Origin: Bacillota bacterium
GTDB lineage: Bacteria; Bacillota; Sulfobacillia; JAJYWN01
Length of the DNA: 64,000 nucleotides
Direction of reading: 5' to 3'
NCBI GenBank assembly: GCA_021791495.1
Contig: JAJYWN010000064.1
Location: 74,139 to 138,138, forward strand
The position numbers were made by a program, and so were the translations under genes. Shown here piece by piece: positions 1 to 64,000 of the stretch (position 1 is the stretch's first letter; the number at the start of each line of letters is the position of its first letter). The notes under the pieces were generated by a model, which worked only from the letters and a program-made list of their open reading frames with translations, was not told the origin of the DNA and made no database searches.

Positions 1-589
1 AGTCGAAAGAGATGTCCTCGAAAACCTCGGCGTCGGGGAAGAAGGTAATAGTAGTGCCCGTACCGGTGGCGGGGCCCTTGTTGATCAGGTCGGTGACAGG
101 CTTGCCGCGCTCGTAACGCTGGAACCAGAGGGCGCCCTCCTGTTTTACCTCTACCTCAAGCCAGACGGAAAGGGCGTTGACCACCGACACGCCGACGCCG
201 TGGAGGCCGCCGGAGACTTTATAGCCTTCGCCGCCGAATTTTCCGCCAGCGTGAAGCATGGTCAAGGCAACTTCCACCGCGGGCCGGCCCACTTTCGGGT
301 GAATGCCCACCGGAATGCCGCGGCCGTTATCCACCACCGACATCGAGCCATCCTCGCGGATGATAACGTTGATCTCGGTGCAAAAACCCGCCAGGGCTTC
401 GTCGACGCTGTTGTCGACCACTTCATAGACCAGCTGATGCAGGCCACGCGGACCGGTTGATCCGATGTACATGCTGGGACGGCGGCGCACGGCTTCCAGA
501 CCTTCGAGAATCTGGATCTGACTGGCGTCGTAGGCGGCTCGTGCCTTCTCCAATTCTTCGCGGGAGCGGTTATTGGGACCGCTGTCCAT
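1..589 (-). CDS. gyrB: DNA gyrase subunit B, N-terminal part (cut by window edge)
   Basis: ATPase subunit of DNA gyrase, which with GyrA adds negative supercoils to DNA. About 196 N-terminal residues are present; the rest lies beyond the left edge. The GHKL ATP-binding fold is clear: [13 protein letters not shown] carries the catalytic and Mg-binding residues, followed by DNGRGIPVG and the lid [15 protein letters not shown]. The start is ATG at 589, with GGAGGT eight bases upstream. A longer-looking frame on the same strand over this stretch is a shadow. It follows remB, recF, dnaN and dnaA in the same direction, the usual origin-proximal order. Near-certain from motifs and context. Confidence 0.97.
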
Positions 590-602
590 CGAGAGACCTC
601 CA

Positions 603-650
603 TTAACAGTGCGGTTAACAGTCCTGTGTTTTAACACCCAATTATATCAT
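603..650 (-). promoter_or_regulatory. gyrB promoter with extended -10 and direct repeats
   Basis: On the minus strand a perfect TATAAT lies at 646-641, preceded by TG one base away, which makes an extended -10 (TGATATAAT). No good -35 is visible. Between this box and the gyrB ribosome site, the plus-strand octamer TTAACAGT occurs twice at a 12-base period (603-610 and 615-622), and a related TTTAACAC follows at 630-637. The repeats would lie in the early transcript or just downstream of the start and could be an operator, but no regulator is known from the sequence. Confidence 0.55.
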
Positions 651-750
651 GCGCTGGCGTTACCTCGCCACCGCTCGCCCGTCGGCGGCCGGTCCGGTAA
701 GCCCCAGGCTTGATAATGTTTCCGGCGAAAAGGGGCGAACGGATGGCTGC

Positions 751-993
751 TCAAGGTCCCTTTTCGATTTTTCGCTGCAAGGTGCCGGGGGAAATGGGGG
801 ACAGGAAGGTCCCTTTGGTCGTGAGGACCAGCGATTTGGCGTCTCCGCTGGAAAGGTCGGTTAGGCGGCTGGCGGACCTGCTTTCCTCAAGGAAAGTGCG
901 GGTGCTTTCGGCGACCGCCGCCGCGTTCATGTCAAAGATGCCGATGATTTCGCTGGTACTTACGACCGTATCCTCGCCTAGGTGGACCAGCAT
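751..993 (-). CDS. remB: RemB/YaaB-family (DUF370) DNA-binding regulator
   Basis: Small 80-residue protein of the DUF370 family. In Bacillus, RemA and RemB/YaaB act on matrix gene expression, and this position between recF and gyrB is the classic yaaB site. The N-terminus MLVHLGEDTVVSTSEIIGIF and the segment around TRTFLEE match the family pattern. It starts seven bases after the recF stop and is probably co-transcribed from dnaN/recF. The target genes here are unknown. Confidence 0.85.
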   Translation of the reverse strand: MLVHLGEDTVVSTSEIIGIFDMNAAAVAESTRTFLEESRSASRLTDLSSGDAKSLVLTTKGTFLSPISPGTLQRKIEKGP

Positions 994-999
994 CTTCGT

Positions 1000-2136
1000 T
1001 CACTCCTCCTGAACAAGCCGTCCGCCACCGACACGGTAATACGTGGACCGGGCGGCCACCGTGGCGGGAAGAAACGCTTCATCGGTAGTAGTGACGAAGG
1101 CCTGGCGCCGGTCGTCTTCCAGCAGTCCGGCCAGGGCCTGGCGCCGGCTTTCGTCCAGTTCGGACAAGACATCGTCAAGGAGCATCACTGGCTCTTCCCC
1201 TGTTTCCTGCCGCAGGAAGGAAAGCTCGGCGAATTTGAGCGCCAGGGCGGCCGTACGGGTCTGTCCCTGGGAGCCGAAGTCGCGCAGGTCCGCTCCGTTC
1301 AAGCCCAGGAGGAGGTCGTCCCGGTGGGGGCCCGCCAGGGAGACTCCCCTGGCCAGTTCGGCCGGTCTTAGCCTCTCCAACTCGCTGAAGAAGGCGGCCC
1401 GTATCTCCTCCCGCGAGGGCGTAGCCAAGCCTCCGGCCTTTCGCAGCACTGCCGGATCATAGGTCACGGACAGGGTTTCCTTCTCCGAGGCCAGTTCGGC
1501 GTGGGCCGCGCGGGCTTCGTCGGCTAGGCGCGCCACGGCCTCGGCGCGGCGCCGGACCAACCAAGACCCCACTTCCACTAACTGATCGTCCCAAACTTTC
1601 AGATGCGCTAAGTCCACCCCTCCGGCTTCCGAGGCCGAGCGCAGCAGCTTGTTCCGCTGGCCCAGAATCCGGGCGTATTGAGTCAGGTTATGCAGGTAGG
1701 TGGGGGATACCTGGGATAGGATGATGTCCAGGTACCGGCGGCGCATGGCCGGCGCCCCCTTGGCGATCTGTAGTTCATCCGGTCCGAAGAAGACTACCAA
1801 GAGGCGGCCCACCACGCCGGCCGCCGAGGGAACCACGGCGCCGTTGCACTTGAACTGCTTGCGGCGGCCCTTCTCCCAGGCCACCTCGACCTTTCCGGGC
1901 CCCTCACTGCGCTCGATGGAAGTTCTCAGATAATAGGCTTCCTGGCCCATGGACACCAGTTCCTCGTCGCGGGCGGCGCGATTGGAGCGGGTCAGGGCCA
2001 GGACGACCAAGGCTTCGAGAATGTTGGTCTTGCCGGCGCCGTTGGGTCCGAAAAGGACGGAGAGGCCCGGGGCGGGCTGGAACTCCAACCCGCCGTAGTT
2101 CCGAAAGTTCTTAAGGACGAGGCTCTGGACGATCAA
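1000..2136 (-). CDS. recF: DNA replication and repair protein RecF
   Basis: SMC-like ATPase that loads RecA at single-strand gaps with RecO and RecR. It has 378 residues, a normal length. The Walker A loop GPNGAGKTN is near residue 30, an ABC-type signature region follows, and the Walker B/D-loop LLDDVLSELDE is near residue 318. It begins only six bases after the dnaN stop, so the two are likely translationally coupled. The small S4-domain gene yaaA, often found between dnaN and recF in Bacilli, is absent. Confidence 0.97.
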   Translation of the reverse strand: MIVQSLVLKNFRNYGGLEFQPAPGLSVLFGPNGAGKTNILEALVVLALTRSNRAARDEELVSMGQEAYYLRTSIERSEGPGKVEVAWEKGRRKQFKCNGAVVPSAAGVVGRLLVVFFGPDELQIAKGAPAMRRRYLDIILSQVSPTYLHNLTQYARILGQRNKLLRSASEAGGVDLAHLKVWDDQLVEVGSWLVRRRAEAVARLADEARAAHAELASEKETLSVTYDPAVLRKAGGLATPSREEIRAAFFSELERLRPAELARGVSLAGPHRDDLLLGLNGADLRDFGSQGQTRTAALALKFAELSFLRQETGEEPVMLLDDVLSELDESRRQALAGLLEDDRRQAFVTTTDEAFLPATVAARSTYYRVGGGRLVQEE

Positions 2137-2142
2137 GAAGAA

Positions 2143-3267
2143 TCACAGCGTCCTCAAAGGAAGGACTATGTAGATATAGTTGCCGCTGTCGGCGGCCTTC
2201 AGACGGCTGGGGTTGATGGGACCGATAAACTCAAGGACGCACTCATCCCCTTCCACCGCGCGCACGCCATCGATAACGTAGCGTACCTGGAAGGCGATCT
2301 CGAGATCGTCCCCTTCCTTATGGGCGGGCAGGTCCTCCTTCACCCGGCCGACTTCGGGGGTATTCGACGTTACGATGACGCCGTCGTCCTTGATCTCGAA
2401 ACGCATTGCGTGGCCGGCCTCGCTGGCCACGACCGAAGCCCGGTCGGCGGCGGCGGCCAGGTCGGCCGTCTTTACTCTGACGCGGGTCTTGAACTGCTCG
2501 GGGGCCAGTTGGTGGTAGATGACGTTCTCGTAGTTCGGGAACTGACCTTCGATAAGGCGGGACACCAGGAACAAGCGGCCAAGGTCAAAGAAGACCTGAC
2601 TTTCTGAAGCGTATATCTTCACGGACGTATCATCATCGCCGGTAAGGATGCGGGACAGTTCAGACAAGGCTCTTCCCGGGATGATGATCTGACGGTCTCC
2701 GGCGCTACGGACGGCTTGGCGCGAGGAGAAGGCCATGCGGTACCCGTCGGTGGACACAAAACGGATCTCGTCTTTCACGGCGTGGAAAAGAAGGCCTGTC
2801 AGGAAAGGCCTGGCCTCGTCACGCGAGACGGCAAAGAGAGTCTGGTTTATCAATCCTCGCAGGTCTGGGAGCCGCAGTTCATAGGCGCCATCTTCCGTAC
2901 GCGGGGCGGGGAGGGCCGGGAATTCGGCCGAGTCGAACCCGTGGACCGAAAAACGCGCTCTCTGGCTGGAAATCTCGGTGACGTTATTGGTCTCGTCGGT
3001 CTCTATGTCAATGTCCGTTCCGGGCACCTTGCGGACGATGTCACCGAAGATTTTGGCCGGCAGGACCGCCTGTCCGGACTGGGCCACCATGGCCGGCAAG
3101 TGGCATTCAATGCCTATCTCGTGGTCGGTGGCGGAGAGCATCAGCCCCGTGTCGCTGGCCCGACAAAAAATGCCTGTTAGAACGGGGATCGTGGTCTTAG
3201 CGGCTACGGCCCGCTGGACCACTGATATGCCGTAGGACAGCTCTTCCTGGGAAATCCGGATTTTCAT
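2143..3267 (-). CDS. dnaN: DNA polymerase III sliding clamp (beta subunit)
   Basis: Ring-shaped processivity clamp that tethers PolIII to DNA and serves as a docking hub for replication and repair proteins. It has 374 residues when started at ATG 3267 (MKIRISQEEL), the family-typical N-terminus. A GGGAGGGG ribosome site lies a few bases upstream, so an in-frame start seven codons earlier is unlikely. The C-terminus ends in IYIVLPLRTL, similar to the usual clamp ending. It is preceded by the origin region and followed tightly by recF. Confidence 0.97.
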   Translation of the reverse strand: MKIRISQEELSYGISVVQRAVAAKTTIPVLTGIFCRASDTGLMLSATDHEIGIECHLPAMVAQSGQAVLPAKIFGDIVRKVPGTDIDIETDETNNVTEISSQRARFSVHGFDSAEFPALPAPRTEDGAYELRLPDLRGLINQTLFAVSRDEARPFLTGLLFHAVKDEIRFVSTDGYRMAFSSRQAVRSAGDRQIIIPGRALSELSRILTGDDDTSVKIYASESQVFFDLGRLFLVSRLIEGQFPNYENVIYHQLAPEQFKTRVRVKTADLAAAADRASVVASEAGHAMRFEIKDDGVIVTSNTPEVGRVKEDLPAHKEGDDLEIAFQVRYVIDGVRAVEGDECVLEFIGPINPSRLKAADSGNYIYIVLPLRTL

Positions 3268-3360
3268 CTTTCTACTCCCCTCCCGCAATCGTGCGAAGGC
3301 CGGTCTTTTCTGTCGCCTTATTTGGCTGGATGTCGAAGCTTCTCCTTTACCCAGTTTAAC

Positions 3361-3399
3361 TAGTTAGGAGAGTAGGGTAAGTAGTAGTAGTGTGGAGAA
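3361..3399 (+). other. DnaA-trio-like TAG triplets next to a DnaA box
   Basis: TAG triplets occur at 3361, 3365, 3373, 3382, 3385 and 3388, the last three in tandem, directly followed by the reverse box-like TGTGGAGAA at 3391-3399. In Bacillus the DnaA-trio is read as TAG repeats lying 5' of a DnaA box, and DnaA grows along it as a single-strand filament to open the origin. The orientation here (dnaN side, triplets, box, dnaA side) matches that scheme. Assignment is by pattern only. Confidence 0.65.
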
Positions 3400-3492
3400 G
3401 GTGGACAAGGGTTCTTTCCCCTGTTAGATGCGGGTTTCTGGCTGTGGATGACCTGTGTAGATTCCTTGGGATAGAAAGGCGGTAATCCACAG

Positions 3493-3508
3493 TTTCCACC
3501 GGTGGAAA
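3493..3508. repeat. 16-bp perfect palindrome inside oriC
   Basis: TTTCCACCGGTGGAAA is a perfect palindrome directly beside the DnaA-box-like nonamer at 3483-3491. Its outer halves TTCCAC/GTGGAA equal the core of the three parS sites in this window, but with CG inserted at the centre. It could bind a dimeric regulator or a ParB/Noc-type protein; this is inference. Confidence 0.6.
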
Positions 3509-3599
3509 AGTGCTGTACAGATGGCACCCGAGATACCCACATTGTGTCCAAAGGATGTCCACAGGTAATCCACGCCTCCATCCACATCCCGTCAAACTC

Positions 3600-4955
3600 T
3601 CACAGGGTTTGGATCTTTTCGACAAGACCGCGGACCAGGTTGGCCAGAGACGGATCGGATTCGATCTCTCGGGCGATCTTTTCATAAGCGTGAATGATGG
3701 TGGTGTGATCGCGACCACCGAACTCCTGGCCGATTTTGGGCAACGAAGCGTCGGTGAGTTGGCGGGACAGGTACATAGCCACCTGGCGTGGGAAAGCCAC
3801 GTCTCGGCTCTTGCGCTGGGCCTTCATATCTTCCAAGCGTAGGCTGAAGTGGCTGGCCACTTGTTGCTGGATCAGAGTGATGGACACGGGCCGGCGGCGC
3901 GAGGCCGGAAGGATGTCCTTCAGTACCTCGTGGGCGAGGTCCAACGTGATGGACTGGTTCGTGAGGGTGGCGAAAGCCAGCACCCGGTTGAGAGCCCCTT
4001 CCAACTCGCGGATATTGGTTTCCACCTTGGCGGCGATGTCCAGCATGACCTCATTAGGGATGCGGGCTTTCTCGTACTGGGCTTTCTTCCGCAGAATGGC
4101 CACCCGGGTCTCCAGGTCCGGTGGCTGGATGTCGGCGATGAGACCCCACTCGAAACGGGAGCGCAGTCTCTCCTCCAGGGCGGTTATTTCCTTTGGTGTA
4201 CGGTCACTGGAGATAACGATCTGGCGATTCGCCTCATGGAGGGTGTTGAAGGTGTGGAAGAACTCCTCCTGGGTACCCTCCTTGCCGGCCAGAAACTGAA
4301 TATCGTCTACCAGGAGAACATCGATACTGCGGTACCGGTTGCGGAATTCCTGAGTCGTCTGGTCCCGGATGGAGGAGATGAGCTCATTGGTAAAAGTCTC
4401 CGATGAAACGTAGCAGACGTTCATGTTCGGCCTGGTTTGGAGAACATGATGGGCCATGGCCTGCATCAGGTGGGTTTTCCCCAGACCCGTGCCGCCGTAA
4501 ATGAAGAAGGGGTTGTAGGCCTGGGCGGGCGCTCGCGCCACCGCCAGGCTGGCGGCGTGGACGAACTTGTTGGAGTTCCCGACCACGAAGTTATCGAAGA
4601 TGTAACGGGGGTTCAAGGTCTGGCCCCTGAACTGGCCGTTCCCGGAGGTGCCCCCGTCGTCCGACGTTTCCGCCGCCTCGGTTTCCTCGTAGGGTTCTTC
4701 CATGGCCTGAGGGATTACGAACTTCAGGGAGATGGTGCGTCCAAGGAGGTCGCCGACCGCGGTCTCAATGGCCTGCCCGTACCGCTTTTGCAGCCAGTCG
4801 CGGGTGAACTCATTGGGTACACCCACTACAAAGGTATCGTCGTGCAAAGCCAGGGGACGGACACCCCGGACCCAGCTCTCAAAACCGGACTGCTGAATCT
4901 CGTTCACTAGAGACCCCAGAGCCTTGTCCCAAGTCCTCGCCACATCTACTTCCAC
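3600..4955 (-). CDS. dnaA: Chromosomal replication initiator DnaA
   Basis: AAA+ initiator that binds DnaA boxes and opens oriC. The chosen start is GTG 4955 (MEVDVARTWDKAL), giving 451 residues, with a G-rich ribosome site just upstream. A possible 26-residue upstream extension would run through a DnaA box and is rejected. Domain I is at the N-terminus. Walker A GGTGLGKTH is near residue 145, Walker B LLVDDIQFLAGKE follows, and the C-terminal box-binding signature GGRDHTTIIHAYEKI is near residue 411. Boxes on both sides suggest autoregulation. Confidence 0.97.
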   Translation of the reverse strand: MEVDVARTWDKALGSLVNEIQQSGFESWVRGVRPLALHDDTFVVGVPNEFTRDWLQKRYGQAIETAVGDLLGRTISLKFVIPQAMEEPYEETEAAETSDDGGTSGNGQFRGQTLNPRYIFDNFVVGNSNKFVHAASLAVARAPAQAYNPFFIYGGTGLGKTHLMQAMAHHVLQTRPNMNVCYVSSETFTNELISSIRDQTTQEFRNRYRSIDVLLVDDIQFLAGKEGTQEEFFHTFNTLHEANRQIVISSDRTPKEITALEERLRSRFEWGLIADIQPPDLETRVAILRKKAQYEKARIPNEVMLDIAAKVETNIRELEGALNRVLAFATLTNQSITLDLAHEVLKDILPASRRRPVSITLIQQQVASHFSLRLEDMKAQRKSRDVAFPRQVAMYLSRQLTDASLPKIGQEFGGRDHTTIIHAYEKIAREIESDPSLANLVRGLVEKIQTL

Positions 4956-5345
4956 GGTCTGCCCCCCAAAGATTATCCACAGGTTAATCCACAATCTTGA
5001 AGCCGGCTGTCGGGGCGGTGCCGTCCATCCCACCAGCTTCTCAGGCGGACGACGTGACCAGTCTCAGGGCGTCCCAGGATGCCCTTCCAGGAGTCCCCAG
5101 GATGATTGTCCCTTGCCAGTCAACAGAAGGCCTGGCCGCCAGTAAACGTCCAGCTAAAAAGGCTTTCCTCCCCTAATGACGACAACGGCGCGCCTTCGAT
5201 GGCGCGCTTATTTCGAGACCCCATTGAAACCGCCCCAAGGTGTTCGTCACCACGGGGCCAACCCCTTTGCCGGCCGGACTGGCACGGTGACGGAAGGTAT
5301 TAACCTTTATTTCATCCACTGGTTATCCACACAGTTATCCACAAG
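4956..5345. other. oriC, rpmH-side part (DnaA boxes)
   Basis: The 630 bases between dnaA and rpmH hold no gene. Perfect TTATCCACA boxes lie at 4973-4981, 5323-5331 and 5335-5343, the last two at a 12-base period. A one-mismatch box TAATCCACA is at 4985-4993. The boxes beside the dnaA start probably also repress dnaA. A short direct repeat, CCCAGGATG, occurs twice near 5073-5105. Between about 5110 and 5320 no further signal is recognised. Confidence 0.85.
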
Positions 5346-5475
5346 ATTCGGCAGGGTAAAGTGCAGCGTCAGTGCGTATTAGACGGTTCCGGAAGGTCTC
5401 CTTCCGGGCCGAGGCGATTATTTTTTCGCGATGGACCGTGATGCCTTCGCTGGCGACCGCGCCAAGGCCGAATCC

Positions 5476-5505
5476 TTGACACGCCAAAAAAGGCCAAGAT
5501 ATAAT
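5476..5505 (+). promoter_or_regulatory. Strong housekeeping promoter for rpmH-rnpA
   Basis: Perfect TTGACA at 5476-5481 and perfect TATAAT at 5500-5505 are separated by 18 bases. Transcription would begin near 5512, giving a leader of about 75 bases before rpmH. It is the best sigma-A-type promoter in the window. Confidence 0.9.
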
Positions 5506-5585
5506 AGTGCGTACGATTGGGCGGAAATCGCCCAATTCCGTGTCTGCGGGGGTGTTTAGCGCAGGCTCACGGGGAGGGACGACCA

Positions 5586-5720
5586 GTGAAACGCACTTAT
5601 CAGCCTAAAGCGAGAAAACGTAAGAAGATCCATGGCTTCTTGAAGAGAATGTCCAGCCTCGGCGGGCGGAATGTGATTAAGGCCAGAAAGCTGCGCGGGC
5701 GCAAGAGACTGACGGCCTAA
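5586..5720 (+). CDS. rpmH: 50S ribosomal protein L34
   Basis: 44-residue very basic protein of the large ribosomal subunit. The start is GTG 5586 ([18 protein letters not shown]), with a GGGGAGGG ribosome site just upstream. A longer in-frame extension to 5517 has no support. The sequence RTYQPKxRKRKxxHGFxxRM and the ending RGRKRLTA are diagnostic. First gene of the rpmH-rnpA-yidD-yidC-jag cluster. Confidence 0.98.
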
Positions 5721-5751
5721 TCGTGAGTTTCGCGGAGACGGAAGGACGGCC

Positions 5752-6132
5752 ATGGTTAGAGTAGGGAAGATGGGACGTCTCCGCAGTCGAGGCGAATTTG
5801 ACAAGGTGTTCTCGTCCGGCAAGTATTTCGCGCACCCTTTGGTGGTATTGCACCTGGTGCGGAACGAAGGCGCCGGCCGCCGGGTGGGGTTCACTGTAAG
5901 CCGGCGGGTCGGCACGGCGGTGAAGCGGAACCGGGCCAAGCGCCTGCTCCGGGAAGCGTACCGGTCCTTGGTGGACCGGCTGCCGGAAGATATGGACCTC
6001 GTCTTAGTTGGCCGCCAGACTACGCCGCAGTCCAGTGCCGCTGAAGTTACCAGCGCCCTGGAGGAATTGGCGCGGCGGGCCGGAATCTTGACCCGGGGGG
6101 TTGGCGGCGATGCGTCGCAGCCCAGCAAGTAA
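5752..6132 (+). CDS. rnpA: Ribonuclease P protein component
   Basis: Basic protein subunit of RNase P that helps the RNA subunit bind and cleave pre-tRNA leaders. 126 residues, normal length. The signature [13 protein letters not shown] (RNR motif) is present, and [17 protein letters not shown] precedes it. ATG 5752 has GGAAGGA upstream; a second ATG six codons later is possible. Its end overlaps the start of yidD by 23 bases in another frame. Confidence 0.96.
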
Positions 6133-6334
6133 GATACTGATAGGACTCATTGTTTTCTACCAGCGGTTTCTTTCGCCCCTCAAGGGGCCGACGTGTCGGT
6201 TCATGCCCACCTGTTCGGAATACGCGAGGGAAGCCGTGGAAAAATATGGCGCCGGGAAGGGCCTTTATCTAGCCGTGAGAAGAGTCCTCAAGTGCCACCC
6301 GTTCCATCCGGGAGGGTTCGATCCCGTTCCGTGA
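6110..6334 (+). CDS. yidD: Membrane protein insertion efficiency factor YidD
   Basis: 74-residue peripheral membrane protein that assists YidC-dependent insertion. The diagnostic pattern [27 protein letters not shown], then the [13 protein letters not shown] ending, is present. ATG 6110 lies nine bases after a GGGGGG ribosome site inside the rnpA end; an upstream TTG at 6101 is less likely. Lies between rnpA and yidC as in most bacteria. Confidence 0.95.
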
Positions 6335-6379
6335 GGCGGCGGTGGCTTTGCTTATTCAGGAGGGGAGAGGAAGAATAGC

Positions 6380-7051
6380 TTGCTGAAGTGGCTGGGTGAC
6401 ATAATGGCTGAAGGCCTCAAAGGCCTTTTCGCCGTGACCGGAAACTACGGAATAGCCATCATCCTGTTGACCTTGGTCATCCGCCTGATCCTTCTTCCTC
6501 TGACCATAAGCCAGAACCGCTCGCAGGTAAAGATGATGGAGCTGGACGCTGAGCGGAAGGCCATCGAGAAGAAGTACAAGGGCGATAAGAACAAGATCAC
6601 CGAGGAAACGATGGCGCTCTACAAGTCCAAAGGGGTCAACCCTTTGTCGGGCTGCCTGTTGATGATCATTCAGTTCCCCTTTTTGATCGCGTTTTTTCAG
6701 ATGCTTCAGCACTTCGACTTTGCGGCCAAGCCAGGATTTCTGCTTTGGCATGACCTGACCAAGGTGGATAGCACCTACATTCTGCCCATCCTATCGGGTG
6801 TGACCACTTGGTGGCAGATGAAGATTTCGACTCTGGGGCAGGATCCCTCGCAGCGTACGATGGCGACCATTATGCCCCTGTTCGTGGCGTGGTTCTCCAC
6901 GAAGTTCTCGGCCGCGCTGGCTCTGTACTGGGTGGCGACGAACTTCTTTACCATCGGCCAGCAGTACTTGACGCCGGGGGCCATGCCTCAGAGGAGGAAG
7001 GAAGGGAACGAGGCCGATGCGGTCAGTCGAAAAAAAGGGGCGGAGCGTTGA
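6380..7051 (+). CDS. yidC: Membrane protein insertase YidC/OxaA
   Basis: Insertase of the Oxa1 family, working alone or with SecYEG. 223 residues, the short Gram-positive type without the large periplasmic domain. It starts at TTG 6380 behind an AGGGGAGAGG site. Membrane segments are seen near residues 22-42 (containing the hydrophilic-groove arginine, VIRLILLPLT), 90-110, about 138-150 and 170-200; the coiled region ISQNRSQVKMMELD follows the first. No lipobox cysteine is seen at the N-terminus. It overlaps jag by 35 bases. Confidence 0.94.
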   Translation: MLKWLGDIMAEGLKGLFAVTGNYGIAIILLTLVIRLILLPLTISQNRSQVKMMELDAERKAIEKKYKGDKNKITEETMALYKSKGVNPLSGCLLMIIQFPFLIAFFQMLQHFDFAAKPGFLLWHDLTKVDSTYILPILSGVTTWWQMKISTLGQDPSQRTMATIMPLFVAWFSTKFSAALALYWVATNFFTIGQQYLTPGAMPQRRKEGNEADAVSRKKGAER

Positions 7052-7634
7052 GGAAGCAACAGCCGAAGCCCTGAAGGAGCTGGGTGTGGCCCCTGACCAG
7101 GCGGTCATCGAGGTTGTCGAGGAATCCAGCAAGGGTTTTCTGGGGCTGGGCGCGAGGGAAGCTAAAGTGAAGGTGTCCGTGCGAGAGCGACCGGCCGACG
7201 TGGCCATCCAGTTGGTGCAGGACGTTCTCGATCTGATGGACCTGGATGCGGACATCGATGTGCAGATCCGGGATACCGACATCAGCCTGGACATCAAGGG
7301 CGAGGACCTGGGGATCCTTATCGGGCGACACGGAGCTACCCTGGACGCCTTGCAGTTTCTGACGAACCTGGCGGCAGCCAAGCAGACGGGTAACCGGACC
7401 CGGATTATCGTGGATGTGGAAGGCTACCGTCGGAGACGCGAAGACATGCTTTATCGCATGGCCGAACGGGCGGCCGACCGTGTCCGTCGCAGCCGCCGCA
7501 GCGTGGCGCTGGAGCCCATGTCCGCGCAGGAGCGCCGCATCGTGCACCTGGCTTTGAAGGATAACGCTTACGTGATCACCCAGAGCGAAGGGGAAGAACC
7601 TTACCGGAAAGTGGTCATCCTCCCCAAGGAATAG
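7017..7634 (+). CDS. jag: RNA-binding protein Jag/KhpB
   Basis: 205-residue RNA-binding protein with three parts: the Jag-N domain (KGRSVEEATAEALKELGV), a KH domain with the GxxG-type turn LIGRHGATLDALQ, and a C-terminal R3H domain (SAQERRIVHLALKD). In other Gram-positives KhpB pairs with KhpA and affects cell division and sporulation. It starts inside the yidC end, which suggests translational coupling. Confidence 0.93.
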   Translation: MRSVEKKGRSVEEATAEALKELGVAPDQAVIEVVEESSKGFLGLGAREAKVKVSVRERPADVAIQLVQDVLDLMDLDADIDVQIRDTDISLDIKGEDLGILIGRHGATLDALQFLTNLAAAKQTGNRTRIIVDVEGYRRRREDMLYRMAERAADRVRRSRRSVALEPMSAQERRIVHLALKDNAYVITQSEGEEPYRKVVILPKE

Positions 7635-7765
7635 CCGTGTTGAACAGGTGAGAAATAGTCTAGTGCCAGAACGATGCCAGCCCGGACCAGGATTTGGACG
7701 CGGCTGGTTTTCTTTATGTCCGGCGGAAGGATGGCGCGGCACGGGTGGGCGGAGGCACGACCAGT

Positions 7766-9175
7766 ATGGAAGGTGACACGATCGCGGCGATCTCCACGCC
7801 GGTGGGTGAGGCTGGGATTGGCATCATCCGAGTCAGCGGCCCCAAGGCGCACAGCATTGGGGAGAAGGTCTTCCGGCCAAAAGGAGGCGGGGGCCAGGGG
7901 GCGGCCGGCCTTCCGGACAAGCTTGAGTCGCACCGGCTGTTTTACGGTCACGTGATAGATGCCGGCACCAGCGAAGTTCTGGACGAGGCCATGGCCTGCT
8001 TCATGGCCTCGCCTAGGACCTACACCAGAGAGGACGTTCTGGAGATTGACGTGCACTCCGGCCCGCGCGTTCTGAGCAGGGTGCTCAGCGCTGTGTTGGC
8101 GGCCGGAGCCCGGGCGGCAGAGCCTGGTGAGTTCACCCGGCGAGCCTTTCTCAATGGACGCCTCGACCTGGCCCAGGCCGAGTCAGTCATGGGGATCATT
8201 CGCGCCCAAACCGACGCCGCCAGGCGAGCCGCCGTCGAAGGGCTGGATGGCCGCCTTTCCAAGGAGATCGGCCGGGCGAGGCGGGGTATCATGCAGGCCT
8301 TAGCCTATATCGAGGCTACTCTGGACTTCCCCGACGAGGAGATCGACCCTGTCCCCGAAGGGTGGCTGGAAAGCCGGGTGGAAGAGGCCCTCCGGGTGAT
8401 CGAGCAATTGGTGGCCAGCGCCGGGACGGGTCGGATCCTCCGCGAGGGTTTGCCCACCGTCATCGCCGGCCGGCCGAACGTGGGGAAGTCCTCGTTGCTG
8501 AACGCTCTGCTCGGAACGGAGCGGGCTATCGTCACCCCTGTTCCCGGCACTACTCGGGATGCCATCGAGGAGGGACTGAACGTTCGGGGGATTCCGCTCC
8601 GGGTCATCGATACGGCTGGACTGCGCCAGGCGGTGGATGCCGTGGAGAGAATCGGGGTCGAACGCAGCCGTGAACTGGTCCACCGCGCCGGGTTAGTACT
8701 CTTGGTCCTGGATGCGGCCGAAGGATTGACCGCGGACGATAGGGAAATCGCCCAGGAGCTGGTTGGGACCGGTGCACCGGTACTGGTGATCCTGAACAAG
8801 GTGGATCTGGGGAAGCCCACGGTGACCGAAAGAGACATCCGGGAGGTGTTACCGTCGGGGGCTGTCCTGCTGGTGTCCGCTCTGACCGGTGAAGGCCTGG
8901 TTGAACTGGAGGAGGCCATCTATCAGGCGGTAACTGGCGGTCGGGTGATGCTTGGAGAAGGGGTCGCGGCCGGCACCGCCAGACAGGAGGCCGCTTTGCG
9001 GGAAGCGGCCCGCTACCTGAACGAGGCTAGGAACTCCCTCCGGACGACAGGGGGGTTGGACTTGGCGGCCATTGACCTCCGGGGCGCCGCGGACAGCTTG
9101 GGCAGAATAACGGGTGAGACGGCCGGGGAGGACCTATTGGACGAGATCTTTAGCCAATTCTGTATCGGGAAATAG
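7766..9175 (+). CDS. mnmE: tRNA uridine-34 modification GTPase MnmE
   Basis: With MnmG, it adds the aminomethyl-type group at C5 of wobble uridine 34. 469 residues from ATG 7766 (MEGDTIAAISTPVG), with GGAGG upstream; the frame is open further upstream but this is the family start. N-terminal tetrahydrofolate-binding domain, helical domain, then a Ras-like G domain: GRPNVGKSS near residue 235, PGTTRD, DTAGLR and NKVDLG. The C-terminus FCIGK carries the conserved cysteine. Confidence 0.97.
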   Translation: MEGDTIAAISTPVGEAGIGIIRVSGPKAHSIGEKVFRPKGGGGQGAAGLPDKLESHRLFYGHVIDAGTSEVLDEAMACFMASPRTYTREDVLEIDVHSGPRVLSRVLSAVLAAGARAAEPGEFTRRAFLNGRLDLAQAESVMGIIRAQTDAARRAAVEGLDGRLSKEIGRARRGIMQALAYIEATLDFPDEEIDPVPEGWLESRVEEALRVIEQLVASAGTGRILREGLPTVIAGRPNVGKSSLLNALLGTERAIVTPVPGTTRDAIEEGLNVRGIPLRVIDTAGLRQAVDAVERIGVERSRELVHRAGLVLLVLDAAEGLTADDREIAQELVGTGAPVLVILNKVDLGKPTVTERDIREVLPSGAVLLVSALTGEGLVELEEAIYQAVTGGRVMLGEGVAAGTARQEAALREAARYLNEARNSLRTTGGLDLAAIDLRGAADSLGRITGETAGEDLLDEIFSQFCIGK

Positions 9176-9198
9176 CAGGCGCGGACGCGAAGGTGCCT

Positions 9199-11196
9199 AT
9201 GGGATACATCGCGGGAGAATACGATGTGATCGTAGTCGGGCTGGGCCATGCCGGCTGTGAAGCCGCCTTGGCCTGCGCCCGTACCGGATGCCGCACCCTG
9301 GGGCTGACCACGAATCTGGAGAACATCGCTCTTATGCCGTGCAACCCTTCGGTGGGCGGACCGGCCAAAGGGCATCTGGTCCGGGAAATCGATGCTCTGG
9401 GTGGTCAAATGGCCAGAACCGTGGACCGCGCCCGGATTCAGCTGAGGATGCTCAACACCGGCAAGGGGCCGGCTGTCCAGGCTCTCCGCGCCCAGGTAGA
9501 CAAGGGCCGCTACCAATCGGAGATGCGGCACACGCTGGAGGATCAGCCGGGGCTGGACATCAAACAGGCCATGGTGGAGGACCTGACTTGCCGCAAGGGC
9601 CGGGTCGAGGGAGTGGTGACCGCTAACGGAGTGGAGTACCGGGCTCGGGCGGTCATCCTCACGACTGGGGTTTACCTTGATTCCAAGGTGATAGTGGGGG
9701 AACGGGCTTATCCTTCCGGCCCCAACGGCTACCTACCCGCTTCCGGGCTATCCGATGGTCTGCGCCGGCTGGGGCTGGGGTTGGGCCGGTTCAAGACCGG
9801 GACTCCGCCCCGCGTTTCCGGGTCGAGCGTGGATTTTTCGAAGATGGCCCCTCAATACGGTGAAGTCCGCGCCCCGTCCTTCTCCCTATGGGCACCGGCG
9901 CCGGATCGGCCGCAGATTCCCTGTTGGCTCACGTACACCACGGAGGAGACACATCGTGTCATTCGTGCGAACCTGGACCGGTCACCGCTTTTCACCGGGC
10001 TCATCGAGGGTATCGGGCCGCGTTACTGCCCGTCCATCGAGGACAAGGTGGTGCGCTTCCCCGAAAGAGGGGGGCACCAGATCTTCGTCGAGCCAGAAGG
10101 TGAGAACGTGGACGAGATGTACGTGCTGGGTTTTTCCACCAGCCTTCCAGAGGATGTTCAGTGGCGCGCCCTGCGTACGGTTGCTGGCCTGGAGCGGGCC
10201 GAAATCGTTCGGCCCGGTTACGCCATTGAATACGACTATGTGATTCCCACTCAACTGGGGCCGTCGTTGGAGGTCAAGTCGGTCCAGGGGCTGTTCTGCG
10301 CCGGCCAGATCTGCGGAAGCTCAGGTTATGAAGAGGCGGCCGCCCAAGGGATTGTGGCGGGCCTAAACGCGTCCCTGGCCATCCGGGGTCGGGAATCGTG
10401 GATTCCGGACCGTTCGCAGGCTTACATAGGGACGCTGGTCGACGATCTGGTTACCAAAGGTCCCGCCGAACCCTACCGGATGCTCACGGCCCGCTCGGAA
10501 TACCGTCTTATCCTGCGCCAAGGGAACGCGGACGCTCGACTGACCCCCGTAGGACGGGAGTTGGGGCTGGTATCCGACGATCAATGGACGTTCTTCTCGA
10601 GAAAGGCTTGCTGCTACGAGGCGGAAAAAGCACGCCTCCGCTTCGCGAAGGTAGCCCCGTCCAGGGAGACCGTTCGAGCCATGGAAGATACCGGGCTGGG
10701 GAACCTCAGCTCGCCGGCATCTCTATGGGAGCTTTTGAAGCGTCCCGGAGTGACTTACGACGACTTAGCGGCCGTGGATCCGGATCGCCGTTCGGACGCC
10801 TGCATGTGCCTAGAAGAAACCAGTACGGGGGAAACCGGCGTAACCCAGGGAGGGTCCGGCCCCGTCCGGGAAGTTGCCGGGAAGACCGTGGAAAGCGCTG
10901 ACGTTGCCACAAGAGGAATCACTCCTGCGATCGCCCGTGAACTGGAGACTGAAAGCAAGTACGAGGGCTACATCGATAAGCAGTTGGCGCAGGTGGAGAG
11001 GTTCAAGAGACTGGAGAACCGCAAACTACCGGCGGACATGGAGTATGTAGGGATCACTGGACTGTCCAATGAGGCCAAGGAGAAGCTCACCAAGATCAGA
11101 CCGGTCTCCCTTGGGCAGGCTTCGCGTATCCCCGGTGTGTCCAGCGCCGACGTGAGTATCCTTCTGGTTCATCTGGAGCGTCATCGGCGCCGCTAA
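9199..11196 (+). CDS. mnmG: tRNA uridine-34 modification FAD enzyme MnmG
   Basis: FAD-dependent partner of MnmE. About 665 residues from ATG 9199 (an in-frame GTG six bases earlier is possible). FAD site VVGLGHAGCEAALA, then the conserved NPSVGGPAKGHLVREIDALGG. The C-terminal helical domain ends with KYEGYIDKQLAQVERF and ISRIPGVSxADVSIL-like helices. It is longer than usual for the family because of an extra segment of roughly 35 residues near 527-575 (DACMCLEETSTGETG onward) just before the KYEGYI helix. Confidence 0.96.
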   Translation: MGYIAGEYDVIVVGLGHAGCEAALACARTGCRTLGLTTNLENIALMPCNPSVGGPAKGHLVREIDALGGQMARTVDRARIQLRMLNTGKGPAVQALRAQVDKGRYQSEMRHTLEDQPGLDIKQAMVEDLTCRKGRVEGVVTANGVEYRARAVILTTGVYLDSKVIVGERAYPSGPNGYLPASGLSDGLRRLGLGLGRFKTGTPPRVSGSSVDFSKMAPQYGEVRAPSFSLWAPAPDRPQIPCWLTYTTEETHRVIRANLDRSPLFTGLIEGIGPRYCPSIEDKVVRFPERGGHQIFVEPEGENVDEMYVLGFSTSLPEDVQWRALRTVAGLERAEIVRPGYAIEYDYVIPTQLGPSLEVKSVQGLFCAGQICGSSGYEEAAAQGIVAGLNASLAIRGRESWIPDRSQAYIGTLVDDLVTKGPAEPYRMLTARSEYRLILRQGNADARLTPVGRELGLVSDDQWTFFSRKACCYEAEKARLRFAKVAPSRETVRAMEDTGLGNLSSPASLWELLKRPGVTYDDLAAVDPDRRSDACMCLEETSTGETGVTQGGSGPVREVAGKTVESADVATRGITPAIARELETESKYEGYIDKQLAQVERFKRLENRKLPADMEYVGITGLSNEAKEKLTKIRPVSLGQASRIPGVSSADVSILLVHLERHRRR

Positions 11197-11218
11197 GCGC
11201 GAACGGAGGACAGACGTA

Positions 11219-11974
11219 GTGCAAGCGGACGAATTTGGCAGATGGCTGTCGGAAGCAGGTTTGCCCGTCTCCGAACATATGGTTGGCATACTGGCAGAGT
11301 ATGAGAGGTTGTTGGTGGCCGAAGCTAAGGTGCAGAACCTGATCGGGCCGGGGACGCTCGACGATGTGTGGGGAAAGCACTTCGCCGACTCGGCGCTGGG
11401 GATGGTGGCTCTGGACAACGCCAGTGTTCCACGTGGAACACTGGGACCGGGCGCCAGAGTCGTGGATATTGGTTCAGGCGCAGGGTTACCCGGCATTCCG
11501 CTGAAAATCCTCTGGCCGGACCTCCAGGCTTGTCTGCTAGAACCCCGCCAGAAAAGGGCCGCTTTCCTGCACAAGGTCATCGACTCCTTGGGTCTTGCCG
11601 GCGTGGAGGTACTTGCCCAGCGGGCAGAAGATGCCGCACATCTACCCGGTTACCGTGAGACCTTTGACTTGGCCACGGTCAGAGCCGTTTCAGAATTGCC
11701 CGTGTTAGTTGAATACGGACTCCCGTTTTTGCGGACAGGCGGAAGGCTGATCTGCTATAAGGGCCCTTCCGTAGACGCGGAGCTGCCAGGCGCCGCCTTG
11801 GTCTGCTCGCAGTTAGGCGGAGTTCTGGATTCGGTGCATGACTACCGGCTGCCGCAGGGAGCCGGCCGGCGGACGCTCGTCCTTTTCCGAAAGACCGGGC
11901 CCACACCCACCAAGTTTCCCAGAAAGGCCGGTATTCCGGAAAAGCGACCTCTGACCGCGAAAACCCAGAGCTAG
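11219..11974 (+). CDS. rsmG: 16S rRNA (guanine-527-N7) methyltransferase RsmG
   Basis: SAM-dependent enzyme that methylates G527 of 16S rRNA. 251 residues from GTG 11219. SAM motif VVDIGSGAGLPGIPLKI, then ATVRAVSELPVLVEY and YKGP, are family marks. The tail with TKFPRKAGIPEK is also typical. The reading frame contains a full parS site at 11425-11440, which encodes the peptide SVPRGT, so this stretch serves both as code and as a segregation site. Confidence 0.95.
   Translation: MQADEFGRWLSEAGLPVSEHMVGILAEYERLLVAEAKVQNLIGPGTLDDVWGKHFADSALGMVALDNASVPRGTLGPGARVVDIGSGAGLPGIPLKILWPDLQACLLEPRQKRAAFLHKVIDSLGLAGVEVLAQRAEDAAHLPGYRETFDLATVRAVSELPVLVEYGLPFLRTGGRLICYKGPSVDAELPGAALVCSQLGGVLDSVHDYRLPQGAGRRTLVLFRKTGPTPTKFPRKAGIPEKRPLTAKTQS
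11425..11440. other. parS site 1 (inside rsmG)
   Basis: TGTTCCACGTGGAACA is a perfect 16-bp palindrome close to the Bacillus-type parS (TGTTtCACGTGaAACA) with C/G at the two variable positions. The same 16 bases occur at 15011 and 19355. It is a loading site for the ParB encoded at 14050-14955. Confidence 0.9.
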
Positions 11975-12074
11975 GCACCGTTTCCTTCTTATGTTTCTCT
12001 CCCTCTCCATTCCGAAGGGAAGGGGCATCCCCACGGAGAAAAGGGGAAGGCAGTCTTGGTAGGGAGGGCTCGGC

Positions 12075-13001
12075 ATGGCGCTGACCAGATGGAGAAAAGG
12101 GTTGTCTGGTGACCGACCCACGGGGGAAGGAACGGCTCCGGGAGACAGCGCCCTGGAGGTACGCCTGGTCCCTATTGACCGGGTTTCTTTCAGCCCCTAT
12201 CAAGCCAGAACGGTTGTGGACACCGAGCAACTGGCGGAACTGGCCGAATCCATCAAGACCCACGGAGTACTTCAGCCCATCTTGGTCCGGCCCATGCCCG
12301 AAGGGGGATTCGAGCTAATAGCTGGCGAGCGTCGGCTTCGGGCCGCCAGGCTCGCCGGCCTCACCACCGTGCCGGCCACCATCCGGGAGATGGGTGAGCG
12401 GGAACGGGCAGTGGTGGGCATGATCGAGAACCTGCAGAGGGAGGGGCTCAACTGCCTGGAAGAGGCTGAGGGTTACGAGCGGCTGATCACTGAGTTTGGT
12501 CTGACCCAGGAACAACTCGCCCGGGAAATAGGGAAGAGCCAACCCACCGTGGCCAATAAGCTGCGCCTGCTGAAACTGGGTCAGGAAGCCAAAAAGGGTC
12601 TAAGGGACGGAAGGCTGTCGGAAACCCATGGTCGCGCTCTGTTGCGCATCACGGACACGGCGGCCCAAGCAATGCTGGTGGACCGTGTGGCGGGAGAGAA
12701 GATGTCGGTCAGGGAAACAGAGCAGCTGGTGGAAGACATTCTATCGGGGGGGCGCGAGGCTCGGCGTAACCAACTCCCCGGCAGCACCTCTTTGCGGCCT
12801 GCCGCCCGCCGGCTTAAAGGGATTTACAGGGACATTCGCATTTTCCTGAACTCGTTTAGGCAAACCGTGTCTGCCCTGAATGAGGCTGGCTTGCACACGG
12901 AGATTTCCGAGGTGGAGAGCCCTGCAGGCGTCGAGATACGGATTTTTATCGCCGGTGCGAATCTGGGAAAGGACAAGAAGCCGGCCGTGGGGATCCAGTA
13001 A
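12075..13001 (+). CDS. noc: Nucleoid occlusion protein Noc (ParB paralogue)
   Basis: ParB-type CTPase/DNA-binding protein, 308 residues. Order: short N-terminal basic segment (MALTRWRKGLSG, possibly the membrane-binding helix), ParB-N domain with GERRLRAAR and ENLQREGLN, helix-turn-helix domain GKSQPTVANKLRLLKL, and C-terminal dimer domain. At the positions that separate Noc from ParB specificity it has Q, K and K (Q in GKSQ, K in ANK, K in LLK), as in known Noc. The fourth position is T rather than R. Lies between rsmG and parA as in Bacillus. It probably blocks division over the nucleoid. Confidence 0.88.
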   Translation: MALTRWRKGLSGDRPTGEGTAPGDSALEVRLVPIDRVSFSPYQARTVVDTEQLAELAESIKTHGVLQPILVRPMPEGGFELIAGERRLRAARLAGLTTVPATIREMGERERAVVGMIENLQREGLNCLEEAEGYERLITEFGLTQEQLAREIGKSQPTVANKLRLLKLGQEAKKGLRDGRLSETHGRALLRITDTAAQAMLVDRVAGEKMSVRETEQLVEDILSGGREARRNQLPGSTSLRPAARRLKGIYRDIRIFLNSFRQTVSALNEAGLHTEISEVESPAGVEIRIFIAGANLGKDKKPAVGIQ

Positions 13002-13295
13002 TCGGCTACCGGCCGCCAGACATCCTTTGGGTCCGGGCCGTGTCGAGCGGCTAGCCCCGGTTCGGTTGCGCCTATAGCGCGATTCGTGACCGCTTTCCGG
13101 TCTGATAAGGCCGATGAAGAATGTCACCCTGCTTGCAGCCCCGTGGCCTCAGTCTCTGTTTGGACCAGCGTGCGTGCTGTTCGACGCGGTCAATGGCTAC
13201 GGGATGGAACTGTTCCTACAGGCCAGGGCCCGTGATGACCTGGAACCGGAAGGAAGTGTACCAGGGTCATAGAAGTAACGCGCCGAGGTGATCGA
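13002..13295. other. noc-parA intergenic region with inverted repeat
   Basis: 294 bases without a gene. Close to parA, ATGACCTGG at 13235-13243 pairs with CCAGGGTCAT at 13261-13270 with a one-base bulge, which could form a hairpin or an operator just ahead of the parA ribosome site. No confident promoter or terminator is recognised. Confidence 0.4.
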
Positions 13296-14057
13296 GTGGG
13301 CAAGGTCATCGCAATTGCCAACCAAAAAGGCGGCGTAGGCAAAACCACCACCGCCGTAAACCTGGGAGCCGGCCTGTCGCAACTGGGCAAGAAGGTCCTG
13401 GTCCTGGACACCGACCCCCAAGGAAACACCACCAGCGGTTTGGGCGTGGACAAGAAGAAGGTCGCCAACAGCCTCTACGATGCGATCATCAACGGTGTCC
13501 CTTTGGAGGACATCATCCTTCCGACTGAGCTGGAAAACCTGTTTCTGGCTCCGGCCACCATGGATTTGGCCGGCGCCGAGATCGAACTGGTGCCCGCTCT
13601 GTCCAGGGAGACCAAACTGAAACAAGCGTTGGAGCAGGTGAGAGAGGAGTACGATTTTCTGGTCATCGATTGCCCTCCTTCGCTGGGCCTGCTCACGGTG
13701 AACGCGCTGACCGCGGCGGATTCCATCTTGGTGCCTATCCAATGCGAGTTTTATGCCCTGGAAGGCCTCACTCAGTTGATGAACACCGTTCATCTGGTGC
13801 AGAGCCACCTAAACCCAGCCCTCAAAATTGAGGGCGTGGTCCTGACTATGTTCGATAGCCGGACAAACTTGTCCACACAGGTTGCTCAGGAAGTGAAGAG
13901 ATTCTTCCGGGAGAAGGTCTACCGAACGGTCATCCCGCGGAATATCCGCTTGAGTGAAGCGCCTAGCCATGGCCAACCAATCATCGTTTACGATCCGAAA
14001 TCTAAGGGCGCTGAAGTCTACATGGCTCTTGCCGAGGAGGTGGCCCGGAGTGCCTAA
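13296..14057 (+). CDS. parA: Chromosome partitioning ATPase ParA/Soj
   Basis: Deviant-Walker ATPase that cooperates with ParB-parS in origin segregation and, in Bacillus, also regulates DnaA. 253 residues from GTG 13296 behind GAGG. P-loop QKGGVGKTTTAVNLGA with the signature lysine, LDTDPQGNTTSGLG, and DCPPSLGLLTVNAL are clear. Overlaps parB by eight bases. Confidence 0.96.
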   Translation: MGKVIAIANQKGGVGKTTTAVNLGAGLSQLGKKVLVLDTDPQGNTTSGLGVDKKKVANSLYDAIINGVPLEDIILPTELENLFLAPATMDLAGAEIELVPALSRETKLKQALEQVREEYDFLVIDCPPSLGLLTVNALTAADSILVPIQCEFYALEGLTQLMNTVHLVQSHLNPALKIEGVVLTMFDSRTNLSTQVAQEVKRFFREKVYRTVIPRNIRLSEAPSHGQPIIVYDPKSKGAEVYMALAEEVARSA

Positions 14058-14955
14058 GAAGAGCGGCTTAGGACGGGGGTTGGAAGCCCTTTTCGGCGAT
14101 ACCACAGAGGAGCAGGGCCAGGTAGAACTGAGGATCAAGGACATCCGAGCCGGCCGCTTCCAAGCCCGCAAGAATCTCTCTGAAGATAAGATGGACGAGC
14201 TGGTTCAGTCCATCAGAGAGCACGGCGTGGTACAACCCGTCTTGGTTCGGAAGGTGGCCGGCGGGTACGAGATCGTGGCTGGAGAAAGACGCTGGCGTGC
14301 GGCCTCCAAGGCTGGCCTGGAAACCGTGCCGGCCGTGGTTAGGGACATGTCCGATCGCCAGGCCATGGAGATCGGGCTTGTCGAAAACCTCCAGCGTGAG
14401 GACTTGAACCCAATCGAGGAAGCCGAGGCCTACCGGCGGTTGGTCGAGGAGTTCTCTCTATCTCAGGAAGAAGTGGCAACGCGGGTAGGGAAGAGCAGAG
14501 CCCAAGTCGCCAACACTTTGCGTCTTTTGAACCTACCCGGCACCGTCAAAGAAGGGGTTCTCCGCGGCGAGATCCAGATGGGACATGCCAAGGTTCTTCT
14601 GGGTCTGGATTCACCACAAGCGGTCGAGACGGCTGCTCGTCGCATCATCAGGGAAGACCTGTCTGTACGCGACACCGAGCGTCTGGTTCGGGATGCCATC
14701 GTGGCTCCCAAGAAGAAGGCGAGGAAGCGGCGGCTCCCTGACCCGCTTATTGCGGAGGTCGCGGAGGTGCTGCAGGACTGGCTCGAAACCCCGGTGCATA
14801 TCCAACAGGGTGCGCAGAAGGGGAAGATTGAAATAGAATACTTCGGTGCCGATGACCTGCAACGGCTCCTCGACATACTAGCCCCCGAGGGCGGCCTCGA
14901 GGCTCTACGCCAGGCCGGTACCCGCAAGGCCGGCCGGGTATCCAACGAGGACTAG
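14050..14955 (+). CDS. parB: Chromosome partitioning protein ParB/Spo0J
   Basis: CTP-dependent clamp loaded at parS. 301 residues from GTG 14050 (MPKKSGLGRGLEALFG), with GAGGAGG upstream; the open frame further upstream runs inside parA and is not used. CTP/ParB-N motifs GERRWRAA and ENLQREDLNPIEEA; helix-turn-helix GKSRAQVANTLRLL with the ParB-type residues R, T and, later, G in MGHAK; C-terminal dimer domain. Three parS sites nearby are its targets. Confidence 0.96.
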   Translation: MPKKSGLGRGLEALFGDTTEEQGQVELRIKDIRAGRFQARKNLSEDKMDELVQSIREHGVVQPVLVRKVAGGYEIVAGERRWRAASKAGLETVPAVVRDMSDRQAMEIGLVENLQREDLNPIEEAEAYRRLVEEFSLSQEEVATRVGKSRAQVANTLRLLNLPGTVKEGVLRGEIQMGHAKVLLGLDSPQAVETAARRIIREDLSVRDTERLVRDAIVAPKKKARKRRLPDPLIAEVAEVLQDWLETPVHIQQGAQKGKIEIEYFGADDLQRLLDILAPEGGLEALRQAGTRKAGRVSNED

Positions 14956-15000
14956 AGCAGAAACGGACTAGTCATCCCATCTGGGTCAAGGCAGCTTGGG

Positions 15001-15034
15001 GCGACCGGCATGTTCCACGTGGAACACCGGTCGC
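15001..15034. other. parS site 2 in an extended inverted repeat
   Basis: The parS palindrome TGTTCCACGTGGAACA is at 15011-15026. It is flanked by GCGACCGG (15001-15008) and CCGGTCGC (15027-15034), which are exact reverse complements, with only CA breaking the symmetry on the left. Lies just downstream of parB, before the csd gene. Confidence 0.9.
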
Positions 15035-15068
15035 CTGCCACATTCCGGAGCAACGGGGGTAGCGAAAC

Positions 15069-16241
15069 GTGACGCAGTCCCTAGAACAGTTCATCTACCT
15101 TGACAATGCCGCCACCACTTGGCCGAAACCCACCGCGGTTACTGAAGCCATGGCGGACTTCATGGCCCATTCCGCAGGTAGCCCGGCGCGGGGTAGTCAC
15201 AGACTTGCCTTGGCAGCCGGCAGGGCTATCTCCGGATGCCGTTCCGAGGTGGCTACGTTCCTGGGCGCCAAAGACCCCTCGCGGCTGGTCTTCACCCTTA
15301 ACACCACAGATTCACTGAATCTCGCCATCAAGGGCATTCTCAAACCGGGCGACCACGTGGTCACCTCATCCATCGAGCATAACTCGGTCACCAGGCCCCT
15401 GCATGCTTTGGGGAACCGGATGGGCATCACCACGGACTACGTTCCAGTGTCAGTCGACGGATACTTGGATCCGGAAGATTTTCGCCGGATGACCACACCA
15501 AAGACCCGGCTTTTCGTTTTGTCTCACGCGTCCAACGTCACTGGGGCGGTCATGCCTGTAGCGGAAGTCGGCCGCATCGCGCGGTCGCTGGGGATTCCGC
15601 TCCTGGTAGACGGAGCTCAAACCGTGGGCCTGCTCCCCACCAACCTTGACGATTGGCCTGTCGATCTGCTGGCTTTTCCGGGTCATAAGAGCCTGCTCGG
15701 CCCCCCCGGAACGGGGGGGCTCTATGTCTCTTCCGACATCGACTTAGACACTGTCCGTGAAGGGGGAACAGGTACTCAGTCTGAGCTTCAGGATCAACCC
15801 TCTCGGTGTCCCGAACGGCACGAGAGTGGCACTCCTAACACTGTGGGCCTAGCCGGATTAAGGGCTGGAGTGTCCTATCTTAGGAGAGAGGGGTTGGACC
15901 GGGTCTACCAGCACGAAATGAAGCTGGCGGGCCGCTTGGCGGAGGGGTTGAAGCTGTTGGGGCCACGAGTGAGGCTGTATCTTCCCAGGCCTGAGTTGCA
16001 TGGGGCTCCCATAGTCCTTTTCAACATCAAGGATGCTGACCCCGGCCAGGTGAGCTTTGCGCTTGATAGGAGTTACGGAGTCGCCAGCCGGGGCGGATTG
16101 CACTGTGCTCCTTCTACTCACCGGGTGTTGGGTACGATCAGCCAGGGGGGAGCGGTCCGGTTTAGCCCGGGGGTGTTCACCACCGAAGAGCAGGTGGACG
16201 GAGCCGTCAGGGCTGTGTGGGATTTGGCGAAACAGATCTGA
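15069..16241 (+). CDS. Cysteine desulfurase-like class V aminotransferase
   Basis: PLP enzyme, 390 residues from GTG 15069, like the cysteine-desulfurase relatives often found beside parB in Clostridia. YLDNAATTWPKP is the N-terminal mark, HASNVTGA and DGAQTVG bind PLP, and the Schiff-base lysine lies in FPGHKSLLGPPGTGG. A cysteine in the loop RGGLHCAPSTHR matches the sulfur-accepting cysteine of desulfurases. It may supply sulfur for tRNA thiolation or Fe-S clusters; the exact acceptor cannot be told. Confidence 0.85.
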   Translation: MTQSLEQFIYLDNAATTWPKPTAVTEAMADFMAHSAGSPARGSHRLALAAGRAISGCRSEVATFLGAKDPSRLVFTLNTTDSLNLAIKGILKPGDHVVTSSIEHNSVTRPLHALGNRMGITTDYVPVSVDGYLDPEDFRRMTTPKTRLFVLSHASNVTGAVMPVAEVGRIARSLGIPLLVDGAQTVGLLPTNLDDWPVDLLAFPGHKSLLGPPGTGGLYVSSDIDLDTVREGGTGTQSELQDQPSRCPERHESGTPNTVGLAGLRAGVSYLRREGLDRVYQHEMKLAGRLAEGLKLLGPRVRLYLPRPELHGAPIVLFNIKDADPGQVSFALDRSYGVASRGGLHCAPSTHRVLGTISQGGAVRFSPGVFTTEEQVDGAVRAVWDLAKQI

Positions 16242-16259
16242 CTCGGCATCTCTCAGAAA

Positions 16260-18218
16260 CTAGGCGTCGGATACTGCCGCGGGATCCTTGGCGCTGTCAC
16301 TCTGCCGGTCGCCAGACGCCGTGTTCCTGGAGTCGGCATGTGCCGTGTTGGCGCGGTGGTTGCCGATGCGGAAGGGGATGCTCGTGACAATTACATTCTC
16401 CTGGTACAGCAGGTTCTCGCGGAGCCGGGCGGCCGAACGGTTGTGCATCATGCGCTGCCACGGGAGCGCCGGGACGAACTCCGGAATGACCACGGTAATC
16501 AAGGCACCCGAGCTGCGCACATGCTCGAGGTAGTCGGCGAACGGTTCCACCACTTTCCGGTAAGGCGACTTGAGGACGACTAACTTCACGTCCGGCCCCA
16601 GATTCATCTTGTCCCACTTGTCGCGGAGTTTCTGGGCGGAGTCCTCGTCAGAGGCGACGTGCACAGCCACGGCCCGGCCGGCAATGCGTCTAGCATAGGC
16701 GATAGCCGGAATGATGGCCCGGTTCAAGCTGGCCAACGGGACCATGGCGATGTCGAAAGTCAGAGGTGGGACCAGGTGGGCTACTGGAGGAGCGCTACCG
16801 TCCGTCGGCCACTGGAGCCGCAAGTCGTGCGCCACTTCCTGATAGTGATCGTTAATGGCCCGGAATATCCCGACGAAGACCAAGATCACGACCGCGACTA
16901 TCCAGGCCCCGTGGATGAACTTGGTGGACAGGATGACCAGCAAAGCGGTACCTGACGCCAAAGCTCCGACACCACTGATCAGCGCATGCCCCACTTCGGC
17001 CGGCTTCCGGCGCATAAACCGCAGAAACATTCCAAACTGGGACAGGGTGAATGACAGAAACACTCCCACGGCGTACATGGGAATAAGGGCGTGAGTCTGG
17101 GCGTGGAAGGCTGCAACCAGAAGTGCTGAAAGCGCTCCCAGCGCCACGATCCCCACTCCGTAGACCAGCCGGTCACTGAGGTTGGCAAACTGTCGGGGGA
17201 GAAAGCCATCCCGGGCCAGGATTGAAGACAATCTGGGAAAGTCGGCGTAGCTTGTGTTTGCGGCTAGGAAAAGAATCAGGGCCGTTCCGACCTGAAGGAC
17301 ATAGTAAGCAACGGTGGGCCCGAAAACTGCGCGGCCTAGTAGAGACAGGACCGTCTGCCCCGATTCGGGCAGCACGCCCAGTCTTGTGGCCATTATCGAA
17401 ATACCGACAAACATGCTTCCCAGGAGTGCAATCATCCACGTGAGCGTGACCGCGGCGTTACGGCTTTCGGGCGGGCGGAAAGCGGGAATGCCATTGCTAA
17501 TAGCCTCTACCCCGGTTAGGGCTGAGCAACCGGACGAAAAGGCTCTGAGCAGAACGAAAAGGCCGACGAAACCCAAGGTGGCCAGACTGGGGCTCCCCAC
17601 CGCGGCAACGGGTAGGGCTTTGGGTGCTAGCGAACCGGTGAGGAGCCTGAAGAAACCGACTCCCAACATGGCGAAGACGGAGAAGATGAATAAGTAGGTG
17701 GGCGCGGAGAAAATATTTGCTGAATCCCGCACGCCACGCAGGTTGGCAATGGTGATCAGGACGATTACGACCAGGGCGATTGCCACTTGGTCCTGGAGAA
17801 GAGACGGAAAGGCTGAAGTAACGGCCGCGACTCCGGCCGAGACACTCACGGCGACAGTCAAGACGTAGTCGGTCAACAGTGCCGCCGCCGCGACCAGGCC
17901 AGAGGATAGGGTGACATTGTCTTTAGCGACGATGTAGGCTCCACCGCCGTTGGGATAGGAGAAGACAGTCTGGCGGTAGGATATACCCAGGAGGATGAGG
18001 AGTCCAGCCACAGCCAGAGAAATCCACATCGTATAGTGCAGTGCCCAGGCTCCCGCGGCGGTCAGGACAAGCAGAATCTCCTCCGTGGCGTATGCCACTG
18101 AAGAAAGAGCATCAGAAGAGAAGACCGCCAACGCGCGGGTTTTGGTTAGGCGTTCGTGAATAGCCCGATCCGAACGAATCGGCGGGCCGAACAAGGCCCG
18201 CTTGACCCAGTCCGTCAC
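16260..18218 (-). CDS. KimA-type potassium importer (APC superfamily)
   Basis: 652-residue membrane transporter from GTG 18218, with GGAGG eight bases upstream. The first part closely follows Bacillus KimA/YdaO: LTKTRALAVFSSDALSSVAYATEEIL, then SYRQTVFSYPNGGGAYIVAK and FSSGCSALTGVEAISNGIPAF. About twelve hydrophobic segments are followed by a cytosolic C-terminal domain of about 150 residues. KimA is a proton-coupled K+ importer inhibited by c-di-AMP. Alone on the minus strand among plus genes; its leader has an intrinsic terminator. Other APC substrates cannot be excluded. Confidence 0.82.
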   Translation of the reverse strand: MTDWVKRALFGPPIRSDRAIHERLTKTRALAVFSSDALSSVAYATEEILLVLTAAGAWALHYTMWISLAVAGLLILLGISYRQTVFSYPNGGGAYIVAKDNVTLSSGLVAAAALLTDYVLTVAVSVSAGVAAVTSAFPSLLQDQVAIALVVIVLITIANLRGVRDSANIFSAPTYLFIFSVFAMLGVGFFRLLTGSLAPKALPVAAVGSPSLATLGFVGLFVLLRAFSSGCSALTGVEAISNGIPAFRPPESRNAAVTLTWMIALLGSMFVGISIMATRLGVLPESGQTVLSLLGRAVFGPTVAYYVLQVGTALILFLAANTSYADFPRLSSILARDGFLPRQFANLSDRLVYGVGIVALGALSALLVAAFHAQTHALIPMYAVGVFLSFTLSQFGMFLRFMRRKPAEVGHALISGVGALASGTALLVILSTKFIHGAWIVAVVILVFVGIFRAINDHYQEVAHDLRLQWPTDGSAPPVAHLVPPLTFDIAMVPLASLNRAIIPAIAYARRIAGRAVAVHVASDEDSAQKLRDKWDKMNLGPDVKLVVLKSPYRKVVEPFADYLEHVRSSGALITVVIPEFVPALPWQRMMHNRSAARLRENLLYQENVIVTSIPFRIGNHRANTAHADSRNTASGDRQSDSAKDPAAVSDA

Positions 18219-18432
18219 CAGAGAAGACCTCCAAAGCGAATCGAAACCAATCGATTCAAAAGAAAAACCCGCCACCGCTCGACACGGGCGGGCCACTGCC
18301 GGGTGTTCGAAGACCGAATTCAGCCTCGTCCTCGCAATATGCGCACCTCGGCGTACCTACAGTGCATGATACATCGTTGTAGAGCAACAATCAATATGGT
18401 TTCTTGCACCTGTCAAGTCAATAGACTGTCAA
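18219..18432 (-). promoter_or_regulatory. kimA leader with promoter and internal terminator
   Basis: Reading on the minus strand, a TTGACT at 18421-18416 and CATATT at 18398-18393 form a plausible promoter with a 17-base spacer; two more TTGACA boxes lie nearby (18432-18427 and 18416-18411). The leader of about 170 bases contains an intrinsic terminator: stem CCCGCC (18292-18287) with GGCGGG (18273-18268), followed by a T-rich run (18267-18258). It ends 39 bases before the start codon. I do not see the consensus of the c-di-AMP (ydaO) riboswitch. Confidence 0.6.
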
Positions 18433-18448
18433 AGGATTGGGCGGGCGC

Positions 18449-19330
18449 ATGGTCAAAGTCCCATTCCTAGTCGGCAGTGGGAGAAGGGGCGCTCTGGTGT
18501 TCAGCGACTGGTATCATCTGTACGAGGAGTTCTTCCCGGCTCGTTCGGCCCAGATTACCTTCTTAGCGAGCCGGTTGCCGCTCTCGTGCCATACATCGGA
18601 ATCCACGACAGTCCTGGACGTGGCTTGCGGTACAGGGGCTTACTCCCGAGCCTTGGCCATGCTTGGAGTCAGGGTCACGAGCATCGATATCGACCTGAAG
18701 ATGCTCGACCACGCCTCCCACATCGCCGCGGCCGAATTTGGCTCGGGCGGGCCCGGAGCCGGGTTTGCTCCACCCACCTTTGTCTTAGCAGACATGGCCG
18801 ACCTAGTCGCCGCCACACAAAGACGCAAGTTCCATTTGGTCTTCTGCATCGGCAACAGCCTCACGCTCGGTTCCAAAACAGAGGCACCAGATCGGACCAC
18901 GCTGGAGAAGCGTGTCGGCGCCATGTCCCAGTCAGTCATGCCGGACGGCCGCTTAGTCCTACAGACAGTCAATTTCGACCGCATACTCCCGCGACTAAGG
19001 GAGCAGGGCGAGATCCGGATGCCAATCCTCCATTCTGTGAGCCGGGACGCGTCTTTGGAGCGGTTCTACCGCTGGCGGGGAAACGGTACGGTGGAGTTTC
19101 TTACTAGTGTGCGCGTCGCCGGCATACCCCTTGATGATCGGCCAAGGTCCACGCTCCTCACGCCGGTGAAGGCCGAGGAGTTGTCCAGGTTGGTGAGCGC
19201 GACGGGTTTGACAGTCGACGCAATGTCCGGGGACTTCGCCGGGGAGCCCCTCTGGACCCCCGCGTCGCCCGCCACCATCTTGACGGCAACCATGCCCCGG
19301 GTGGGCTCGGGAAACCACGCTTCCCACTAA
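18449..19330 (+). CDS. Class I SAM-dependent methyltransferase
   Basis: 293 residues from ATG 18449 (an in-frame TTG at 18437 is possible). SAM motif I is VLDVACGTGAYSRALA, followed by the acidic loop end TSIDIDLKMLDHA and a typical post-motif LVFCIGNSLTLGS. Substrate unknown. Divergent from kimA; the parS at 19355 follows directly. Confidence 0.75.
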   Translation: MVKVPFLVGSGRRGALVFSDWYHLYEEFFPARSAQITFLASRLPLSCHTSESTTVLDVACGTGAYSRALAMLGVRVTSIDIDLKMLDHASHIAAAEFGSGGPGAGFAPPTFVLADMADLVAATQRRKFHLVFCIGNSLTLGSKTEAPDRTTLEKRVGAMSQSVMPDGRLVLQTVNFDRILPRLREQGEIRMPILHSVSRDASLERFYRWRGNGTVEFLTSVRVAGIPLDDRPRSTLLTPVKAEELSRLVSATGLTVDAMSGDFAGEPLWTPASPATILTATMPRVGSGNHASH

Positions 19331-19354
19331 GCACCACTGGGCCAAAAGGCGCGA

Positions 19355-19370
19355 TGTTCCACGTGGAACA
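19355..19370. other. parS site 3
   Basis: Third exact copy of TGTTCCACGTGGAACA, in the gap between the methyltransferase and the DUF4446 gene. With sites at 11425 and 15011 this makes a cluster within 8 kb, to the right of oriC. The rest of the gap (19371-19569) has a TTGACA at 19405-19410 without a clear -10. Confidence 0.9.
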
Positions 19371-19569
19371 CGCGACGTGCCGCAGTCGCTACAAATGAGG
19401 CATTTTGACAGACATGAGTATAGCAGGGATTTAAACCTCGCCGCCGAACCTGATGGAGGTCTTCTCACCGAATCGCGGTCAGGAACGGTCTGCTTCTCGC
19501 TGTCGCTGCCAGTGGCGGGCCCACGCATGGGGGAAGACGTGTGGCTTGACTGGGGGACTATTCGCAGCT

Positions 19570-20076
19570 ATGACTCCTGCGGGTGAAAACGGGTTGACCG
19601 CCTTCCTGGCGGCGCTGGCTATTGTCGATATCACGCTGATGATTGTGGCCCTGATTCTGCTACGGCGCCTCAGACTGGTGACCGGACAATACCGGCTGCT
19701 CATGCAGGGTCCATCTGGGAGCGACCTGGACGCGGTCCTCCGCCGATTTGCCTCTGACCTGGATGGCAGCCTGCGCCGGTTAGCAGCCCTGGAGCAACTC
19801 CGGGCGGCCGACCGTGCCCAGATCGAGAAATGCGTTCAGAGGGTTGGCGTTGTTCGCTTCAGCGCCTTCAGCGACACAGGGAGCGACCTCAGCTTCACGG
19901 CGGCCTTTCTGAACGAGCAGGGGGACGGCGTCGTCCTGACCAGTCTTTTTGGGCGCGACCAGAGCCGTACCTATGCCAAGCCCATTCATGGCGCCCAGTC
20001 CACTTATGTCCTGACGGACGAAGAGAAATCAGCCATTGCCTCGGCCATGGCCAGCGGCCCCACAGCGCCACATTAG
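19570..20076 (+). CDS. DUF4446 family membrane-anchored protein
   Basis: 168 residues from ATG 19570. One N-terminal membrane segment (residues about 10-30), a short coiled stretch, then the conserved block VGVVRFSAFSDTGSDLSFT and GVVLTSLFGRDQSRTYAKP, the hallmark of DUF4446. These genes lie near parB in many Clostridia. Function unknown. An upstream extension of the frame lacks a ribosome site and a membrane-type start. Confidence 0.8.
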   Translation: MTPAGENGLTAFLAALAIVDITLMIVALILLRRLRLVTGQYRLLMQGPSGSDLDAVLRRFASDLDGSLRRLAALEQLRAADRAQIEKCVQRVGVVRFSAFSDTGSDLSFTAAFLNEQGDGVVLTSLFGRDQSRTYAKPIHGAQSTYVLTDEEKSAIASAMASGPTAPH

Positions 20077-20372
20077 ACGCCCGGAAGGGCCCCTTCGGAC
20101 GGAGGGCCCTCCGCTGGGTACCGCCGCCCTTCCGGATTGGAGAGGGCGTCGACCGTTTCCGAGGGCGCGAACCGTTCTCAAGGCCAGCTCCTTCCAGGGG
20201 CATTCCCGGACGGCCATTCCACTTTTTCCGCAACGTAAGAAGGTATTTCCAACCCTGCCGTAGAAAACGACGTTTGGCCTGCTGGATCCACCCTCTCGCC
20301 TTAAGAGTCGGATCGAAAGGGTGTCGGACCAGTTCTCCGCCAAAATTCATCCTCCGGTGGTGCCCGGACCAG
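20077..20372. other. Gap with nested palindromes
   Basis: 296 bases with no supported gene; the frame upstream of the M23 start is open but reads as a shadow. A perfect palindrome CGGAGGGCCCTCCG lies near 20098-20111. It sits inside a wider inverted repeat formed by CCGGAAGGG near 20082 and CCCTTCCGG near 20128. No T-run follows, so a terminator is not evident. Confidence 0.4.
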
Positions 20373-21365
20373 ATGGACACCAGGGATCTGAAAAAACGCT
20401 ACACCATAATGGTAGTGCCTCACTCGGAGAAGCGCGTTCACAGCTTCTCCATTCACCTTTGGGCCGTGCAGGCGGCTTGTCTGGCGTTGGTTGTCGTTGG
20501 TCTCTCCCTATTGGTCTTCGCTAACCAGTATCAGGACATGCGCTACTCCATGCGCGAGTTGGAAGAACTCCGGTCGGTGAACCGCGAGCAACGTGACCAG
20601 ATCAGACAGTTGGTCGCCGAGGCCGGCATAGTCCGCCAGAACATGGCCCGTCTTACCGAACTCGACCGGCAACTGCGCGAGCTACTGACTTCAGACAAAG
20701 ACTTCTCCAGGGTAGCCTCTTTGTCTCCACTGGTTCCGGTGCCCACAGGACCCGTGGCTACCAACGGAACCGGGGATACATCCTACCGTCCAGGTGACCC
20801 TGTGGCGGTCACGGTGGCTAGCGCGGACACTCGTGCTACCTCCGTCAGCCGCGGGAGCGTTGACCGGGGGACTCAGTTATCTTTGGATATGGCGGAGGTC
20901 ACCGCGGAAATGGCCGTCCGCGAGAAGAGCCTGCAGGAACTGCGGGACGACCTCAACCAGCTGATGGCGTACGAGGCGGCCAAGCCCTCCATTCCGCCCG
21001 TCCTTGGGACCATCACGTCTTGGTTCGGCATGCGGGCGTCGCCCTTCGGGTATGGTTGGGAGTTTCACGGCGGCTTGGACATCGCCGCAAGGTACGGTAC
21101 GCCCATAGTGGCCGCCGCCGACGGCGTGGTCACCTTCGTGGGCCTGGACGGAGAGTTCGGACGGACCGTGGTCATCGATCATGGATACGGTTACCAAACT
21201 CAATACGGACACACTTCGAAGATTGGTGTCGAAGTTGGTCAACGAGTGAAAAAGGGTGAAGTGATAGCCTGGGTCGGGAGCACTGGGTCGAGCACCGGCC
21301 CTCATTTGGACTACCGGATCAGGCTCTACGGAAAACTGGTGGACCCGCTGCCCTACATCCGCTAA
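20373..21365 (+). CDS. M23-family peptidase with membrane anchor and coiled coil
   Basis: 330 residues from ATG 20373. An N-terminal membrane segment (about residues 30-50) leads into a coiled coil (about 55-110), a low-complexity linker, and a C-terminal LytM/M23 domain: TSWFGMRASPFGYGWEFHGGLDIA has the HxxxD zinc pair, and STGPHLDYRI is the last motif. In that motif the usual HxH is HxD, which may change zinc binding. Followed by a bactofilin gene, a pair known to shape cell walls in other bacteria. Likely acts on peptidoglycan or regulates a hydrolase. Confidence 0.88.
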   Translation: MDTRDLKKRYTIMVVPHSEKRVHSFSIHLWAVQAACLALVVVGLSLLVFANQYQDMRYSMRELEELRSVNREQRDQIRQLVAEAGIVRQNMARLTELDRQLRELLTSDKDFSRVASLSPLVPVPTGPVATNGTGDTSYRPGDPVAVTVASADTRATSVSRGSVDRGTQLSLDMAEVTAEMAVREKSLQELRDDLNQLMAYEAAKPSIPPVLGTITSWFGMRASPFGYGWEFHGGLDIAARYGTPIVAAADGVVTFVGLDGEFGRTVVIDHGYGYQTQYGHTSKIGVEVGQRVKKGEVIAWVGSTGSSTGPHLDYRIRLYGKLVDPLPYIR

Positions 21366-21373
21366 TCCGCTCA

Positions 21374-21390
21374 GCAGGTCCTTGACCTGC
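21374..21390. other. Short hairpin after the M23 gene
   Basis: GCAGGTC at 21374-21380 and GACCTGC at 21384-21390 form a perfect seven-base stem with a CTT loop just after the peptidase stop. No T-run follows, so it may separate messages rather than terminate them. Confidence 0.4.
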
Positions 21391-21463
21391 CGGCTTAGAG
21401 CCATCATGCCGGCCGGGGAATCCCGCGAGGGGCCCCGGTCGCCCTGTCTTCAAGGAGGACCGC

Positions 21464-21874
21464 ATGCTCTTGGGAGGTAAGTCCGTGAACCGCAAAATGG
21501 GCAAGGACATCATTGACCCCGACGTAGTCGACACCATTATTGGGAAAGACACGACTCTCAATGGTGTGATCAATTCGTCTGGCACGCTGCGCATCGACGG
21601 ACGGGTGGAGGGGGAAGTCCACCACCGCGGCGACCTCATCATCGGCGAAACGGCGGTGGTGGTCGCTACCTTGATTGAGGCCCGGAACATCAATATCGCC
21701 GGGCGAGTGAACAGTCCCGTAGTAGCGGAGAACCGTCTTGAGCTAGTCCCCCCCTCGCAGGTGGAAGGCGATATCAAGGCGGCCGTCCTAGTCATCGCTG
21801 AAGGTGCGACCCTGAAAGGCAAGTGCGAGATGACCGGCCCCAAACCGGCCGGGCAGGGGAAAGCCCAATCCTAG
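21464..21874 (+). CDS. Bactofilin (polymer-forming cytoskeletal protein)
   Basis: 136 residues from ATG 21464 with AAGGAGG upstream. The bactofilin beta-helix pattern is clear: TTLNGVINSSGTLRIDGRVEGEV, GDLIIGETAVV and SQVEGDIKAAVLVIAEGATLKG. Bactofilins polymerise without nucleotide and recruit cell-wall enzymes; here the partner is likely the M23 peptidase just upstream. Short flexible tail at the C-terminus. Confidence 0.92.
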   Translation: MLLGGKSVNRKMGKDIIDPDVVDTIIGKDTTLNGVINSSGTLRIDGRVEGEVHHRGDLIIGETAVVVATLIEARNINIAGRVNSPVVAENRLELVPPSQVEGDIKAAVLVIAEGATLKGKCEMTGPKPAGQGKAQS

Positions 21875-21887
21875 GGAGGGTCAAGGC

Positions 21888-22808
21888 CTGAGACTGGCGG
21901 TCGTTTACAACCCCGTTGCCGGCCACGGCAAGAGCGCCCGCGCTTGGGCGGCCATCAGACCTGTCCTGGACGCCCGTTTGGGCGCCGGCGGGTACACATT
22001 CTGGGAGACCCAAGCCAAAGGGCAGGGCGAAACTTTAGGCCGGCGCGCCGCTGATGAAGGATACGACCTTGTGGCGGCGCTGGGTGGTGACGGCACCATT
22101 TCGGAGGTGGCCAACGGCCTTCTCCAAGTGGCCCCGGAAAGGCGTTGCGCCCTGGGCGTTCTGCCCGGCGGTACCGGAAACGACTTCGCCCGCACATTGG
22201 GCATTCCCCGCACTCCGGTGGAGGCGGCCAATGCTCTCTTTGATGGCGAGACCCGCCTTCTCGACGCGGGCCGCGTGAACCAACGCTATTTCGTAAACGT
22301 CTCCGGCGTGGGCTTCGATGCCGAAGTCGCCCGGGAAGCCAATTCCATTGCCCGCAAAGTCGGCGGCATCGCTTCGTATGTTGTGGCCATCCTGAAGGAG
22401 CTTTGGACCTTCTCCCTGGCTCCGGTGAAACTGACCATCGACGGTCGGACCACCCATCGGAACGTGCTTCTTGTGGCTGTGGGAAACGCCCGTTTCTGCG
22501 GCGGCGGCCTTATGCTTTGCCCGGCGGCGGACCCGAGTGACGGGGCCTTTGACGTCATCTTGGGCGAAGACCTGACTAAGATCGAGACTCTGCTCCTCCT
22601 ACCGCGTCTTTTCAACGGCACTCATATCCGCCACCCGAAAGTGAAAAGCTACCGCGCGACGAAGGTGACGGTGGAACCCGAGAGAGCCCTTTCTATCCAA
22701 AGTGACGGGGAGATCATCGGCACAGCGCCGGTCACCTTCGAGTTGATCCCCAGGGCGCTGAAGGTCGTGGGCTGCCGGCCCGCGCCGGTGGCGGAAACCG
22801 GCCGTTAA
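21888..22808 (+). CDS. Diacylglycerol/lipid kinase (DgkB/YegS family)
   Basis: 306 residues if translation starts at CTG 21888 (encoding LRLAVVYNPVAGHGKSAR). GGGAGGG lies seven bases upstream. The first conventional start is TTG 21978, which would delete the conserved NPVAG block. GGDGTISEVANG and LPGGTGNDFARTLG are the catalytic motifs; FVNVSGVGFDAEV and GGGLMLCPAADPSDG follow. It phosphorylates diacylglycerol or a related lipid at the membrane; the exact lipid cannot be told. Confidence 0.88.
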   Translation: MRLAVVYNPVAGHGKSARAWAAIRPVLDARLGAGGYTFWETQAKGQGETLGRRAADEGYDLVAALGGDGTISEVANGLLQVAPERRCALGVLPGGTGNDFARTLGIPRTPVEAANALFDGETRLLDAGRVNQRYFVNVSGVGFDAEVAREANSIARKVGGIASYVVAILKELWTFSLAPVKLTIDGRTTHRNVLLVAVGNARFCGGGLMLCPAADPSDGAFDVILGEDLTKIETLLLLPRLFNGTHIRHPKVKSYRATKVTVEPERALSIQSDGEIIGTAPVTFELIPRALKVVGCRPAPVAETGR

Positions 22809-22891
22809 CTGCCAGTCGACCGCTGCAACCGCAGGCCCCATGGGCCGGCGGCCACCGCCACCCACCGCCGCCCATTCCGGAGGTGAAGACT

Positions 22892-23650
22892 GTGTTTGCC
22901 GATCGTGCCGATGCCGGACGCCGCCTGGGAGCTCGCCTGAAATCTACCCTTATCCGACCGCCGTCACCATCGTCAACACCGTCACCGCCGTCATCACCGC
23001 CGCCGCCCCCGCTCCCGTCACCGGTGACAGACTTGCTGGTCCTGGCGATTCCGCGCGGCGGCGTGGTGGTGGGAGCCGAGGTGGCCGCGGCGCTCTCGTC
23101 CCCCCTGGATCTCGTCATCCCCCGGAAACTAGCCGCCCCGTTCAACGAGGAACTGGCCATTGGCGCGGTGACAGAGGACGGGGCCGTCCTGACCGATGAT
23201 GCCCTCGTCGCTCGCCTGGGCATCTCCAAGGAGCACATCGACGGGGAAGCCCGCCGGCAACTGGCCGAAATCCGTCGCCGCCTGGACCGTTACCGTGGCC
23301 GAAAGCCCCTGCCCGAAATCGCGGGCAGAACCGTGGTCCTGGTGGACGACGGTATCGCCACGGGTTACACGGTGCGGGCGGCCCTCCTATCCTTGCGCCG
23401 CCGCCGCCCCGAGCTCCTCGTCCTCGCCGTCCCGGTGGCGCCCCCCGATACCCTACAGGAACTGCGGCCCCTGGCCGACCGCACCGTCTGTCTCGAATCA
23501 CCCGAGTTCTTCATGGCCGTGGGCCAGTTCTACGAGGACTTTTCCCAGACCACCGACCAGGAAGTCATCGACCTGCTGGCACGTCATAGCAGCCCATCTC
23601 CGGGGAAACCTATTGGGGTGACCACCGCGGGTCCGCCCGCGGAAAGTTAA
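22892..23650 (+). CDS. Phosphoribosyltransferase with proline-rich insert
   Basis: 252 residues from GTG 22892 (MFADRADAGRRLGARL), eight bases after GGAGG; another GTG at 22883 overlaps the ribosome site. AIPRGGVVVGAEVAAAL and the PRPP loop VVLVDDGIATGYTVRAA identify a type I phosphoribosyltransferase of the kind often annotated as putative. Residues about 24-45 are a low-complexity run of P and S that interrupts the usual fold start. Substrate unknown. 17 bases before the next gene. Confidence 0.8.
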   Translation: MFADRADAGRRLGARLKSTLIRPPSPSSTPSPPSSPPPPPLPSPVTDLLVLAIPRGGVVVGAEVAAALSSPLDLVIPRKLAAPFNEELAIGAVTEDGAVLTDDALVARLGISKEHIDGEARRQLAEIRRRLDRYRGRKPLPEIAGRTVVLVDDGIATGYTVRAALLSLRRRRPELLVLAVPVAPPDTLQELRPLADRTVCLESPEFFMAVGQFYEDFSQTTDQEVIDLLARHSSPSPGKPIGVTTAGPPAES

Positions 23651-23667
23651 GCTTCCGGAGGTGGCCC

Positions 23668-23988
23668 ATGAAACGCACCATTGCTGTGGAGGAAGGCCTC
23701 ACCGACGTTCGACAGCTCCTGGAAAGCGAAGGTTTCCGCGTCGTACCCCTTGACCACCAGAGCGCCAAGTCGGCGGGCGCCATCATTGTGACTGGACAGG
23801 ACGAGGACTTTCTCAACATGCAGGGGCCGCAGAGCGCGGCTCCCGTCATCAATGCCGAGGGCAAGACCGCACAGGAGATCGCCAAGCAAGTCCAGTCCAC
23901 GATGGGCATCGACCACCCGGGGCGCGGGGGCGAGGACGCGGATGCAGACGCGGGTGCGGGCGCGGACGCGGATGGGACCCAAGGCTAA
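23668..23988 (+). CDS. YkuS/UPF0180 family small protein
   Basis: 106 residues from ATG 23668 behind GGAGG. The first 80 residues match the YkuS/UPF0180 pattern: IAVEEGLTDVRQLLESEGFRVV, then IIVTGQDEDFLNM and VINAEGKTAQEIAKQV. The tail is a run of alternating D, A and G residues, unusual for the family. Function unknown. Convergent with yyaC, four bases overlap. Confidence 0.8.
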   Translation: MKRTIAVEEGLTDVRQLLESEGFRVVPLDHQSAKSAGAIIVTGQDEDFLNMQGPQSAAPVINAEGKTAQEIAKQVQSTMGIDHPGRGGEDADADAGAGADADGTQG

Positions 23989-24569
23989 TACAGGCGAGGC
24001 AGCGCCTCCAGGAGACCCGCCAGGATCACCGAGTGCATTTTCCAGACCAGATTGAGGCGCGTGTTCTGGAGGACGAAGTACTCCATGAAACCGCCTACGT
24101 TGACGACGCCGGTGATGTAGATGTCCCCGGCCGAGGGCAGGTTTTTCTGCACGCCTGCTCCAGGCTTCAGCTTGCCCCGACCGATGGCCACCGTCCCGAC
24201 GCTCTCCAGACTGCCCAGACAAGCATCGAGCCCGACCACCATGGCTCCCGGGTGGATCCTGTCTATCTGTGACAAGGTGTCCGCCCAGTTGGTGGCGTGG
24301 ACGGGAAGGTCCAATGTCCCGTAAACGTGGACGTTCTCGGGCACCGACTCTTTCAGGTGCTGACCGACCAAGGGGCCAAGGGCGTCACCCGTCGACCGGT
24401 CCGTGCCCACGCACAGGACGACCACATCGCCGCGCAAGGGGCGCCCCAATTCCAGGGCGAAGCGCACCACCGCCAGGCTCACTTTCCTTGCGGCATCCTT
24501 GTCGGCGATGTTGACTCTCACTTCAGGGCGGGCGACGGTGACGGGAGACCGCTCGCGCAGTTCGAGCAA
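23985..24569 (-). CDS. yyaC: Sporulation protease-family protein YyaC
   Basis: 194 residues, probably from TTG 24569 with GGGG upstream; the start is not certain. CVGTDRSTGDALGPLVG and VVGLDACLGSLESVG are the DUF1256/YyaC signature, related to germination protease GPR. In Bacillus, yyaC lies near parB and belongs to a sporulation regulon. Its presence is one of the stronger hints that this lineage forms spores. Alone on the minus strand. Confidence 0.88.
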   Translation of the reverse strand: MLELRERSPVTVARPEVRVNIADKDAARKVSLAVVRFALELGRPLRGDVVVLCVGTDRSTGDALGPLVGQHLKESVPENVHVYGTLDLPVHATNWADTLSQIDRIHPGAMVVGLDACLGSLESVGTVAIGRGKLKPGAGVQKNLPSAGDIYITGVVNVGGFMEYFVLQNTRLNLVWKMHSVILAGLLEALPRLY

Positions 24570-24688
24570 TATATTTCCCCACTTCTGTAAACAGACTCAC
24601 TAAAGTATATGGGCAGCCAGGCGCCTCTATTCGCCGCTCGGGAGGGAAAGGAAACCGGGAGGCGAATTGCTGGCGAGGGAGGAGCATC

Positions 24689-25876
24689 ATGGACGCGGCA
24701 CCGCCAAAAAAGCAGCGTCGAGGGCCATCCGGCGCCGTCTGGCTTGGAGTCTTCTTCATCTTGGCTATGGCCGTCGGGGCACTGGCGCGTCTACCTCAGG
24801 CTGCCGGGACGCGGGTGGCCGGCGCCATTAAGGTCTCCTATCGTTCGACCGGGGTCCGCCTGCTGGGCAGCCTGAAGCTCCCCGGCGACCGGGCTCCCGC
24901 TTTCAGTGGCGAAGAAACCGTGGTCTTACTCGGCTTGTCCGGAGGGCGCGCACCCATCCAGGCCGTGAAGGTCGGCTCCCTCGACTCCCCTCTCTACGAT
25001 GCCGGCACCGCCGTCGCACCCCCCGCGACGCTGGGCATGCCGAACGGCTTCATTTGGCTGTCCCCCGACGGCTTCTTCTACCGTCAGGCGGATGGTGTGG
25101 TCACGAAGATTGCCGCCCCTCCCACCGGAACAGGGACGCCGCGCATCGTCATAGGCTCCTGGGGATCAGTCGTGGAGCGGCTGTCGCCACCCGCCCAAGG
25201 GTCCGCCTCCTGGGGGAGTTCTACTCTAACCTGGTATAACTGGTCGGCTCAGCAGTTGGCCACCATCACTCTGCAAGGGACGGCCGTCACCTCCCTGGTC
25301 GCCGCGGGCAGCAGCGGCAAGGGCGCGGCCGTGGCCGCCGGGACGATGATCGTCCGCGAAGGAGATCCTTCCTTCGGGCTGGCCTTTTTTCCGACTCCCG
25401 GCAAGCTTGGCTGGGAATATTCGGCGGGAAAGGCTCCCCTCCGATACCTGGCCCTGAACGGAGAAGGCGACCTCCTTGCCGCCGCTTCCGACCAGGAAGT
25501 GGCCGGATTCAACCCGCTGGGCGAACGGCTTTGGCTTTCCCGGATGGCGGGTGCGGTGGGGCTGACCTTCTCCGGGCGCAACGACGCCGTCGTTTTGACG
25601 GACAAGGGTGAACTGGCGGCTTTCGACCGTCGCGGTAAGAGAGTCTGGACGCGGACCCTTTCCGGGCAACCCATCCTCTTGGCGCGGGCCCCTGGCGGAA
25701 ATCTGGTCGTCGCCACGTCCGCCGGAGTCATCGGCATGCGCGCCGACGGCACCAGTTCCTGGGTGGCCACCCCCGATGCGGCCATCAAACGGGTGGCCGT
25801 GTCGCCTTCAGGCACAAGAGTCGCTGTGATCACGGCGAACAACGATCTGCTGGTCTATGAAACGGTCTCCCGCTGA
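24689..25876 (+). CDS. Membrane-anchored beta-propeller-like protein
   Basis: 395 residues from ATG 24689 with GGAGG upstream. One N-terminal membrane segment (about residues 18-36), then an extracytoplasmic part with repeated strands resembling PQQ/WD-type propeller blades (FNPLGERLWLSRMAG, FDRRGKRVWTRTLSG, MRADGTSSWVATPD). No catalytic motif seen. Could be a scaffold or sensor in the envelope. Followed by two membrane genes. Confidence 0.65.
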   Translation: MDAAPPKKQRRGPSGAVWLGVFFILAMAVGALARLPQAAGTRVAGAIKVSYRSTGVRLLGSLKLPGDRAPAFSGEETVVLLGLSGGRAPIQAVKVGSLDSPLYDAGTAVAPPATLGMPNGFIWLSPDGFFYRQADGVVTKIAAPPTGTGTPRIVIGSWGSVVERLSPPAQGSASWGSSTLTWYNWSAQQLATITLQGTAVTSLVAAGSSGKGAAVAAGTMIVREGDPSFGLAFFPTPGKLGWEYSAGKAPLRYLALNGEGDLLAAASDQEVAGFNPLGERLWLSRMAGAVGLTFSGRNDAVVLTDKGELAAFDRRGKRVWTRTLSGQPILLARAPGGNLVVATSAGVIGMRADGTSSWVATPDAAIKRVAVSPSGTRVAVITANNDLLVYETVSR

Positions 25877-25891
25877 GGGGGCAGCTATTTC

Positions 25892-26227
25892 TTGAGAAAT
25901 GTCATCAGCGTCGTGGCAGCGGGGGTCGCCGCCTACCTGGTTGACAGCCGGCTCATCGGGCCGGGCCTGTCGACCTGGATTGGTTCGCCCGTGGTGTTCT
26001 TGGCCACCTTTCTGGCCGGGCGCCTGTTCCAACCGGCTTCCCGCAAGCAGGGTGAGCCCTTTTTCCTCGAAGATTTCATTCGGGACATCGTCGCCTATCT
26101 TCTGCTCGGCGTTTTGACGGCAGCGGCCATCTGGTTGGCCGGCGGCTTCATCGGCGGCCAGGCGCGGCCCTGGCTTCCGGCTTTGGGCATCTTTGTCTTC
26201 TTCACTTTTTACCATCGCGTTCGCTAA
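25892..26227 (+). CDS. Small membrane protein of unknown function
   Basis: 111 residues from TTG 25892, 15 bases after the propeller gene. Three to four hydrophobic segments (about 3-20, 30-45, 68-85 and 92-107). No family recognised. Same direction as its neighbours and probably co-transcribed. Confidence 0.6.
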   Translation: MRNVISVVAAGVAAYLVDSRLIGPGLSTWIGSPVVFLATFLAGRLFQPASRKQGEPFFLEDFIRDIVAYLLLGVLTAAAIWLAGGFIGGQARPWLPALGIFVFFTFYHRVR

Positions 26228-26275
26228 AATGATAGGTGGTACCGAGACTCTGACAAGACAGAAAGGATGCGCCGA

Positions 26276-27004
26276 ATGTTCGGCTTCAATATGCTCGACA
26301 TAGTACTCCTTATCGTTCTGGCGGTCTCCGCCTGGAAGGGCGCGCATTCGGGCCTGACCCGCTCCCTGCTGCATCTGGTGGCCATTATCGCCGGTACCAT
26401 CGCGGGCTTCATGTACGCCCCGGAGCTGGCGGCGCGTCTGGACACCCAATGGGGGCTCATCAGCCGTGTCGAAGGTTACCTTGGTAACGTCGTGCACCTT
26501 CCGGCCGAAGCCATGTCAACCAGTATCAGTACCACCTCCAGTCGCGTCCAATCCCTTCTCGCGAACCTGGGCCTGCCCTCGCCGATCGAGGCCGCGTTGC
26601 GCCGTTACATCGCCCTGACGCCCTCCCCCGGCCCCGACCAAGCGAACGTGGGCGCCGTCGTGTATCACGCCATCGCCCTCATGCTGGTCCGGGCTCTGGC
26701 CTTTGCCCTCATCTTCCTGGTCGTTTGGGTGGCCATCCAGCTCCTCATCGCCGTCCTGACGCCGCTGGTCCGTGGAACTTTCCTGCGCATTCCCGATTCC
26801 CTGGGCGGCGCGGCCCTGGGCCTGCTATCCACCGGTCTCTTCCTGACCCTGCTGTTCGGGATCGTGTCGCCCTTCCTCTCCATGAGCTTCCTCGAACCCG
26901 TTACGGGACTGGTGGAAGGGTCGCGCCTGGCCGGCTACTTCCTCAAGGCTTACTATGCAATCAGTCCCCTGGTACCCGGTGGGTTGGGTATAATGAACCC
27001 ATAG
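26276..27004 (+). CDS. CvpA family membrane protein
   Basis: 242 residues from ATG 26276, with AAAGGA eight bases upstream (an ATG three codons earlier is too close). MLDIVLLIVLAVSAWKGAHSGLTRSLL is the CvpA start pattern; four membrane segments are seen, with a soluble stretch at about 70-120. CvpA proteins are linked to envelope homeostasis in other bacteria; the function here is unknown. Confidence 0.8.
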   Translation: MFGFNMLDIVLLIVLAVSAWKGAHSGLTRSLLHLVAIIAGTIAGFMYAPELAARLDTQWGLISRVEGYLGNVVHLPAEAMSTSISTTSSRVQSLLANLGLPSPIEAALRRYIALTPSPGPDQANVGAVVYHAIALMLVRALAFALIFLVVWVAIQLLIAVLTPLVRGTFLRIPDSLGGAALGLLSTGLFLTLLFGIVSPFLSMSFLEPVTGLVEGSRLAGYFLKAYYAISPLVPGGLGIMNP

Positions 27005-27037
27005 GCAGATAAGCCGCACCGGGAAAGGGGCGGGGGG

Positions 27038-27319
27038 ATGGAGCCCTGGGGCCAGGACCTGGACTGGCTCATCGTTTTCGATTCCACGTATAACGCTCTG
27101 GCGGCGGAGGCCGCGTTGGAGGAAGCCGGAGTGGAGGCCTTGACCGTCCCTGTCCCCCGCGGATTGACGGCCGGCTGCGCCCTGGGCATCGCCTTTCGTG
27201 GGGCCGATTTCGACCGGGTGAAACAGAGGCTGGCCGGGACCGTGGTGCGGTGGACGGGGGTGTACCGGCGCGACGCCGGTCGTACCAGTAAGTACCTGAA
27301 AGTGGAGGGACCGGCTTGA
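27038..27319 (+). CDS. DUF3343 family protein
   Basis: 93 residues from ATG 27038. WLIVFDSTYNALAAEAALEEAGV and VPVPRGLTAGCALGIAF, including the single cysteine in the glycine turn, match DUF3343, a small family seen in Firmicutes and sometimes tied to sulfur or selenium handling. Overlaps mscS by four bases. Confidence 0.8.
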   Translation: MEPWGQDLDWLIVFDSTYNALAAEAALEEAGVEALTVPVPRGLTAGCALGIAFRGADFDRVKQRLAGTVVRWTGVYRRDAGRTSKYLKVEGPA

Positions 27320-28185
27320 CGGAGCTGCTGAACACCTTCTCCGGCCACTTGCTGGAGTGGGTGCGAACGACCCTGAAGATCCTGGCCATCATCGTTCTGG
27401 GGTGGCTCTCCATCCGCCTCGGCTTGGGCGTGGTCGGCAACGTCTTCAAGAAGCGCGAGGGGTCTCCCATCATTGAAGACCGGCGGGCCAAAACCCTGGT
27501 GGCCGTCCTCACCAGCCTCATCCGTTACGTGGTCGATTTCACCGTGGTGGTCACCATCCTGGCGGCGCTGGACATCAACACCTCCACCATCCTGGTGGGA
27601 GCGGGCGTGGCCAGCCTGGCCGTGGGTTTCGGAGCCCAAAACCTGGTTAGGGACGTCATCACCGGCTTTTTTCTGCTCTTCGAGGACCAGTTTTCAGTGG
27701 GTGACTATGTCACCGCGGCTGGAGTATCCGGGACAGTGGAGGAAGTGGGGCTGCGGGCGACTAAGCTCCGTGACTTTTCCGGGGAGGTCCATATCGTCCC
27801 CAACGGCATCATCGATAAGACGACCAACCACTCTCGCGGCGACCGAAACGCCACGGTCACCGTCACCGTCCCCTACGGGGAGCCGGTAGACCGTGTCTTG
27901 GCAGTTCTGAACCAGGTAGCCGACGGCGTCGCGGCCGAAAAGGGACCGGTCCTGGTTGTGAAACCTTACGTCCTGGGGATCACCGCTTTCGGAGACACCG
28001 GAGTCGTCCTGACGATGATGGCCAAGACTGTCCCCATGGCCCAATGGGAAGTGGAGCGCGCCCTAAGGATCGGGATCAAGCGGGCCTTCGAGAAGGAAGG
28101 CATCCGCGTCCCCACCCTGGCTTTGCCCGCCGGCCCATCGGCGACGTCCGGCGCCCCGGGGACCGAGGGGAGACGGGAATCTTGA
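27316..28185 (+). CDS. Small-conductance mechanosensitive channel (MscS family)
   Basis: 289 residues from TTG 27316, overlapping DUF3343. Three membrane segments, then the pore helix ILVGAGVASLAVGFGAQNLVRDVITGFF with the glycine/alanine packing of TM3, then the beta domain EDQFSVGDYV...GTVEEVGLRATKLRDFSGEVHIVPNG. Opens under membrane tension to release solutes. Four-base overlap with DUF951, as in other Clostridia. Confidence 0.9.
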   Translation: MTELLNTFSGHLLEWVRTTLKILAIIVLGWLSIRLGLGVVGNVFKKREGSPIIEDRRAKTLVAVLTSLIRYVVDFTVVVTILAALDINTSTILVGAGVASLAVGFGAQNLVRDVITGFFLLFEDQFSVGDYVTAAGVSGTVEEVGLRATKLRDFSGEVHIVPNGIIDKTTNHSRGDRNATVTVTVPYGEPVDRVLAVLNQVADGVAAEKGPVLVVKPYVLGITAFGDTGVVLTMMAKTVPMAQWEVERALRIGIKRAFEKEGIRVPTLALPAGPSATSGAPGTEGRRES

Positions 28186-28574
28186 ACCAGGATCCGGTCA
28201 GATACCAAGTAGGGGATCTGGTAAGGACCCGAAAGGAGCACCCCTGCGGCAGCACATTCTGGGAGATCACCCGGACCGGCATGGATTTCGGGCTGAAGTG
28301 CTGCTATTGCGGCAGGCATGTCATGATCCCGCGGCGCGTCTTCGAGCGGGCCGTCCGCGGCATCGTGACGGCGGAGGAAGTGGCCGCGGAGAAAGAGGAA
28401 CTGGACCGCAAGGCCCGGAACCGCCCCAAGCACCTACAACGCCGCCCGGCACGTCAGGAGGGAGCCACCCGGCCAGCATCCCCCCGCGCATCAACGCCCC
28501 GGCCTTCCACGGCCCGGCCGCCCGCCGCGCGGTCCGCCGGACCACGCCCCACCCGCAAACCAAATGACCACTGA
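28182..28574 (+). CDS. DUF951 family protein with basic Pro-rich tail
   Basis: 130 residues from TTG 28182, whose TTGA overlaps the mscS stop. The core YQVGDLVRTRKEHPCGSTFWEITRTGMDFGLKCCYCGRHVMIPR is the DUF951 domain, with three cysteines that may bind zinc. The family usually ends soon after; here a tail of about 60 residues rich in P, R, A and S follows. Function unknown. Confidence 0.85.
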   Translation: MNQDPVRYQVGDLVRTRKEHPCGSTFWEITRTGMDFGLKCCYCGRHVMIPRRVFERAVRGIVTAEEVAAEKEELDRKARNRPKHLQRRPARQEGATRPASPRASTPRPSTARPPAARSAGPRPTRKPNDH

Positions 28575-28602
28575 AAACCACCGAAAACTTGTCTGAACTT
28601 GT

Positions 28603-28632
28603 TTGCCTGAGACTGGCGGGAAGTGATACAAT
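28603..28632 (+). promoter_or_regulatory. Promoter for rpsF-ssb-rpsR
   Basis: TTGCCT at 28603-28608 and TACAAT at 28627-28632, separated by 18 bases. The transcript would carry a leader of about 95 bases before rpsF with GC-rich inverted segments; a ribosomal-protein autoregulatory leader is possible but not shown. Confidence 0.7.
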
Positions 28633-28733
28633 CAATTGTCGCGACCATCCCTGCTCCGCGCGTTGCGATGCCGGCGTTCCTCGTCTGCCGGTCCATGACG
28701 CGGGGCCAAAGTCCAGGGGGAGGAGGTGAGCCC

Positions 28734-29021
28734 ATGCGCGAATACGAGCTGATGTTTATCATTCGGCCCGACCTTGACGAAGAAAAGACCGAGGCGACCA
28801 TCGCCAAGTTCAATTCCCTTCTCGAATCCCAAGGCGCTACCGACATCAAGGTCGATAAGTGGGGCAAGCGTCGCTTGGCCTACGACATCGCCGACCAGCG
28901 TGAGGGCTTCTACGTGGTGATCAACTTCAAGAGCGGCGCCGCGGCCGTTCAGGAACTCGAAAGGGTTCTCAAGATCACCGACGAAGTCCTGAGGCACCTG
29001 ATAGTAAAGAAGGAAAAATAA
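28734..29021 (+). CDS. rpsF: 30S ribosomal protein S6
   Basis: 95 residues from ATG 28734 behind GGGGGAGGAGG. MREYELMFIIRPDLDEE and the block KVDKWGKRRLAYDIADQREGFYVV are diagnostic for S6. It binds S18 on the central domain of 16S rRNA. First gene of the conserved rpsF-ssb-rpsR operon. Confidence 0.97.
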   Translation: MREYELMFIIRPDLDEEKTEATIAKFNSLLESQGATDIKVDKWGKRRLAYDIADQREGFYVVINFKSGAAAVQELERVLKITDEVLRHLIVKKEK

Positions 29022-29037
29022 CGGACGGTGGGGTTTG

Positions 29038-29430
29038 GTGCTTAACGTCGTTGTCCTCATCGGTCGCCTGACCCGTGACCCCGAACTGCGCTATACACCC
29101 GCCGGAGTGCCGGTGGCTCGCTTCAGTATCGCGGTGGACCGGCCCTTCACGAACCAGCAGGGCGAGCGTGGAGTGGATTTCATCGACATCACGGCCTGGC
29201 GCAAGCTGGCCGAGACCTGCGGCAACCACCTTGGAAAAGGTCGTCTGGTAGCGGTGAAAGGCCGCCTCCAGGTGCGGTCTTACGAGGCCGCCGACGGTCA
29301 GAAGCGTAAAGCCACCGAAGTGGTGGCGGACGAGGTTCGCTTCCTTGACCGGCCGGGCGGCGCCAAGGGGCCCGGATCCGAGGATCTGGGTGAAGAGGTG
29401 CCGGGCGGCGAAGAGGACGTGCCGTTCTAA
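29038..29430 (+). CDS. ssb: Single-stranded DNA-binding protein
   Basis: 130 residues from GTG 29038 (a TTG one codon earlier is possible). OB fold: VVVLIGRLTRDPELRYTPAGVPVARFSIAV and VDFIDITAWRKLAE. The acidic tail ends EEDVPF, the protein-docking tip of bacterial SSB. Lies between rpsF and rpsR. Confidence 0.96.
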   Translation: MLNVVVLIGRLTRDPELRYTPAGVPVARFSIAVDRPFTNQQGERGVDFIDITAWRKLAETCGNHLGKGRLVAVKGRLQVRSYEAADGQKRKATEVVADEVRFLDRPGGAKGPGSEDLGEEVPGGEEDVPF

Positions 29431-29477
29431 AGCCTCACCTCACTGACCAGGAAGCTTCGTAACGGAGGACTGTGCAA

Positions 29478-29708
29478 ATGAGAAGAGAGAAGGGTCGCCG
29501 CCCGAAAAGGCGGGTCTGCAGCTTCTGTGTAGATAAGATCGAAGAGATCGACTATAAGGACGCTCCGCGCCTCCGCCGGTATCTGACCGAGCGCGGGAAG
29601 ATCCTGCCCCGGCGCATCTCCGGGAACTGCGCCCACCACCAGCGCCAGCTGACCGTGGCCATCAAGCGCGCCCGGAACATCGCTCTCCTGCCGTTCACGC
29701 AGGAATAA
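29478..29708 (+). CDS. rpsR: 30S ribosomal protein S18
   Basis: 76 residues from ATG 29478, nine bases after GGAGG; a GTG at 29472 is too close to the ribosome site. [18 protein letters not shown] and [27 protein letters not shown] are diagnostic. Three cysteines and a histidine (CxxC and CxH) fit a zinc-binding form of S18. Confidence 0.96.
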
Positions 29709-29778
29709 CACACCGCGCCTCGCCGCCTCGGGCGCTCCGGGCGCCCCGGGCGGCACATCCCAAGAGCCGGTTAAGTTC

Positions 29779-29815
29779 AGACCTCCCCTTCCCGATAGTG
29801 AGGAAGGGGAGGTCT
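29779..29815 (+). terminator. Long perfect hairpin covering the motA ribosome site
   Basis: Arms AGACCTCCCCTTCC (29779-29792) and GGAAGGGGAGGTCT (29802-29815) form a perfect 14-base stem with a 9-base loop. Only TTT follows, so it is a weak terminator for rpsR at best. The right arm contains GGGGAGGT, the motA ribosome-binding site, with ATG at 29822. The hairpin would hide that site in a read-through transcript. Confidence 0.75.
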
Positions 29816-29821
29816 TTACCT

Positions 29822-30685
29822 ATGGACATAGCCACACTCGCCGGACTATTGATCGCCATGGCGGCCATCCTGGGCTCCGAATTGATGGAAGGCGCCCACC
29901 TGGCAGCCCTCTTTCGGCCCTCCGCCCTGATCCTCGTGGTCGGGGGCACCATCGGCGCCGTCGTCTTGTCCTTCGGGATGAAAGACCTTTCGGGTATCGG
30001 CTCGGTCCTGAAGATGGTGTTCAAGGATAAGAAGCGAGACCCGCTCGGTACCATCGATAACCTGGTCGGATACGCCGACAAGGCCCGGCGCGAGGGTCTG
30101 CTCTCCCTCCAGGAAGCCATGGACGCCGGCGAAGACCCTTTCCTGGCGCGCGGGTTGAACCTCGTCATTGACGGCGCGGAATCGGACCTGGTCCGCGGGG
30201 TCATGGAAACGGAACTTATCTCGGAAGAGAAGCGTACCCACACCGGCGCCGGAATCCTTGAGACCGCCGGCGGCTACGCTCCCACCATGGGCATCATCGG
30301 CACCGTCATGGGGCTGGTCAAAGTCCTCGGGAACCTGGAGGACTCCTCCAAGCTGGGTGGCGCCATCGCTGTGGCTTTCCTGGCCACCTTCTACGGCATC
30401 TTCACGGCCAACATCCTCTGGCTCCCCATGGGCGCCAAAGTGAAGCGGCGCGCCGCCGAAGACCTCCTCATCAAGGAAATCATCATGGAAGGCGTCCTTT
30501 CGATCCAAAACGGCGAGAACCCCCGCATCCTACGGGAGAAGCTGATGGCCTTCCTATCCCCCGGTGCCCGGAGCGGCGAGGAGTCTTCCTCTGGCAAGGA
30601 CGAAAGCGGTGAGGGCGAGGCCGGCGATGAGATCAAGAGCAAGGCCAAAGCCACAGGCAAGGCCCGGGCCAGAAAGGCAGCGTAA
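29822..30685 (+). CDS. motA: Flagellar motor stator protein MotA
   Basis: 287 residues from ATG 29822 (MDIATLAGLLIAMAAILGS); an upstream in-frame start lies inside the hairpin and is rejected. Four membrane segments: two near the N-terminus and two around residues 147-210. GGYAPTMGIIGTVMGLV and AVAFLATFYGIFTANILWLP are the MotA/TolQ signature. The charged loop and a lysine-rich tail face the cytoplasm. With MotB it forms the ion-conducting stator. Confidence 0.94.
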   Translation: MDIATLAGLLIAMAAILGSELMEGAHLAALFRPSALILVVGGTIGAVVLSFGMKDLSGIGSVLKMVFKDKKRDPLGTIDNLVGYADKARREGLLSLQEAMDAGEDPFLARGLNLVIDGAESDLVRGVMETELISEEKRTHTGAGILETAGGYAPTMGIIGTVMGLVKVLGNLEDSSKLGGAIAVAFLATFYGIFTANILWLPMGAKVKRRAAEDLLIKEIIMEGVLSIQNGENPRILREKLMAFLSPGARSGEESSSGKDESGEGEAGDEIKSKAKATGKARARKAA

Positions 30686-30691
30686 CCCCTA

Positions 30692-31579
30692 ATGAGTGTC
30701 GGAAGCGCACGCGGAGCGGCACACGGCGCGACAGGCAGCCGGCGCGCCGGGCACGGAGGTGGGGGCGGGGGAGGCGGCGGGGGCGGGCACGATGGAGCCG
30801 GCTCCATGCGCTGGCTCTTGACCTATGCCGACCTCATCACCTTGTTAATGGTCTTCTTCGTCGTCCTGTATTCCATGTCGCGGGTCGACGCCGAGAAATA
30901 TCGCTCCCTGAAGGACTCGTTGCAGCGCTCCATGGGTGGCGTGGCTGCCAGCGCGCCCGCGAACAGCGGCGGAGGGGCCAGCCCAGACCCGAACCAGGCG
31001 GGTGGGACGGGGCCCCTGTCCAATCCCGGCGGCAAACCGCCCCTGGAGGAACTGGGCCAGCAACTGGCCAACTCGGCCGCGGCCATGGGCTTCGGTGACC
31101 GGGTGACCATCTACTACGGCGAACGCGGCCTCACGGTCAGCATGGGGCCCATCCTGTTCGATCTGGGCAGCGCCGACCTACGTCCGGACGGTATCAAGGT
31201 CTTGGACCTCCTGGCCGACGTGCTGAACACCATCCCTAACCACGTCAGCGTGGAAGGTTTTACCGACGACTTGCCCATCAGCACGCCCCAGTTCCCCAGC
31301 AACTGGGAACTATCCGCGGTTCGGGCGACCAGCGTGATCCACTACTTCGTCAAGACCCGCGGGATGCCGCCGGGCCGCTTCTTCGCCGTGGGCTACGGTG
31401 AATACCGCCCCTCGGTGCCCAACGTGTCGGACGAAAACCGCGCCCGCAACCGCCGCGTGGACATCGTCATTCTGGCGCAGATCCCGAAGATCGACAAGGG
31501 TACCGAGATCACACCTGATCTTTCTGCTGTGCCCGGCGCCTCCGGTGCGGCCGGCGCCACCAAAACGACCGGTCCTTGA
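30692..31579 (+). CDS. motB: Flagellar motor stator protein MotB
   Basis: 295 residues from ATG 30692. After an unusual run of eleven glycines (residues about 23-33) comes the single membrane helix WLLTYADLITLLMVFFVVLYSM with the conductance aspartate in YAD. The plug/linker is rich in glycine and proline. The C-terminal OmpA-like domain with GFTDDLPI and NWELSAVRATSV binds peptidoglycan. Six bases after motA. Confidence 0.94.
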   Translation: MSVGSARGAAHGATGSRRAGHGGGGGGGGGGGHDGAGSMRWLLTYADLITLLMVFFVVLYSMSRVDAEKYRSLKDSLQRSMGGVAASAPANSGGGASPDPNQAGGTGPLSNPGGKPPLEELGQQLANSAAAMGFGDRVTIYYGERGLTVSMGPILFDLGSADLRPDGIKVLDLLADVLNTIPNHVSVEGFTDDLPISTPQFPSNWELSAVRATSVIHYFVKTRGMPPGRFFAVGYGEYRPSVPNVSDENRARNRRVDIVILAQIPKIDKGTEITPDLSAVPGASGAAGATKTTGP

Positions 31580-31686
31580 GATTGGAGTCGCGAAGGATTA
31601 ACCCCACCCCCGTTGAACCAAGAAGTGCATTCGGAAACGAGCCGTGAACGAGCCGTTAGTCCGAAGGCGGTTAAGGAGCGGTTCAA

Positions 31687-32004
31687 GTGGGAAAACCCAG
31701 TCCGGAAGTGGATATCGCCCGGAATATCAAAACCGTGGAGTGGCTGAAAGCTGAGTTGGTGTCCGGCGTCGGCATTCTGCTGAAGAACATTTTCCGGGGC
31801 GGCGAGGAAGCGGTCCTGGACGCCCTCTCCGGCGTGGTCGTCACCTGCTACGTTCTTGCCCGGCGGCTGGGCCTTTCCTTCGCGAAGGTGGACGCCCGCG
31901 TCGAGGCCAAGATCCGCCTGAACATCACCGACGGCCATGAAACAGAGAAGTGGTACGGCGACCTGTCGAGCTTGCTCCGGTATATGGAGGACCGGCCCAG
32001 ATGA
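31687..32004 (+). CDS. MazG-like family protein
   Basis: 105 residues from GTG 31687 with AAGGAG upstream. IKTVEWLKAELVSGVGILLKNIFRGGEEAVLDALSGVVVTCYVLARRLGL is the MazG-like helical core found beside yybS in Clostridia. A complete nucleotide pyrophosphatase site is not obvious. The last four bases overlap yybS. Confidence 0.8.
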   Translation: MGKPSPEVDIARNIKTVEWLKAELVSGVGILLKNIFRGGEEAVLDALSGVVVTCYVLARRLGLSFAKVDARVEAKIRLNITDGHETEKWYGDLSSLLRYMEDRPR

Positions 32005-33023
32005 GCCCGGCACGCCGCGGTGGCGCCGGCCGCGGCGCCAACCGGTACACCACCGGGACGCGCCCCCTGATCGAAGGCGCCCTCCTGGCCGCCCTGACCG
32101 TGGTCATCGCCCTGGTGGCCATTTATGTCCCCGTGGTCGGGCCGCTCTTGGGTCTGACCTGGGCCATTCCGGTCATGCTGGTCCACGTCCGTCACGGGTG
32201 GCGCCTCTCCATCCTCACGGTGGTGGTGGCCGCCGCGCTCTTGGCCGTCATCGTGGGACCCATTGAAGCCATCCTCCGGGCGGCCTACTTCGGGTTCGTT
32301 GGGATCGCCTTCGGCTACGCCTTCCGGCGCCGCCTCTCCTCCAGCTGGGCCATTCTGGCCGGCAGCCTGGGGTCCATCGCCGCCATGGTCGTTATTTTCG
32401 GCCTGCTCCTGGTGGTGTTCGGTGAAAACCAGGTCACCCTGATGAAAACGGCCTATACGCAGGCCATCGTGCAGGCGCAGGAAGTGTACAAGCGCTTTGG
32501 CCTGGACCAGAACCCCGATATCCAGGCGCAGCTGGCCGGCTTCAAAGCCATCGTCAGTAACCTGGACCTGCTCCTGCCGGCGCTCCTGGTGGGCTCCGGG
32601 GTCGTCCTTTCGTTCATGAACTACGCCGTGGCCGGGGCCATCCTGCCCCGCTTTGGACACCGGGTGGAGCCTATCCGGCCCTTTGCCGACTGGCGCCTGG
32701 CCCCCGAGCCCGTCTACATCGGAGCCGCGGTAACGCTGGGCGCCAGCCTTCTGGCGTCGCGGCCCGGCCTTCCGCCGCTGGCCCTGACGGTGACGAAAAC
32801 CGCCGCCAACAGCCTGTTCGTCTTGATCGAATACGTTCTGTTCATCCAGGGTCTGTCCGTCGCCTATGACCTCCTGGTACACCTCCGGTTGGCCAAGGCC
32901 ATGCGCATCGTGGTCATTGCCCTGGGTTTCACCATCCCGCCGGTGCAGTACGTGGCCATGTTGGCCGGACTATTGGACCCGGTGATGGACATCCGCCGCT
33001 ACTGGAGGAGGAATGAGACATGA
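32001..33023 (+). CDS. YybS family (DUF2232) membrane protein
   Basis: 340 residues from ATG 32001, in the ATGA overlap with the previous gene. About seven to eight membrane segments. The position between the MazG-like gene and rplI is characteristic of yybS. Transport or energy-coupling roles have been suggested for the family; no substrate can be read here. Confidence 0.82.
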   Translation: MSPARRGGAGRGANRYTTGTRPLIEGALLAALTVVIALVAIYVPVVGPLLGLTWAIPVMLVHVRHGWRLSILTVVVAAALLAVIVGPIEAILRAAYFGFVGIAFGYAFRRRLSSSWAILAGSLGSIAAMVVIFGLLLVVFGENQVTLMKTAYTQAIVQAQEVYKRFGLDQNPDIQAQLAGFKAIVSNLDLLLPALLVGSGVVLSFMNYAVAGAILPRFGHRVEPIRPFADWRLAPEPVYIGAAVTLGASLLASRPGLPPLALTVTKTAANSLFVLIEYVLFIQGLSVAYDLLVHLRLAKAMRIVVIALGFTIPPVQYVAMLAGLLDPVMDIRRYWRRNET

Positions 33024-33466
33024 AAGTCATTCTGTTGAAAGATGACCGGAACATGGGCCGTAAAGGCCAGGTTATCGAAGTGGCGGAGGGTTACGCCAGA
33101 AACTACCTGTTACCGCGCGGCATCGCCATTCCGGCGTCGGAAGGAAATGTCCGGACTCTCAAGGAATCCAAAGACGCCGTTCAGCGGAAGGAAGACCGCG
33201 AGCTATCGCAAGCGCGGCGTGTGGCGGAGGCATTGGAAGGACTGGAAATCACCATCAAGGCGAAGACCGGCGAGAACGGCCGCCTTTTCGGTTCGGTGAC
33301 CAAGAACGACGTGGCCGAAGCCATCCTGAAGCGCACGAAGATCGAAGTGGACCGGCGCCGGATCATACTCGAAACGCCCATTAAGGCCGCCGGCACCTAC
33401 GTCATACCCCTTCACCTGTATCCGCAGGTCGAGGCCCAGGTAACCGTGTACGTCGAGGGGGCTTGA
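33020..33466 (+). CDS. rplI: 50S ribosomal protein L9
   Basis: 148 residues from ATG 33020, in an ATGA overlap with yybS. MKVILLKDDRNMGRKGQVIEVAEGYARNYLLPRGIA is the L9 N-terminal domain; the long helix and C-terminal domain follow. Normal length. Confidence 0.97.
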   Translation: MKVILLKDDRNMGRKGQVIEVAEGYARNYLLPRGIAIPASEGNVRTLKESKDAVQRKEDRELSQARRVAEALEGLEITIKAKTGENGRLFGSVTKNDVAEAILKRTKIEVDRRRIILETPIKAAGTYVIPLHLYPQVEAQVTVYVEGA

Positions 33467-33510
33467 GCCGCCTTAGGCTTGAGGCCTTTAGGCCGTAGAG
33501 GAGAGGATCG

Positions 33511-35691
33511 ATGAAGAGTTTCCTGGAGAAGTTCGTCAAGAGCGCCGGCAAGACGGGGCTGGCCGAAAAACTCACCGAAGAGGAGCAGCTGCGCCGTCAG
33601 GTCAGCGCTCTGTTCGGCCTGCTCTCGAACATTTACGGTTCGGACAAGCTCGTCTTGAAGGCGGGGAAGTTGGAAGCCCTGAACGCCATGCGTTCCGGTG
33701 TCCTGGAAGAGCAGGTCCTGGCGCTCCAGAAGCTCGTGTACGAGGACCCCACCATCGACACGCTGCCGAAGGCGGAGGACATTCCCGGCATCCTGGAAGA
33801 AGTCGAGGACGAGATCGCCGACGTCATCGCCCGGCGGTCGGTCGAAGATAAGCTGGAGAAGAAGATCGCCGAGCGCATGCAGCAGCGCCATGAGGAATAC
33901 GTCCGCGACATTAAGACTCAGATCATCAAGGAGGACGCGGGCCCGGAAAACCCGGCCACGCTGAAGAAATACGCACTCCTCGAGAAACTGGAGCACAAGA
34001 AACTGGCTCGGACGGCCATTGAAGCGCTGCGGCCCACGAACCTGGCGGAGATCGTCGGGCAGGAGCGGGCCTGCAAGGCCCTGCTTTCGAAGATCGCTTC
34101 ACCCTTCCCGCAGCACGTGATCCTTTACGGACCGCCCGGCGTGGGCAAAACCACGGCGGCGCGCCTGGTGCTGGAGGAAGCCAAGCGGCTGCAACACACG
34201 CCCTTCGCCGCCGACGCCCCCTTCGTGGAAGTGGATGGCACCACCCTGCGGTGGGACCCGCGCGAAGTGACCAACCCCTTGCTGGGTTCGGTGCACGATC
34301 CCATCTACCAGGGGGCCAAGCGCGATCTGGCCGACGGCGGCGTGCCGGAGCCCAAGCCGGGCCTGGTGACCGAGGCCCACGGCGGAGTGCTGTTCCTGGA
34401 CGAAATCGGCGAGTTGGAGCCCATCCTTCTCAGCAAGCTGCTGAAAGTGCTGGAGGACAAGCGCGTCCACTTCGATTCGTCATACTACGACCCCAGTGAC
34501 CCGAACGTCCCGAAGTACGTGAAGAAGCTGTTTGAGGAGGGCGCCCCGGCGGACTTCGTCCTCATCGGGGCCACCACGCGAGACCCCAGCGAGATCAGCC
34601 CGGCCATCCGGTCGCGCTGCGCCGAGGTCTTCTTCGAGCCACTGACCCCGAAGGACATCGGCACCATCGTCGAAGACGCCGCGGCGCGGCTCGACGTCAC
34701 TCTCGAACCGGGCGTGACCAACATCATCAGCGAGTACACCATCGAGGGCCGCAAGGCCATCGGCATCTTGGCCGACGCCTTCGGGCTGGCCCTCTTCCAG
34801 AAGAACGGCACGGCGGCGGCCGCCGCCACGGCCACGGCTAGGACGGTCAGAGGCCGCAAGGTCGTCCGGCCCGGCTCGGCGTCGGCGGCGTCGGTCTCGG
34901 CGGCGTCGGTCAAGGGCGGTGCCGGAGTTTCGGTCCGCGGGCGGAAGACGACGGCGGTACGGTCCTGGGGCAAGGTCCGCATCACGCCCGAACACGTCTA
35001 TGAGGTTATCCGCGTCGGACGCTTGTCGCCCTACGCAGGCCCGAAAGCACGGCAGGTGCCGGAGGTGGGCAAAGTCTTCGGCCTGGGCGTCTACGGCTAC
35101 CTGGGCTCGGTTCTAGAGATCGAGGCCGTGGCCTTCCCGGCCCGCGAGAAGGGTAAGGGCCAGCTACGGTTTAACGAGACTGCGGGCAGCATGGCCCGGG
35201 ACTCCGTCTTCAACTCGGCGTCGGTCATCCGCCGCCTGACGGGCGAGGACATCGCCGACTACGATGTCCACGTGAACGTTGTCGGGGGCGGGAATATCGA
35301 CGGGCCGTCGGCGGGCACCGCCATTGCCGTGGCTATCTTGTCGGCCATCTGGGGGAAGCCCGTGTATCAGGATGTGGCCGTGACGGGCGAGGTCTCCATT
35401 CAGGGACGGGTGCGGGCCATCGGCGGCGTGTTCGAGAAGCTTTACGGGGCCAAGCAGGCCGGAATGCGCTTGGCCATCATGCCGGAGGAGAACCGGAAGG
35501 ACCTGCCGGCGGACATCCGGGGCATTGAGGTGGCCTACGCCGCCACCATTGAGGACGCTCTGACCCACGTGCTGCCTGGAGGCTGGACCAAGCCCGAAGC
35601 CAAGGGGACCGCGACCGAAGCTGGAACGGGGACCGGGGTGCAGGCGGCGGCGGCCGAAGCGGAAGTGGGAAACGCGGCGCAGGAGGGCTAG
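33511..35691 (+). CDS. lonC: ATP-dependent protease of the LonC family
   Basis: 726 residues from ATG 33511 with GAGGAGAGG upstream. An N-terminal helical part of about 160 residues replaces the usual Lon N-domain. Walker A YGPPGVGKTTAAR near residue 203, Walker B GVLFLDEIGEL near 292, then a serine-lysine protease domain with NIDGPSAGTAIA near 600 and YGAKQAGMRLAIMP near 647. Clostridial LonC proteins of this type are linked to sporulation. A low-complexity alanine/serine stretch (about residues 433-473) splits the AAA+ and protease parts. Confidence 0.9.
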   Translation: MKSFLEKFVKSAGKTGLAEKLTEEEQLRRQVSALFGLLSNIYGSDKLVLKAGKLEALNAMRSGVLEEQVLALQKLVYEDPTIDTLPKAEDIPGILEEVEDEIADVIARRSVEDKLEKKIAERMQQRHEEYVRDIKTQIIKEDAGPENPATLKKYALLEKLEHKKLARTAIEALRPTNLAEIVGQERACKALLSKIASPFPQHVILYGPPGVGKTTAARLVLEEAKRLQHTPFAADAPFVEVDGTTLRWDPREVTNPLLGSVHDPIYQGAKRDLADGGVPEPKPGLVTEAHGGVLFLDEIGELEPILLSKLLKVLEDKRVHFDSSYYDPSDPNVPKYVKKLFEEGAPADFVLIGATTRDPSEISPAIRSRCAEVFFEPLTPKDIGTIVEDAAARLDVTLEPGVTNIISEYTIEGRKAIGILADAFGLALFQKNGTAAAAATATARTVRGRKVVRPGSASAASVSAASVKGGAGVSVRGRKTTAVRSWGKVRITPEHVYEVIRVGRLSPYAGPKARQVPEVGKVFGLGVYGYLGSVLEIEAVAFPAREKGKGQLRFNETAGSMARDSVFNSASVIRRLTGEDIADYDVHVNVVGGGNIDGPSAGTAIAVAILSAIWGKPVYQDVAVTGEVSIQGRVRAIGGVFEKLYGAKQAGMRLAIMPEENRKDLPADIRGIEVAYAATIEDALTHVLPGGWTKPEAKGTATEAGTGTGVQAAAAEAEVGNAAQEG

Positions 35692-35698
35692 ACTGAAT

Positions 35699-37036
35699 TT
35701 GAGCGCCTTACCGGCCTCTCCCGGACCAACCGGCAGAGTCCTGCCCCAGAGCATCGAGGCCGAAGAATCGGTCCTCGGAGCCATGCTCATCGATAAAGAG
35801 GCCATCAGCCGGGCCATGAGCATCCTGAAGTCGCAGGACTTCTACCGCGATGCCCACCGGCACGTTTTTTCCGCTATCGTCAATGTCTTCGACCAGCGCG
35901 GTTCGGTCGACCTGGTCACCGTCGGTGAGGAACTGCGTAGCCGCGGCTCTTTGGAGGCGGTGGGCGGCATCGGCTACGTCGCCGGGCTGGCCCACGGTGT
36001 CCCTACGGCAGCCAACGTCGAGCACTACGCGAACATCGTCCGCGAGAAGGCCATGCTGCGGTCGCTCATCAACACGGCCACCGAGATCGGCTCGCGCGCC
36101 TATGACCCCGGGGAAGACCCTGCCAAGCTCTTGGACGACGCGGAACGGATGGTCTTCGAGGTGGCCGGTCGCCAGGGCCGGCGGTCCTTCTACTCGTTGA
36201 AGGAAGTCCTTTCGACCACTCTCGATCGACTTAACGCCGCACACTTGAAGAAGACCGAACTGGTCGGCATTCCCACGGGACTGGGTGACTTCGACCTGAT
36301 GACTTCCGGGCTGCAGCGGTCGGACCTGATCATCATCGCCGCCCGTCCATCCATGGGGAAAACCACGCTGTTGCTTCAGCTTGCCTTGAGCGCCGCCAAA
36401 GCAGGTGTTCCCGTGGCCATTTTCAGTCTTGAGATGGCCAGAGAGCAACTGGGTGTGCGCATACTGTGTGCCGAAGGTGGCATCGATGCCCTGAGAGCCC
36501 GGGACGGGAAGCTCGATGACCAGGATTGGGTTAACGTGTCCGCTGCTGTGCAGCGGTTATCGGAAGCGCCGATCTACATCGACGACAGTTCCAACCTGTC
36601 GGTGATGGACCTGCGCACGAAGGCCCGCCTCATCCAGTCAGAAGTCGGGTTGGGGTTGCTGATTGTCGACTACATGCAGCTGATGTACTCCCGAGGAAGG
36701 TTCGAGAACCGGCAGCAAGAGATTTCGGAGATTTCCCGACTGCTGAAGGGCCTGGCTCGTGAGTTGAAGATTCCAGTAGTCGTAGCCTCTCAAATGTCAC
36801 GTGCGGTGGAGCGACGTGAAGACCGCCGACCCATGCTATCTGATCTGCGAGAAAGCGGCTCCATCGAGCAAGACGCCGACGTGGTCTGCTTCATACATCA
36901 CGACCCGAAGCAAGAGAACCAGAACATGTGCGAACTGATTATCGCCAAGCAACGCATGGGTCCGACCGGCGCCATCGAAGCGTTCTTCCAGAAAGAGATT
37001 GGCCGGTTCAGGGCCATCGCGAAAATCGAGGAATAG
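35699..37036 (+). CDS. dnaB: Replicative DNA helicase DnaB/DnaC
   Basis: 445 residues from TTG 35699 behind AGGAGGG, eight bases after lonC. N-terminal helical hairpin domain (LPQSIEAEESVLGAMLID), then the RecA-like motor: ARPSMGKTTLLLQ near residue 216, LGLLIVDYMQLM, and VVVASQMSRAVERR. DRRPMLSDLRESGSIEQDADVV is the DnaB motif 4 region. Moves the replication fork. Confidence 0.97.
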   Translation: MSALPASPGPTGRVLPQSIEAEESVLGAMLIDKEAISRAMSILKSQDFYRDAHRHVFSAIVNVFDQRGSVDLVTVGEELRSRGSLEAVGGIGYVAGLAHGVPTAANVEHYANIVREKAMLRSLINTATEIGSRAYDPGEDPAKLLDDAERMVFEVAGRQGRRSFYSLKEVLSTTLDRLNAAHLKKTELVGIPTGLGDFDLMTSGLQRSDLIIIAARPSMGKTTLLLQLALSAAKAGVPVAIFSLEMAREQLGVRILCAEGGIDALRARDGKLDDQDWVNVSAAVQRLSEAPIYIDDSSNLSVMDLRTKARLIQSEVGLGLLIVDYMQLMYSRGRFENRQQEISEISRLLKGLARELKIPVVVASQMSRAVERREDRRPMLSDLRESGSIEQDADVVCFIHHDPKQENQNMCELIIAKQRMGPTGAIEAFFQKEIGRFRAIAKIEE

Positions 37037-37056
37037 CGACGGGGGGGCTTGGTACC

Positions 37057-37824
37057 GTGCCTGACGAACCCTACGTCCGCTTTGCGGAAGTCTACGACAA
37101 GATCATGCGTGAGGTCGGTTACGAGATGTGGGCCGACTACGTCGAGCGCATTCTGGCACGTTTCCGGCCGGGCGCCCGCACTCTGGTAGACCTGGCCTGC
37201 GGTACCGGCAACTCGACCCTCCCTTTTGCCCGTCGGGGGCTGGCTGTGGCGGGGGTGGACCGGTCGGCAACCATGTTGGAGCGGGCCAGGGCCAAGGCGG
37301 CCGCCGAAAGCCTCAACATCCCCTTCTACCAGCAGGACTTGACCAGTTTGGCGCTGCCGAGACGCTATGAGGTGGCTACCTGCCTCTACGACAGCATCAA
37401 TTACATCCTGGACTGGGACGACCTGTGCGCCGCCTGCGAGGGTGTCTATCGGTCGCTCGAGGAGGGCGGAATCTTCATCTTCGACGTGAATTCCGCCCAT
37501 AAGCTGGCCACCATCGACGAAACCACCATGTTCATCGAAGAGGACGCCATTTCCCTGGTGTGGGAGAACACCTTCGACCGGCGGACCCGCGTCTGGCAAG
37601 TGACCTTGACGGGATTCATCAAGGAGGACGGCGGTAACCGGTATGAGCGCTTCCGCGAAGTCCACCAGGAAAAGGCCTATACTATCGAGGAAATCACCGA
37701 CGCCCTGAAACGGGCCGGCTTCGAACTGGGCGGCGCCTATACCGCTTTTACCTTCGACGCGCCGCAGGAGGAGACCAGCCGCATCTACTTCGTGGCGGTC
37801 AAGCCCCGGCGGCGAGCGGCCTAG
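37057..37824 (+). CDS. Class I SAM-dependent methyltransferase
   Basis: 255 residues from GTG 37057 after a GGGGGGG run; the longer frame upstream overlaps dnaB and is not used. LVDLACGTGNSTLPFARRGL is SAM motif I; CLYDSINYILDWDDLCAACEGVYRSLEEGG follows. The pattern matches Clostridial methyltransferases with a C-terminal beta insertion. Substrate unknown. Confidence 0.8.
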   Translation: MPDEPYVRFAEVYDKIMREVGYEMWADYVERILARFRPGARTLVDLACGTGNSTLPFARRGLAVAGVDRSATMLERARAKAAAESLNIPFYQQDLTSLALPRRYEVATCLYDSINYILDWDDLCAACEGVYRSLEEGGIFIFDVNSAHKLATIDETTMFIEEDAISLVWENTFDRRTRVWQVTLTGFIKEDGGNRYERFREVHQEKAYTIEEITDALKRAGFELGGAYTAFTFDAPQEETSRIYFVAVKPRRRAA

Positions 37825-37846
37825 CGGGACCGCGAAGTCTCGGGGG

Positions 37847-38022
37847 AGCCGGGCTTGGCCCGGCGGAGCGTTCGGGCGGCGGAGGGAGCGGCCACCACCA
37901 AGTTCAAGCGGCCCCCACCAAGTTCAAGGGAGTGTGGGGGCCGGGGTCCTGCAGCCGCCAGCGTAGCCGGGCTTGGCCCGGCGGAGCGTTCGGGCGGCGG
38001 AGGGAGCGGCCCCCACCAAGTT
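37847..38022. repeat. 58-bp direct repeat with inner hairpin
   Basis: Two copies at 37847-37904 and 37965-38022 differ at one base. Each begins with GCCGGGCTTGGCCCGGC, itself a hairpin, and ends CCACCAAGTT. A third partial copy of the end (GCGGCCCCCACCAAGTT) lies at 37908-37924. The repeats fill the gap between the methyltransferase and the flavoprotein gene. They resemble small palindromic intergenic repeats; no coding sense. Confidence 0.85.
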
Positions 38023-38040
38023 AGGGAGAACAGGCATTAG

Positions 38041-39069
38041 ATGAAAGTTATCGGGTATCTGGGCAGTCCGCGGCGGGGCGGCAATACCGAGACGCTGCTG
38101 GACGCCATTCTCGCGGGAGCGAGGGCAGCCGGGGCCGAGGCAGTGAAGGTGCCCCTGGCGGCGCGCAAGTTTTCCGGTTGTCAGAGTTGCGGCGGGTGCG
38201 ACGAGACCGGACGCTGCATTGTCACCGATCAGATGCAACCCCTCTACGAAGGCCTGATGCCCCGGGGTGACCCAAGCGAGCCCGGTGAGCCTGGCGAGCC
38301 GGGAGGGCATGCCGGACACACCAACTTGGTCCTGGCTACGCCGGTCTTCTTCGGCGGAATCAGCGCCCAGGCCAAGGCGATGATCGACCGGTGCCAGTGT
38401 CTGTGGGTGCGGAAATACCGGCTGCATATCAAACCTCCGGGTGGCCGGCGCGCGCTCCTGGCGGCCGTTTGCGGTATGCCGCGCCCGTCCATGTTCGAAG
38501 CCCCTTTGGCCGTGGCCAGAATCTGGTTCACCACCTTGGGCACCTCTCCGTTACCCCCTTTCCTGGTGCCCGAAGTCGACGCCCGCGGCGACCTGGCCAG
38601 GGACGGCCCGACGCTGGAGCGGGCAAGAGCGGCCGGTGTTTGGCTTGGCGGCGGTCCGGAGCCCAGCTTTCGGGACCGCGCGCCCGGTTTTCTACGGGGA
38701 CAGACCGTCTGGCTGAGACCGCGGCGACCGGCGGACTGGTCGGAGGTTTGCGACCCCCCGGACTACCTAGACTCGTCCGGTCCGGACTGCCAGGAGTGGG
38801 CCATCGTCGCGCCCAAGTATGGGGTATGCGGCGGGCTCCGGCTAGTGCTAAGGCAACCGGTCGTGCCCGAGGTTGCAGATCTCTGGCTGGAAAACGGGCT
38901 TGCCGAAGAAGGCATAGATCCCCACAGCGTCGAGGTGGACGCAAAGAAGACCATCTCAGCCTACGCCGCGAGCTTTGGGACCACCGCCGGCAGCCATTCC
39001 GAAGCCGGCCAGAAAGCATCGAACACCCCAGCCACCGGCGCCGGGGAGAAAGGTAACGAAAAAAGGTAA
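38041..39069 (+). CDS. Iron-sulfur flavoprotein (NADPH-dependent FMN reductase family)
   Basis: 342 residues from ATG 38041. Flavodoxin-like FMN site GSPRRGGNTETLLDAI and a cysteine cluster CQSCGGCDETGRC that can hold a 4Fe-4S centre, as in iron-sulfur flavoproteins. ATPVFFGGISAQAKAMIDR is the second FMN-binding loop. The C-terminal 110 or so residues (from about 230) match nothing I recognise. Ten bases before the FAD gene, so likely the same message. Confidence 0.8.
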   Translation: MKVIGYLGSPRRGGNTETLLDAILAGARAAGAEAVKVPLAARKFSGCQSCGGCDETGRCIVTDQMQPLYEGLMPRGDPSEPGEPGEPGGHAGHTNLVLATPVFFGGISAQAKAMIDRCQCLWVRKYRLHIKPPGGRRALLAAVCGMPRPSMFEAPLAVARIWFTTLGTSPLPPFLVPEVDARGDLARDGPTLERARAAGVWLGGGPEPSFRDRAPGFLRGQTVWLRPRRPADWSEVCDPPDYLDSSGPDCQEWAIVAPKYGVCGGLRLVLRQPVVPEVADLWLENGLAEEGIDPHSVEVDAKKTISAYAASFGTTAGSHSEAGQKASNTPATGAGEKGNEKR

Positions 39070-39078
39070 AGTAAACGT

Positions 39079-40533
39079 ATGGAAAGCTATGACGTAGTCA
39101 TCGTCGGAGCCGGTCCGGCCGGCATCTTCTGCGCCTTGGAATTGGTGGAGAAGCGTCCCGACCTATCCATTCTCATGGTCGAGAAAGGCGCGGACATCGA
39201 CCACCGCTCCTGCCCCTTGCAGGTACGCAAGACGGGTTGTTCCCGCTGCGCCCCTTGTTTCACCCTGTCGGGTTGGGGCGGGGCGGGAGCTTTCTCCGAC
39301 GGCAAGCTGACGCTCACCACCGATGTGGGCGGCTGGCTCCATGAGTACGTCGGCCGGGCGGGGCTGGCGCAGCTCATTGACGAAGTGGACCAAGTGTACC
39401 TACGGTTTGGTGCCCCACCCCTGGTGTACGGGACCGACGACAAGGTCTTCCGGGAACTGCAGCGTCAGGCGGCCACGGCCGACCTCACCCTCATCCCCAC
39501 GCGCGTCCGCCACCTGGGCACCGACCGCTGCTACGAAATACTGAAAGCCATGAAAGAGTTCCTGGTGTCGCGGGGAGTGGCTGTGCGAACCTTGACCAAG
39601 GTCGAGGAGATTCTGGTCGAACCTCCGGCTGGCCAGGGCACAGGCCGCGAAGGTGCTGGGGGCGACGCGGGCACCCGCCGGGTGTGGGGTGTCCGCCTGT
39701 CCAGAGGCGGCGAGGTCCGCGCCCGTACCGTGGTGGTGGTGCCCGGGCGGGACGGCTCCGAGTGGTTCACCGACCAGGCGAAAGCCCTGGGCCTGGTGCT
39801 GAGCAATAACCCGGTGGACATCGGCGTGCGCGTGGAAATCCCGGCGGTGGTCATGGAGCACCTCACCGACCACCTCTATGAAAGCAAGCTCATCTACTAC
39901 AGCAAGTCCTTCGACGACCAGGTCCGCACGTTTTGCATGTGCCCGAACGGCGAGGTCGTCGTCGAGAACAGCGGCGGGCTCATCACCGTGAACGGCCATA
40001 GCTGGGCCGAAGCCCGCACCGAGAATACGAACTTTGCCCTTCTGGTCTCCAAGACGTTTACCGAACCCTTCAACCAGCCCCTGGCATACGGGAAATACAT
40101 CGCCACATTGGCCAACATGCTGGGCGGCGGGGCCATCGTCCAGCGCCTGGGCGATCTGGTGGCGGGGCGCCGGTCCACCGAGCGGCGGCTGCAGCGCGGC
40201 ATGGTCCAGCCCACCTTGGAAGACGCCACGCCGGGCGACCTGTCTTTGGTCTTGCCTTACCGCCATCTCATCTCCATACTGGAGATGTTGGAGGCGCTGG
40301 ACAAGGTGGCGCCGGGTGTCAACAGCCGCCACACCCTCCTCTACGGTGTGGAGGTCAAGTTCTACTCCCAGCGAATGGACCTGTCCGGGGACCTGGAAAC
40401 GAAAGTTCGAGGCCTTTTCGCCGCCGGCGACGGCGCGGGCGTCACCCGGGGGCTGGTGCAGGCCTCGGCCTCGGGCGTGCACGTGGCGCGGGCCGTGGGG
40501 CGGCGGTTGGAGCAGCAACCTAGAAATCCCTAG
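39079..40533 (+). CDS. FAD-dependent dehydrogenase (COG2509-type)
   Basis: 484 residues from ATG 39079. VVIVGAGPAGIFCALEL binds FAD; LSGWGGAGAFSDGKLTLTTDVGGWL and GLFAAGDGAGVTRGLVQASASG are typical of the large uncharacterised FAD-dehydrogenase family. It has a cysteine cluster near residue 45-60 (CPLQVRKTGCSRCAPC). Electron partner may be the flavoprotein upstream. Confidence 0.85.
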   Translation: MESYDVVIVGAGPAGIFCALELVEKRPDLSILMVEKGADIDHRSCPLQVRKTGCSRCAPCFTLSGWGGAGAFSDGKLTLTTDVGGWLHEYVGRAGLAQLIDEVDQVYLRFGAPPLVYGTDDKVFRELQRQAATADLTLIPTRVRHLGTDRCYEILKAMKEFLVSRGVAVRTLTKVEEILVEPPAGQGTGREGAGGDAGTRRVWGVRLSRGGEVRARTVVVVPGRDGSEWFTDQAKALGLVLSNNPVDIGVRVEIPAVVMEHLTDHLYESKLIYYSKSFDDQVRTFCMCPNGEVVVENSGGLITVNGHSWAEARTENTNFALLVSKTFTEPFNQPLAYGKYIATLANMLGGGAIVQRLGDLVAGRRSTERRLQRGMVQPTLEDATPGDLSLVLPYRHLISILEMLEALDKVAPGVNSRHTLLYGVEVKFYSQRMDLSGDLETKVRGLFAAGDGAGVTRGLVQASASGVHVARAVGRRLEQQPRNP

Positions 40534-42494
<1,961 letters not shown>

Positions 42495-42581
42495 GGCCTC
42501 GGCCCTTCCATTTGGGAGTGGGCTCCTGTGCACTTGAGTCAGCCGAACCCCTCGCAGTGTGGATTGGAAGGGGCGCTCCTG

Positions 42582-44258
42582 ATGCGATCTAAGACCCCGC
42601 CCGCGCGGCATCCCTGGAGAAAGACCCTCGTATGGGGCTTCCTCATCGCCTTCCTGCTGGTTCCCAACGCAGCCCTGGCCGCCGACGGCGCGGGCCTGAG
42701 CGGCCCAAGTACCGGCGCTCCAAGCGTTGGCGCTCCGAGCCCAGGCGCCCCCTCGCCGGTCTCCGGTGGTTCCTCGGGTGGCGTCCCTTCCGGGGTTTCA
42801 CCCGGGGCCTCGGACCCGGCGGCCCCGGGCGGCCCGGCCGCCTCGGCCGCGACCAACGTCTACAAGCCTTCCACCGCGGCGCCCCCGGCCAGAAAGGCCC
42901 AGGTACGGTTGGTAGTGGGGCAGACCGGCCTATCCGTGAATGGCCAGGAGCAGACCCTCGATGTCGCACCGGTGATTCGCCAGGGCAGGACGCTGCTCCC
43001 CGCCCGCGCGGTGGCGGAATCCCTTGGAGGAAAGGTCGATTGGGATCCGGCTACCAAGGCCGCCACTATCACCTTGGGACCCGCCACCATCGTCATGTGG
43101 CTTGGGAAATCCGAAGCCCTGCTAAACGGGTCGCCAGTGCCTATCGACCCGGACAATCCCGATGTGATGCCGGTGACGGAGAACGACCGAACCCTCATGC
43201 CGGCGCGCTTTATCGCTGAGAACCTGGGAGCGAAGGTGAACTGGAACGCCGCTGAGCAGAGTGTCACTTTAGAGGCCGACCCGAACGAGGGCAGTACGGT
43301 CCCAAAGGGCTGGTTCCGCGTGCGCGGTGTGGTGAAGGATGAGCGGACCGGCGAACCCATCGAGGGCGCGTCACTGGCGGCCAAGGCGGACGCGCCGCCG
43401 CCATACACCTTCACCGCCCAGTCCGGCGCCGACGGATCCTACAGTCTGGACCTGCCGCAGACCGCGACTTTCACCATCACGCTGTCCATACCGGGATATC
43501 GTGAACAGCAGTGGCAGGTCGGCGCCTCGGGCTGGCTCACGGTGGCCGCCACGCCCATCGCCCCGCCCTTGTCCGAGGTTCCCGACGCCGGCTACTACCG
43601 GGTCTTCGGCGTGATAAAGGACGTCTCGGGCCAACCCGTGGCGGGGGTCATCGTGTCCGGGAAGCCCGCCGGGGTCCCCCCGAAGGATGCCAAGGACACC
43701 AAGACAAAGTACTACGTCACCGACGACAGTGGCTTCTACTACATCGACTATCCCCAATGGTATGACCTGAAGGTGACGGCCACCAAGAAGGACTATGTGA
43801 CCAACGTCACCGACGTGGTGTGGGGCGTGTATTCCACCGGAGAGGGAGGTCCCCGCTTGGTCTGGGGCGGCGCCCCTCAGGTGGATTTGCAGACCCGGAC
43901 GATGACCTCCAAGCCGGCCGATGGGATGGCCCAGCAAGACATCACTCTGAAACGCCCGACTCCGCAGGAGCCGAAGGTCACGACGGGGGGAACATCTTCT
44001 CCGCCGGCGCCGTCACCTGCGCCGGCGCCGACGACTACGACGCGTGCCCAGCCGCAGTATGGGCTTTTCCACTATTCGTCCTTCACACCGGGTGTCATCC
44101 GCATCTACCTGGATAACGTCTATCTCGGACTGAATCCGCTCTACAATGTCCCGGTCAGCGCCGACTGGCATCACTTGCGCGTGACGACGCTGAACGGAAC
44201 GGTGCTGATCGACCGCAACATGTACATGAGTCCAGGCGGACGCTGGGTCTTCAACTGA
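42582..44258 (+). CDS. Secreted stalk-domain protein with carboxypeptidase regulatory-like domains
   Basis: 558 residues from ATG 42582 (GGAAGGGG upstream). Signal peptide with TLVWGFLIAFLLVPNAALAAD. A Gly/Ser/Pro-rich linker, then a copper-amine-oxidase N-terminal-like stalk domain (about 106-235: SVNGQEQTLDVAPVIRQGR, TLLPARAVAESLGGKVDW, TLMPARFIAENLG). Two carboxypeptidase-regulatory-like beta domains follow (about 245-430), then a Pro/Thr linker and a last beta domain. Probably a cell-wall or S-layer-associated protein. No enzyme site seen. Confidence 0.8.
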   Translation: MRSKTPPARHPWRKTLVWGFLIAFLLVPNAALAADGAGLSGPSTGAPSVGAPSPGAPSPVSGGSSGGVPSGVSPGASDPAAPGGPAASAATNVYKPSTAAPPARKAQVRLVVGQTGLSVNGQEQTLDVAPVIRQGRTLLPARAVAESLGGKVDWDPATKAATITLGPATIVMWLGKSEALLNGSPVPIDPDNPDVMPVTENDRTLMPARFIAENLGAKVNWNAAEQSVTLEADPNEGSTVPKGWFRVRGVVKDERTGEPIEGASLAAKADAPPPYTFTAQSGADGSYSLDLPQTATFTITLSIPGYREQQWQVGASGWLTVAATPIAPPLSEVPDAGYYRVFGVIKDVSGQPVAGVIVSGKPAGVPPKDAKDTKTKYYVTDDSGFYYIDYPQWYDLKVTATKKDYVTNVTDVVWGVYSTGEGGPRLVWGGAPQVDLQTRTMTSKPADGMAQQDITLKRPTPQEPKVTTGGTSSPPAPSPAPAPTTTTRAQPQYGLFHYSSFTPGVIRIYLDNVYLGLNPLYNVPVSADWHHLRVTTLNGTVLIDRNMYMSPGGRWVFN

Positions 44259-44567
44259 ACGGAAGCATGCGGAAGGGTCTCCGCGCCGATGAGCCGGGCG
44301 CCGGTCCGCCTGTCCCCCTGTGCTAGACTGAGTCCACGAAACGTTGTTCGCTCCTGGGGACTGCAGTTCTGAGAAATGATGGTTAGCCAGGAAGACAGTC
44401 GAATTGTGTCGAAGTTTCTAAACAATTCTCCTATCTGGCGCCACCTAACCAGGCACAGCCATTGCCAGAACCATGAATGGCCGGTGCCCGGCCGTGGTTC
44501 CCAAGTAGCCCGGTGAAGCCATAGTCCGGTCTGGAAAACCTTTGTCCAAGCAGATGCGAGGCGTTCC
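44259..44567. other. Leader of the GGDEF/EAL gene
   Basis: 309 bases without a gene. Near the gene a strong composite hairpin is possible: GAACCA then GGCCGG (about 44469-44485) pairs with CCGGCC then TGGTTC (about 44488-44500). No c-di-GMP riboswitch consensus is recognised. No clear promoter. Confidence 0.4.
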
Positions 44568-47500
44568 ATGGGAAACCAGGAACCAGAGCAGAGGCACGGC
44601 GTAGGACTGAGTCTTCAACTGACCAGTGTCGTGGTGGGGCTGATACTTCTGCTTGGTGGCCTGCTGACTGGGGTGGTTGCGTGGAGAGGCGTCAACGCCT
44701 TGCGCGAAGAGACCCTGAACGACTTTCTTGGTTCCGCCAGTCTCGCGGCTCAACTGGTTTCGGAGCACACGAGGCAACTTGAAGAAGACCTCCACGCCCT
44801 GGCTAAGAAGCCAGAGTTGATCCGAACGGTCTCAGACGAGGCCGGAAATGGGGCCATGGACAGCCTGGAATGGCTGGTTCAAACCCACGAGAGTCTGAGG
44901 GGCTTGGTGCTGATCGACAGCTCCGGTGTGGTTCGAGCCTCGACCATGGAGTCCCACCCCGTTGGCGTCAACGTATCTGCGTCGGAATGGTTCGGTGAAA
45001 CCATCAGGACTACCGGCTCCTACCTGGGACACCCAGTTGCGGCGGAGCAGGCGAAGGACCCGCGAATCCCCTTGGGGGTCCCGGTGATTGATGCGATCGG
45101 CCGGAAAAGGGGTGTCCTGGTAGGCTATATGAACCTCAGGCCCCTCTCCCGCACCGTCACCGAGCTGAACGTTGACCCTTCAGTCCGTTCCGCCCTCATC
45201 GACACACGGAACGAAGGCCTCACTCTCGCCGACACCGACCCGACCCGCGTTCTCTCTCCGGTAATCGGCAATAACCTGGCCACGCGGCGCCTTCTGGCGG
45301 GTGAGACGGGGGCGATGGAGACGAGATCAAACAACGGTGAACTGGAACTTGCCGCTTTCGCGCAAGTCCCGGGGCTGCCCTGGGGTGTTCTCGTCGTCCA
45401 GCCAACCCGGATAGGCTTGAAATCGGCGCGAGAGGTGGCTTTGCTGGCCGGACTCCTCGTGGCTGTAATGGTGCTATTCGCCGCCTCGGTAAGCGCCTGG
45501 TTCGGTGTGCGCATTGTTTGGCCCATATTGGTCCTTCGGGATGCCACCGCGTCCGTGGCGTCGGGGAATCTCGGGCATCGGGTGGAAGTCGACCGGTGGG
45601 ACGAAATCGGCGATCTACAGCGGGCTTTTAACCAGATGACCGAGGATCTGAAGAACAAAGAGGCCACCATCAAGCAACGCTCTCTCCAGCTCGAGGAAGT
45701 CAACCGGACTCTTGAAGACCGGGTGGCCGAGAGGACCCGTCTACTCGAAGTGGCCAACTCACGATTGGCTGCGTCGGAATCCCGTCTGTCGAGTGTACTC
45801 TCGGCGGCGGCGGACGCTATCGTCTGCACCGATGACTCCGGCAAGATTGTGTTGTTCAATGAGGCGGCGGGAAGGATCTTCGGGCATGGACCCGATGAAG
45901 CCTTGAGCAAGCAGGTGGATCTTATCGTCCCACCTGAGACAAGACACTACGGTAATGAGATGACGGAGCATTACCCTTTGGGCCAAGCGGTCAGCGGTCT
46001 GCGGGGCCTGGGGTTGCACAAAAGCGGGCGCACCTTCCCCACAGAGTTCGCGCTCTCCAGGTCAGAATCGGGTAACGAAGTCATCTGGACCGGGGTGATA
46101 CGGGATGTCACCGCACGCGAAGAAACGGAAGCTGCGCTTCGGGCTAGTGAAGAACGCTTCCGACAGGCTTTCGAGCATTCCGGGGTCGGGCGGGCAATCC
46201 AGAACCTCGATGGCCGGTACGTCCAGGCTAATCAAGCCCTCTGTGATATATTCGGCTACACAGAGGAGGAATTGCGGACCAAGGCCTGGCGAGATATTGC
46301 CTACCCAGCGGATCTGCCTATCCTCAAGGACGGGCACGACCGCTTGATGAACCAGGACGCTCCCTTTGTCCGTTGGGAGGCCAGGTATGTTCACAAGTCG
46401 GGGAGAACGGCATGGTCGAGGGTAACGGCCATTCTCGTGCGCGACGCCGATGGTGTTCCGTTGTACCTGCTCAAGGAAATCGAAGACATCACCGAACGTA
46501 AGCGTTACGAGAGTGAACTGGTGCACTTGATGAATCATGACGCGGTGACCGGCCTTCACAACCGGCGGCGGATCCTCCAGGAATTGCATATCCACATTGA
46601 GCTTGCACGCGACCGGGGCGCCCGTGTCGGAGTCGTAGTCGTGGATCTTGACCACCTGAATGAAATCAACGATGAGTTGGGGCGACAGGCGAGTGACCAA
46701 GTCCTGCAATGGGCCGGGGAGGTCTTGAAACGGGCGGTGCAGAGTCCGCAATTCCTGGCCTGCCTGGGTGGAGACGTGTTTGCGGTCCTCGTGCCAATGA
46801 GTGATGTGTGGCAGTCACAGGCTACCGCGCAACGACTGCTGACGGCGATCTCTGAGGGGCCCTTCGAGGTGTCTGGGCATGTGCTTCACCTGACTGCCAG
46901 CGCCGGAGTGGCCCTTTTCCCGGAACACGCGACTTCGGGAGAGCAGTTGCTGGCTCGGGCCGAAGTGGCCATGCACATGGCCAAGGAACGTGGCCGCAAT
47001 CGGTTCCAAATGTATGAAGCCGACAAAGACCCCCAGAAGCAGATAAGTGCCCGCCGGACGTGGGAGCAGCGGATCAGGGAGGCCTTAGATACCGAAGCGT
47101 TCCTGCTCTATGCCCAGCCCATATTGGACATTGCCAAAGGTACCGTTACCCATCAGGAACTGTTGCTGAGGATGATGGGGGAGAACGGCAGAGTCGTTTT
47201 GCCCCGCGAGTTCCTTCCGGTCGCCGAGCACCTGGGGCTGATCCGTAGGATCGACCACTGGGTTGTTCGTCGCGCTATCGAGCTGATGGCCTGCGGTGCC
47301 GTGCCGGAAGGAATGAGTCTGGAAGTCAACCTATCTGGAAGAAGCGTAGACGACCCCGAGCTCTTGCCGCTGATTCGAGAGAAACTGGCCGAAACGGCGG
47401 TGGATCCGTCCAGGCTGGTCATCGAGATAACGGAAACGGCCGCCATCACGAACATTGCCGAGGCTCGCCAGCTGATAGGCGCACTCCGAGACATGAATTG

Positions 47501-47819
47501 CCGAGTGGCTTTGGACGATTTTGGGATGGGATACTCGTCCTTCGCCATTCTCAAGAACCTGCCCATTGACTACTTGAAGATTGACGGCAGTATCGTGAGA
47601 CACATTACTACAGATGATGTGGACCGGCACATGGTTAAGGCTATAGCCGACCTGGCGCGAGCCTTACGGGTCAAGAGTGTGGCCGAGTTCGTTAGTAGCC
47701 AGCGAGCTCTGGAGATTCTGAGAGAATACAGGGTTGATTACGCCCAAGGCTTCTATATTGGTCAACCGGTACCAATAAGTGAGATGTCCGCAGATCTGGC
47801 GAAAGTGTCGACCAAATGA
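44568..47819 (+). CDS. Sensory GGDEF-EAL protein (c-di-GMP enzyme)
   Basis: 1083 residues. Order: membrane segment (about 14-38), extracytoplasmic dCache-like sensor, second membrane segment (about 287-308), HAMP, coiled coil, two PAS domains (about 400-525 and 525-650), GGDEF and EAL. The cyclase motif at about residue 733 reads GGDVF, not GGDEF, so cyclase activity is doubtful. The EAL part keeps its metal-binding residues: ELLLR (EALLR-like), NLSG, EITET, DDFGMGYSSF and LKIDGS. Likely a phosphodiesterase controlled by an external signal, with the dead GGDEF as a GTP sensor. Confidence 0.9.
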   Translation: MGNQEPEQRHGVGLSLQLTSVVVGLILLLGGLLTGVVAWRGVNALREETLNDFLGSASLAAQLVSEHTRQLEEDLHALAKKPELIRTVSDEAGNGAMDSLEWLVQTHESLRGLVLIDSSGVVRASTMESHPVGVNVSASEWFGETIRTTGSYLGHPVAAEQAKDPRIPLGVPVIDAIGRKRGVLVGYMNLRPLSRTVTELNVDPSVRSALIDTRNEGLTLADTDPTRVLSPVIGNNLATRRLLAGETGAMETRSNNGELELAAFAQVPGLPWGVLVVQPTRIGLKSAREVALLAGLLVAVMVLFAASVSAWFGVRIVWPILVLRDATASVASGNLGHRVEVDRWDEIGDLQRAFNQMTEDLKNKEATIKQRSLQLEEVNRTLEDRVAERTRLLEVANSRLAASESRLSSVLSAAADAIVCTDDSGKIVLFNEAAGRIFGHGPDEALSKQVDLIVPPETRHYGNEMTEHYPLGQAVSGLRGLGLHKSGRTFPTEFALSRSESGNEVIWTGVIRDVTAREETEAALRASEERFRQAFEHSGVGRAIQNLDGRYVQANQALCDIFGYTEEELRTKAWRDIAYPADLPILKDGHDRLMNQDAPFVRWEARYVHKSGRTAWSRVTAILVRDADGVPLYLLKEIEDITERKRYESELVHLMNHDAVTGLHNRRRILQELHIHIELARDRGARVGVVVVDLDHLNEINDELGRQASDQVLQWAGEVLKRAVQSPQFLACLGGDVFAVLVPMSDVWQSQATAQRLLTAISEGPFEVSGHVLHLTASAGVALFPEHATSGEQLLARAEVAMHMAKERGRNRFQMYEADKDPQKQISARRTWEQRIREALDTEAFLLYAQPILDIAKGTVTHQELLLRMMGENGRVVLPREFLPVAEHLGLIRRIDHWVVRRAIELMACGAVPEGMSLEVNLSGRSVDDPELLPLIREKLAETAVDPSRLVIEITETAAITNIAEARQLIGALRDMNCRVALDDFGMGYSSFAILKNLPIDYLKIDGSIVRHITTDDVDRHMVKAIADLARALRVKSVAEFVSSQRALEILREYRVDYAQGFYIGQPVPISEMSADLAKVSTK

Positions 47820-47869
47820 TGCGTCGAACGTACGATCTGTAATGTATGATACGGCGCACAATGTGCGGT

Positions 47870-47899
47870 TTGCTTTTGTCGCCGGCCTTCTGTTATAAT
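47870..47899 (+). promoter_or_regulatory. Promoter of tRNA-Gly
   Basis: TTGCTT at 47870-47875 and perfect TATAAT at 47894-47899, separated by 18 bases; the tRNA begins 22 bases after the -10. Confidence 0.75.
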
Positions 47900-47920
47900 G
47901 TTTGTGCTCGCAAGAGCGTC

Positions 47921-47992
47921 GCGGGAGTAGTTTAGCGGTAGAACGTCGGCTTCCCAAGCCGAAGGTCGCGGGTTCGAGCCCCGTCTCCCGCT
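47921..47992 (+). tRNA. tRNA-Gly (anticodon CCC)
   Basis: 72 bases without an encoded CCA. Acceptor arms GCGGGAG and CTCCCGC pair fully; the anticodon loop TTCCCAA gives CCC, reading GGG codons. T loop GGTTCGAGCC. A ready terminator-like hairpin follows. Confidence 0.95.
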
Positions 47993-47999
47993 CAGAAGA

Positions 48000-48037
48000 A
48001 CGAAGAAGCGGCCTTCACGCGAAGGCCGCTTCTTCGT
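48000..48037 (+). terminator. Hairpin after tRNA-Gly
   Basis: Arms ACGAAGAAGCGGCCTT (48000-48015) and AAGGCCGCTTCTTCGT (48022-48037) form a 16-base perfect stem with a 6-base loop. No T-run follows the stem, but the right arm is itself T-rich. Likely ends the tRNA-Gly transcript. Confidence 0.7.
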
Positions 48038-48132
48038 GACGGTGCGCGGCATATGACTCGCGTACGGACGAGACAGGCCGCCAGGCCACGACGGACTGCC
48101 GAGGGACTTCTGATTTCAAAAACACCTGGAAA

Positions 48133-48161
48133 TTGACACTCCGGGCTAACTCCGCTAGAAT
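48133..48161 (+). promoter_or_regulatory. Promoter of tRNA-Thr
   Basis: Perfect TTGACA at 48133-48138 and TAGAAT at 48156-48161, with a 17-base spacer. The tRNA starts at 48187. Confidence 0.85.
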
Positions 48162-48186
48162 CAATGGTGTCGTTTCATGTGATGTC

Positions 48187-48258
48187 GCCGGCGTAGCTCA
48201 GCGGTAGAGCAGCTGATTCGTAATCCGCAGGTCGTCGGTTCAATCCCGACCGCCGGCT
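48187..48258 (+). tRNA. tRNA-Thr (anticodon CGT)
   Basis: 72 bases without an encoded CCA. Acceptor arms GCCGGCG/CGCCGGC and T stem GTCGG/CCGAC pair fully. Anticodon loop TTCGTAA gives CGT, reading ACG codons. The anticodon stem GCTGA/TCCGC has one mismatch, T29 against C41, where A would be usual. Confidence 0.92.
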
Positions 48259-48260
48259 CA

Positions 48261-48310
48261 AAGAAAAGGCTAGTTCCGAAGAGGCTTCGGGACTGGCCTT
48301 TTCTTATTTG
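48261..48310 (+). terminator. Terminator after tRNA-Thr
   Basis: AAGAAAAGGC and TTCCGAAG on the left pair with CTTCGGGA and GCCTTTTCTT on the right around an AGG loop; the T-rich right end TTTTCTTATTT gives the U tract. Confidence 0.85.
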
Positions 48311-48437
48311 ACCCCGGCGTTTGTTCGTGCCACAGTGTGCCAGCCCTCCCACAAACAGCACAAGGAAACCACGCCCGCACTTTGTTAAGCTTAGGAGTCA
48401 GTGGAACCAATTCCAGCCTCAAGGAGGGCATCTCCGC

Positions 48438-50894
48438 GTGCGCTCATCCAGACTCCTGCCCATAGTTGTTCTTGTGTCATTGATTACGACCGTCATTGCG
48501 AACCCCGTACTGGCAGCTTCCTCCCGCTGGCAGTGGGAGAACCCGACTCCGACCGGCAGTGCTCTGAACGATGTGGCCTATGGAAACGGCCGGTACGTCG
48601 CTGTGGGTCAGGCGGGCAGTACCGTCGTCTCCACCGACGGCATCAACTGGACCGGCTACTCATCGGGATTCGCCGTGACTCTAGCGGCCGTCGTCTTCGG
48701 CCAAGGGCAATTCATCGCGGTCGGCGAAAGTGCTCTTGATGGTGTAGGCGTAGTACTAGTATCCCAAGACGGCATCAACTGGACCCAGCCGTCCTTGCCC
48801 ACCACCAAGCCGTTGTACGGCATAACCTACGGCGGAGGGCGTTTCCTGGCCGTGGGGGGAAGGGGCGCCATCCTCACGTCTCTAGATGGGCAGACTTGGA
48901 TCCAGGAGACCTCCGGCGTCACCTATGAGCTGGTAGACGTGGCTTACGGCGACGGCCGCTATATGGTTGCCGGTGCGTACGGGGTGCTGTCCTCCACCGA
49001 CGCGGTGACTTGGAAGCAATCGGCCGGATCGAATGGCGGCACGTCCATCGCTTATGGCAACGGCCTATTCGTGCTTGGCGGAGTCCAATACATCGATCCA
49101 CCATCTGGCCTCACCACCGTCAAACCCATCCAGGTGTATTCCGAGGCCAGCGGCTGGGTCAGGGCAGACCTAAGTCAGTGGCCAGTCTCCGACTACGTTA
49201 ACCAGAGGTGGTTCTCGATCATCTACGCCGGAGGCCTATTCCTGGCTGTAGGCAACCGCGGCACGGCGTTCTCCAGGAATGGAATGAACTGGTCTTTTTC
49301 AGGTCTGGGCGCGGTTGGGCTGAACGGGCGGGCCTATGGCAGCCTCGAGGACCTTAAGGGTGTAACCTACGGAAACGGCCTGTATGTCGCTGTGGGAGAC
49401 AGCACGCTAGTCACCTCGTCTGATGCGTACAACTGGACTATCCGCTCCTTTACCACTCAGGAGGGCTTCTGGCATGCCCCGGGACAGGACCTCCTGGCTG
49501 TGACTTACGGCGGCGGGCTGTTCGCCGCTGCCGGAAGATCTGGCACGATACTCACCTCACCCGACGGCAGGGTGTGGACTCAGCCTCACGTTCTCACGGG
49601 ACAGGACTTGCGCGCTGTCACTTACGGCAACGGACGGTTCGTTGCGGTGGGCGCCGGGGGTGTCGCCGCTTGGTCAAGCGACGGGGCGGACTGGACCGTG
49701 AACCAGGTGGACACAGACCAGATGTTCACCGGTATTGCCTATGGCAATGGTTTGTTCGTCGGCGTTGGTACGAACGGGATGATCTACACCTCACCAGACG
49801 GAGCATCCTGGACGGCGCGGACCTCCGGGACTACTCAGCAGCTAACTGGGGTGGTTTTCGGCAACAACCTCTTCGTGGCCACCGGCTGGGAAGGTCTTTT
49901 GACCTCACCCGACGCGGTGAACTGGACAGCTGTGGGAGACCCCTTCACAGGCACCGGGATCACCTACGGCGGTGGGCGCTTTGTGGCCGTCGGCGTAGTT
50001 ACTTTGGGGACCACAGCGACGACCTACGGAGGTGGCGCTCCCATGGCCGTAAGGGCCGCCAGAATGCTCACCTCATTGGACGGAGTTCGGTGGGCCCCCA
50101 TGACCTTGACTAGTGTCCGCGAGCCGAATGCGGTGGCCTACGGTGACGGCCAGTTCGTGGCCGTTGGCGAGGCGCTGGGAGTCAAGGGCGCCGTGCTCAC
50201 AAGCCCGAACGGAGTGGCCTGGCGGACCAGAGCGGAGACTTCTCGTACCCTTAATGCGGTGGGCTGGGGCAACGGTTCATTCGTGGCGGTCGGAGACGGT
50301 GGCGCCATCCTGAAGACCGAGCCAGCCGGTGATGAGTACGCCCGGATCTTCCCGGACTTGCCCAGTGACCATCCTGCTCGTGCCGCTGTTGAGGAGTTGG
50401 TGGCCCGGGGGGTTCTGAACGGGTATCCAGACGGGACGTTTCGACCCGAGCAGCCGGTGACCCGGGCTGAGTTCGCCAAAATGCTGGTGCTGGCGACCGG
50501 GCTGCTACCCAACCCGAAGGCACAGCTTGCATTCACGGACACGGCCGGACACTGGGCGTCGACCGACGGATATCTTCAAGCGGCTGTCGCGGCCGGTGCC
50601 ATTAACGGCTTCCCGGACGGCACCTTCCAGCCTGGGCAGCCGACCACTCGCGCGCAGGTGACCAAGATCGCCGCGGCGATTCGCGGGCTCACTCCTAACG
50701 GAGCACCTCCGTACTCGGACATTGCCCCGACGGACTGGTATGCAGGTTGGGTGTCCGCAGCCCTCGCGGTCAACCTTATCGGTTCCCAGGCGAGCATCCC
50801 GGTCTGGACAGATGGGGATTTCAAGGGCAATATCCCCGCTACTCGTGGAGAGGCGGCCATGCTTCTGGCGAACATCATCAAGGCCGAGCATTGA
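48438..50894 (+). CDS. Secreted beta-propeller protein with three SLH domains
   Basis: 818 residues from GTG 48438 with AAGGAGG ten bases upstream; the earlier in-frame start lies in the tRNA terminator zone. Signal peptide LLPIVVLVSLITTVIANPVLAAS. Then about 14 copies of a repeat with the core YGNGRYVAVG and SxDGxxW, spaced roughly every 40 residues. C-terminal part from about 636 has three S-layer homology domains (FPDLPSDHPARAAVEELV, FTDTAGHWASTDGYL, YSDIAPTDWYAGWVSAAL), each with the NGYPDGTFRP-type turn. Likely attached to secondary wall polymer, exposing a propeller that may bind a ligand or protein. Confidence 0.9.
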   Translation: MRSSRLLPIVVLVSLITTVIANPVLAASSRWQWENPTPTGSALNDVAYGNGRYVAVGQAGSTVVSTDGINWTGYSSGFAVTLAAVVFGQGQFIAVGESALDGVGVVLVSQDGINWTQPSLPTTKPLYGITYGGGRFLAVGGRGAILTSLDGQTWIQETSGVTYELVDVAYGDGRYMVAGAYGVLSSTDAVTWKQSAGSNGGTSIAYGNGLFVLGGVQYIDPPSGLTTVKPIQVYSEASGWVRADLSQWPVSDYVNQRWFSIIYAGGLFLAVGNRGTAFSRNGMNWSFSGLGAVGLNGRAYGSLEDLKGVTYGNGLYVAVGDSTLVTSSDAYNWTIRSFTTQEGFWHAPGQDLLAVTYGGGLFAAAGRSGTILTSPDGRVWTQPHVLTGQDLRAVTYGNGRFVAVGAGGVAAWSSDGADWTVNQVDTDQMFTGIAYGNGLFVGVGTNGMIYTSPDGASWTARTSGTTQQLTGVVFGNNLFVATGWEGLLTSPDAVNWTAVGDPFTGTGITYGGGRFVAVGVVTLGTTATTYGGGAPMAVRAARMLTSLDGVRWAPMTLTSVREPNAVAYGDGQFVAVGEALGVKGAVLTSPNGVAWRTRAETSRTLNAVGWGNGSFVAVGDGGAILKTEPAGDEYARIFPDLPSDHPARAAVEELVARGVLNGYPDGTFRPEQPVTRAEFAKMLVLATGLLPNPKAQLAFTDTAGHWASTDGYLQAAVAAGAINGFPDGTFQPGQPTTRAQVTKIAAAIRGLTPNGAPPYSDIAPTDWYAGWVSAALAVNLIGSQASIPVWTDGDFKGNIPATRGEAAMLLANIIKAEH

Positions 50895-50919
50895 AGGGAA
50901 AGTTGAACCGGCTCCCGGC

Positions 50920-52179
50920 CTAAGCCCTGAACAACGGGCTGCCGTCCTTGACGACCACGGCGCCTTCCTTCATCACGAAGCCGACCTTGCGGCAGGCTGA
51001 GATATCGGTCAGCGGGTCGCCGTCCACGCAGATAATATCGGCGCCCTTGCCTTGCTCCAAGGTGCCGACCTTATCGCCGATGGCCAGACACTCGGCCGCG
51101 GTCTTGGTGGCGGCGACGACCGCCTCCATCGGGCTCATGCCGAATTCGACCAGAAGCTCCAGTTCGCGGGCGTTCCGGCCGTGGTAGTTGTGGGGCGAGC
51201 CGGCATCGGTGCCCGCGGCGATGCGGACACCGGCCTCGCGGGCGTATTGGAAGGCGCGGTGCACGGCTTCTCCGGCTTCTTTGGACTTGCGCAGGACGTA
51301 CGCGGGCACCTTGTCGTCATGTACCGCGGAAGCGTCCCTGGCGGTCAGCGTGGGAATCAGATAAGCGCCCCGCTTCGCCATGAGGTCGGCGCCCTCCCGG
51401 TCAAGGTAGTAACCGTGCTCGACCGTGTCCACACCGAGCCGAACCGACGTCTGGATGCCCTTCGTTCCCTGAGCGTGAACGGCTACCCGCTTGCCGACCC
51501 GGTGCGCCTCATTGACCGCGGCCGCGATCTCCTCCTCGCTCATGTGCTGGAGGCCGGGCTCGCTGCCCTCCGACATGACACCGCCCGTCACCAGTAACTT
51601 GACCAGGTCTGCGCCCGCCTTCAGCTGTTGGCGGGCCGCCTTTCGCACCTCCTCGGGGCCGTCGACGATGACGCCGCCCAGCCCTTGTTCGAAACGGATG
51701 TCCGGAGTCAGCCAGATGTCGGCATGCCCGCCCGTCACGGTGATGTTCTGTCCGGCACAGACCAGCCGGGGACCGGTGACGATTCCCGCCTCGATGGCTT
51801 TCCGGAGGGCGATATCCAGGTGGCTTTTTTCACCCAGGACCCGTACCGTCGTGAAGCCGGCCCGCAGGTCGGCCTGGACGTTCTTCAAGGAAGTCAGGGT
51901 GCGGAAGGATTCGGTCTGCTTGAAGACGATATCCCAGTAGTCCGGCTCTCCGTTGAAGCTGGTGTGCAGGTGGCTGTCGATCATCCCCGGCATCAGGGTC
52001 TTCCCGATGCCGAAGTCGAGAACTTCGGCATCGGCTAACGCACCGTCCAGGCCACCGCTGCCGAACTCCTCCGGCGCACCCACGTGGACGATGCGCTGCC
52101 CGTCGACCACCACCACGGCGCCCGAGAGCGGCTCCTTCCCGGTACCGTCGACAACTTGACCTGCCTTCAGGACATACAC
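50920..52179 (-). CDS. Metal-dependent amidohydrolase (imidazolonepropionase-like)
   Basis: 419 residues from GTG 52179 with GAGGAGG upstream. TLMPGMIDSHLHTSF gives the HxH pair, ADLVKLLVTGGVMSEGSE the bridging lysine, KRVAVHAQGTKG and DTVEHGYYLDREG two more histidines, and AAGTDAGSPHNYHGRN the final aspartate. This is the amidohydrolase fold with a binuclear site, close to Xaa-Pro/dipeptide-type hydrolases. Substrate unknown. Convergent with the SLH gene. Confidence 0.86.
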   Translation of the reverse strand: MYVLKAGQVVDGTGKEPLSGAVVVVDGQRIVHVGAPEEFGSGGLDGALADAEVLDFGIGKTLMPGMIDSHLHTSFNGEPDYWDIVFKQTESFRTLTSLKNVQADLRAGFTTVRVLGEKSHLDIALRKAIEAGIVTGPRLVCAGQNITVTGGHADIWLTPDIRFEQGLGGVIVDGPEEVRKAARQQLKAGADLVKLLVTGGVMSEGSEPGLQHMSEEEIAAAVNEAHRVGKRVAVHAQGTKGIQTSVRLGVDTVEHGYYLDREGADLMAKRGAYLIPTLTARDASAVHDDKVPAYVLRKSKEAGEAVHRAFQYAREAGVRIAAGTDAGSPHNYHGRNARELELLVEFGMSPMEAVVAATKTAAECLAIGDKVGTLEQGKGADIICVDGDPLTDISACRKVGFVMKEGAVVVKDGSPLFRA

Positions 52180-52418
52180 CGGGTGTTTCCTCCTCCTCTT
52201 GTCGGGGGTTGGAAGAACGAAGCAAACCAGACTTCATCCTAGGAGTTGCTTCTCCCCGGCCCCGCATTCCTCCTGGGCGACAGAAACCGAGTCCATATCC
52301 GAGCATAGACCAGCAAGGGAACCAGGGTGGCGCTCCTCCAGGAAGGCAAATTGCCCCAAAGGGGAGAAACCTTGGTGGGCCCCTCCGGATAGAATGGGCA
52401 GTGTGGGGAGAGATAGGG

Positions 52419-52877
52419 ATGAAGCGTGCCGGTGCCGTAGCCATAGGTGGCGGATTACCGCTCCTTGTCCTGCTGATCGTGGCCCTCGATCCGAAGGTGC
52501 GGGCTGAGGCTTTTGGGCCTTGGGGCTATCAGCACTTGACCTCCCTGGTGGAGAAAATCCAGTTTATCAACGACCCGGCGAATGGTTGGGCGTGGGATTC
52601 GACCGAAGGGGAGTCTTTCTCTCTGGCGTGCGCGGGGGAATACATCCCTCATTCTGGGGAATTCATTGAGGTAACGGGTGTAGACCCCGTTCGCCTGTCC
52701 CTGGTCGTGAAGAAGGGCAGTCAGGAAACGAGAACCCCCATGGAGCAGCTGGACGAGCGCACCTTCCGATACGAGTCCAGGAAATACCCAATCACTATCA
52801 CCGCAAGGGTCATCGCCATTACCCCTGGCATCCAGTCCCCAACGGCGAGAATTGTGGTCAAGGCCGCACCGAGGTGA
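52419..52877 (+). CDS. Hypothetical membrane-anchored or secreted protein
   Basis: 152 residues from ATG 52419. N-terminal hydrophobic segment (about 6-24) fits a signal or anchor. No family recognised; a beta-rich extracytoplasmic part follows. The frame is open further upstream but lacks a ribosome site there. Confidence 0.5.
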   Translation: MKRAGAVAIGGGLPLLVLLIVALDPKVRAEAFGPWGYQHLTSLVEKIQFINDPANGWAWDSTEGESFSLACAGEYIPHSGEFIEVTGVDPVRLSLVVKKGSQETRTPMEQLDERTFRYESRKYPITITARVIAITPGIQSPTARIVVKAAPR

Positions 52878-53092
52878 TTCCGCCACCATTCCGCCAAGTC
52901 CGGCCCGCGAAGGCGCCACTACTGTACGAGCAACCAGAATAGACAGCAATTCCCTTCCAAGAGATGCCGCAAACATAGGAACTTCGCTCACGAAAGTGGA
53001 GTCTACCTGTTAGAATGGTGACGGAAGAGATGTATGGACGTACCACACGTTTCGTACCTCATGGAGCCGCTGTCTAGCTGGGAGTCTTACAA

Positions 53093-54181
53093 GTGTCAAC
53101 GTTCATGTCGCGTCTGCCCCGTTCGCTTCGCGGATCCGGCCGCCTTCTCCGGACCCGATGGGCCAAGGTGGTCCTCGGCCTCATTCTGATCGCGTCAGCC
53201 GTGGCTTTCGACGTCAGCGCCTTATCCGAGCGCCTCGATCCCAATGGCGCGACGGCTCCCACAGCCAACGCGCCCGACGGCGGCCGGCAGCAGAGACAGG
53301 GAGCGGCCCCCACTGATTCATCACCGGCGCAGACGACTCTGCCGCCCGAGCCACCAGTTGGACCATACCAGCCCAACACCGCCGGCCAGATCATGGTCAT
53401 CGCCTACCACGCCTTTGGTTCCGAGGAAGGCCGGTGGACGCGGACGCCGGCGGGCTTCCTGGCGGACCTCCAAGCCTTATATCGCAAGGGATACCGTCCC
53501 GTGAACCTCATCGATATGGTTACCGGGAAAATGGACGTACCCAAGGGGTACAGCCCGGTGGTCATCACGTTCGACGACGGCCGCGAGGGGCAGTTCCGCT
53601 ACATCACCGGAGAAGATGGCCAGCAGAGAGTCGACCCTACATCGGCGGTGGGCGTGATGCTGGCTTTCAACAAAGACCATCCTGACTGGAAGCTGCGGGC
53701 CACCTTCTTCGTTTCCGACGTGCCGTTCCAGAAAGCCGACTGGCCGGAGAAGGTGCGCTTCTTGGTGGCGAACGGCATGGAGATCGGCGACCACACCTTG
53801 AGCCACGTCTCCCTCGCCAAGGCGACGAAGGAGGCTACCATTAAAGAAGTGGGCGGGGAGGCCAAGCGGATGGCCGGCGCCATCCCGGGCTACAACCTGT
53901 CCACGCTGGCCCTTCCTGGCGGCGAAGCACCAGCCTTCCCCGATGTCGCGCTGGAGGGGGTCTACGATGGGTTCTCCTACAGCATGAAGGCTACGGTGCT
54001 GGTGGGCGCCGGGCCCGCGCCGTCGCCGCTCAGCAAGAACTTCAACCCCCAGAGGATCCCGCGGATTCAGGCCGTGGACCCGTCACTGGACGTCCAGTTC
54101 GCCCTGCCGTACTGGATGAGCTACTTCGACAAGCACCCCGAGCTACGCTACGTGTCGGACGGCACTGGAAATATGAAGTAG
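53093..54181 (+). CDS. Polysaccharide deacetylase family protein
   Basis: 362 residues from GTG 53093. N-terminal anchor VVLGLILIASAVAFDVSAL, then a Pro/Thr linker and the NodB fold: MVIAYHAFG, VVITFDDGREGQF with the catalytic and zinc-binding aspartates, and IGDHTLSHVSLAKA with the two histidine metal ligands. It likely removes acetyl groups from peptidoglycan or another envelope polymer. Residues after the NodB core are unusual in length. Confidence 0.87.
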   Translation: MSTFMSRLPRSLRGSGRLLRTRWAKVVLGLILIASAVAFDVSALSERLDPNGATAPTANAPDGGRQQRQGAAPTDSSPAQTTLPPEPPVGPYQPNTAGQIMVIAYHAFGSEEGRWTRTPAGFLADLQALYRKGYRPVNLIDMVTGKMDVPKGYSPVVITFDDGREGQFRYITGEDGQQRVDPTSAVGVMLAFNKDHPDWKLRATFFVSDVPFQKADWPEKVRFLVANGMEIGDHTLSHVSLAKATKEATIKEVGGEAKRMAGAIPGYNLSTLALPGGEAPAFPDVALEGVYDGFSYSMKATVLVGAGPAPSPLSKNFNPQRIPRIQAVDPSLDVQFALPYWMSYFDKHPELRYVSDGTGNMK

Positions 54182-54239
54182 AGGAGCGGTGTGTAGTCCG
54201 TATCGGGGGGTGGGGGGTATCCACCGCCATGGTGTCGCC

Positions 54240-54578
54240 GGAGTCAATTCGGGATACTTTCCCGAGACCAACAGGGTATCTTGGGTTTACCACCGGCGAG
54301 TCAGCCGCATTTCACGAGGCGGCGGCAGGTCTCTCGAGGTGAGGACCGCGCAGCCCTGCTTTCCTTTCTGCTGCTAGAACAGCCAGGGCCTACATCCGGG
54401 CTCCCGGGCGGCGCGGCGATCCGGAGGACGGTGGGTTCCGACGGGCACGGGAGGGTTCCGACAGATGGAGGTAGATGTCCAACAGGACCCTTGGATACCC
54501 CCCTGGGGTATGGTTCCGAGAAGGGGAGTAAACCCGAGATACCCTCTTGTCGAAAGAAAAGTGTCCTGAATTGACTCC
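54240..54578. mobile_element. Non-autonomous element with 51-bp terminal inverted repeats (MITE or IS remnant)
   Basis: The 51 bases at 54240-54290 and the reverse complement of 54528-54578 match at 40 of 51 positions, with 11 identical outer bases (GGAGTCAATTC). The 237 bases between hold no transposase or other gene. This is the layout of a MITE or a deleted insertion sequence. A target duplication is not obvious at the 11-base border; the true ends may lie a few bases further out. Confidence 0.75.
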
Positions 54579-54662
54579 ACCCGTGGTTTGTGCCGCGCCT
54601 CGGCATGAACTGTGGAGCTATAGGGCCGTGACCGGTCTCGGACTAGCCTACTTCGGCCCGGG

Positions 54663-55520
54663 TTACCGGCTGGCGGCCACCTTCTCCGCTGCCCGCACCA
54701 CGTGCTTGGCCAGCACCATGGTGGTCACGGAACCGACGCCGCCCGGGACCGGAGTGATCTGCGAGGCTACGGGCGCCACGGAGTCGTAGTCCACATCCCC
54801 GCAGAGCTTCCCGGCCTCGTCGACATTGATGCCCACGTCGATGACCACCGCCCCCGGCCGCACGTAGTCGGCCGTCACCATCTTGGCCTTGCCGATGGCG
54901 GCCACCAGCACATCGGCCTGCCGCGCCTCAGCGGGCAGGTCCTTGGTGCGCGAGTGGCAGATGGTGACCGTGGCGTGCTCGCCCAAGAGAAGCATGGACG
55001 CCGGCTTGCCTACTACCATGCTCCGTCCCAGCACCACGACCTTCTTGCCCTTCAGCTCTATTCCATAGTGCTTGATGATCTCCATCACGGCCGTCGGCGT
55101 GCAAGGCGGGTAGCCGGTCGGATCGCCCTCGAACACCTTGGCTTGGTTGATGGGGCTGGTACCGTCCACGTCCTTCTCCGGCTTGAGGAGATAGCGTACT
55201 TTGGCTGTGTCGATGTGCTTCGGCATCGGCTGCAGGATGAGGATGCCGTGGACCGCCGGGTCATCGTTCAGCGCGCCGATGGCCCGCAGCGCCTCGGCCT
55301 CGGGCACATCCGCCGCCAACTCCGTGGTGTCGCAAGCCACGCCCACCTGGGCGCAAGTCCGCTTGGCGCCCTTCTCATAGTAGAGGTCGTCGGGGCGCGC
55401 GCCGAACCGGACGATGGCCAGCTTCGGCGGGGTCCCCTTGGCCGAAAGGGCTTCCGCCCTCGTCTTCACCTCTTCCAACATCGCCTGGGCGACGGTTTTC
55501 CCACTCAACACTTCGGACAT
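54663..55520 (-). CDS. folD: Methylenetetrahydrofolate dehydrogenase (FolD family, atypical)
   Basis: 285 residues from ATG 55520 with AGGAGGAG upstream. Moves one-carbon units between methylene- and methenyl-tetrahydrofolate. GTSPINQAKVF, GRSMVVGKPASMLLL (nucleotide-binding) and TPVPGGVGSVTTMVL are FolD marks. However, in the YxxxK stretch Y48 is followed at the lysine position by A52 (a lysine is one residue further), and the usual Gln of VQLPLP is Leu in ILILQPMP. Both are linked to cyclohydrolase activity in known FolD. An fchA gene lies just upstream in the operon. Confidence 0.92.
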   Translation of the reverse strand: MSEVLSGKTVAQAMLEEVKTRAEALSAKGTPPKLAIVRFGARPDDLYYEKGAKRTCAQVGVACDTTELAADVPEAEALRAIGALNDDPAVHGILILQPMPKHIDTAKVRYLLKPEKDVDGTSPINQAKVFEGDPTGYPPCTPTAVMEIIKHYGIELKGKKVVVLGRSMVVGKPASMLLLGEHATVTICHSRTKDLPAEARQADVLVAAIGKAKMVTADYVRPGAVVIDVGINVDEAGKLCGDVDYDSVAPVASQITPVPGGVGSVTTMVLAKHVVRAAEKVAASR

Positions 55521-55545
55521 CAACAGCTCCTCCTATCTGCTATCG

Positions 55546-55605
55546 GTAGCCGGCCGTCGCTGCCGGCCGTCGCTGCCGGCCAGCCGCCGGCCAGCCGCCG
55601 GCTAC
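55546..55605. repeat. GC-rich tandem and inverted repeat between fchA and folD
   Basis: GCCGGCCGTCGCT is repeated twice in tandem (from 55549), then GCCGGCCAGCC twice. The block is framed by GTAGCCGGC and its reverse complement GCCGGCTAC, and the last bases cover the fchA stop. Could form several alternate stems in the fchA-folD message. Confidence 0.75.
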
Positions 55606-56237
55606 GCTTTCTTGATCCGCTGCTCCACGACATCGGTGATGGCGTCGGCCAGGGCCGCGCCCTCCGCCGTCAGCGAGTCGATCTCCGCATCGACCGCCGC
55701 CGCGTACTCACGGTCTTTCATGAGCGAGGTATTGATGATGACGTTGAAGCGGCCGCCCAGGAGAGCCGACTTGCAGAACAGAGCCCCGACCGCCACATCG
55801 CTGATGGCCAACTTGCTGCCTTTCACACTCAGCACGTCCAGCAGCTTCAGCGCCGCCATGGACTGCTTAACGATCTCCGCCGGCACGCTGCAGGCCTTCT
55901 TCAGGGCAGCCTCCATCACGCGGTCCTTCTCCGCCTTCTCCTCCGGGGTCACCGCCTTGATCCCATAGGCCTTGGCCAAGGGCTCGAACACGATGGCGTC
56001 TTCCTCCACCAACTGGAGCATCTTCCCACGGATGGCGTCGAGCTCGGCCAGCACCCCTTTGACCTCATCCTCAACGGCCGCGTAGGTCTTCTTGCCGACG
56101 GTGAGGTTGCAGACCATGGACCCCAGGGCCGCGCCCAGCGCGCCCACCATGGCCGATCCGCCGCCACCCCCCGGTACCGGGGCTTTGGATGCCAAGACTT
56201 CCGCGAAGTCCACACACGACTTTTCGGTTAGAGCCAT
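55602..56237 (-). CDS. fchA: Methenyltetrahydrofolate cyclohydrolase-type protein (FchA/FTCD-C family)
   Basis: 211 residues from ATG 56237 (GGGAGGGG upstream). ASKAPVPGGGGGSAMVGALGAALGSMVCNLT is the family signature of cyclodeaminase/cyclohydrolase proteins. These hydrolyse methenyl- to formyl-tetrahydrofolate or act as formiminocyclodeaminase. Its neighbour FolD lacks cyclohydrolase-type residues, which favours the cyclohydrolase role here. Confidence 0.86.
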   Translation of the reverse strand: MALTEKSCVDFAEVLASKAPVPGGGGGSAMVGALGAALGSMVCNLTVGKKTYAAVEDEVKGVLAELDAIRGKMLQLVEEDAIVFEPLAKAYGIKAVTPEEKAEKDRVMEAALKKACSVPAEIVKQSMAALKLLDVLSVKGSKLAISDVAVGALFCKSALLGGRFNVIINTSLMKDREYAAAVDAEIDSLTAEGAALADAITDVVEQRIKKA

Positions 56238-56344
56238 ACTTCCCCTCCCGCTCATCGGAGCCGTGCCCATGGAGCTGCGCCCTTGGGGCTGCGCCTACGG
56301 ATACGTGCCCATGGAGCCATGCCTATGGTTAGTTCCCGTTGGCA

Positions 56345-56400
56345 CTATGCTTCACCTTCCACGGGGCAGGTCGAAGGTTCAAATCCTGCCCCTCTGGCCA
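56345..56400 (+). pseudogene. tRNA 3'-end remnant (Gly-like)
   Basis: The stretch holds an anticodon-like loop CTTCCAC (TCC), a T loop GGTTCAAATCC (56376-56386), and an acceptor-like 3' half ending in an encoded CCA at 56400. No matching 5' acceptor (CAGAGGG) exists upstream, and the anticodon stem pairs poorly. It is therefore a fragment, not a working tRNA. Read on the minus strand it encodes the last residues of the MFS protein (RGAGFEPSTCP), a peptide type that arises when frames cross tRNA sequence. Could be a left-over attachment site of an integrated element. Confidence 0.7.
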
Positions 56401-57673
56401 CCAGAGTCCTTCCGACCTTTGAAACCCCTTCAACCCCTTGACCGGGTTCCTCGGCCCCCTTCGCCCAGAAGGCGGCCGATAGACCCAACAGGGCCAGGAG
56501 TCCGCCGGTGGCCATTCCGACCTCCGCAATACCGAAGCGCACCGCCAGTAAGGGTATGATGCCCATGGACGCCAGACCAAGGCCGTCGGTGAGTGAGCTG
56601 AAGCTACCGAACACCCGACCCCTTAGCCGGTCAGGTACCAGCCGCATCAGTTCCGCGTTTAGCAGCACTTGAACCGATGCCACCGCCGCGCCGATCAGCG
56701 CCGCGGCAGGGAACACGGCCCACAGATAGCGGTTCACTCCCATCACGAGGACGATCAGGGTGCCGAAGGTTACCAGGGCTCCCAGGATGGTTCTCCTGGG
56801 CCGCCGCACGGGTCGGAGGGTGATGAGCACCGCGCCCAGCAGGCCGCCCACCGCCTGCGCGCTTTGCGTCAGACCTACCAAGGGAATCCCGAAGCCCATC
56901 ACGTCTTTGAGGAAGGGAATGACGATGACGTTCAGGCCTCCCACCAAAAGCCCAAACCCGGCAAACACTCCCGCGTAAAAACGGATCACCCGCTCGTCAA
57001 GGATGTACCGGAACCCGGAGGCGAGTTCGGAGAGTACGTCCCGCACTTTGCCTTTCCAGTCACGGGGTGCCGCCAGGGAGTCAGGTTCGGAGGAGCGCTC
57101 CTTCTCGTTTCCCCGGATACCCATGATGAATACTCCCGACAGAAGGAAGGAAACTCCATTTAGAACGAGAGTAGTGCTTGGCCCAAGGAAGGCTGCGACG
57201 GCGGCGCCTATTCCGGGGCCCAGCACGGCCGTCATGCCGGCGGCGGCCTGCGTCAACCCAGTGGCCGCCACGATCTGTTCTTTACCCACGATGTTTGGCA
57301 CCATAGCGGACTTGGCGGGGTAAAAAAACCGTGACAGGACGTTCGACAAGAACACCCCCGCGTAGATCCAGTTCAGGGAAGGCGCCAGGGGCATGAGCAG
57401 ATAGATGACGCCTCTGCCCGCATCGGAGAACACCATCACCCAGCGCCTGGACCACCGGTCCACCAGGGTGCCGGCAACAGGCCCCAGCACGAGCGTTGGT
57501 ACCGTGGCGGCGATGGTCAGCTTGCCAATATCCACCGCCGTGCCACCCAGCCGGTAAAGTATCAGAAAAGAGAGCCCCATGTAGGCCACGACGTCTCCCA
57601 GGTTCGAGATGATCTGCCCCGCTAAGAGCCGGCGGTAGCCCGTGTTCGCCAGCACCTGCGCCCGGCGCGTCAT
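56345..57673 (-). CDS. MFS transporter (drug/efflux type)
   Basis: 442 residues from ATG 57673, overlapping PadR by four bases (ATGA). About twelve hydrophobic segments; the loop GTLVDRWSRRWVMVFSDAGRG has the MFS D-R-W-R-x-G pattern. The last 19 residues are encoded across the tRNA remnant and are probably an extension that replaced the original end. Substrate unknown, but pairing with PadR suggests efflux of a toxic compound. Confidence 0.86.
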   Translation of the reverse strand: MTRRAQVLANTGYRRLLAGQIISNLGDVVAYMGLSFLILYRLGGTAVDIGKLTIAATVPTLVLGPVAGTLVDRWSRRWVMVFSDAGRGVIYLLMPLAPSLNWIYAGVFLSNVLSRFFYPAKSAMVPNIVGKEQIVAATGLTQAAAGMTAVLGPGIGAAVAAFLGPSTTLVLNGVSFLLSGVFIMGIRGNEKERSSEPDSLAAPRDWKGKVRDVLSELASGFRYILDERVIRFYAGVFAGFGLLVGGLNVIVIPFLKDVMGFGIPLVGLTQSAQAVGGLLGAVLITLRPVRRPRRTILGALVTFGTLIVLVMGVNRYLWAVFPAAALIGAAVASVQVLLNAELMRLVPDRLRGRVFGSFSSLTDGLGLASMGIIPLLAVRFGIAEVGMATGGLLALLGLSAAFWAKGAEEPGQGVEGVSKVGRTLVARGAGFEPSTCPVEGEA

Positions 57674-58308
57674 GATGGCCCCGCTTCTTTTCCGGCCGCA
57701 CGGGCGGCGGCATGCCTGCGCTCGGTGGCCTTCGGGAAAATGCCGCGTGGATCGCGGAGGGGAGGGCGGGGCGCGCCCTGGAGCTGGGTGATGGTTTTGT
57801 CGATCCACTCCAACTCCGCTTTGAGCCTCATCCGGGCGTACTCCTCGATCAACCCTTGAAACTCGTCGGTGGCCCCGTTCTCGTCCAACGGGGTGCGCAA
57901 CCTATCCAGCAGTTCCCGAGTCTTGGCGGCCCGGTCACGCAAGTGACCGATGAGGGTCTGCCGGTCATCGGGCCGGGCCGTACCCCAAAAGAGCATTCGG
58001 AGAAGCAGTTCGTCGCGAAGGGGCAGGGGGTAGGATGGTTTCTCCGCCAGCCAGCGGCGAAGCGAAGACCAGCCTTGGTGAGTCAGGTCGTAGACGGTCC
58101 GGACCCGGCCTTCGTCCCGGACCTCCACCGCGGTGATGAGTCCCTCCCTTTCAAGGTCTTTCAAACGCGGATAGATGCTCCCGAAGCTGAGGTCCCAGAT
58201 ATATGAGACCCCGCCGCTCTCCATTTCCGCCTTGATGCTGTAACCGGACTGGGGGGAGAAACTGATCACCCCCAGCAGCGCTTCCTTAGCAGACACCGAT
58301 GCCGACAC
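57670..58308 (-). CDS. PadR family transcriptional regulator
   Basis: 212 residues from GTG 58308. The winged helix SAKEALLGVISFSPQSGYSIKAEME and SFGSIYPRLKDLEREGLITAVEV is followed by a long C-terminal helix domain. It likely represses itself and the MFS gene through the ATATATCA/TGATATAT site just upstream. Confidence 0.9.
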   Translation of the reverse strand: MSASVSAKEALLGVISFSPQSGYSIKAEMESGGVSYIWDLSFGSIYPRLKDLEREGLITAVEVRDEGRVRTVYDLTHQGWSSLRRWLAEKPSYPLPLRDELLLRMLFWGTARPDDRQTLIGHLRDRAAKTRELLDRLRTPLDENGATDEFQGLIEEYARMRLKAELEWIDKTITQLQGAPRPPLRDPRGIFPKATERRHAAARAAGKEAGPS

Positions 58309-58386
58309 TGCAAGCTCACCTCTCTAGCCGTCAGACCTGACGCGGACCGGAGTTCCCAGACCTTGGACCCGGCTCCACTGGTTTCT

Positions 58387-58418
58387 ATATATCACATTGA
58401 TATATCACGCTGATATAT
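58387..58418. promoter_or_regulatory. PadR operator
   Basis: ATATATCA (58387-58394), three bases, then TGATATAT (58398-58405) form a perfect inverted repeat. A second TGATATAT lies at 58411-58418. This sits 79 bases upstream of the padR start, where PadR proteins usually bind. Confidence 0.75.
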
Positions 58419-58559
58419 TACCAGTGCCGCCCAGACGCTGTCAAGAGGAAGTATGACTGGCGTACGGAATCTCTAGCGAGCGTGCGAGCATGTGACCCTG
58501 CGAGCATGTGAGCATGCAGGCATACCGCCGTGCCGCGTCAAGCGAACAGGAGTGGTGGA

Positions 58560-59351
58560 ATGGGTACGATGGAACTACGAGACAAGGTTGCCCAGGCAAT
58601 CATCGGCTTCGTCCGGCGCGACCCGGCCAACACCATGCCCGCCCACGGTGGCCTGAGGATCTATGATGAACCGCTGGTGGGCTTCGCTTCCGCCGCCGAC
58701 AGCCTTTTCGAGACATACAAGGAACCGGAAGTCATTGGTCCGCACCACCTCACTCCGGCGGAGTGGCTGTCGGGGGCGCGGACGGTTGTGTCGTATTTCC
58801 TGCCGTTCACGGAGGAAGTACGCGCCTCCAACCGCGAGGAGGGGCTTCCTTCAGAGTACTGGGTTTCCGCCAGGATCGACGGTGAAGCCTTCAACAACGC
58901 CCTGCGCAAGCACTTGGTCGAGACTCTGAAAGCATTGGGCGGAGACGCTCTGGCGCCGGGAATTGACTCGCGGTTTGCCGTACGTCAACGTCGCTCCAAT
59001 TGGTCCGAAAGGCATGCCGCCTTCGCCGCCGGCCTCGGCAGCTTCGGTCTCAGCAAGTCCCTGATCACGGTGGAAGGCTGCTCAGGCCGTTACGGCAGCG
59101 TCATCACCACCCTGGCCCTGGAACCGACGCCGCGCACCGCCAGCACCCCCTTCGACGCCTGCCCGTTCCTAACGGACGGCAGCTGCGGCCTATGCATCGC
59201 CCGCTGCCCTTCTGGGGCCATAACGGAAAAGGGGAAAGACACGGCGGTATGCTCCGCTTACCTCGACAATGTGGTAAAGCCCAAGTACGCTCCCCGTTAT
59301 GGCTGCGCCAAGTGCCAAAACGGTGTGCCATGCGAGTTTGAGACTCCGTAG
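58560..59351 (+). CDS. QueG-like 4Fe-4S reductase
   Basis: 263 residues from ATG 58560 with AGGAGTGG upstream (a second ATG three codons on is possible). CGLCIARCPSGAIT and, further on, CAKCQNGVPC give two cysteine clusters. The region around LSGARTVVSYFLPFTEEVRASN matches epoxyqueuosine-reductase-like proteins, but the family has many members without queuosine function. Function uncertain. Confidence 0.7.
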   Translation: MGTMELRDKVAQAIIGFVRRDPANTMPAHGGLRIYDEPLVGFASAADSLFETYKEPEVIGPHHLTPAEWLSGARTVVSYFLPFTEEVRASNREEGLPSEYWVSARIDGEAFNNALRKHLVETLKALGGDALAPGIDSRFAVRQRRSNWSERHAAFAAGLGSFGLSKSLITVEGCSGRYGSVITTLALEPTPRTASTPFDACPFLTDGSCGLCIARCPSGAITEKGKDTAVCSAYLDNVVKPKYAPRYGCAKCQNGVPCEFETP

Positions 59352-59397
59352 GCCAGACATACCCCCATGGTAGCCGGCGTTTGGCGTCGGCGTTTGA

Positions 59398-59952
59398 TCA
59401 GTTGGCGTGCAGGTTGGTGCCCAGCCAAGTCGACAGGCTGGGGCGGTAATAGACCTTGCCGCGGAAATAGGCCGCGTTCATCGATACCACTACCGTCTCC
59501 GAGAGACCAGACCCGGTGAAAACCAGTCTGTAGTCGATTTTCGCTTCGGGAGGAGGGTCGCCGAAACCGAGGAGGATGGTACTGGACAAGAGTCTGACGG
59601 CCCGTTCGGCTCGCTCTTTTCCCATATCCAAGTCCCGCTGACCGGTCTGCCGCCAGGTTACTCCTGTGGCTCCCGACAGCACTGCGAAGTCTGCTTTGGA
59701 CGGTTGCTTGGGCTCCATGAAATCGAGCCAGAGACCTTCGGAGTTCATGTTGTACTCATCAAACATCCTCAGGCGAGCTTTGTCCTGATCATTGAGGACG
59801 GACTGGTTGGACCCGGCGACCGTGTTATCAGCGGCCCTGGACACCTTCAGTGTGTTCTGCCGGGTGCAACCGGCAGCAAGGGGCAAGATAGCCAGGACGG
59901 CTAGAATGACCAGGGTAACGGCTATGACGGGGGCTGCCTTTCTCAACTTCAT
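59398..59952 (-). CDS. Lipoprotein of unknown function
   Basis: 184 residues from ATG 59952. Signal peptide with a lipobox LAAGC; the mature lipid-modified cysteine would be near residue 29. After that an extracellular mixed alpha/beta part; no family recognised. On the minus strand, convergent with the QueG-like gene. Confidence 0.7.
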   Translation of the reverse strand: MKLRKAAPVIAVTLVILAVLAILPLAAGCTRQNTLKVSRAADNTVAGSNQSVLNDQDKARLRMFDEYNMNSEGLWLDFMEPKQPSKADFAVLSGATGVTWRQTGQRDLDMGKERAERAVRLLSSTILLGFGDPPPEAKIDYRLVFTGSGLSETVVVSMNAAYFRGKVYYRPSLSTWLGTNLHAN

Positions 59953-60135
59953 TCCTCCCGAATCTCAGTGAAGGCCGCCTATCTAGACCCCTCCCGCACC
60001 CGGAAGGTTCCACCGTATTACCGCAGATAAGCGGCATTTTCAAGTCCGGCCTTCCCGGCGGGGACTCCCTCGCCATCTCGGACGTTTTCCTTGACCGCAC
60101 CGTGAATTGCCGAGAATTTCCGTCACACAGCCCTT

Positions 60136-60311
60136 GTTACGCTCCCATCCAAGCCCTTGGAGGGTAACGTGCTTTCTCGGGACACACGCCATCGCTCCCA
60201 GATGTGTCCCGGGAAAGCAAGATAGTCGGAATCGGTACAATTTCTCGGAAACCCAGCGCAAAGAGAACCCTTTGTCAACAATCCAACACATAACCAATGG
60301 GTTATGTTGGT
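60136..60311 (+). ncRNA. Three-hairpin leader upstream of yeiH
   Basis: Hairpin 1: GTTAC + CTCC (60136-60145) with GGAG + GTAAC (60159-60168). Hairpin 2: TGCTTTCTCGGGACACA (60170-60186) with TGTGTCCCGGGAAAGCA (60203-60219), one mismatch, 16-base loop. Hairpin 3: CATAACC with GGTTATG near 60289-60307. The remaining 452 bases of this gap (59953-60404) show nothing clear. No known riboswitch pattern fits. Hairpin 2 is among the strongest folds in the window. Confidence 0.5.
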
Positions 60312-60404
60312 GACCAGAATGACTTATTTCCCTTATGACGCCGTTGCCCTTAGAATGGCGGAAGAGGCAAGATACGTCGTTTAGCTGCGGGAGGCCCGTG
60401 CCCC

Positions 60405-61385
60405 TTGAAATGTAATAAGAATGTCGCTTTCGTAGTAGGAATTGTCTTCACCCTGGTCCTGGCGGGATTGGGCACTAAGCTGGCCGGTTACCCGGTTATC
60501 AGTCGAATCGGCCCCATGCTGACCTCGATCCTCTTGGCGGTAGTGTACCGGAACTTCTTCGGGTATCCGGAACCCCTCCGGAAAGGCATCCAGTTCTCGG
60601 CCCAGAAGATCCTGCGCTTCGCCATCGTCCTCTTCGGCTTCAAACTAAACGTCGACGTGATTCTCCACAAGGGGCTCACCCTTCTGGCGCATGACGTCAT
60701 GACTATTATCTTGGCCATCGCCGCTACCGTTTTCGTCGCCCGCCTGATCAAGGCGGAGCGGAAGATGTCGCTGATGCTGGGCGTGGGGACCGGAGTCTGC
60801 GGCGCCGCCGCCATCGCCGCGGTTTCGCCCATCGTCGGAGGTAGCGAAGAGGACACGGCCATCAGCGTTGGCATCATCGCCTTGATGGGGACCATCTTCG
60901 CCCTAATCTATACCGCCCTGCGGCCGTCCCTGCCGCTTTCCGCCGAGCTCTACGGGGTCTGGACGGGCATCAGCCTGCACGAGATCGCCCACGTGGCGGC
61001 CGCCGCCGGTCCGGCCGGCGCCAACGCCCTGGCCGTGGCGCTCCTGGCCAAGCTGGGCCGCGTCTTCCTCTTGATCCCGGTCAGCTTCATTCTCTCCGTG
61101 GTGATCCGGGGACGCGGCGAAGCGAAAAGCAAGACCCCATTCCCCTGGTTCTTGGTGGGCTTTGTAGCCACCAGCTTGATCGGCACCTACGTCCCCATGC
61201 CCAAGTCCTGGCTGACGCAGGTCTCCACGGCGGCTTCGTTCCTCCTGGCGGCGGCCATGGTGGGCCTAGGGCTGAACGTTCACCTGTCGCACCTGCGGAA
61301 CCGGGCGTTGCGCCCCCTGGCGGCCATGGCGGTGGCTTCGGTGCTGCTATCGGTGGTTTCTTACCTGACCTTAAGCTGGTTCTGA
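60405..61385 (+). CDS. YeiH/UPF0324 family membrane transporter
   Basis: 326 residues from TTG 60405 with GGGAGG upstream. About ten hydrophobic segments; ILRFAIVLFGFKLNV, GVGTGVCGAAAIAAVSPIVGGSEEDTAISVG and GISLHEIAHVAAAA are conserved in UPF0324/YeiH proteins. In E. coli the neighbour is the LysR YeiE, and here a LysR gene is convergent just after. Sulfite- or thiosulfate-type anion transport has been proposed for some relatives. Confidence 0.85.
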   Translation: MKCNKNVAFVVGIVFTLVLAGLGTKLAGYPVISRIGPMLTSILLAVVYRNFFGYPEPLRKGIQFSAQKILRFAIVLFGFKLNVDVILHKGLTLLAHDVMTIILAIAATVFVARLIKAERKMSLMLGVGTGVCGAAAIAAVSPIVGGSEEDTAISVGIIALMGTIFALIYTALRPSLPLSAELYGVWTGISLHEIAHVAAAAGPAGANALAVALLAKLGRVFLLIPVSFILSVVIRGRGEAKSKTPFPWFLVGFVATSLIGTYVPMPKSWLTQVSTAASFLLAAAMVGLGLNVHLSHLRNRALRPLAAMAVASVLLSVVSYLTLSWF

Positions 61386-61441
61386 GGGCGGTGGATGGTT
61401 ACCTCCAGGAGCCGGTACCAGACTGAGGCCGGCCGCGGTTT

Positions 61442-62332
61442 CTAGAAGCTGGCGGCCTTCTCCCGGGCGAAGTGGATGAAGGACCTAAACAGCGCCGACA
61501 TGTACTTGTCGCGGTGGTAGATGAGGTTGAAGCTGCGCTTGATATCCATTTGGCTCAGCCTGGCCGTGGCCAGCTTGCCCAGCTCGACCTCGCGCGTGAC
61601 GCACCGGCCAGAGATGCAGGAGACTCCCATCCCTGCTTCGACGGCTTTCTTGATGGCCTCGGTGTTTCCCAGCTCGAAGGCGACCCGATAGTCCGCCCCT
61701 AACCCGCGCATGGCGCGTTCGAAAACGTCTCGCGTGCCGCTGCCCAGCTCGCGCAGGATGAACTTCTCCCGCCTCAAACTCTCCAGGTCCACCTGTCCGG
61801 TGGCCGCCCACGGGTGGCGGGGGTGGGTGACGAAGACCAGTTCATCGCCGCAGAACTCCTCCACCACGATTTCTCCCGACTCCACCGGCCCTTCGACGAA
61901 GGCGAAGTCCAAAGCGTTATAGAGCACCCGCTCCTCGATGATCTTCGTGTTCTCAACGGCCAGGGCCACGTCCACCCGGGGGTGCGACTCCAGGAACCAG
62001 CCGATGATCTCCGGTAGCACGTAGATTCCCACGGTGGTGCTGGCGCCGACGGCCAAGGTGCCGGCTGCGGCGCCGTCCACCTCACCGATGGCCTTCAACC
62101 CTTCGTCGTAAGTATTCAGGGTTTTCCTGGCGTAGGGGAGGAAAGCTTTCCCCGCTTCGGTGAGGTAGAGCTTGCGCCCGATCCGGTCGAAGAGCTTGGT
62201 GCCCAGTTCTTCCTCCAGTTCATGAATGGCCTGGCTCACGGCCGGCTGGCTCAGGAACAGACGGCTGGCCACCGCGCTCATACTGAGGTGAACCGCGACC
62301 TCCTCGAATATGCGGAGCTTGCGATCGTTCAT
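61442..62332 (-). CDS. LysR family transcriptional regulator
   Basis: 296 residues. Helix-turn-helix at the N-terminus (SMSAVASRLFLSQPAVSQAIHELEEELGTKLFDR), then the effector-binding domain with GASTTVGIYVLPEIIGWFL. Close to the CysL/YwfK-like and YeiE-like group. Convergent with yeiH, its likely target. ATGA overlap with the HD gene, so co-transcribed. Confidence 0.92.
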   Translation of the reverse strand: MNDRKLRIFEEVAVHLSMSAVASRLFLSQPAVSQAIHELEEELGTKLFDRIGRKLYLTEAGKAFLPYARKTLNTYDEGLKAIGEVDGAAAGTLAVGASTTVGIYVLPEIIGWFLESHPRVDVALAVENTKIIEERVLYNALDFAFVEGPVESGEIVVEEFCGDELVFVTHPRHPWAATGQVDLESLRREKFILRELGSGTRDVFERAMRGLGADYRVAFELGNTEAIKKAVEAGMGVSCISGRCVTREVELGKLATARLSQMDIKRSFNLIYHRDKYMSALFRSFIHFAREKAASF

Positions 62333-62889
62333 TTGGGTGGCGGCGGAGCCGCGCCGGCGGCCGTGCCCAGCGCGTCGATCTTGGCGTCCAGCTTCCTGAT
62401 GCGTTCTAGTCCTTCCCGGTAGGACAGCTCCCGCTCGTGGTGGCGGCCGTCACTCTCTTCGAGGACATCGTCGGCCTCTGCCAGCAGGCGCTGGAGAGGC
62501 GTCGGGTCGCCCGTGGGTCGGATGGGAGTGGAGCCGGAGTGGAAGAGGATGGCCAAGGCGATCTCGCGGGCCGCCGCCATCTCCTCTCCCTTCAGCACAA
62601 GTAGCTGGTGGGCCCGCTCGGCGCCCTTGATGGGGTGGATGTCTCCGGTGGCGTAGAGGTTATAGCTCCATTCCCCATCCACGATGAAATCACCGTGCCC
62701 GATATCGTGGAGTAGGCCGGCTTTGCCGGCCAGGTCCGGGTCGACTCCCCACCGTACCGCCATGTCCACCGCCAGTTCCGCCACGCGGACGGAGTGGTCG
62801 ATGCCGGCCTTGGGCAGGTGTTTTCGGCAAACACTATCGGTATAGAGATCGGTCAAAGTTACTTGGCGCAAGTAGTTCACGTCCTCCAA
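62329..62889 (-). CDS. HD-domain phosphohydrolase
   Basis: About 186 residues. The HD motif is HSVRVAELA...GLLHDIGHGD, followed by HPIKGAERAHQ and AILFHSG. Metal-dependent hydrolase of nucleotides or tRNA-like substrates. The start is unsure: TTG 62889 has no clear ribosome site, and the GGAGG there lies too near a GTG at 62880; a TTG four codons later is also possible. Confidence 0.8.
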   Translation of the reverse strand: MEDVNYLRQVTLTDLYTDSVCRKHLPKAGIDHSVRVAELAVDMAVRWGVDPDLAGKAGLLHDIGHGDFIVDGEWSYNLYATGDIHPIKGAERAHQLLVLKGEEMAAAREIALAILFHSGSTPIRPTGDPTPLQRLLAEADDVLEESDGRHHERELSYREGLERIRKLDAKIDALGTAAGAAPPPPK

Positions 62890-62937
62890 AAATCAGGCCG
62901 CATCCTTGCCACTTCCCTCTGGAGTCGGCCTCTGGCT

Positions 62938-62966
62938 ATTATAAGAGTCTCCCGGAATGCGGTCAA
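62938..62966 (-). promoter_or_regulatory. Promoter of the HD-LysR operon
   Basis: On the minus strand TTGACC (62966-62961), a 17-base spacer and perfect TATAAT (62943-62938), about 50 bases upstream of the HD gene. Confidence 0.85.
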
Positions 62967-63028
62967 TCCCGGTGGTGCGACCGTAGCCGTTCTTGGGCGG
63001 GGAAGCTCATAACCCCGGAGGGAATTCG

Positions 63029-63163
63029 ATGAAGGTCGTCCTGAACGCCGATGACTTCGGGGCCTCCGCCGGAGTCAACGCCGCCATATGGAAAGCCCAC
63101 CATCAGGGAGTACTCCGATCCCGCCGACCCGTCGGTCCCCGTGATCCGCCGCCTGCAGCGTGA
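63029..63163 (+). pseudogene. Truncated HpnK/YdjC-like deacetylase
   Basis: ATG 63029 behind GGAGGG gives MKVVLNADDFGASAG, VNAAIWKAHHQGVLRS: the start of HpnK/ChbG-type sugar deacetylases with the metal-binding DD. After about 31 residues homology stops, and the frame ends at a TGA at 63161. The rest of the usual gene (over 200 residues) is missing. The sequence that follows belongs to an HpnI-like gene in another frame. Confidence 0.8.
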
Positions 63164-63638
63164 ATTCGACTACGTGATGATCTGCGTCCTGGGGACCACC
63201 TCCTTCCGCGAAAACTGGCGGCGCGAGGTGCGTTGGGCCCGGTGCAACCGCGTGTCGCGCCCCACGGAGTATCCGGGGCTGGTCTTCAGTTTCTGCACCC
63301 CTCTGGCCACGGCCTATGCCGTCTACTCTAAGTTCGACGAGCAGAGCCGGCAGGTTCTGGCCGTGTCGCTTCTCCTTAGATGGATCATGGCCTGGTTGGT
63401 GGCCGGCCACACTGGAGACCGTTCGGTCCGCCGGTGGCTGCGCTGGCTTCCGGTGCGGGACGTCCTCTCGGCCCTCGTGTGGCTGGCAGGGGGAGTGGGT
63501 CGCCGCATTGTCTGGCGCGACGAGGAGTTCATCGTCGAGGGCGATGGCCGGATGCGGCCGGTGGCCGGTCCCGCCGCCCTCAACTCCGGGGGGGTGGCGG
63601 CGGGTGCGGGTGCTAAGAAGAGCCATCCGGGCCCTTGA
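63111..63638 (+). pseudogene. HpnI-like glycosyltransferase, broken
   Basis: The frame starting within the hpnK remnant reads DPADPSVPVIRRLQREF, matching the region near residues 80-100 of HpnI-type family-21 glycosyltransferases. It then jumps in frame at about 63168 to the C-terminal part: FRENWRREVRWARCNRVSRP (QxxRW-like) and two to three membrane segments. Roughly 180-200 residues with the DXD site are missing. It can still be read as an open frame but is not a working enzyme. Confidence 0.75.
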
Positions 63639-64000
63639 CCGTCTCCAGTGCCGCCGGCGCGGGATTTTCGAGTTCAGCCAGGACGCCGACTGCATCCTTC
63701 GCCTGTCCAGGTCCCGTGTCCCCTGGGACCTGCTCCTTCCCGACGGAACGTCGGTGCGGCGCGGCGCGACACTAGGTGAAATCCACCTCTGGAACGAACG
63801 GCTGCCTTTGGCGCCTATGGAAGGGCCCGACCTCCTATGGGCGGCGCGCTTCCAGCGGCTCTTCCGGCACTCGCTCCGATGTCTGGCCGAATACGTGCGC
63901 CGGCACGAAGAATGGCAAGACGTATGGGTCTTTGGGGGCGTGACCACACTGGTCAGCCACGAAAGCCGGACGGGCGAGGTCGGGGGCGAGATTGAGGGCC
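63610..64000 (+). CDS. YkoP-like hypothetical protein (cut by window edge)
   Basis: Open from GTG 63610 to the edge, 130 residues so far. RGIFEFSQDADCILRLSRSRVPWDLLLPDGTSVRRG, then EIHLWNERLP, recalls YkoP-type proteins that lie beside HpnK/HpnI-like or YkoT genes. Overlaps the end of the HpnI-like remnant by 29 bases. Function unknown. Confidence 0.55.
   Translation, partial: MLRRAIRALDRLQCRRRGIFEFSQDADCILRLSRSRVPWDLLLPDGTSVRRGATLGEIHLWNERLPLAPMEGPDLLWAARFQRLFRHSLRCLAEYVRRHEEWQDVWVFGGVTTLVSHESRTGEVGGEIEG

Follow-up and report, generated by a model that had tools for sequence, protein, structure and literature searches.

A probable DnaA-trio and DnaA-box unwinding element in the dnaA-dnaN gap of a Bacillota genome

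The analysed stretch of 64,000 nucleotides, hereafter the window, contains in its dnaA-dnaN gap a short array of TAG triplets that directly adjoins two abutting, reverse-oriented DnaA-boxes. We assign this element, with a probability of about 0.88, to the DnaA-trio and DnaA-box core of the basal unwinding system (BUS) at the origin of this chromosome. The basis computed here comprises sequence, orientation, conservation, non-randomness, duplex instability and the conservation of contact residues in DnaA. Very probably this is a real but ordinary opening site, with one small oddity in its spacing.

Trios, boxes and surrounding genes

A BUS is described in the available text of PMC8287927 as possessing a run of three or more trios with a middle A and a DnaA-box with at most two mismatches, located 0-16 bp from the trios and present as TGTGGATAA on the 3' side of the trio strand. 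A tandem second box (up to four mismatches) and a GC-rich spacer of about 4 bp are typical but optional, and the published search allows a spacer of 0 (PMC8287927). The window contains the following features, with boxes compared to TGTGGATAA:

751-993, minus strand, RemA-like gene
1000-2136, minus strand, recF
2143-3267, minus strand, dnaN, sliding clamp (three Pfam DNA_pol3_beta domains)
3317-3416, no strand, least stable 100-bp stretch of the 64-kb window by nearest-neighbour energies (rank 0 of 63900)
3361-3378, plus strand, outer degenerate trio zone (TAG, TTA, GGA, GAG, TAG, GGT; three of six with middle A)
3379-3387, plus strand, DnaA-trios AAG TAG TAG (outward from the box 3385-3387, 3382-3384, 3379-3381; continuous NAN run)
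3388-3390, plus strand, box-abutting TAG, either trio 1 without spacer or a TAG replacing the usual 3-4 bp spacer
3391-3399, minus strand, proximal DnaA-box (TGTGGAGAA on plus, TTCTCCACA on minus; one mismatch)
3400-3408, minus strand, second DnaA-box (GGTGGACAA on plus; two mismatches), abutting the proximal box
3443-3451, minus strand, DnaA-box-like site TCATCCACA (one mismatch)
3483-3491, plus strand, DnaA-box-like site TAATCCACA (one mismatch), candidate distal box for a DnaA loop
3600-5033, minus strand, dnaA ORF (DnaA_N, Bac_DnaA, Bac_DnaA_C; domain I matches from residue 32-34, start codon provisional)
4973-4993, plus strand, two boxes at the start of the dnaA ORF (TTATCCACA at 4973-4981, perfect; TAATCCACA at 4985-4993), no trios alongside
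5323-5343, plus strand, two perfect DnaA-boxes upstream of dnaA (5323-5331 and 5335-5343), no trios alongside

TAG triplets are located on the plus strand of the gap at 3361, 3365, 3373, 3382, 3385 and 3388. Five of the six have one register in common, with the copy at 3365 out of register, and the tandem copies at 3382, 3385 and 3388 adjoin the proximal box. A sequence-only reading of this DNA had reported six such triplets, three in tandem, directly before a reverse DnaA-box in this gap, which the letters and the computed positions confirm. As trios, however, the six are too many: all six TAG exist, but outward from the box the in-register triplets read TAG TAG TAG AAG GGT TAG GAG GGA TTA TAG, and GGT ends the uninterrupted middle-A run after four (TAG TAG TAG AAG). 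The run shortens to three trios, still the BUS minimum, when the TAG at 3388-3390 is taken as spacer. The second box at 3400-3408, which is absent from the sequence-only reading, provides the optional tandem box and by position would be the counterpart of box 6 of B. subtilis. The distances of the two boxes from the trios, 0 for TGTGGAGAA and 9 for GGTGGACAA, both agree with the BUS box rule.

The best PDB match of the DnaA of the window is 8btg, a DnaA chain that we take to be the B. subtilis DnaA of the BUS structure paper, as the residue numbers agree. Residues for trio capture, fork contact, the ISM and the arginine finger are named in the available text of PMC10721633. Nine of the ten residues checked (E183, N187, I190, I193, R202, K222, E223, E228 and R264 in B. 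subtilis numbers) are identical in the window. The tenth, the trio contact N196, is Q in the window, and this position is highly variable in the class.

Non-randomness, duplex stability and recurrence in the class

The string TAGTAGTAG occurs once in 64 kb. Dinucleotide shuffling of the gap recreates it in 12 of 5000 trials, and of 100 shuffled windows 5 have at least one copy. None of 5000 gap shuffles places six TAG within 30 nt; a trio-box composite score of at least 15 is attained in 11 of 5000, and the composite with spacer 0 and a box with at most one mismatch in 0/5000. A strict tandem-box test (at least three trios, trio score at least 10, spacer 0-4, second box at offset 8-10), which was fixed, its cut-offs picked by eye, once the controls and spacer counts had been seen, accepts 23 of 20000 gap shuffles, and the observed score of 30 is attained in none. 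The real 64-kb window contains one strict site, 20 whole-window shuffles none. The best score of a looser tandem model in the whole 231,718-base contig is likewise that of the window site.

GC content is 40% at 3361-3390 compared with 62% for the window. The earlier description of the stretch as only weakly AT-rich is right in absolute terms, but understates the local contrast, as the trios lie in the least stable 100 bp of this GC-rich window (3317-3416). The trio site is also located inside a 51-bp stretch of stability rank 7, and from its sequence the region 3317-3416 is the predicted region of first opening. GC skew is neutral on the origin position, neither supporting nor refuting it: in the 231,718-base contig (G000:C54) the skew is weak without a clear turning point at the site (contig position 77,528), and the cumulative minimum at 34146 is shallow and away from the site. 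A missing turning point is unexpected given the Bacillus-like dnaA-dnaN-recF gene order. The AT skew shows a weak reversal of sign at the site, from -0.013 to +0.021.

For the class, 154 genomes were searched, 147 of them with a DnaN match. After leaving out six genomes whose DnaN matches were fragmentary or unlisted, 141 loci remained, which gave 138 usable gaps, including the window; three loci (L133, L183, L209) lack a dnaA match and hence a gap. Where the DnaN start was unaligned, as in 69 of the 138 gaps, a point 100 bases inside dnaN was taken as the dnaN end of the gap. A trio-box scan without tandem boxes was abandoned in favour of the tandem model, since its spacer peaks at 4 and 12-13 represent the two boxes of one pair. 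With genomes counted singly and kinship ignored, the looser tandem model, whose cut-off at most 1% of shuffles pass, accepts 99 of 138 class gaps (39 fail), with 24/138 on the opposite strand and 2/138 in reversed uncomplemented gaps. It often passes in control regions because these are box-rich, and the stricter model was therefore adopted. The latter accepts 62/138 gaps on the expected strand (76 fail), 3/138 on the opposite strand and 19/6850 shuffles.

The arrangement thus recurs class-wide in the same gap and on the same strand, which bears out the conservation in relatives that had been proposed as a check. Trio letters vary in the class (TAA, CAG, AAG, GAG), and the middle A, strand and spacing are largely kept despite this drift in sequence. 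Within the order, each of the other three genomes (L005, L007, L008) combines trios with a 4-bp spacer and with two boxes, the second at offset 8. Two gaps that fail the looser model (L003 and L015) contain trio-like runs when read by eye; their boxes have diverged too far to be recognised by the rule. Of 53 named distant gaps from outside the class, the looser model accepts 18 and rejects 35.

Proposed opening, spacing and alternatives

Order and orientation had been likened to those of the Bacillus BUS; both, and the strand, match the description in the available text of PMC8287927, and the recurrence in the class and the retained DnaA contact residues support the likeness. Box binding, oligomer growth, strand opening and the order of these events are transferred here from B. 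subtilis work and, for the first three, also from the other species tested according to the same text (PMC8287927). By this analogy DnaA-ATP would dock via domain IV on the abutting boxes 3391-3408, and the AAA+ domains would polymerise leftward on the plus strand from the boxes over the trios. Neighbouring DnaA subunits would capture two bases of each TAG-like trio, and opening of the duplex would proceed from about 3390 through the region's least stable stretch toward dnaN. Most likely the TAG at 3388-3390 would act as spacer or first trio.

The oddity of the site concerns this TAG. The 99 gaps that pass the looser model separate trios and proximal box by a spacer of 4 in 61 cases, 3 in 16, 1 in 11, 0 in 6 and some other length in 5. 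Measured from the trios to the second box, the distance is 12 in 49 of them and 13 in 31, and the second box lies at offset 8 or 9 in 94. The window has 0 and 9, or 3 and 12 with 3388-3390 as spacer, which restores the commonest distance to the second box. A GC-rich spacer as such is absent from the window: the TAG may occupy its place, or the spacer is missing. In the six spacer-0 gaps, the window included, a TAG directly abuts the box only in the window and in L148, from another family of the class. A NAN triplet directly at the proximal box is seen in L148, L167, L168, L177 and L182 (TAC in L167 and L168, AAC in L177 and L182).

The TAG as spacer is the more likely reading of these letters, because the 3 + 9 spacing also occurs in other families of the class (e.g. 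L136, L152) and in Chloroflexi-labelled loci. Spacers of 1 and 4, and of 0 and 3, are mutually in register, as expected if a trio-like triplet sometimes replaces the spacer. That the trios truly abut the box, the first being captured by the DnaA sitting on the abutting box, appears rather unlikely. If so, bases of the box could be the two spacer bases that are unpaired in the B. subtilis structure (G19, G20), and the spacer would be dispensable. With its abutting TAG the site is a natural test case for the length of spacer that the DnaA complex requires.

DnaA on distal boxes might instead loop and seize the local trios as single strand in trans, in the style of E. coli, whose type of opening calls for an IHF site and a distal DnaA oligomer. 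Candidate boxes exist at 3443 and 3483, and B. subtilis also needs a helically phased distal box (PMC6669920, available text), from which 3483-3491 may by analogy have a role in looping; strict adjacency and orientation of box and trios across the class, however, favour growth in cis, and we regard trans capture as decidedly unlikely, with the qualification that the two are not mutually exclusive.

It is very unlikely that the strands open upstream of dnaA (5034-5585), where the perfect boxes 5323-5343 lie beside an AT-rich patch, and that the TAG run is incidental. This region has perfect boxes at 5323 and 5335, with a third at 4973 inside the dnaA ORF, and a 30-bp stretch (5297-5326) as unstable as that at the trios (rank 21 versus 22); over 100 bp, however, the upstream patch ranks 132 and the trio site 0. 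In an upstream control of 21 genomes, i.e. the window and 20 of the 153 other genomes of the class, the looser model accepts the region upstream of dnaA in 7, the spacers and offsets being scattered, but a strict trio site is found there in 0/21, the window included, as against 14/21 in the dnaA-dnaN gap. By analogy with B. subtilis, the boxes 5323-5343 are likely the second half of a bipartite origin. It is scarcely credible that chance or slippage produced the TAG run as a short repeat beside an ordinary DnaA-box regulating only dnaN transcription: TAGTAGTAG alone does arise in shuffles at the rates given above, and in most relatives the trio ends are some 50 to 150 bp ahead of dnaN, a possible promoter place, but none of the 20000 shuffles attains the observed score, and distant relatives repeat arrangement, strand and narrow spacing with different trios (TAA, CAG, AAG, GAG), which slippage would not yield.

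Helicase loading and comparison with known systems

The BUS reading provides a testable prediction of the replication start for a lineage known here from a draft genome alone. Pfam searches of this genome (G000, 97% complete) find neither DciA nor DnaD, and a two-row DciA alignment and DnaI_N give no match in it. Among 20 relatives, 17 possess DciA (PF05258) and 3 possess DnaD instead. DciA follows recF in the two relatives' loci inspected; in the window the recF-gyrB slot (603-1000) shows only the RemA-like gene, and the sequence ahead of about 590 resembles the beginning of gyrB. Two of the three DnaD-bearing relatives (G015:C185, G020:C101) have an IstB/DnaI-like ATPase no more than about 1 kb from DnaD, as expected of a DnaD-DnaI pair. 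The replicative helicase DnaB is encoded at 35699-37036 on the plus strand, about 32 kb from the origin, and the ORF directly before it (33511-35691) looks by eye like a Lon-type AAA+ protease.

In B. subtilis, DnaD reads the strand opposite the trios (PMC10201434, available text). DnaD is not detected in the window's genome by the Pfam search, a difference from B. subtilis, and this role therefore probably does not apply here. The trio-box element is present both in class members with DciA and in those with DnaD, which suggests that strand opening and helicase loading evolve separately.

Among the paper titles listed, none deals with DnaA-trios in Sulfobacillus, Thermaerobacter or Symbiobacterium, which is no proof of absence from the literature. 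BUS candidates are reported for 1755 of 2070 species in the available text of PMC8287927, and a BUS is therefore to be expected here. The closest characterised counterpart, the BUS of B. subtilis (incC boxes 6 and 7 with DnaA-trios; available texts of PMC8287927, PMC6669920 and PMC10721633), lies in the same dnaA-dnaN gap and likewise has tandem boxes. Starting from dnaA, both possess boxes followed by CTA repeats. Opposite the trios, the strand has the sequence CTACTATTACTTCTACTA in B. subtilis (PMC10201434, available text) and CTACTACTACTTACC here, and nine of ten DnaA contact residues checked are the same. In contrast, the window lacks a separate GC-rich spacer, and its uninterrupted trio run comprises 4 trios versus 6 in B. 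subtilis.

The BUS-like elements of the same class (137 gaps) share trios and two boxes at offset 8-9 on the same strand and in the same gap, but most have a spacer of 4 (61/99 passing) or 3 (16/99), compared with 0 in the window. Five Chloroflexi-labelled loci (L061, L068, L073, L075 and L082), retrieved by way of DnaN, differ in having only two in-frame trios; in them TAG-TAG is separated by 3 bp from a box, and a second box follows at offset 9, a spacing that matches the window if its last TAG is the spacer.
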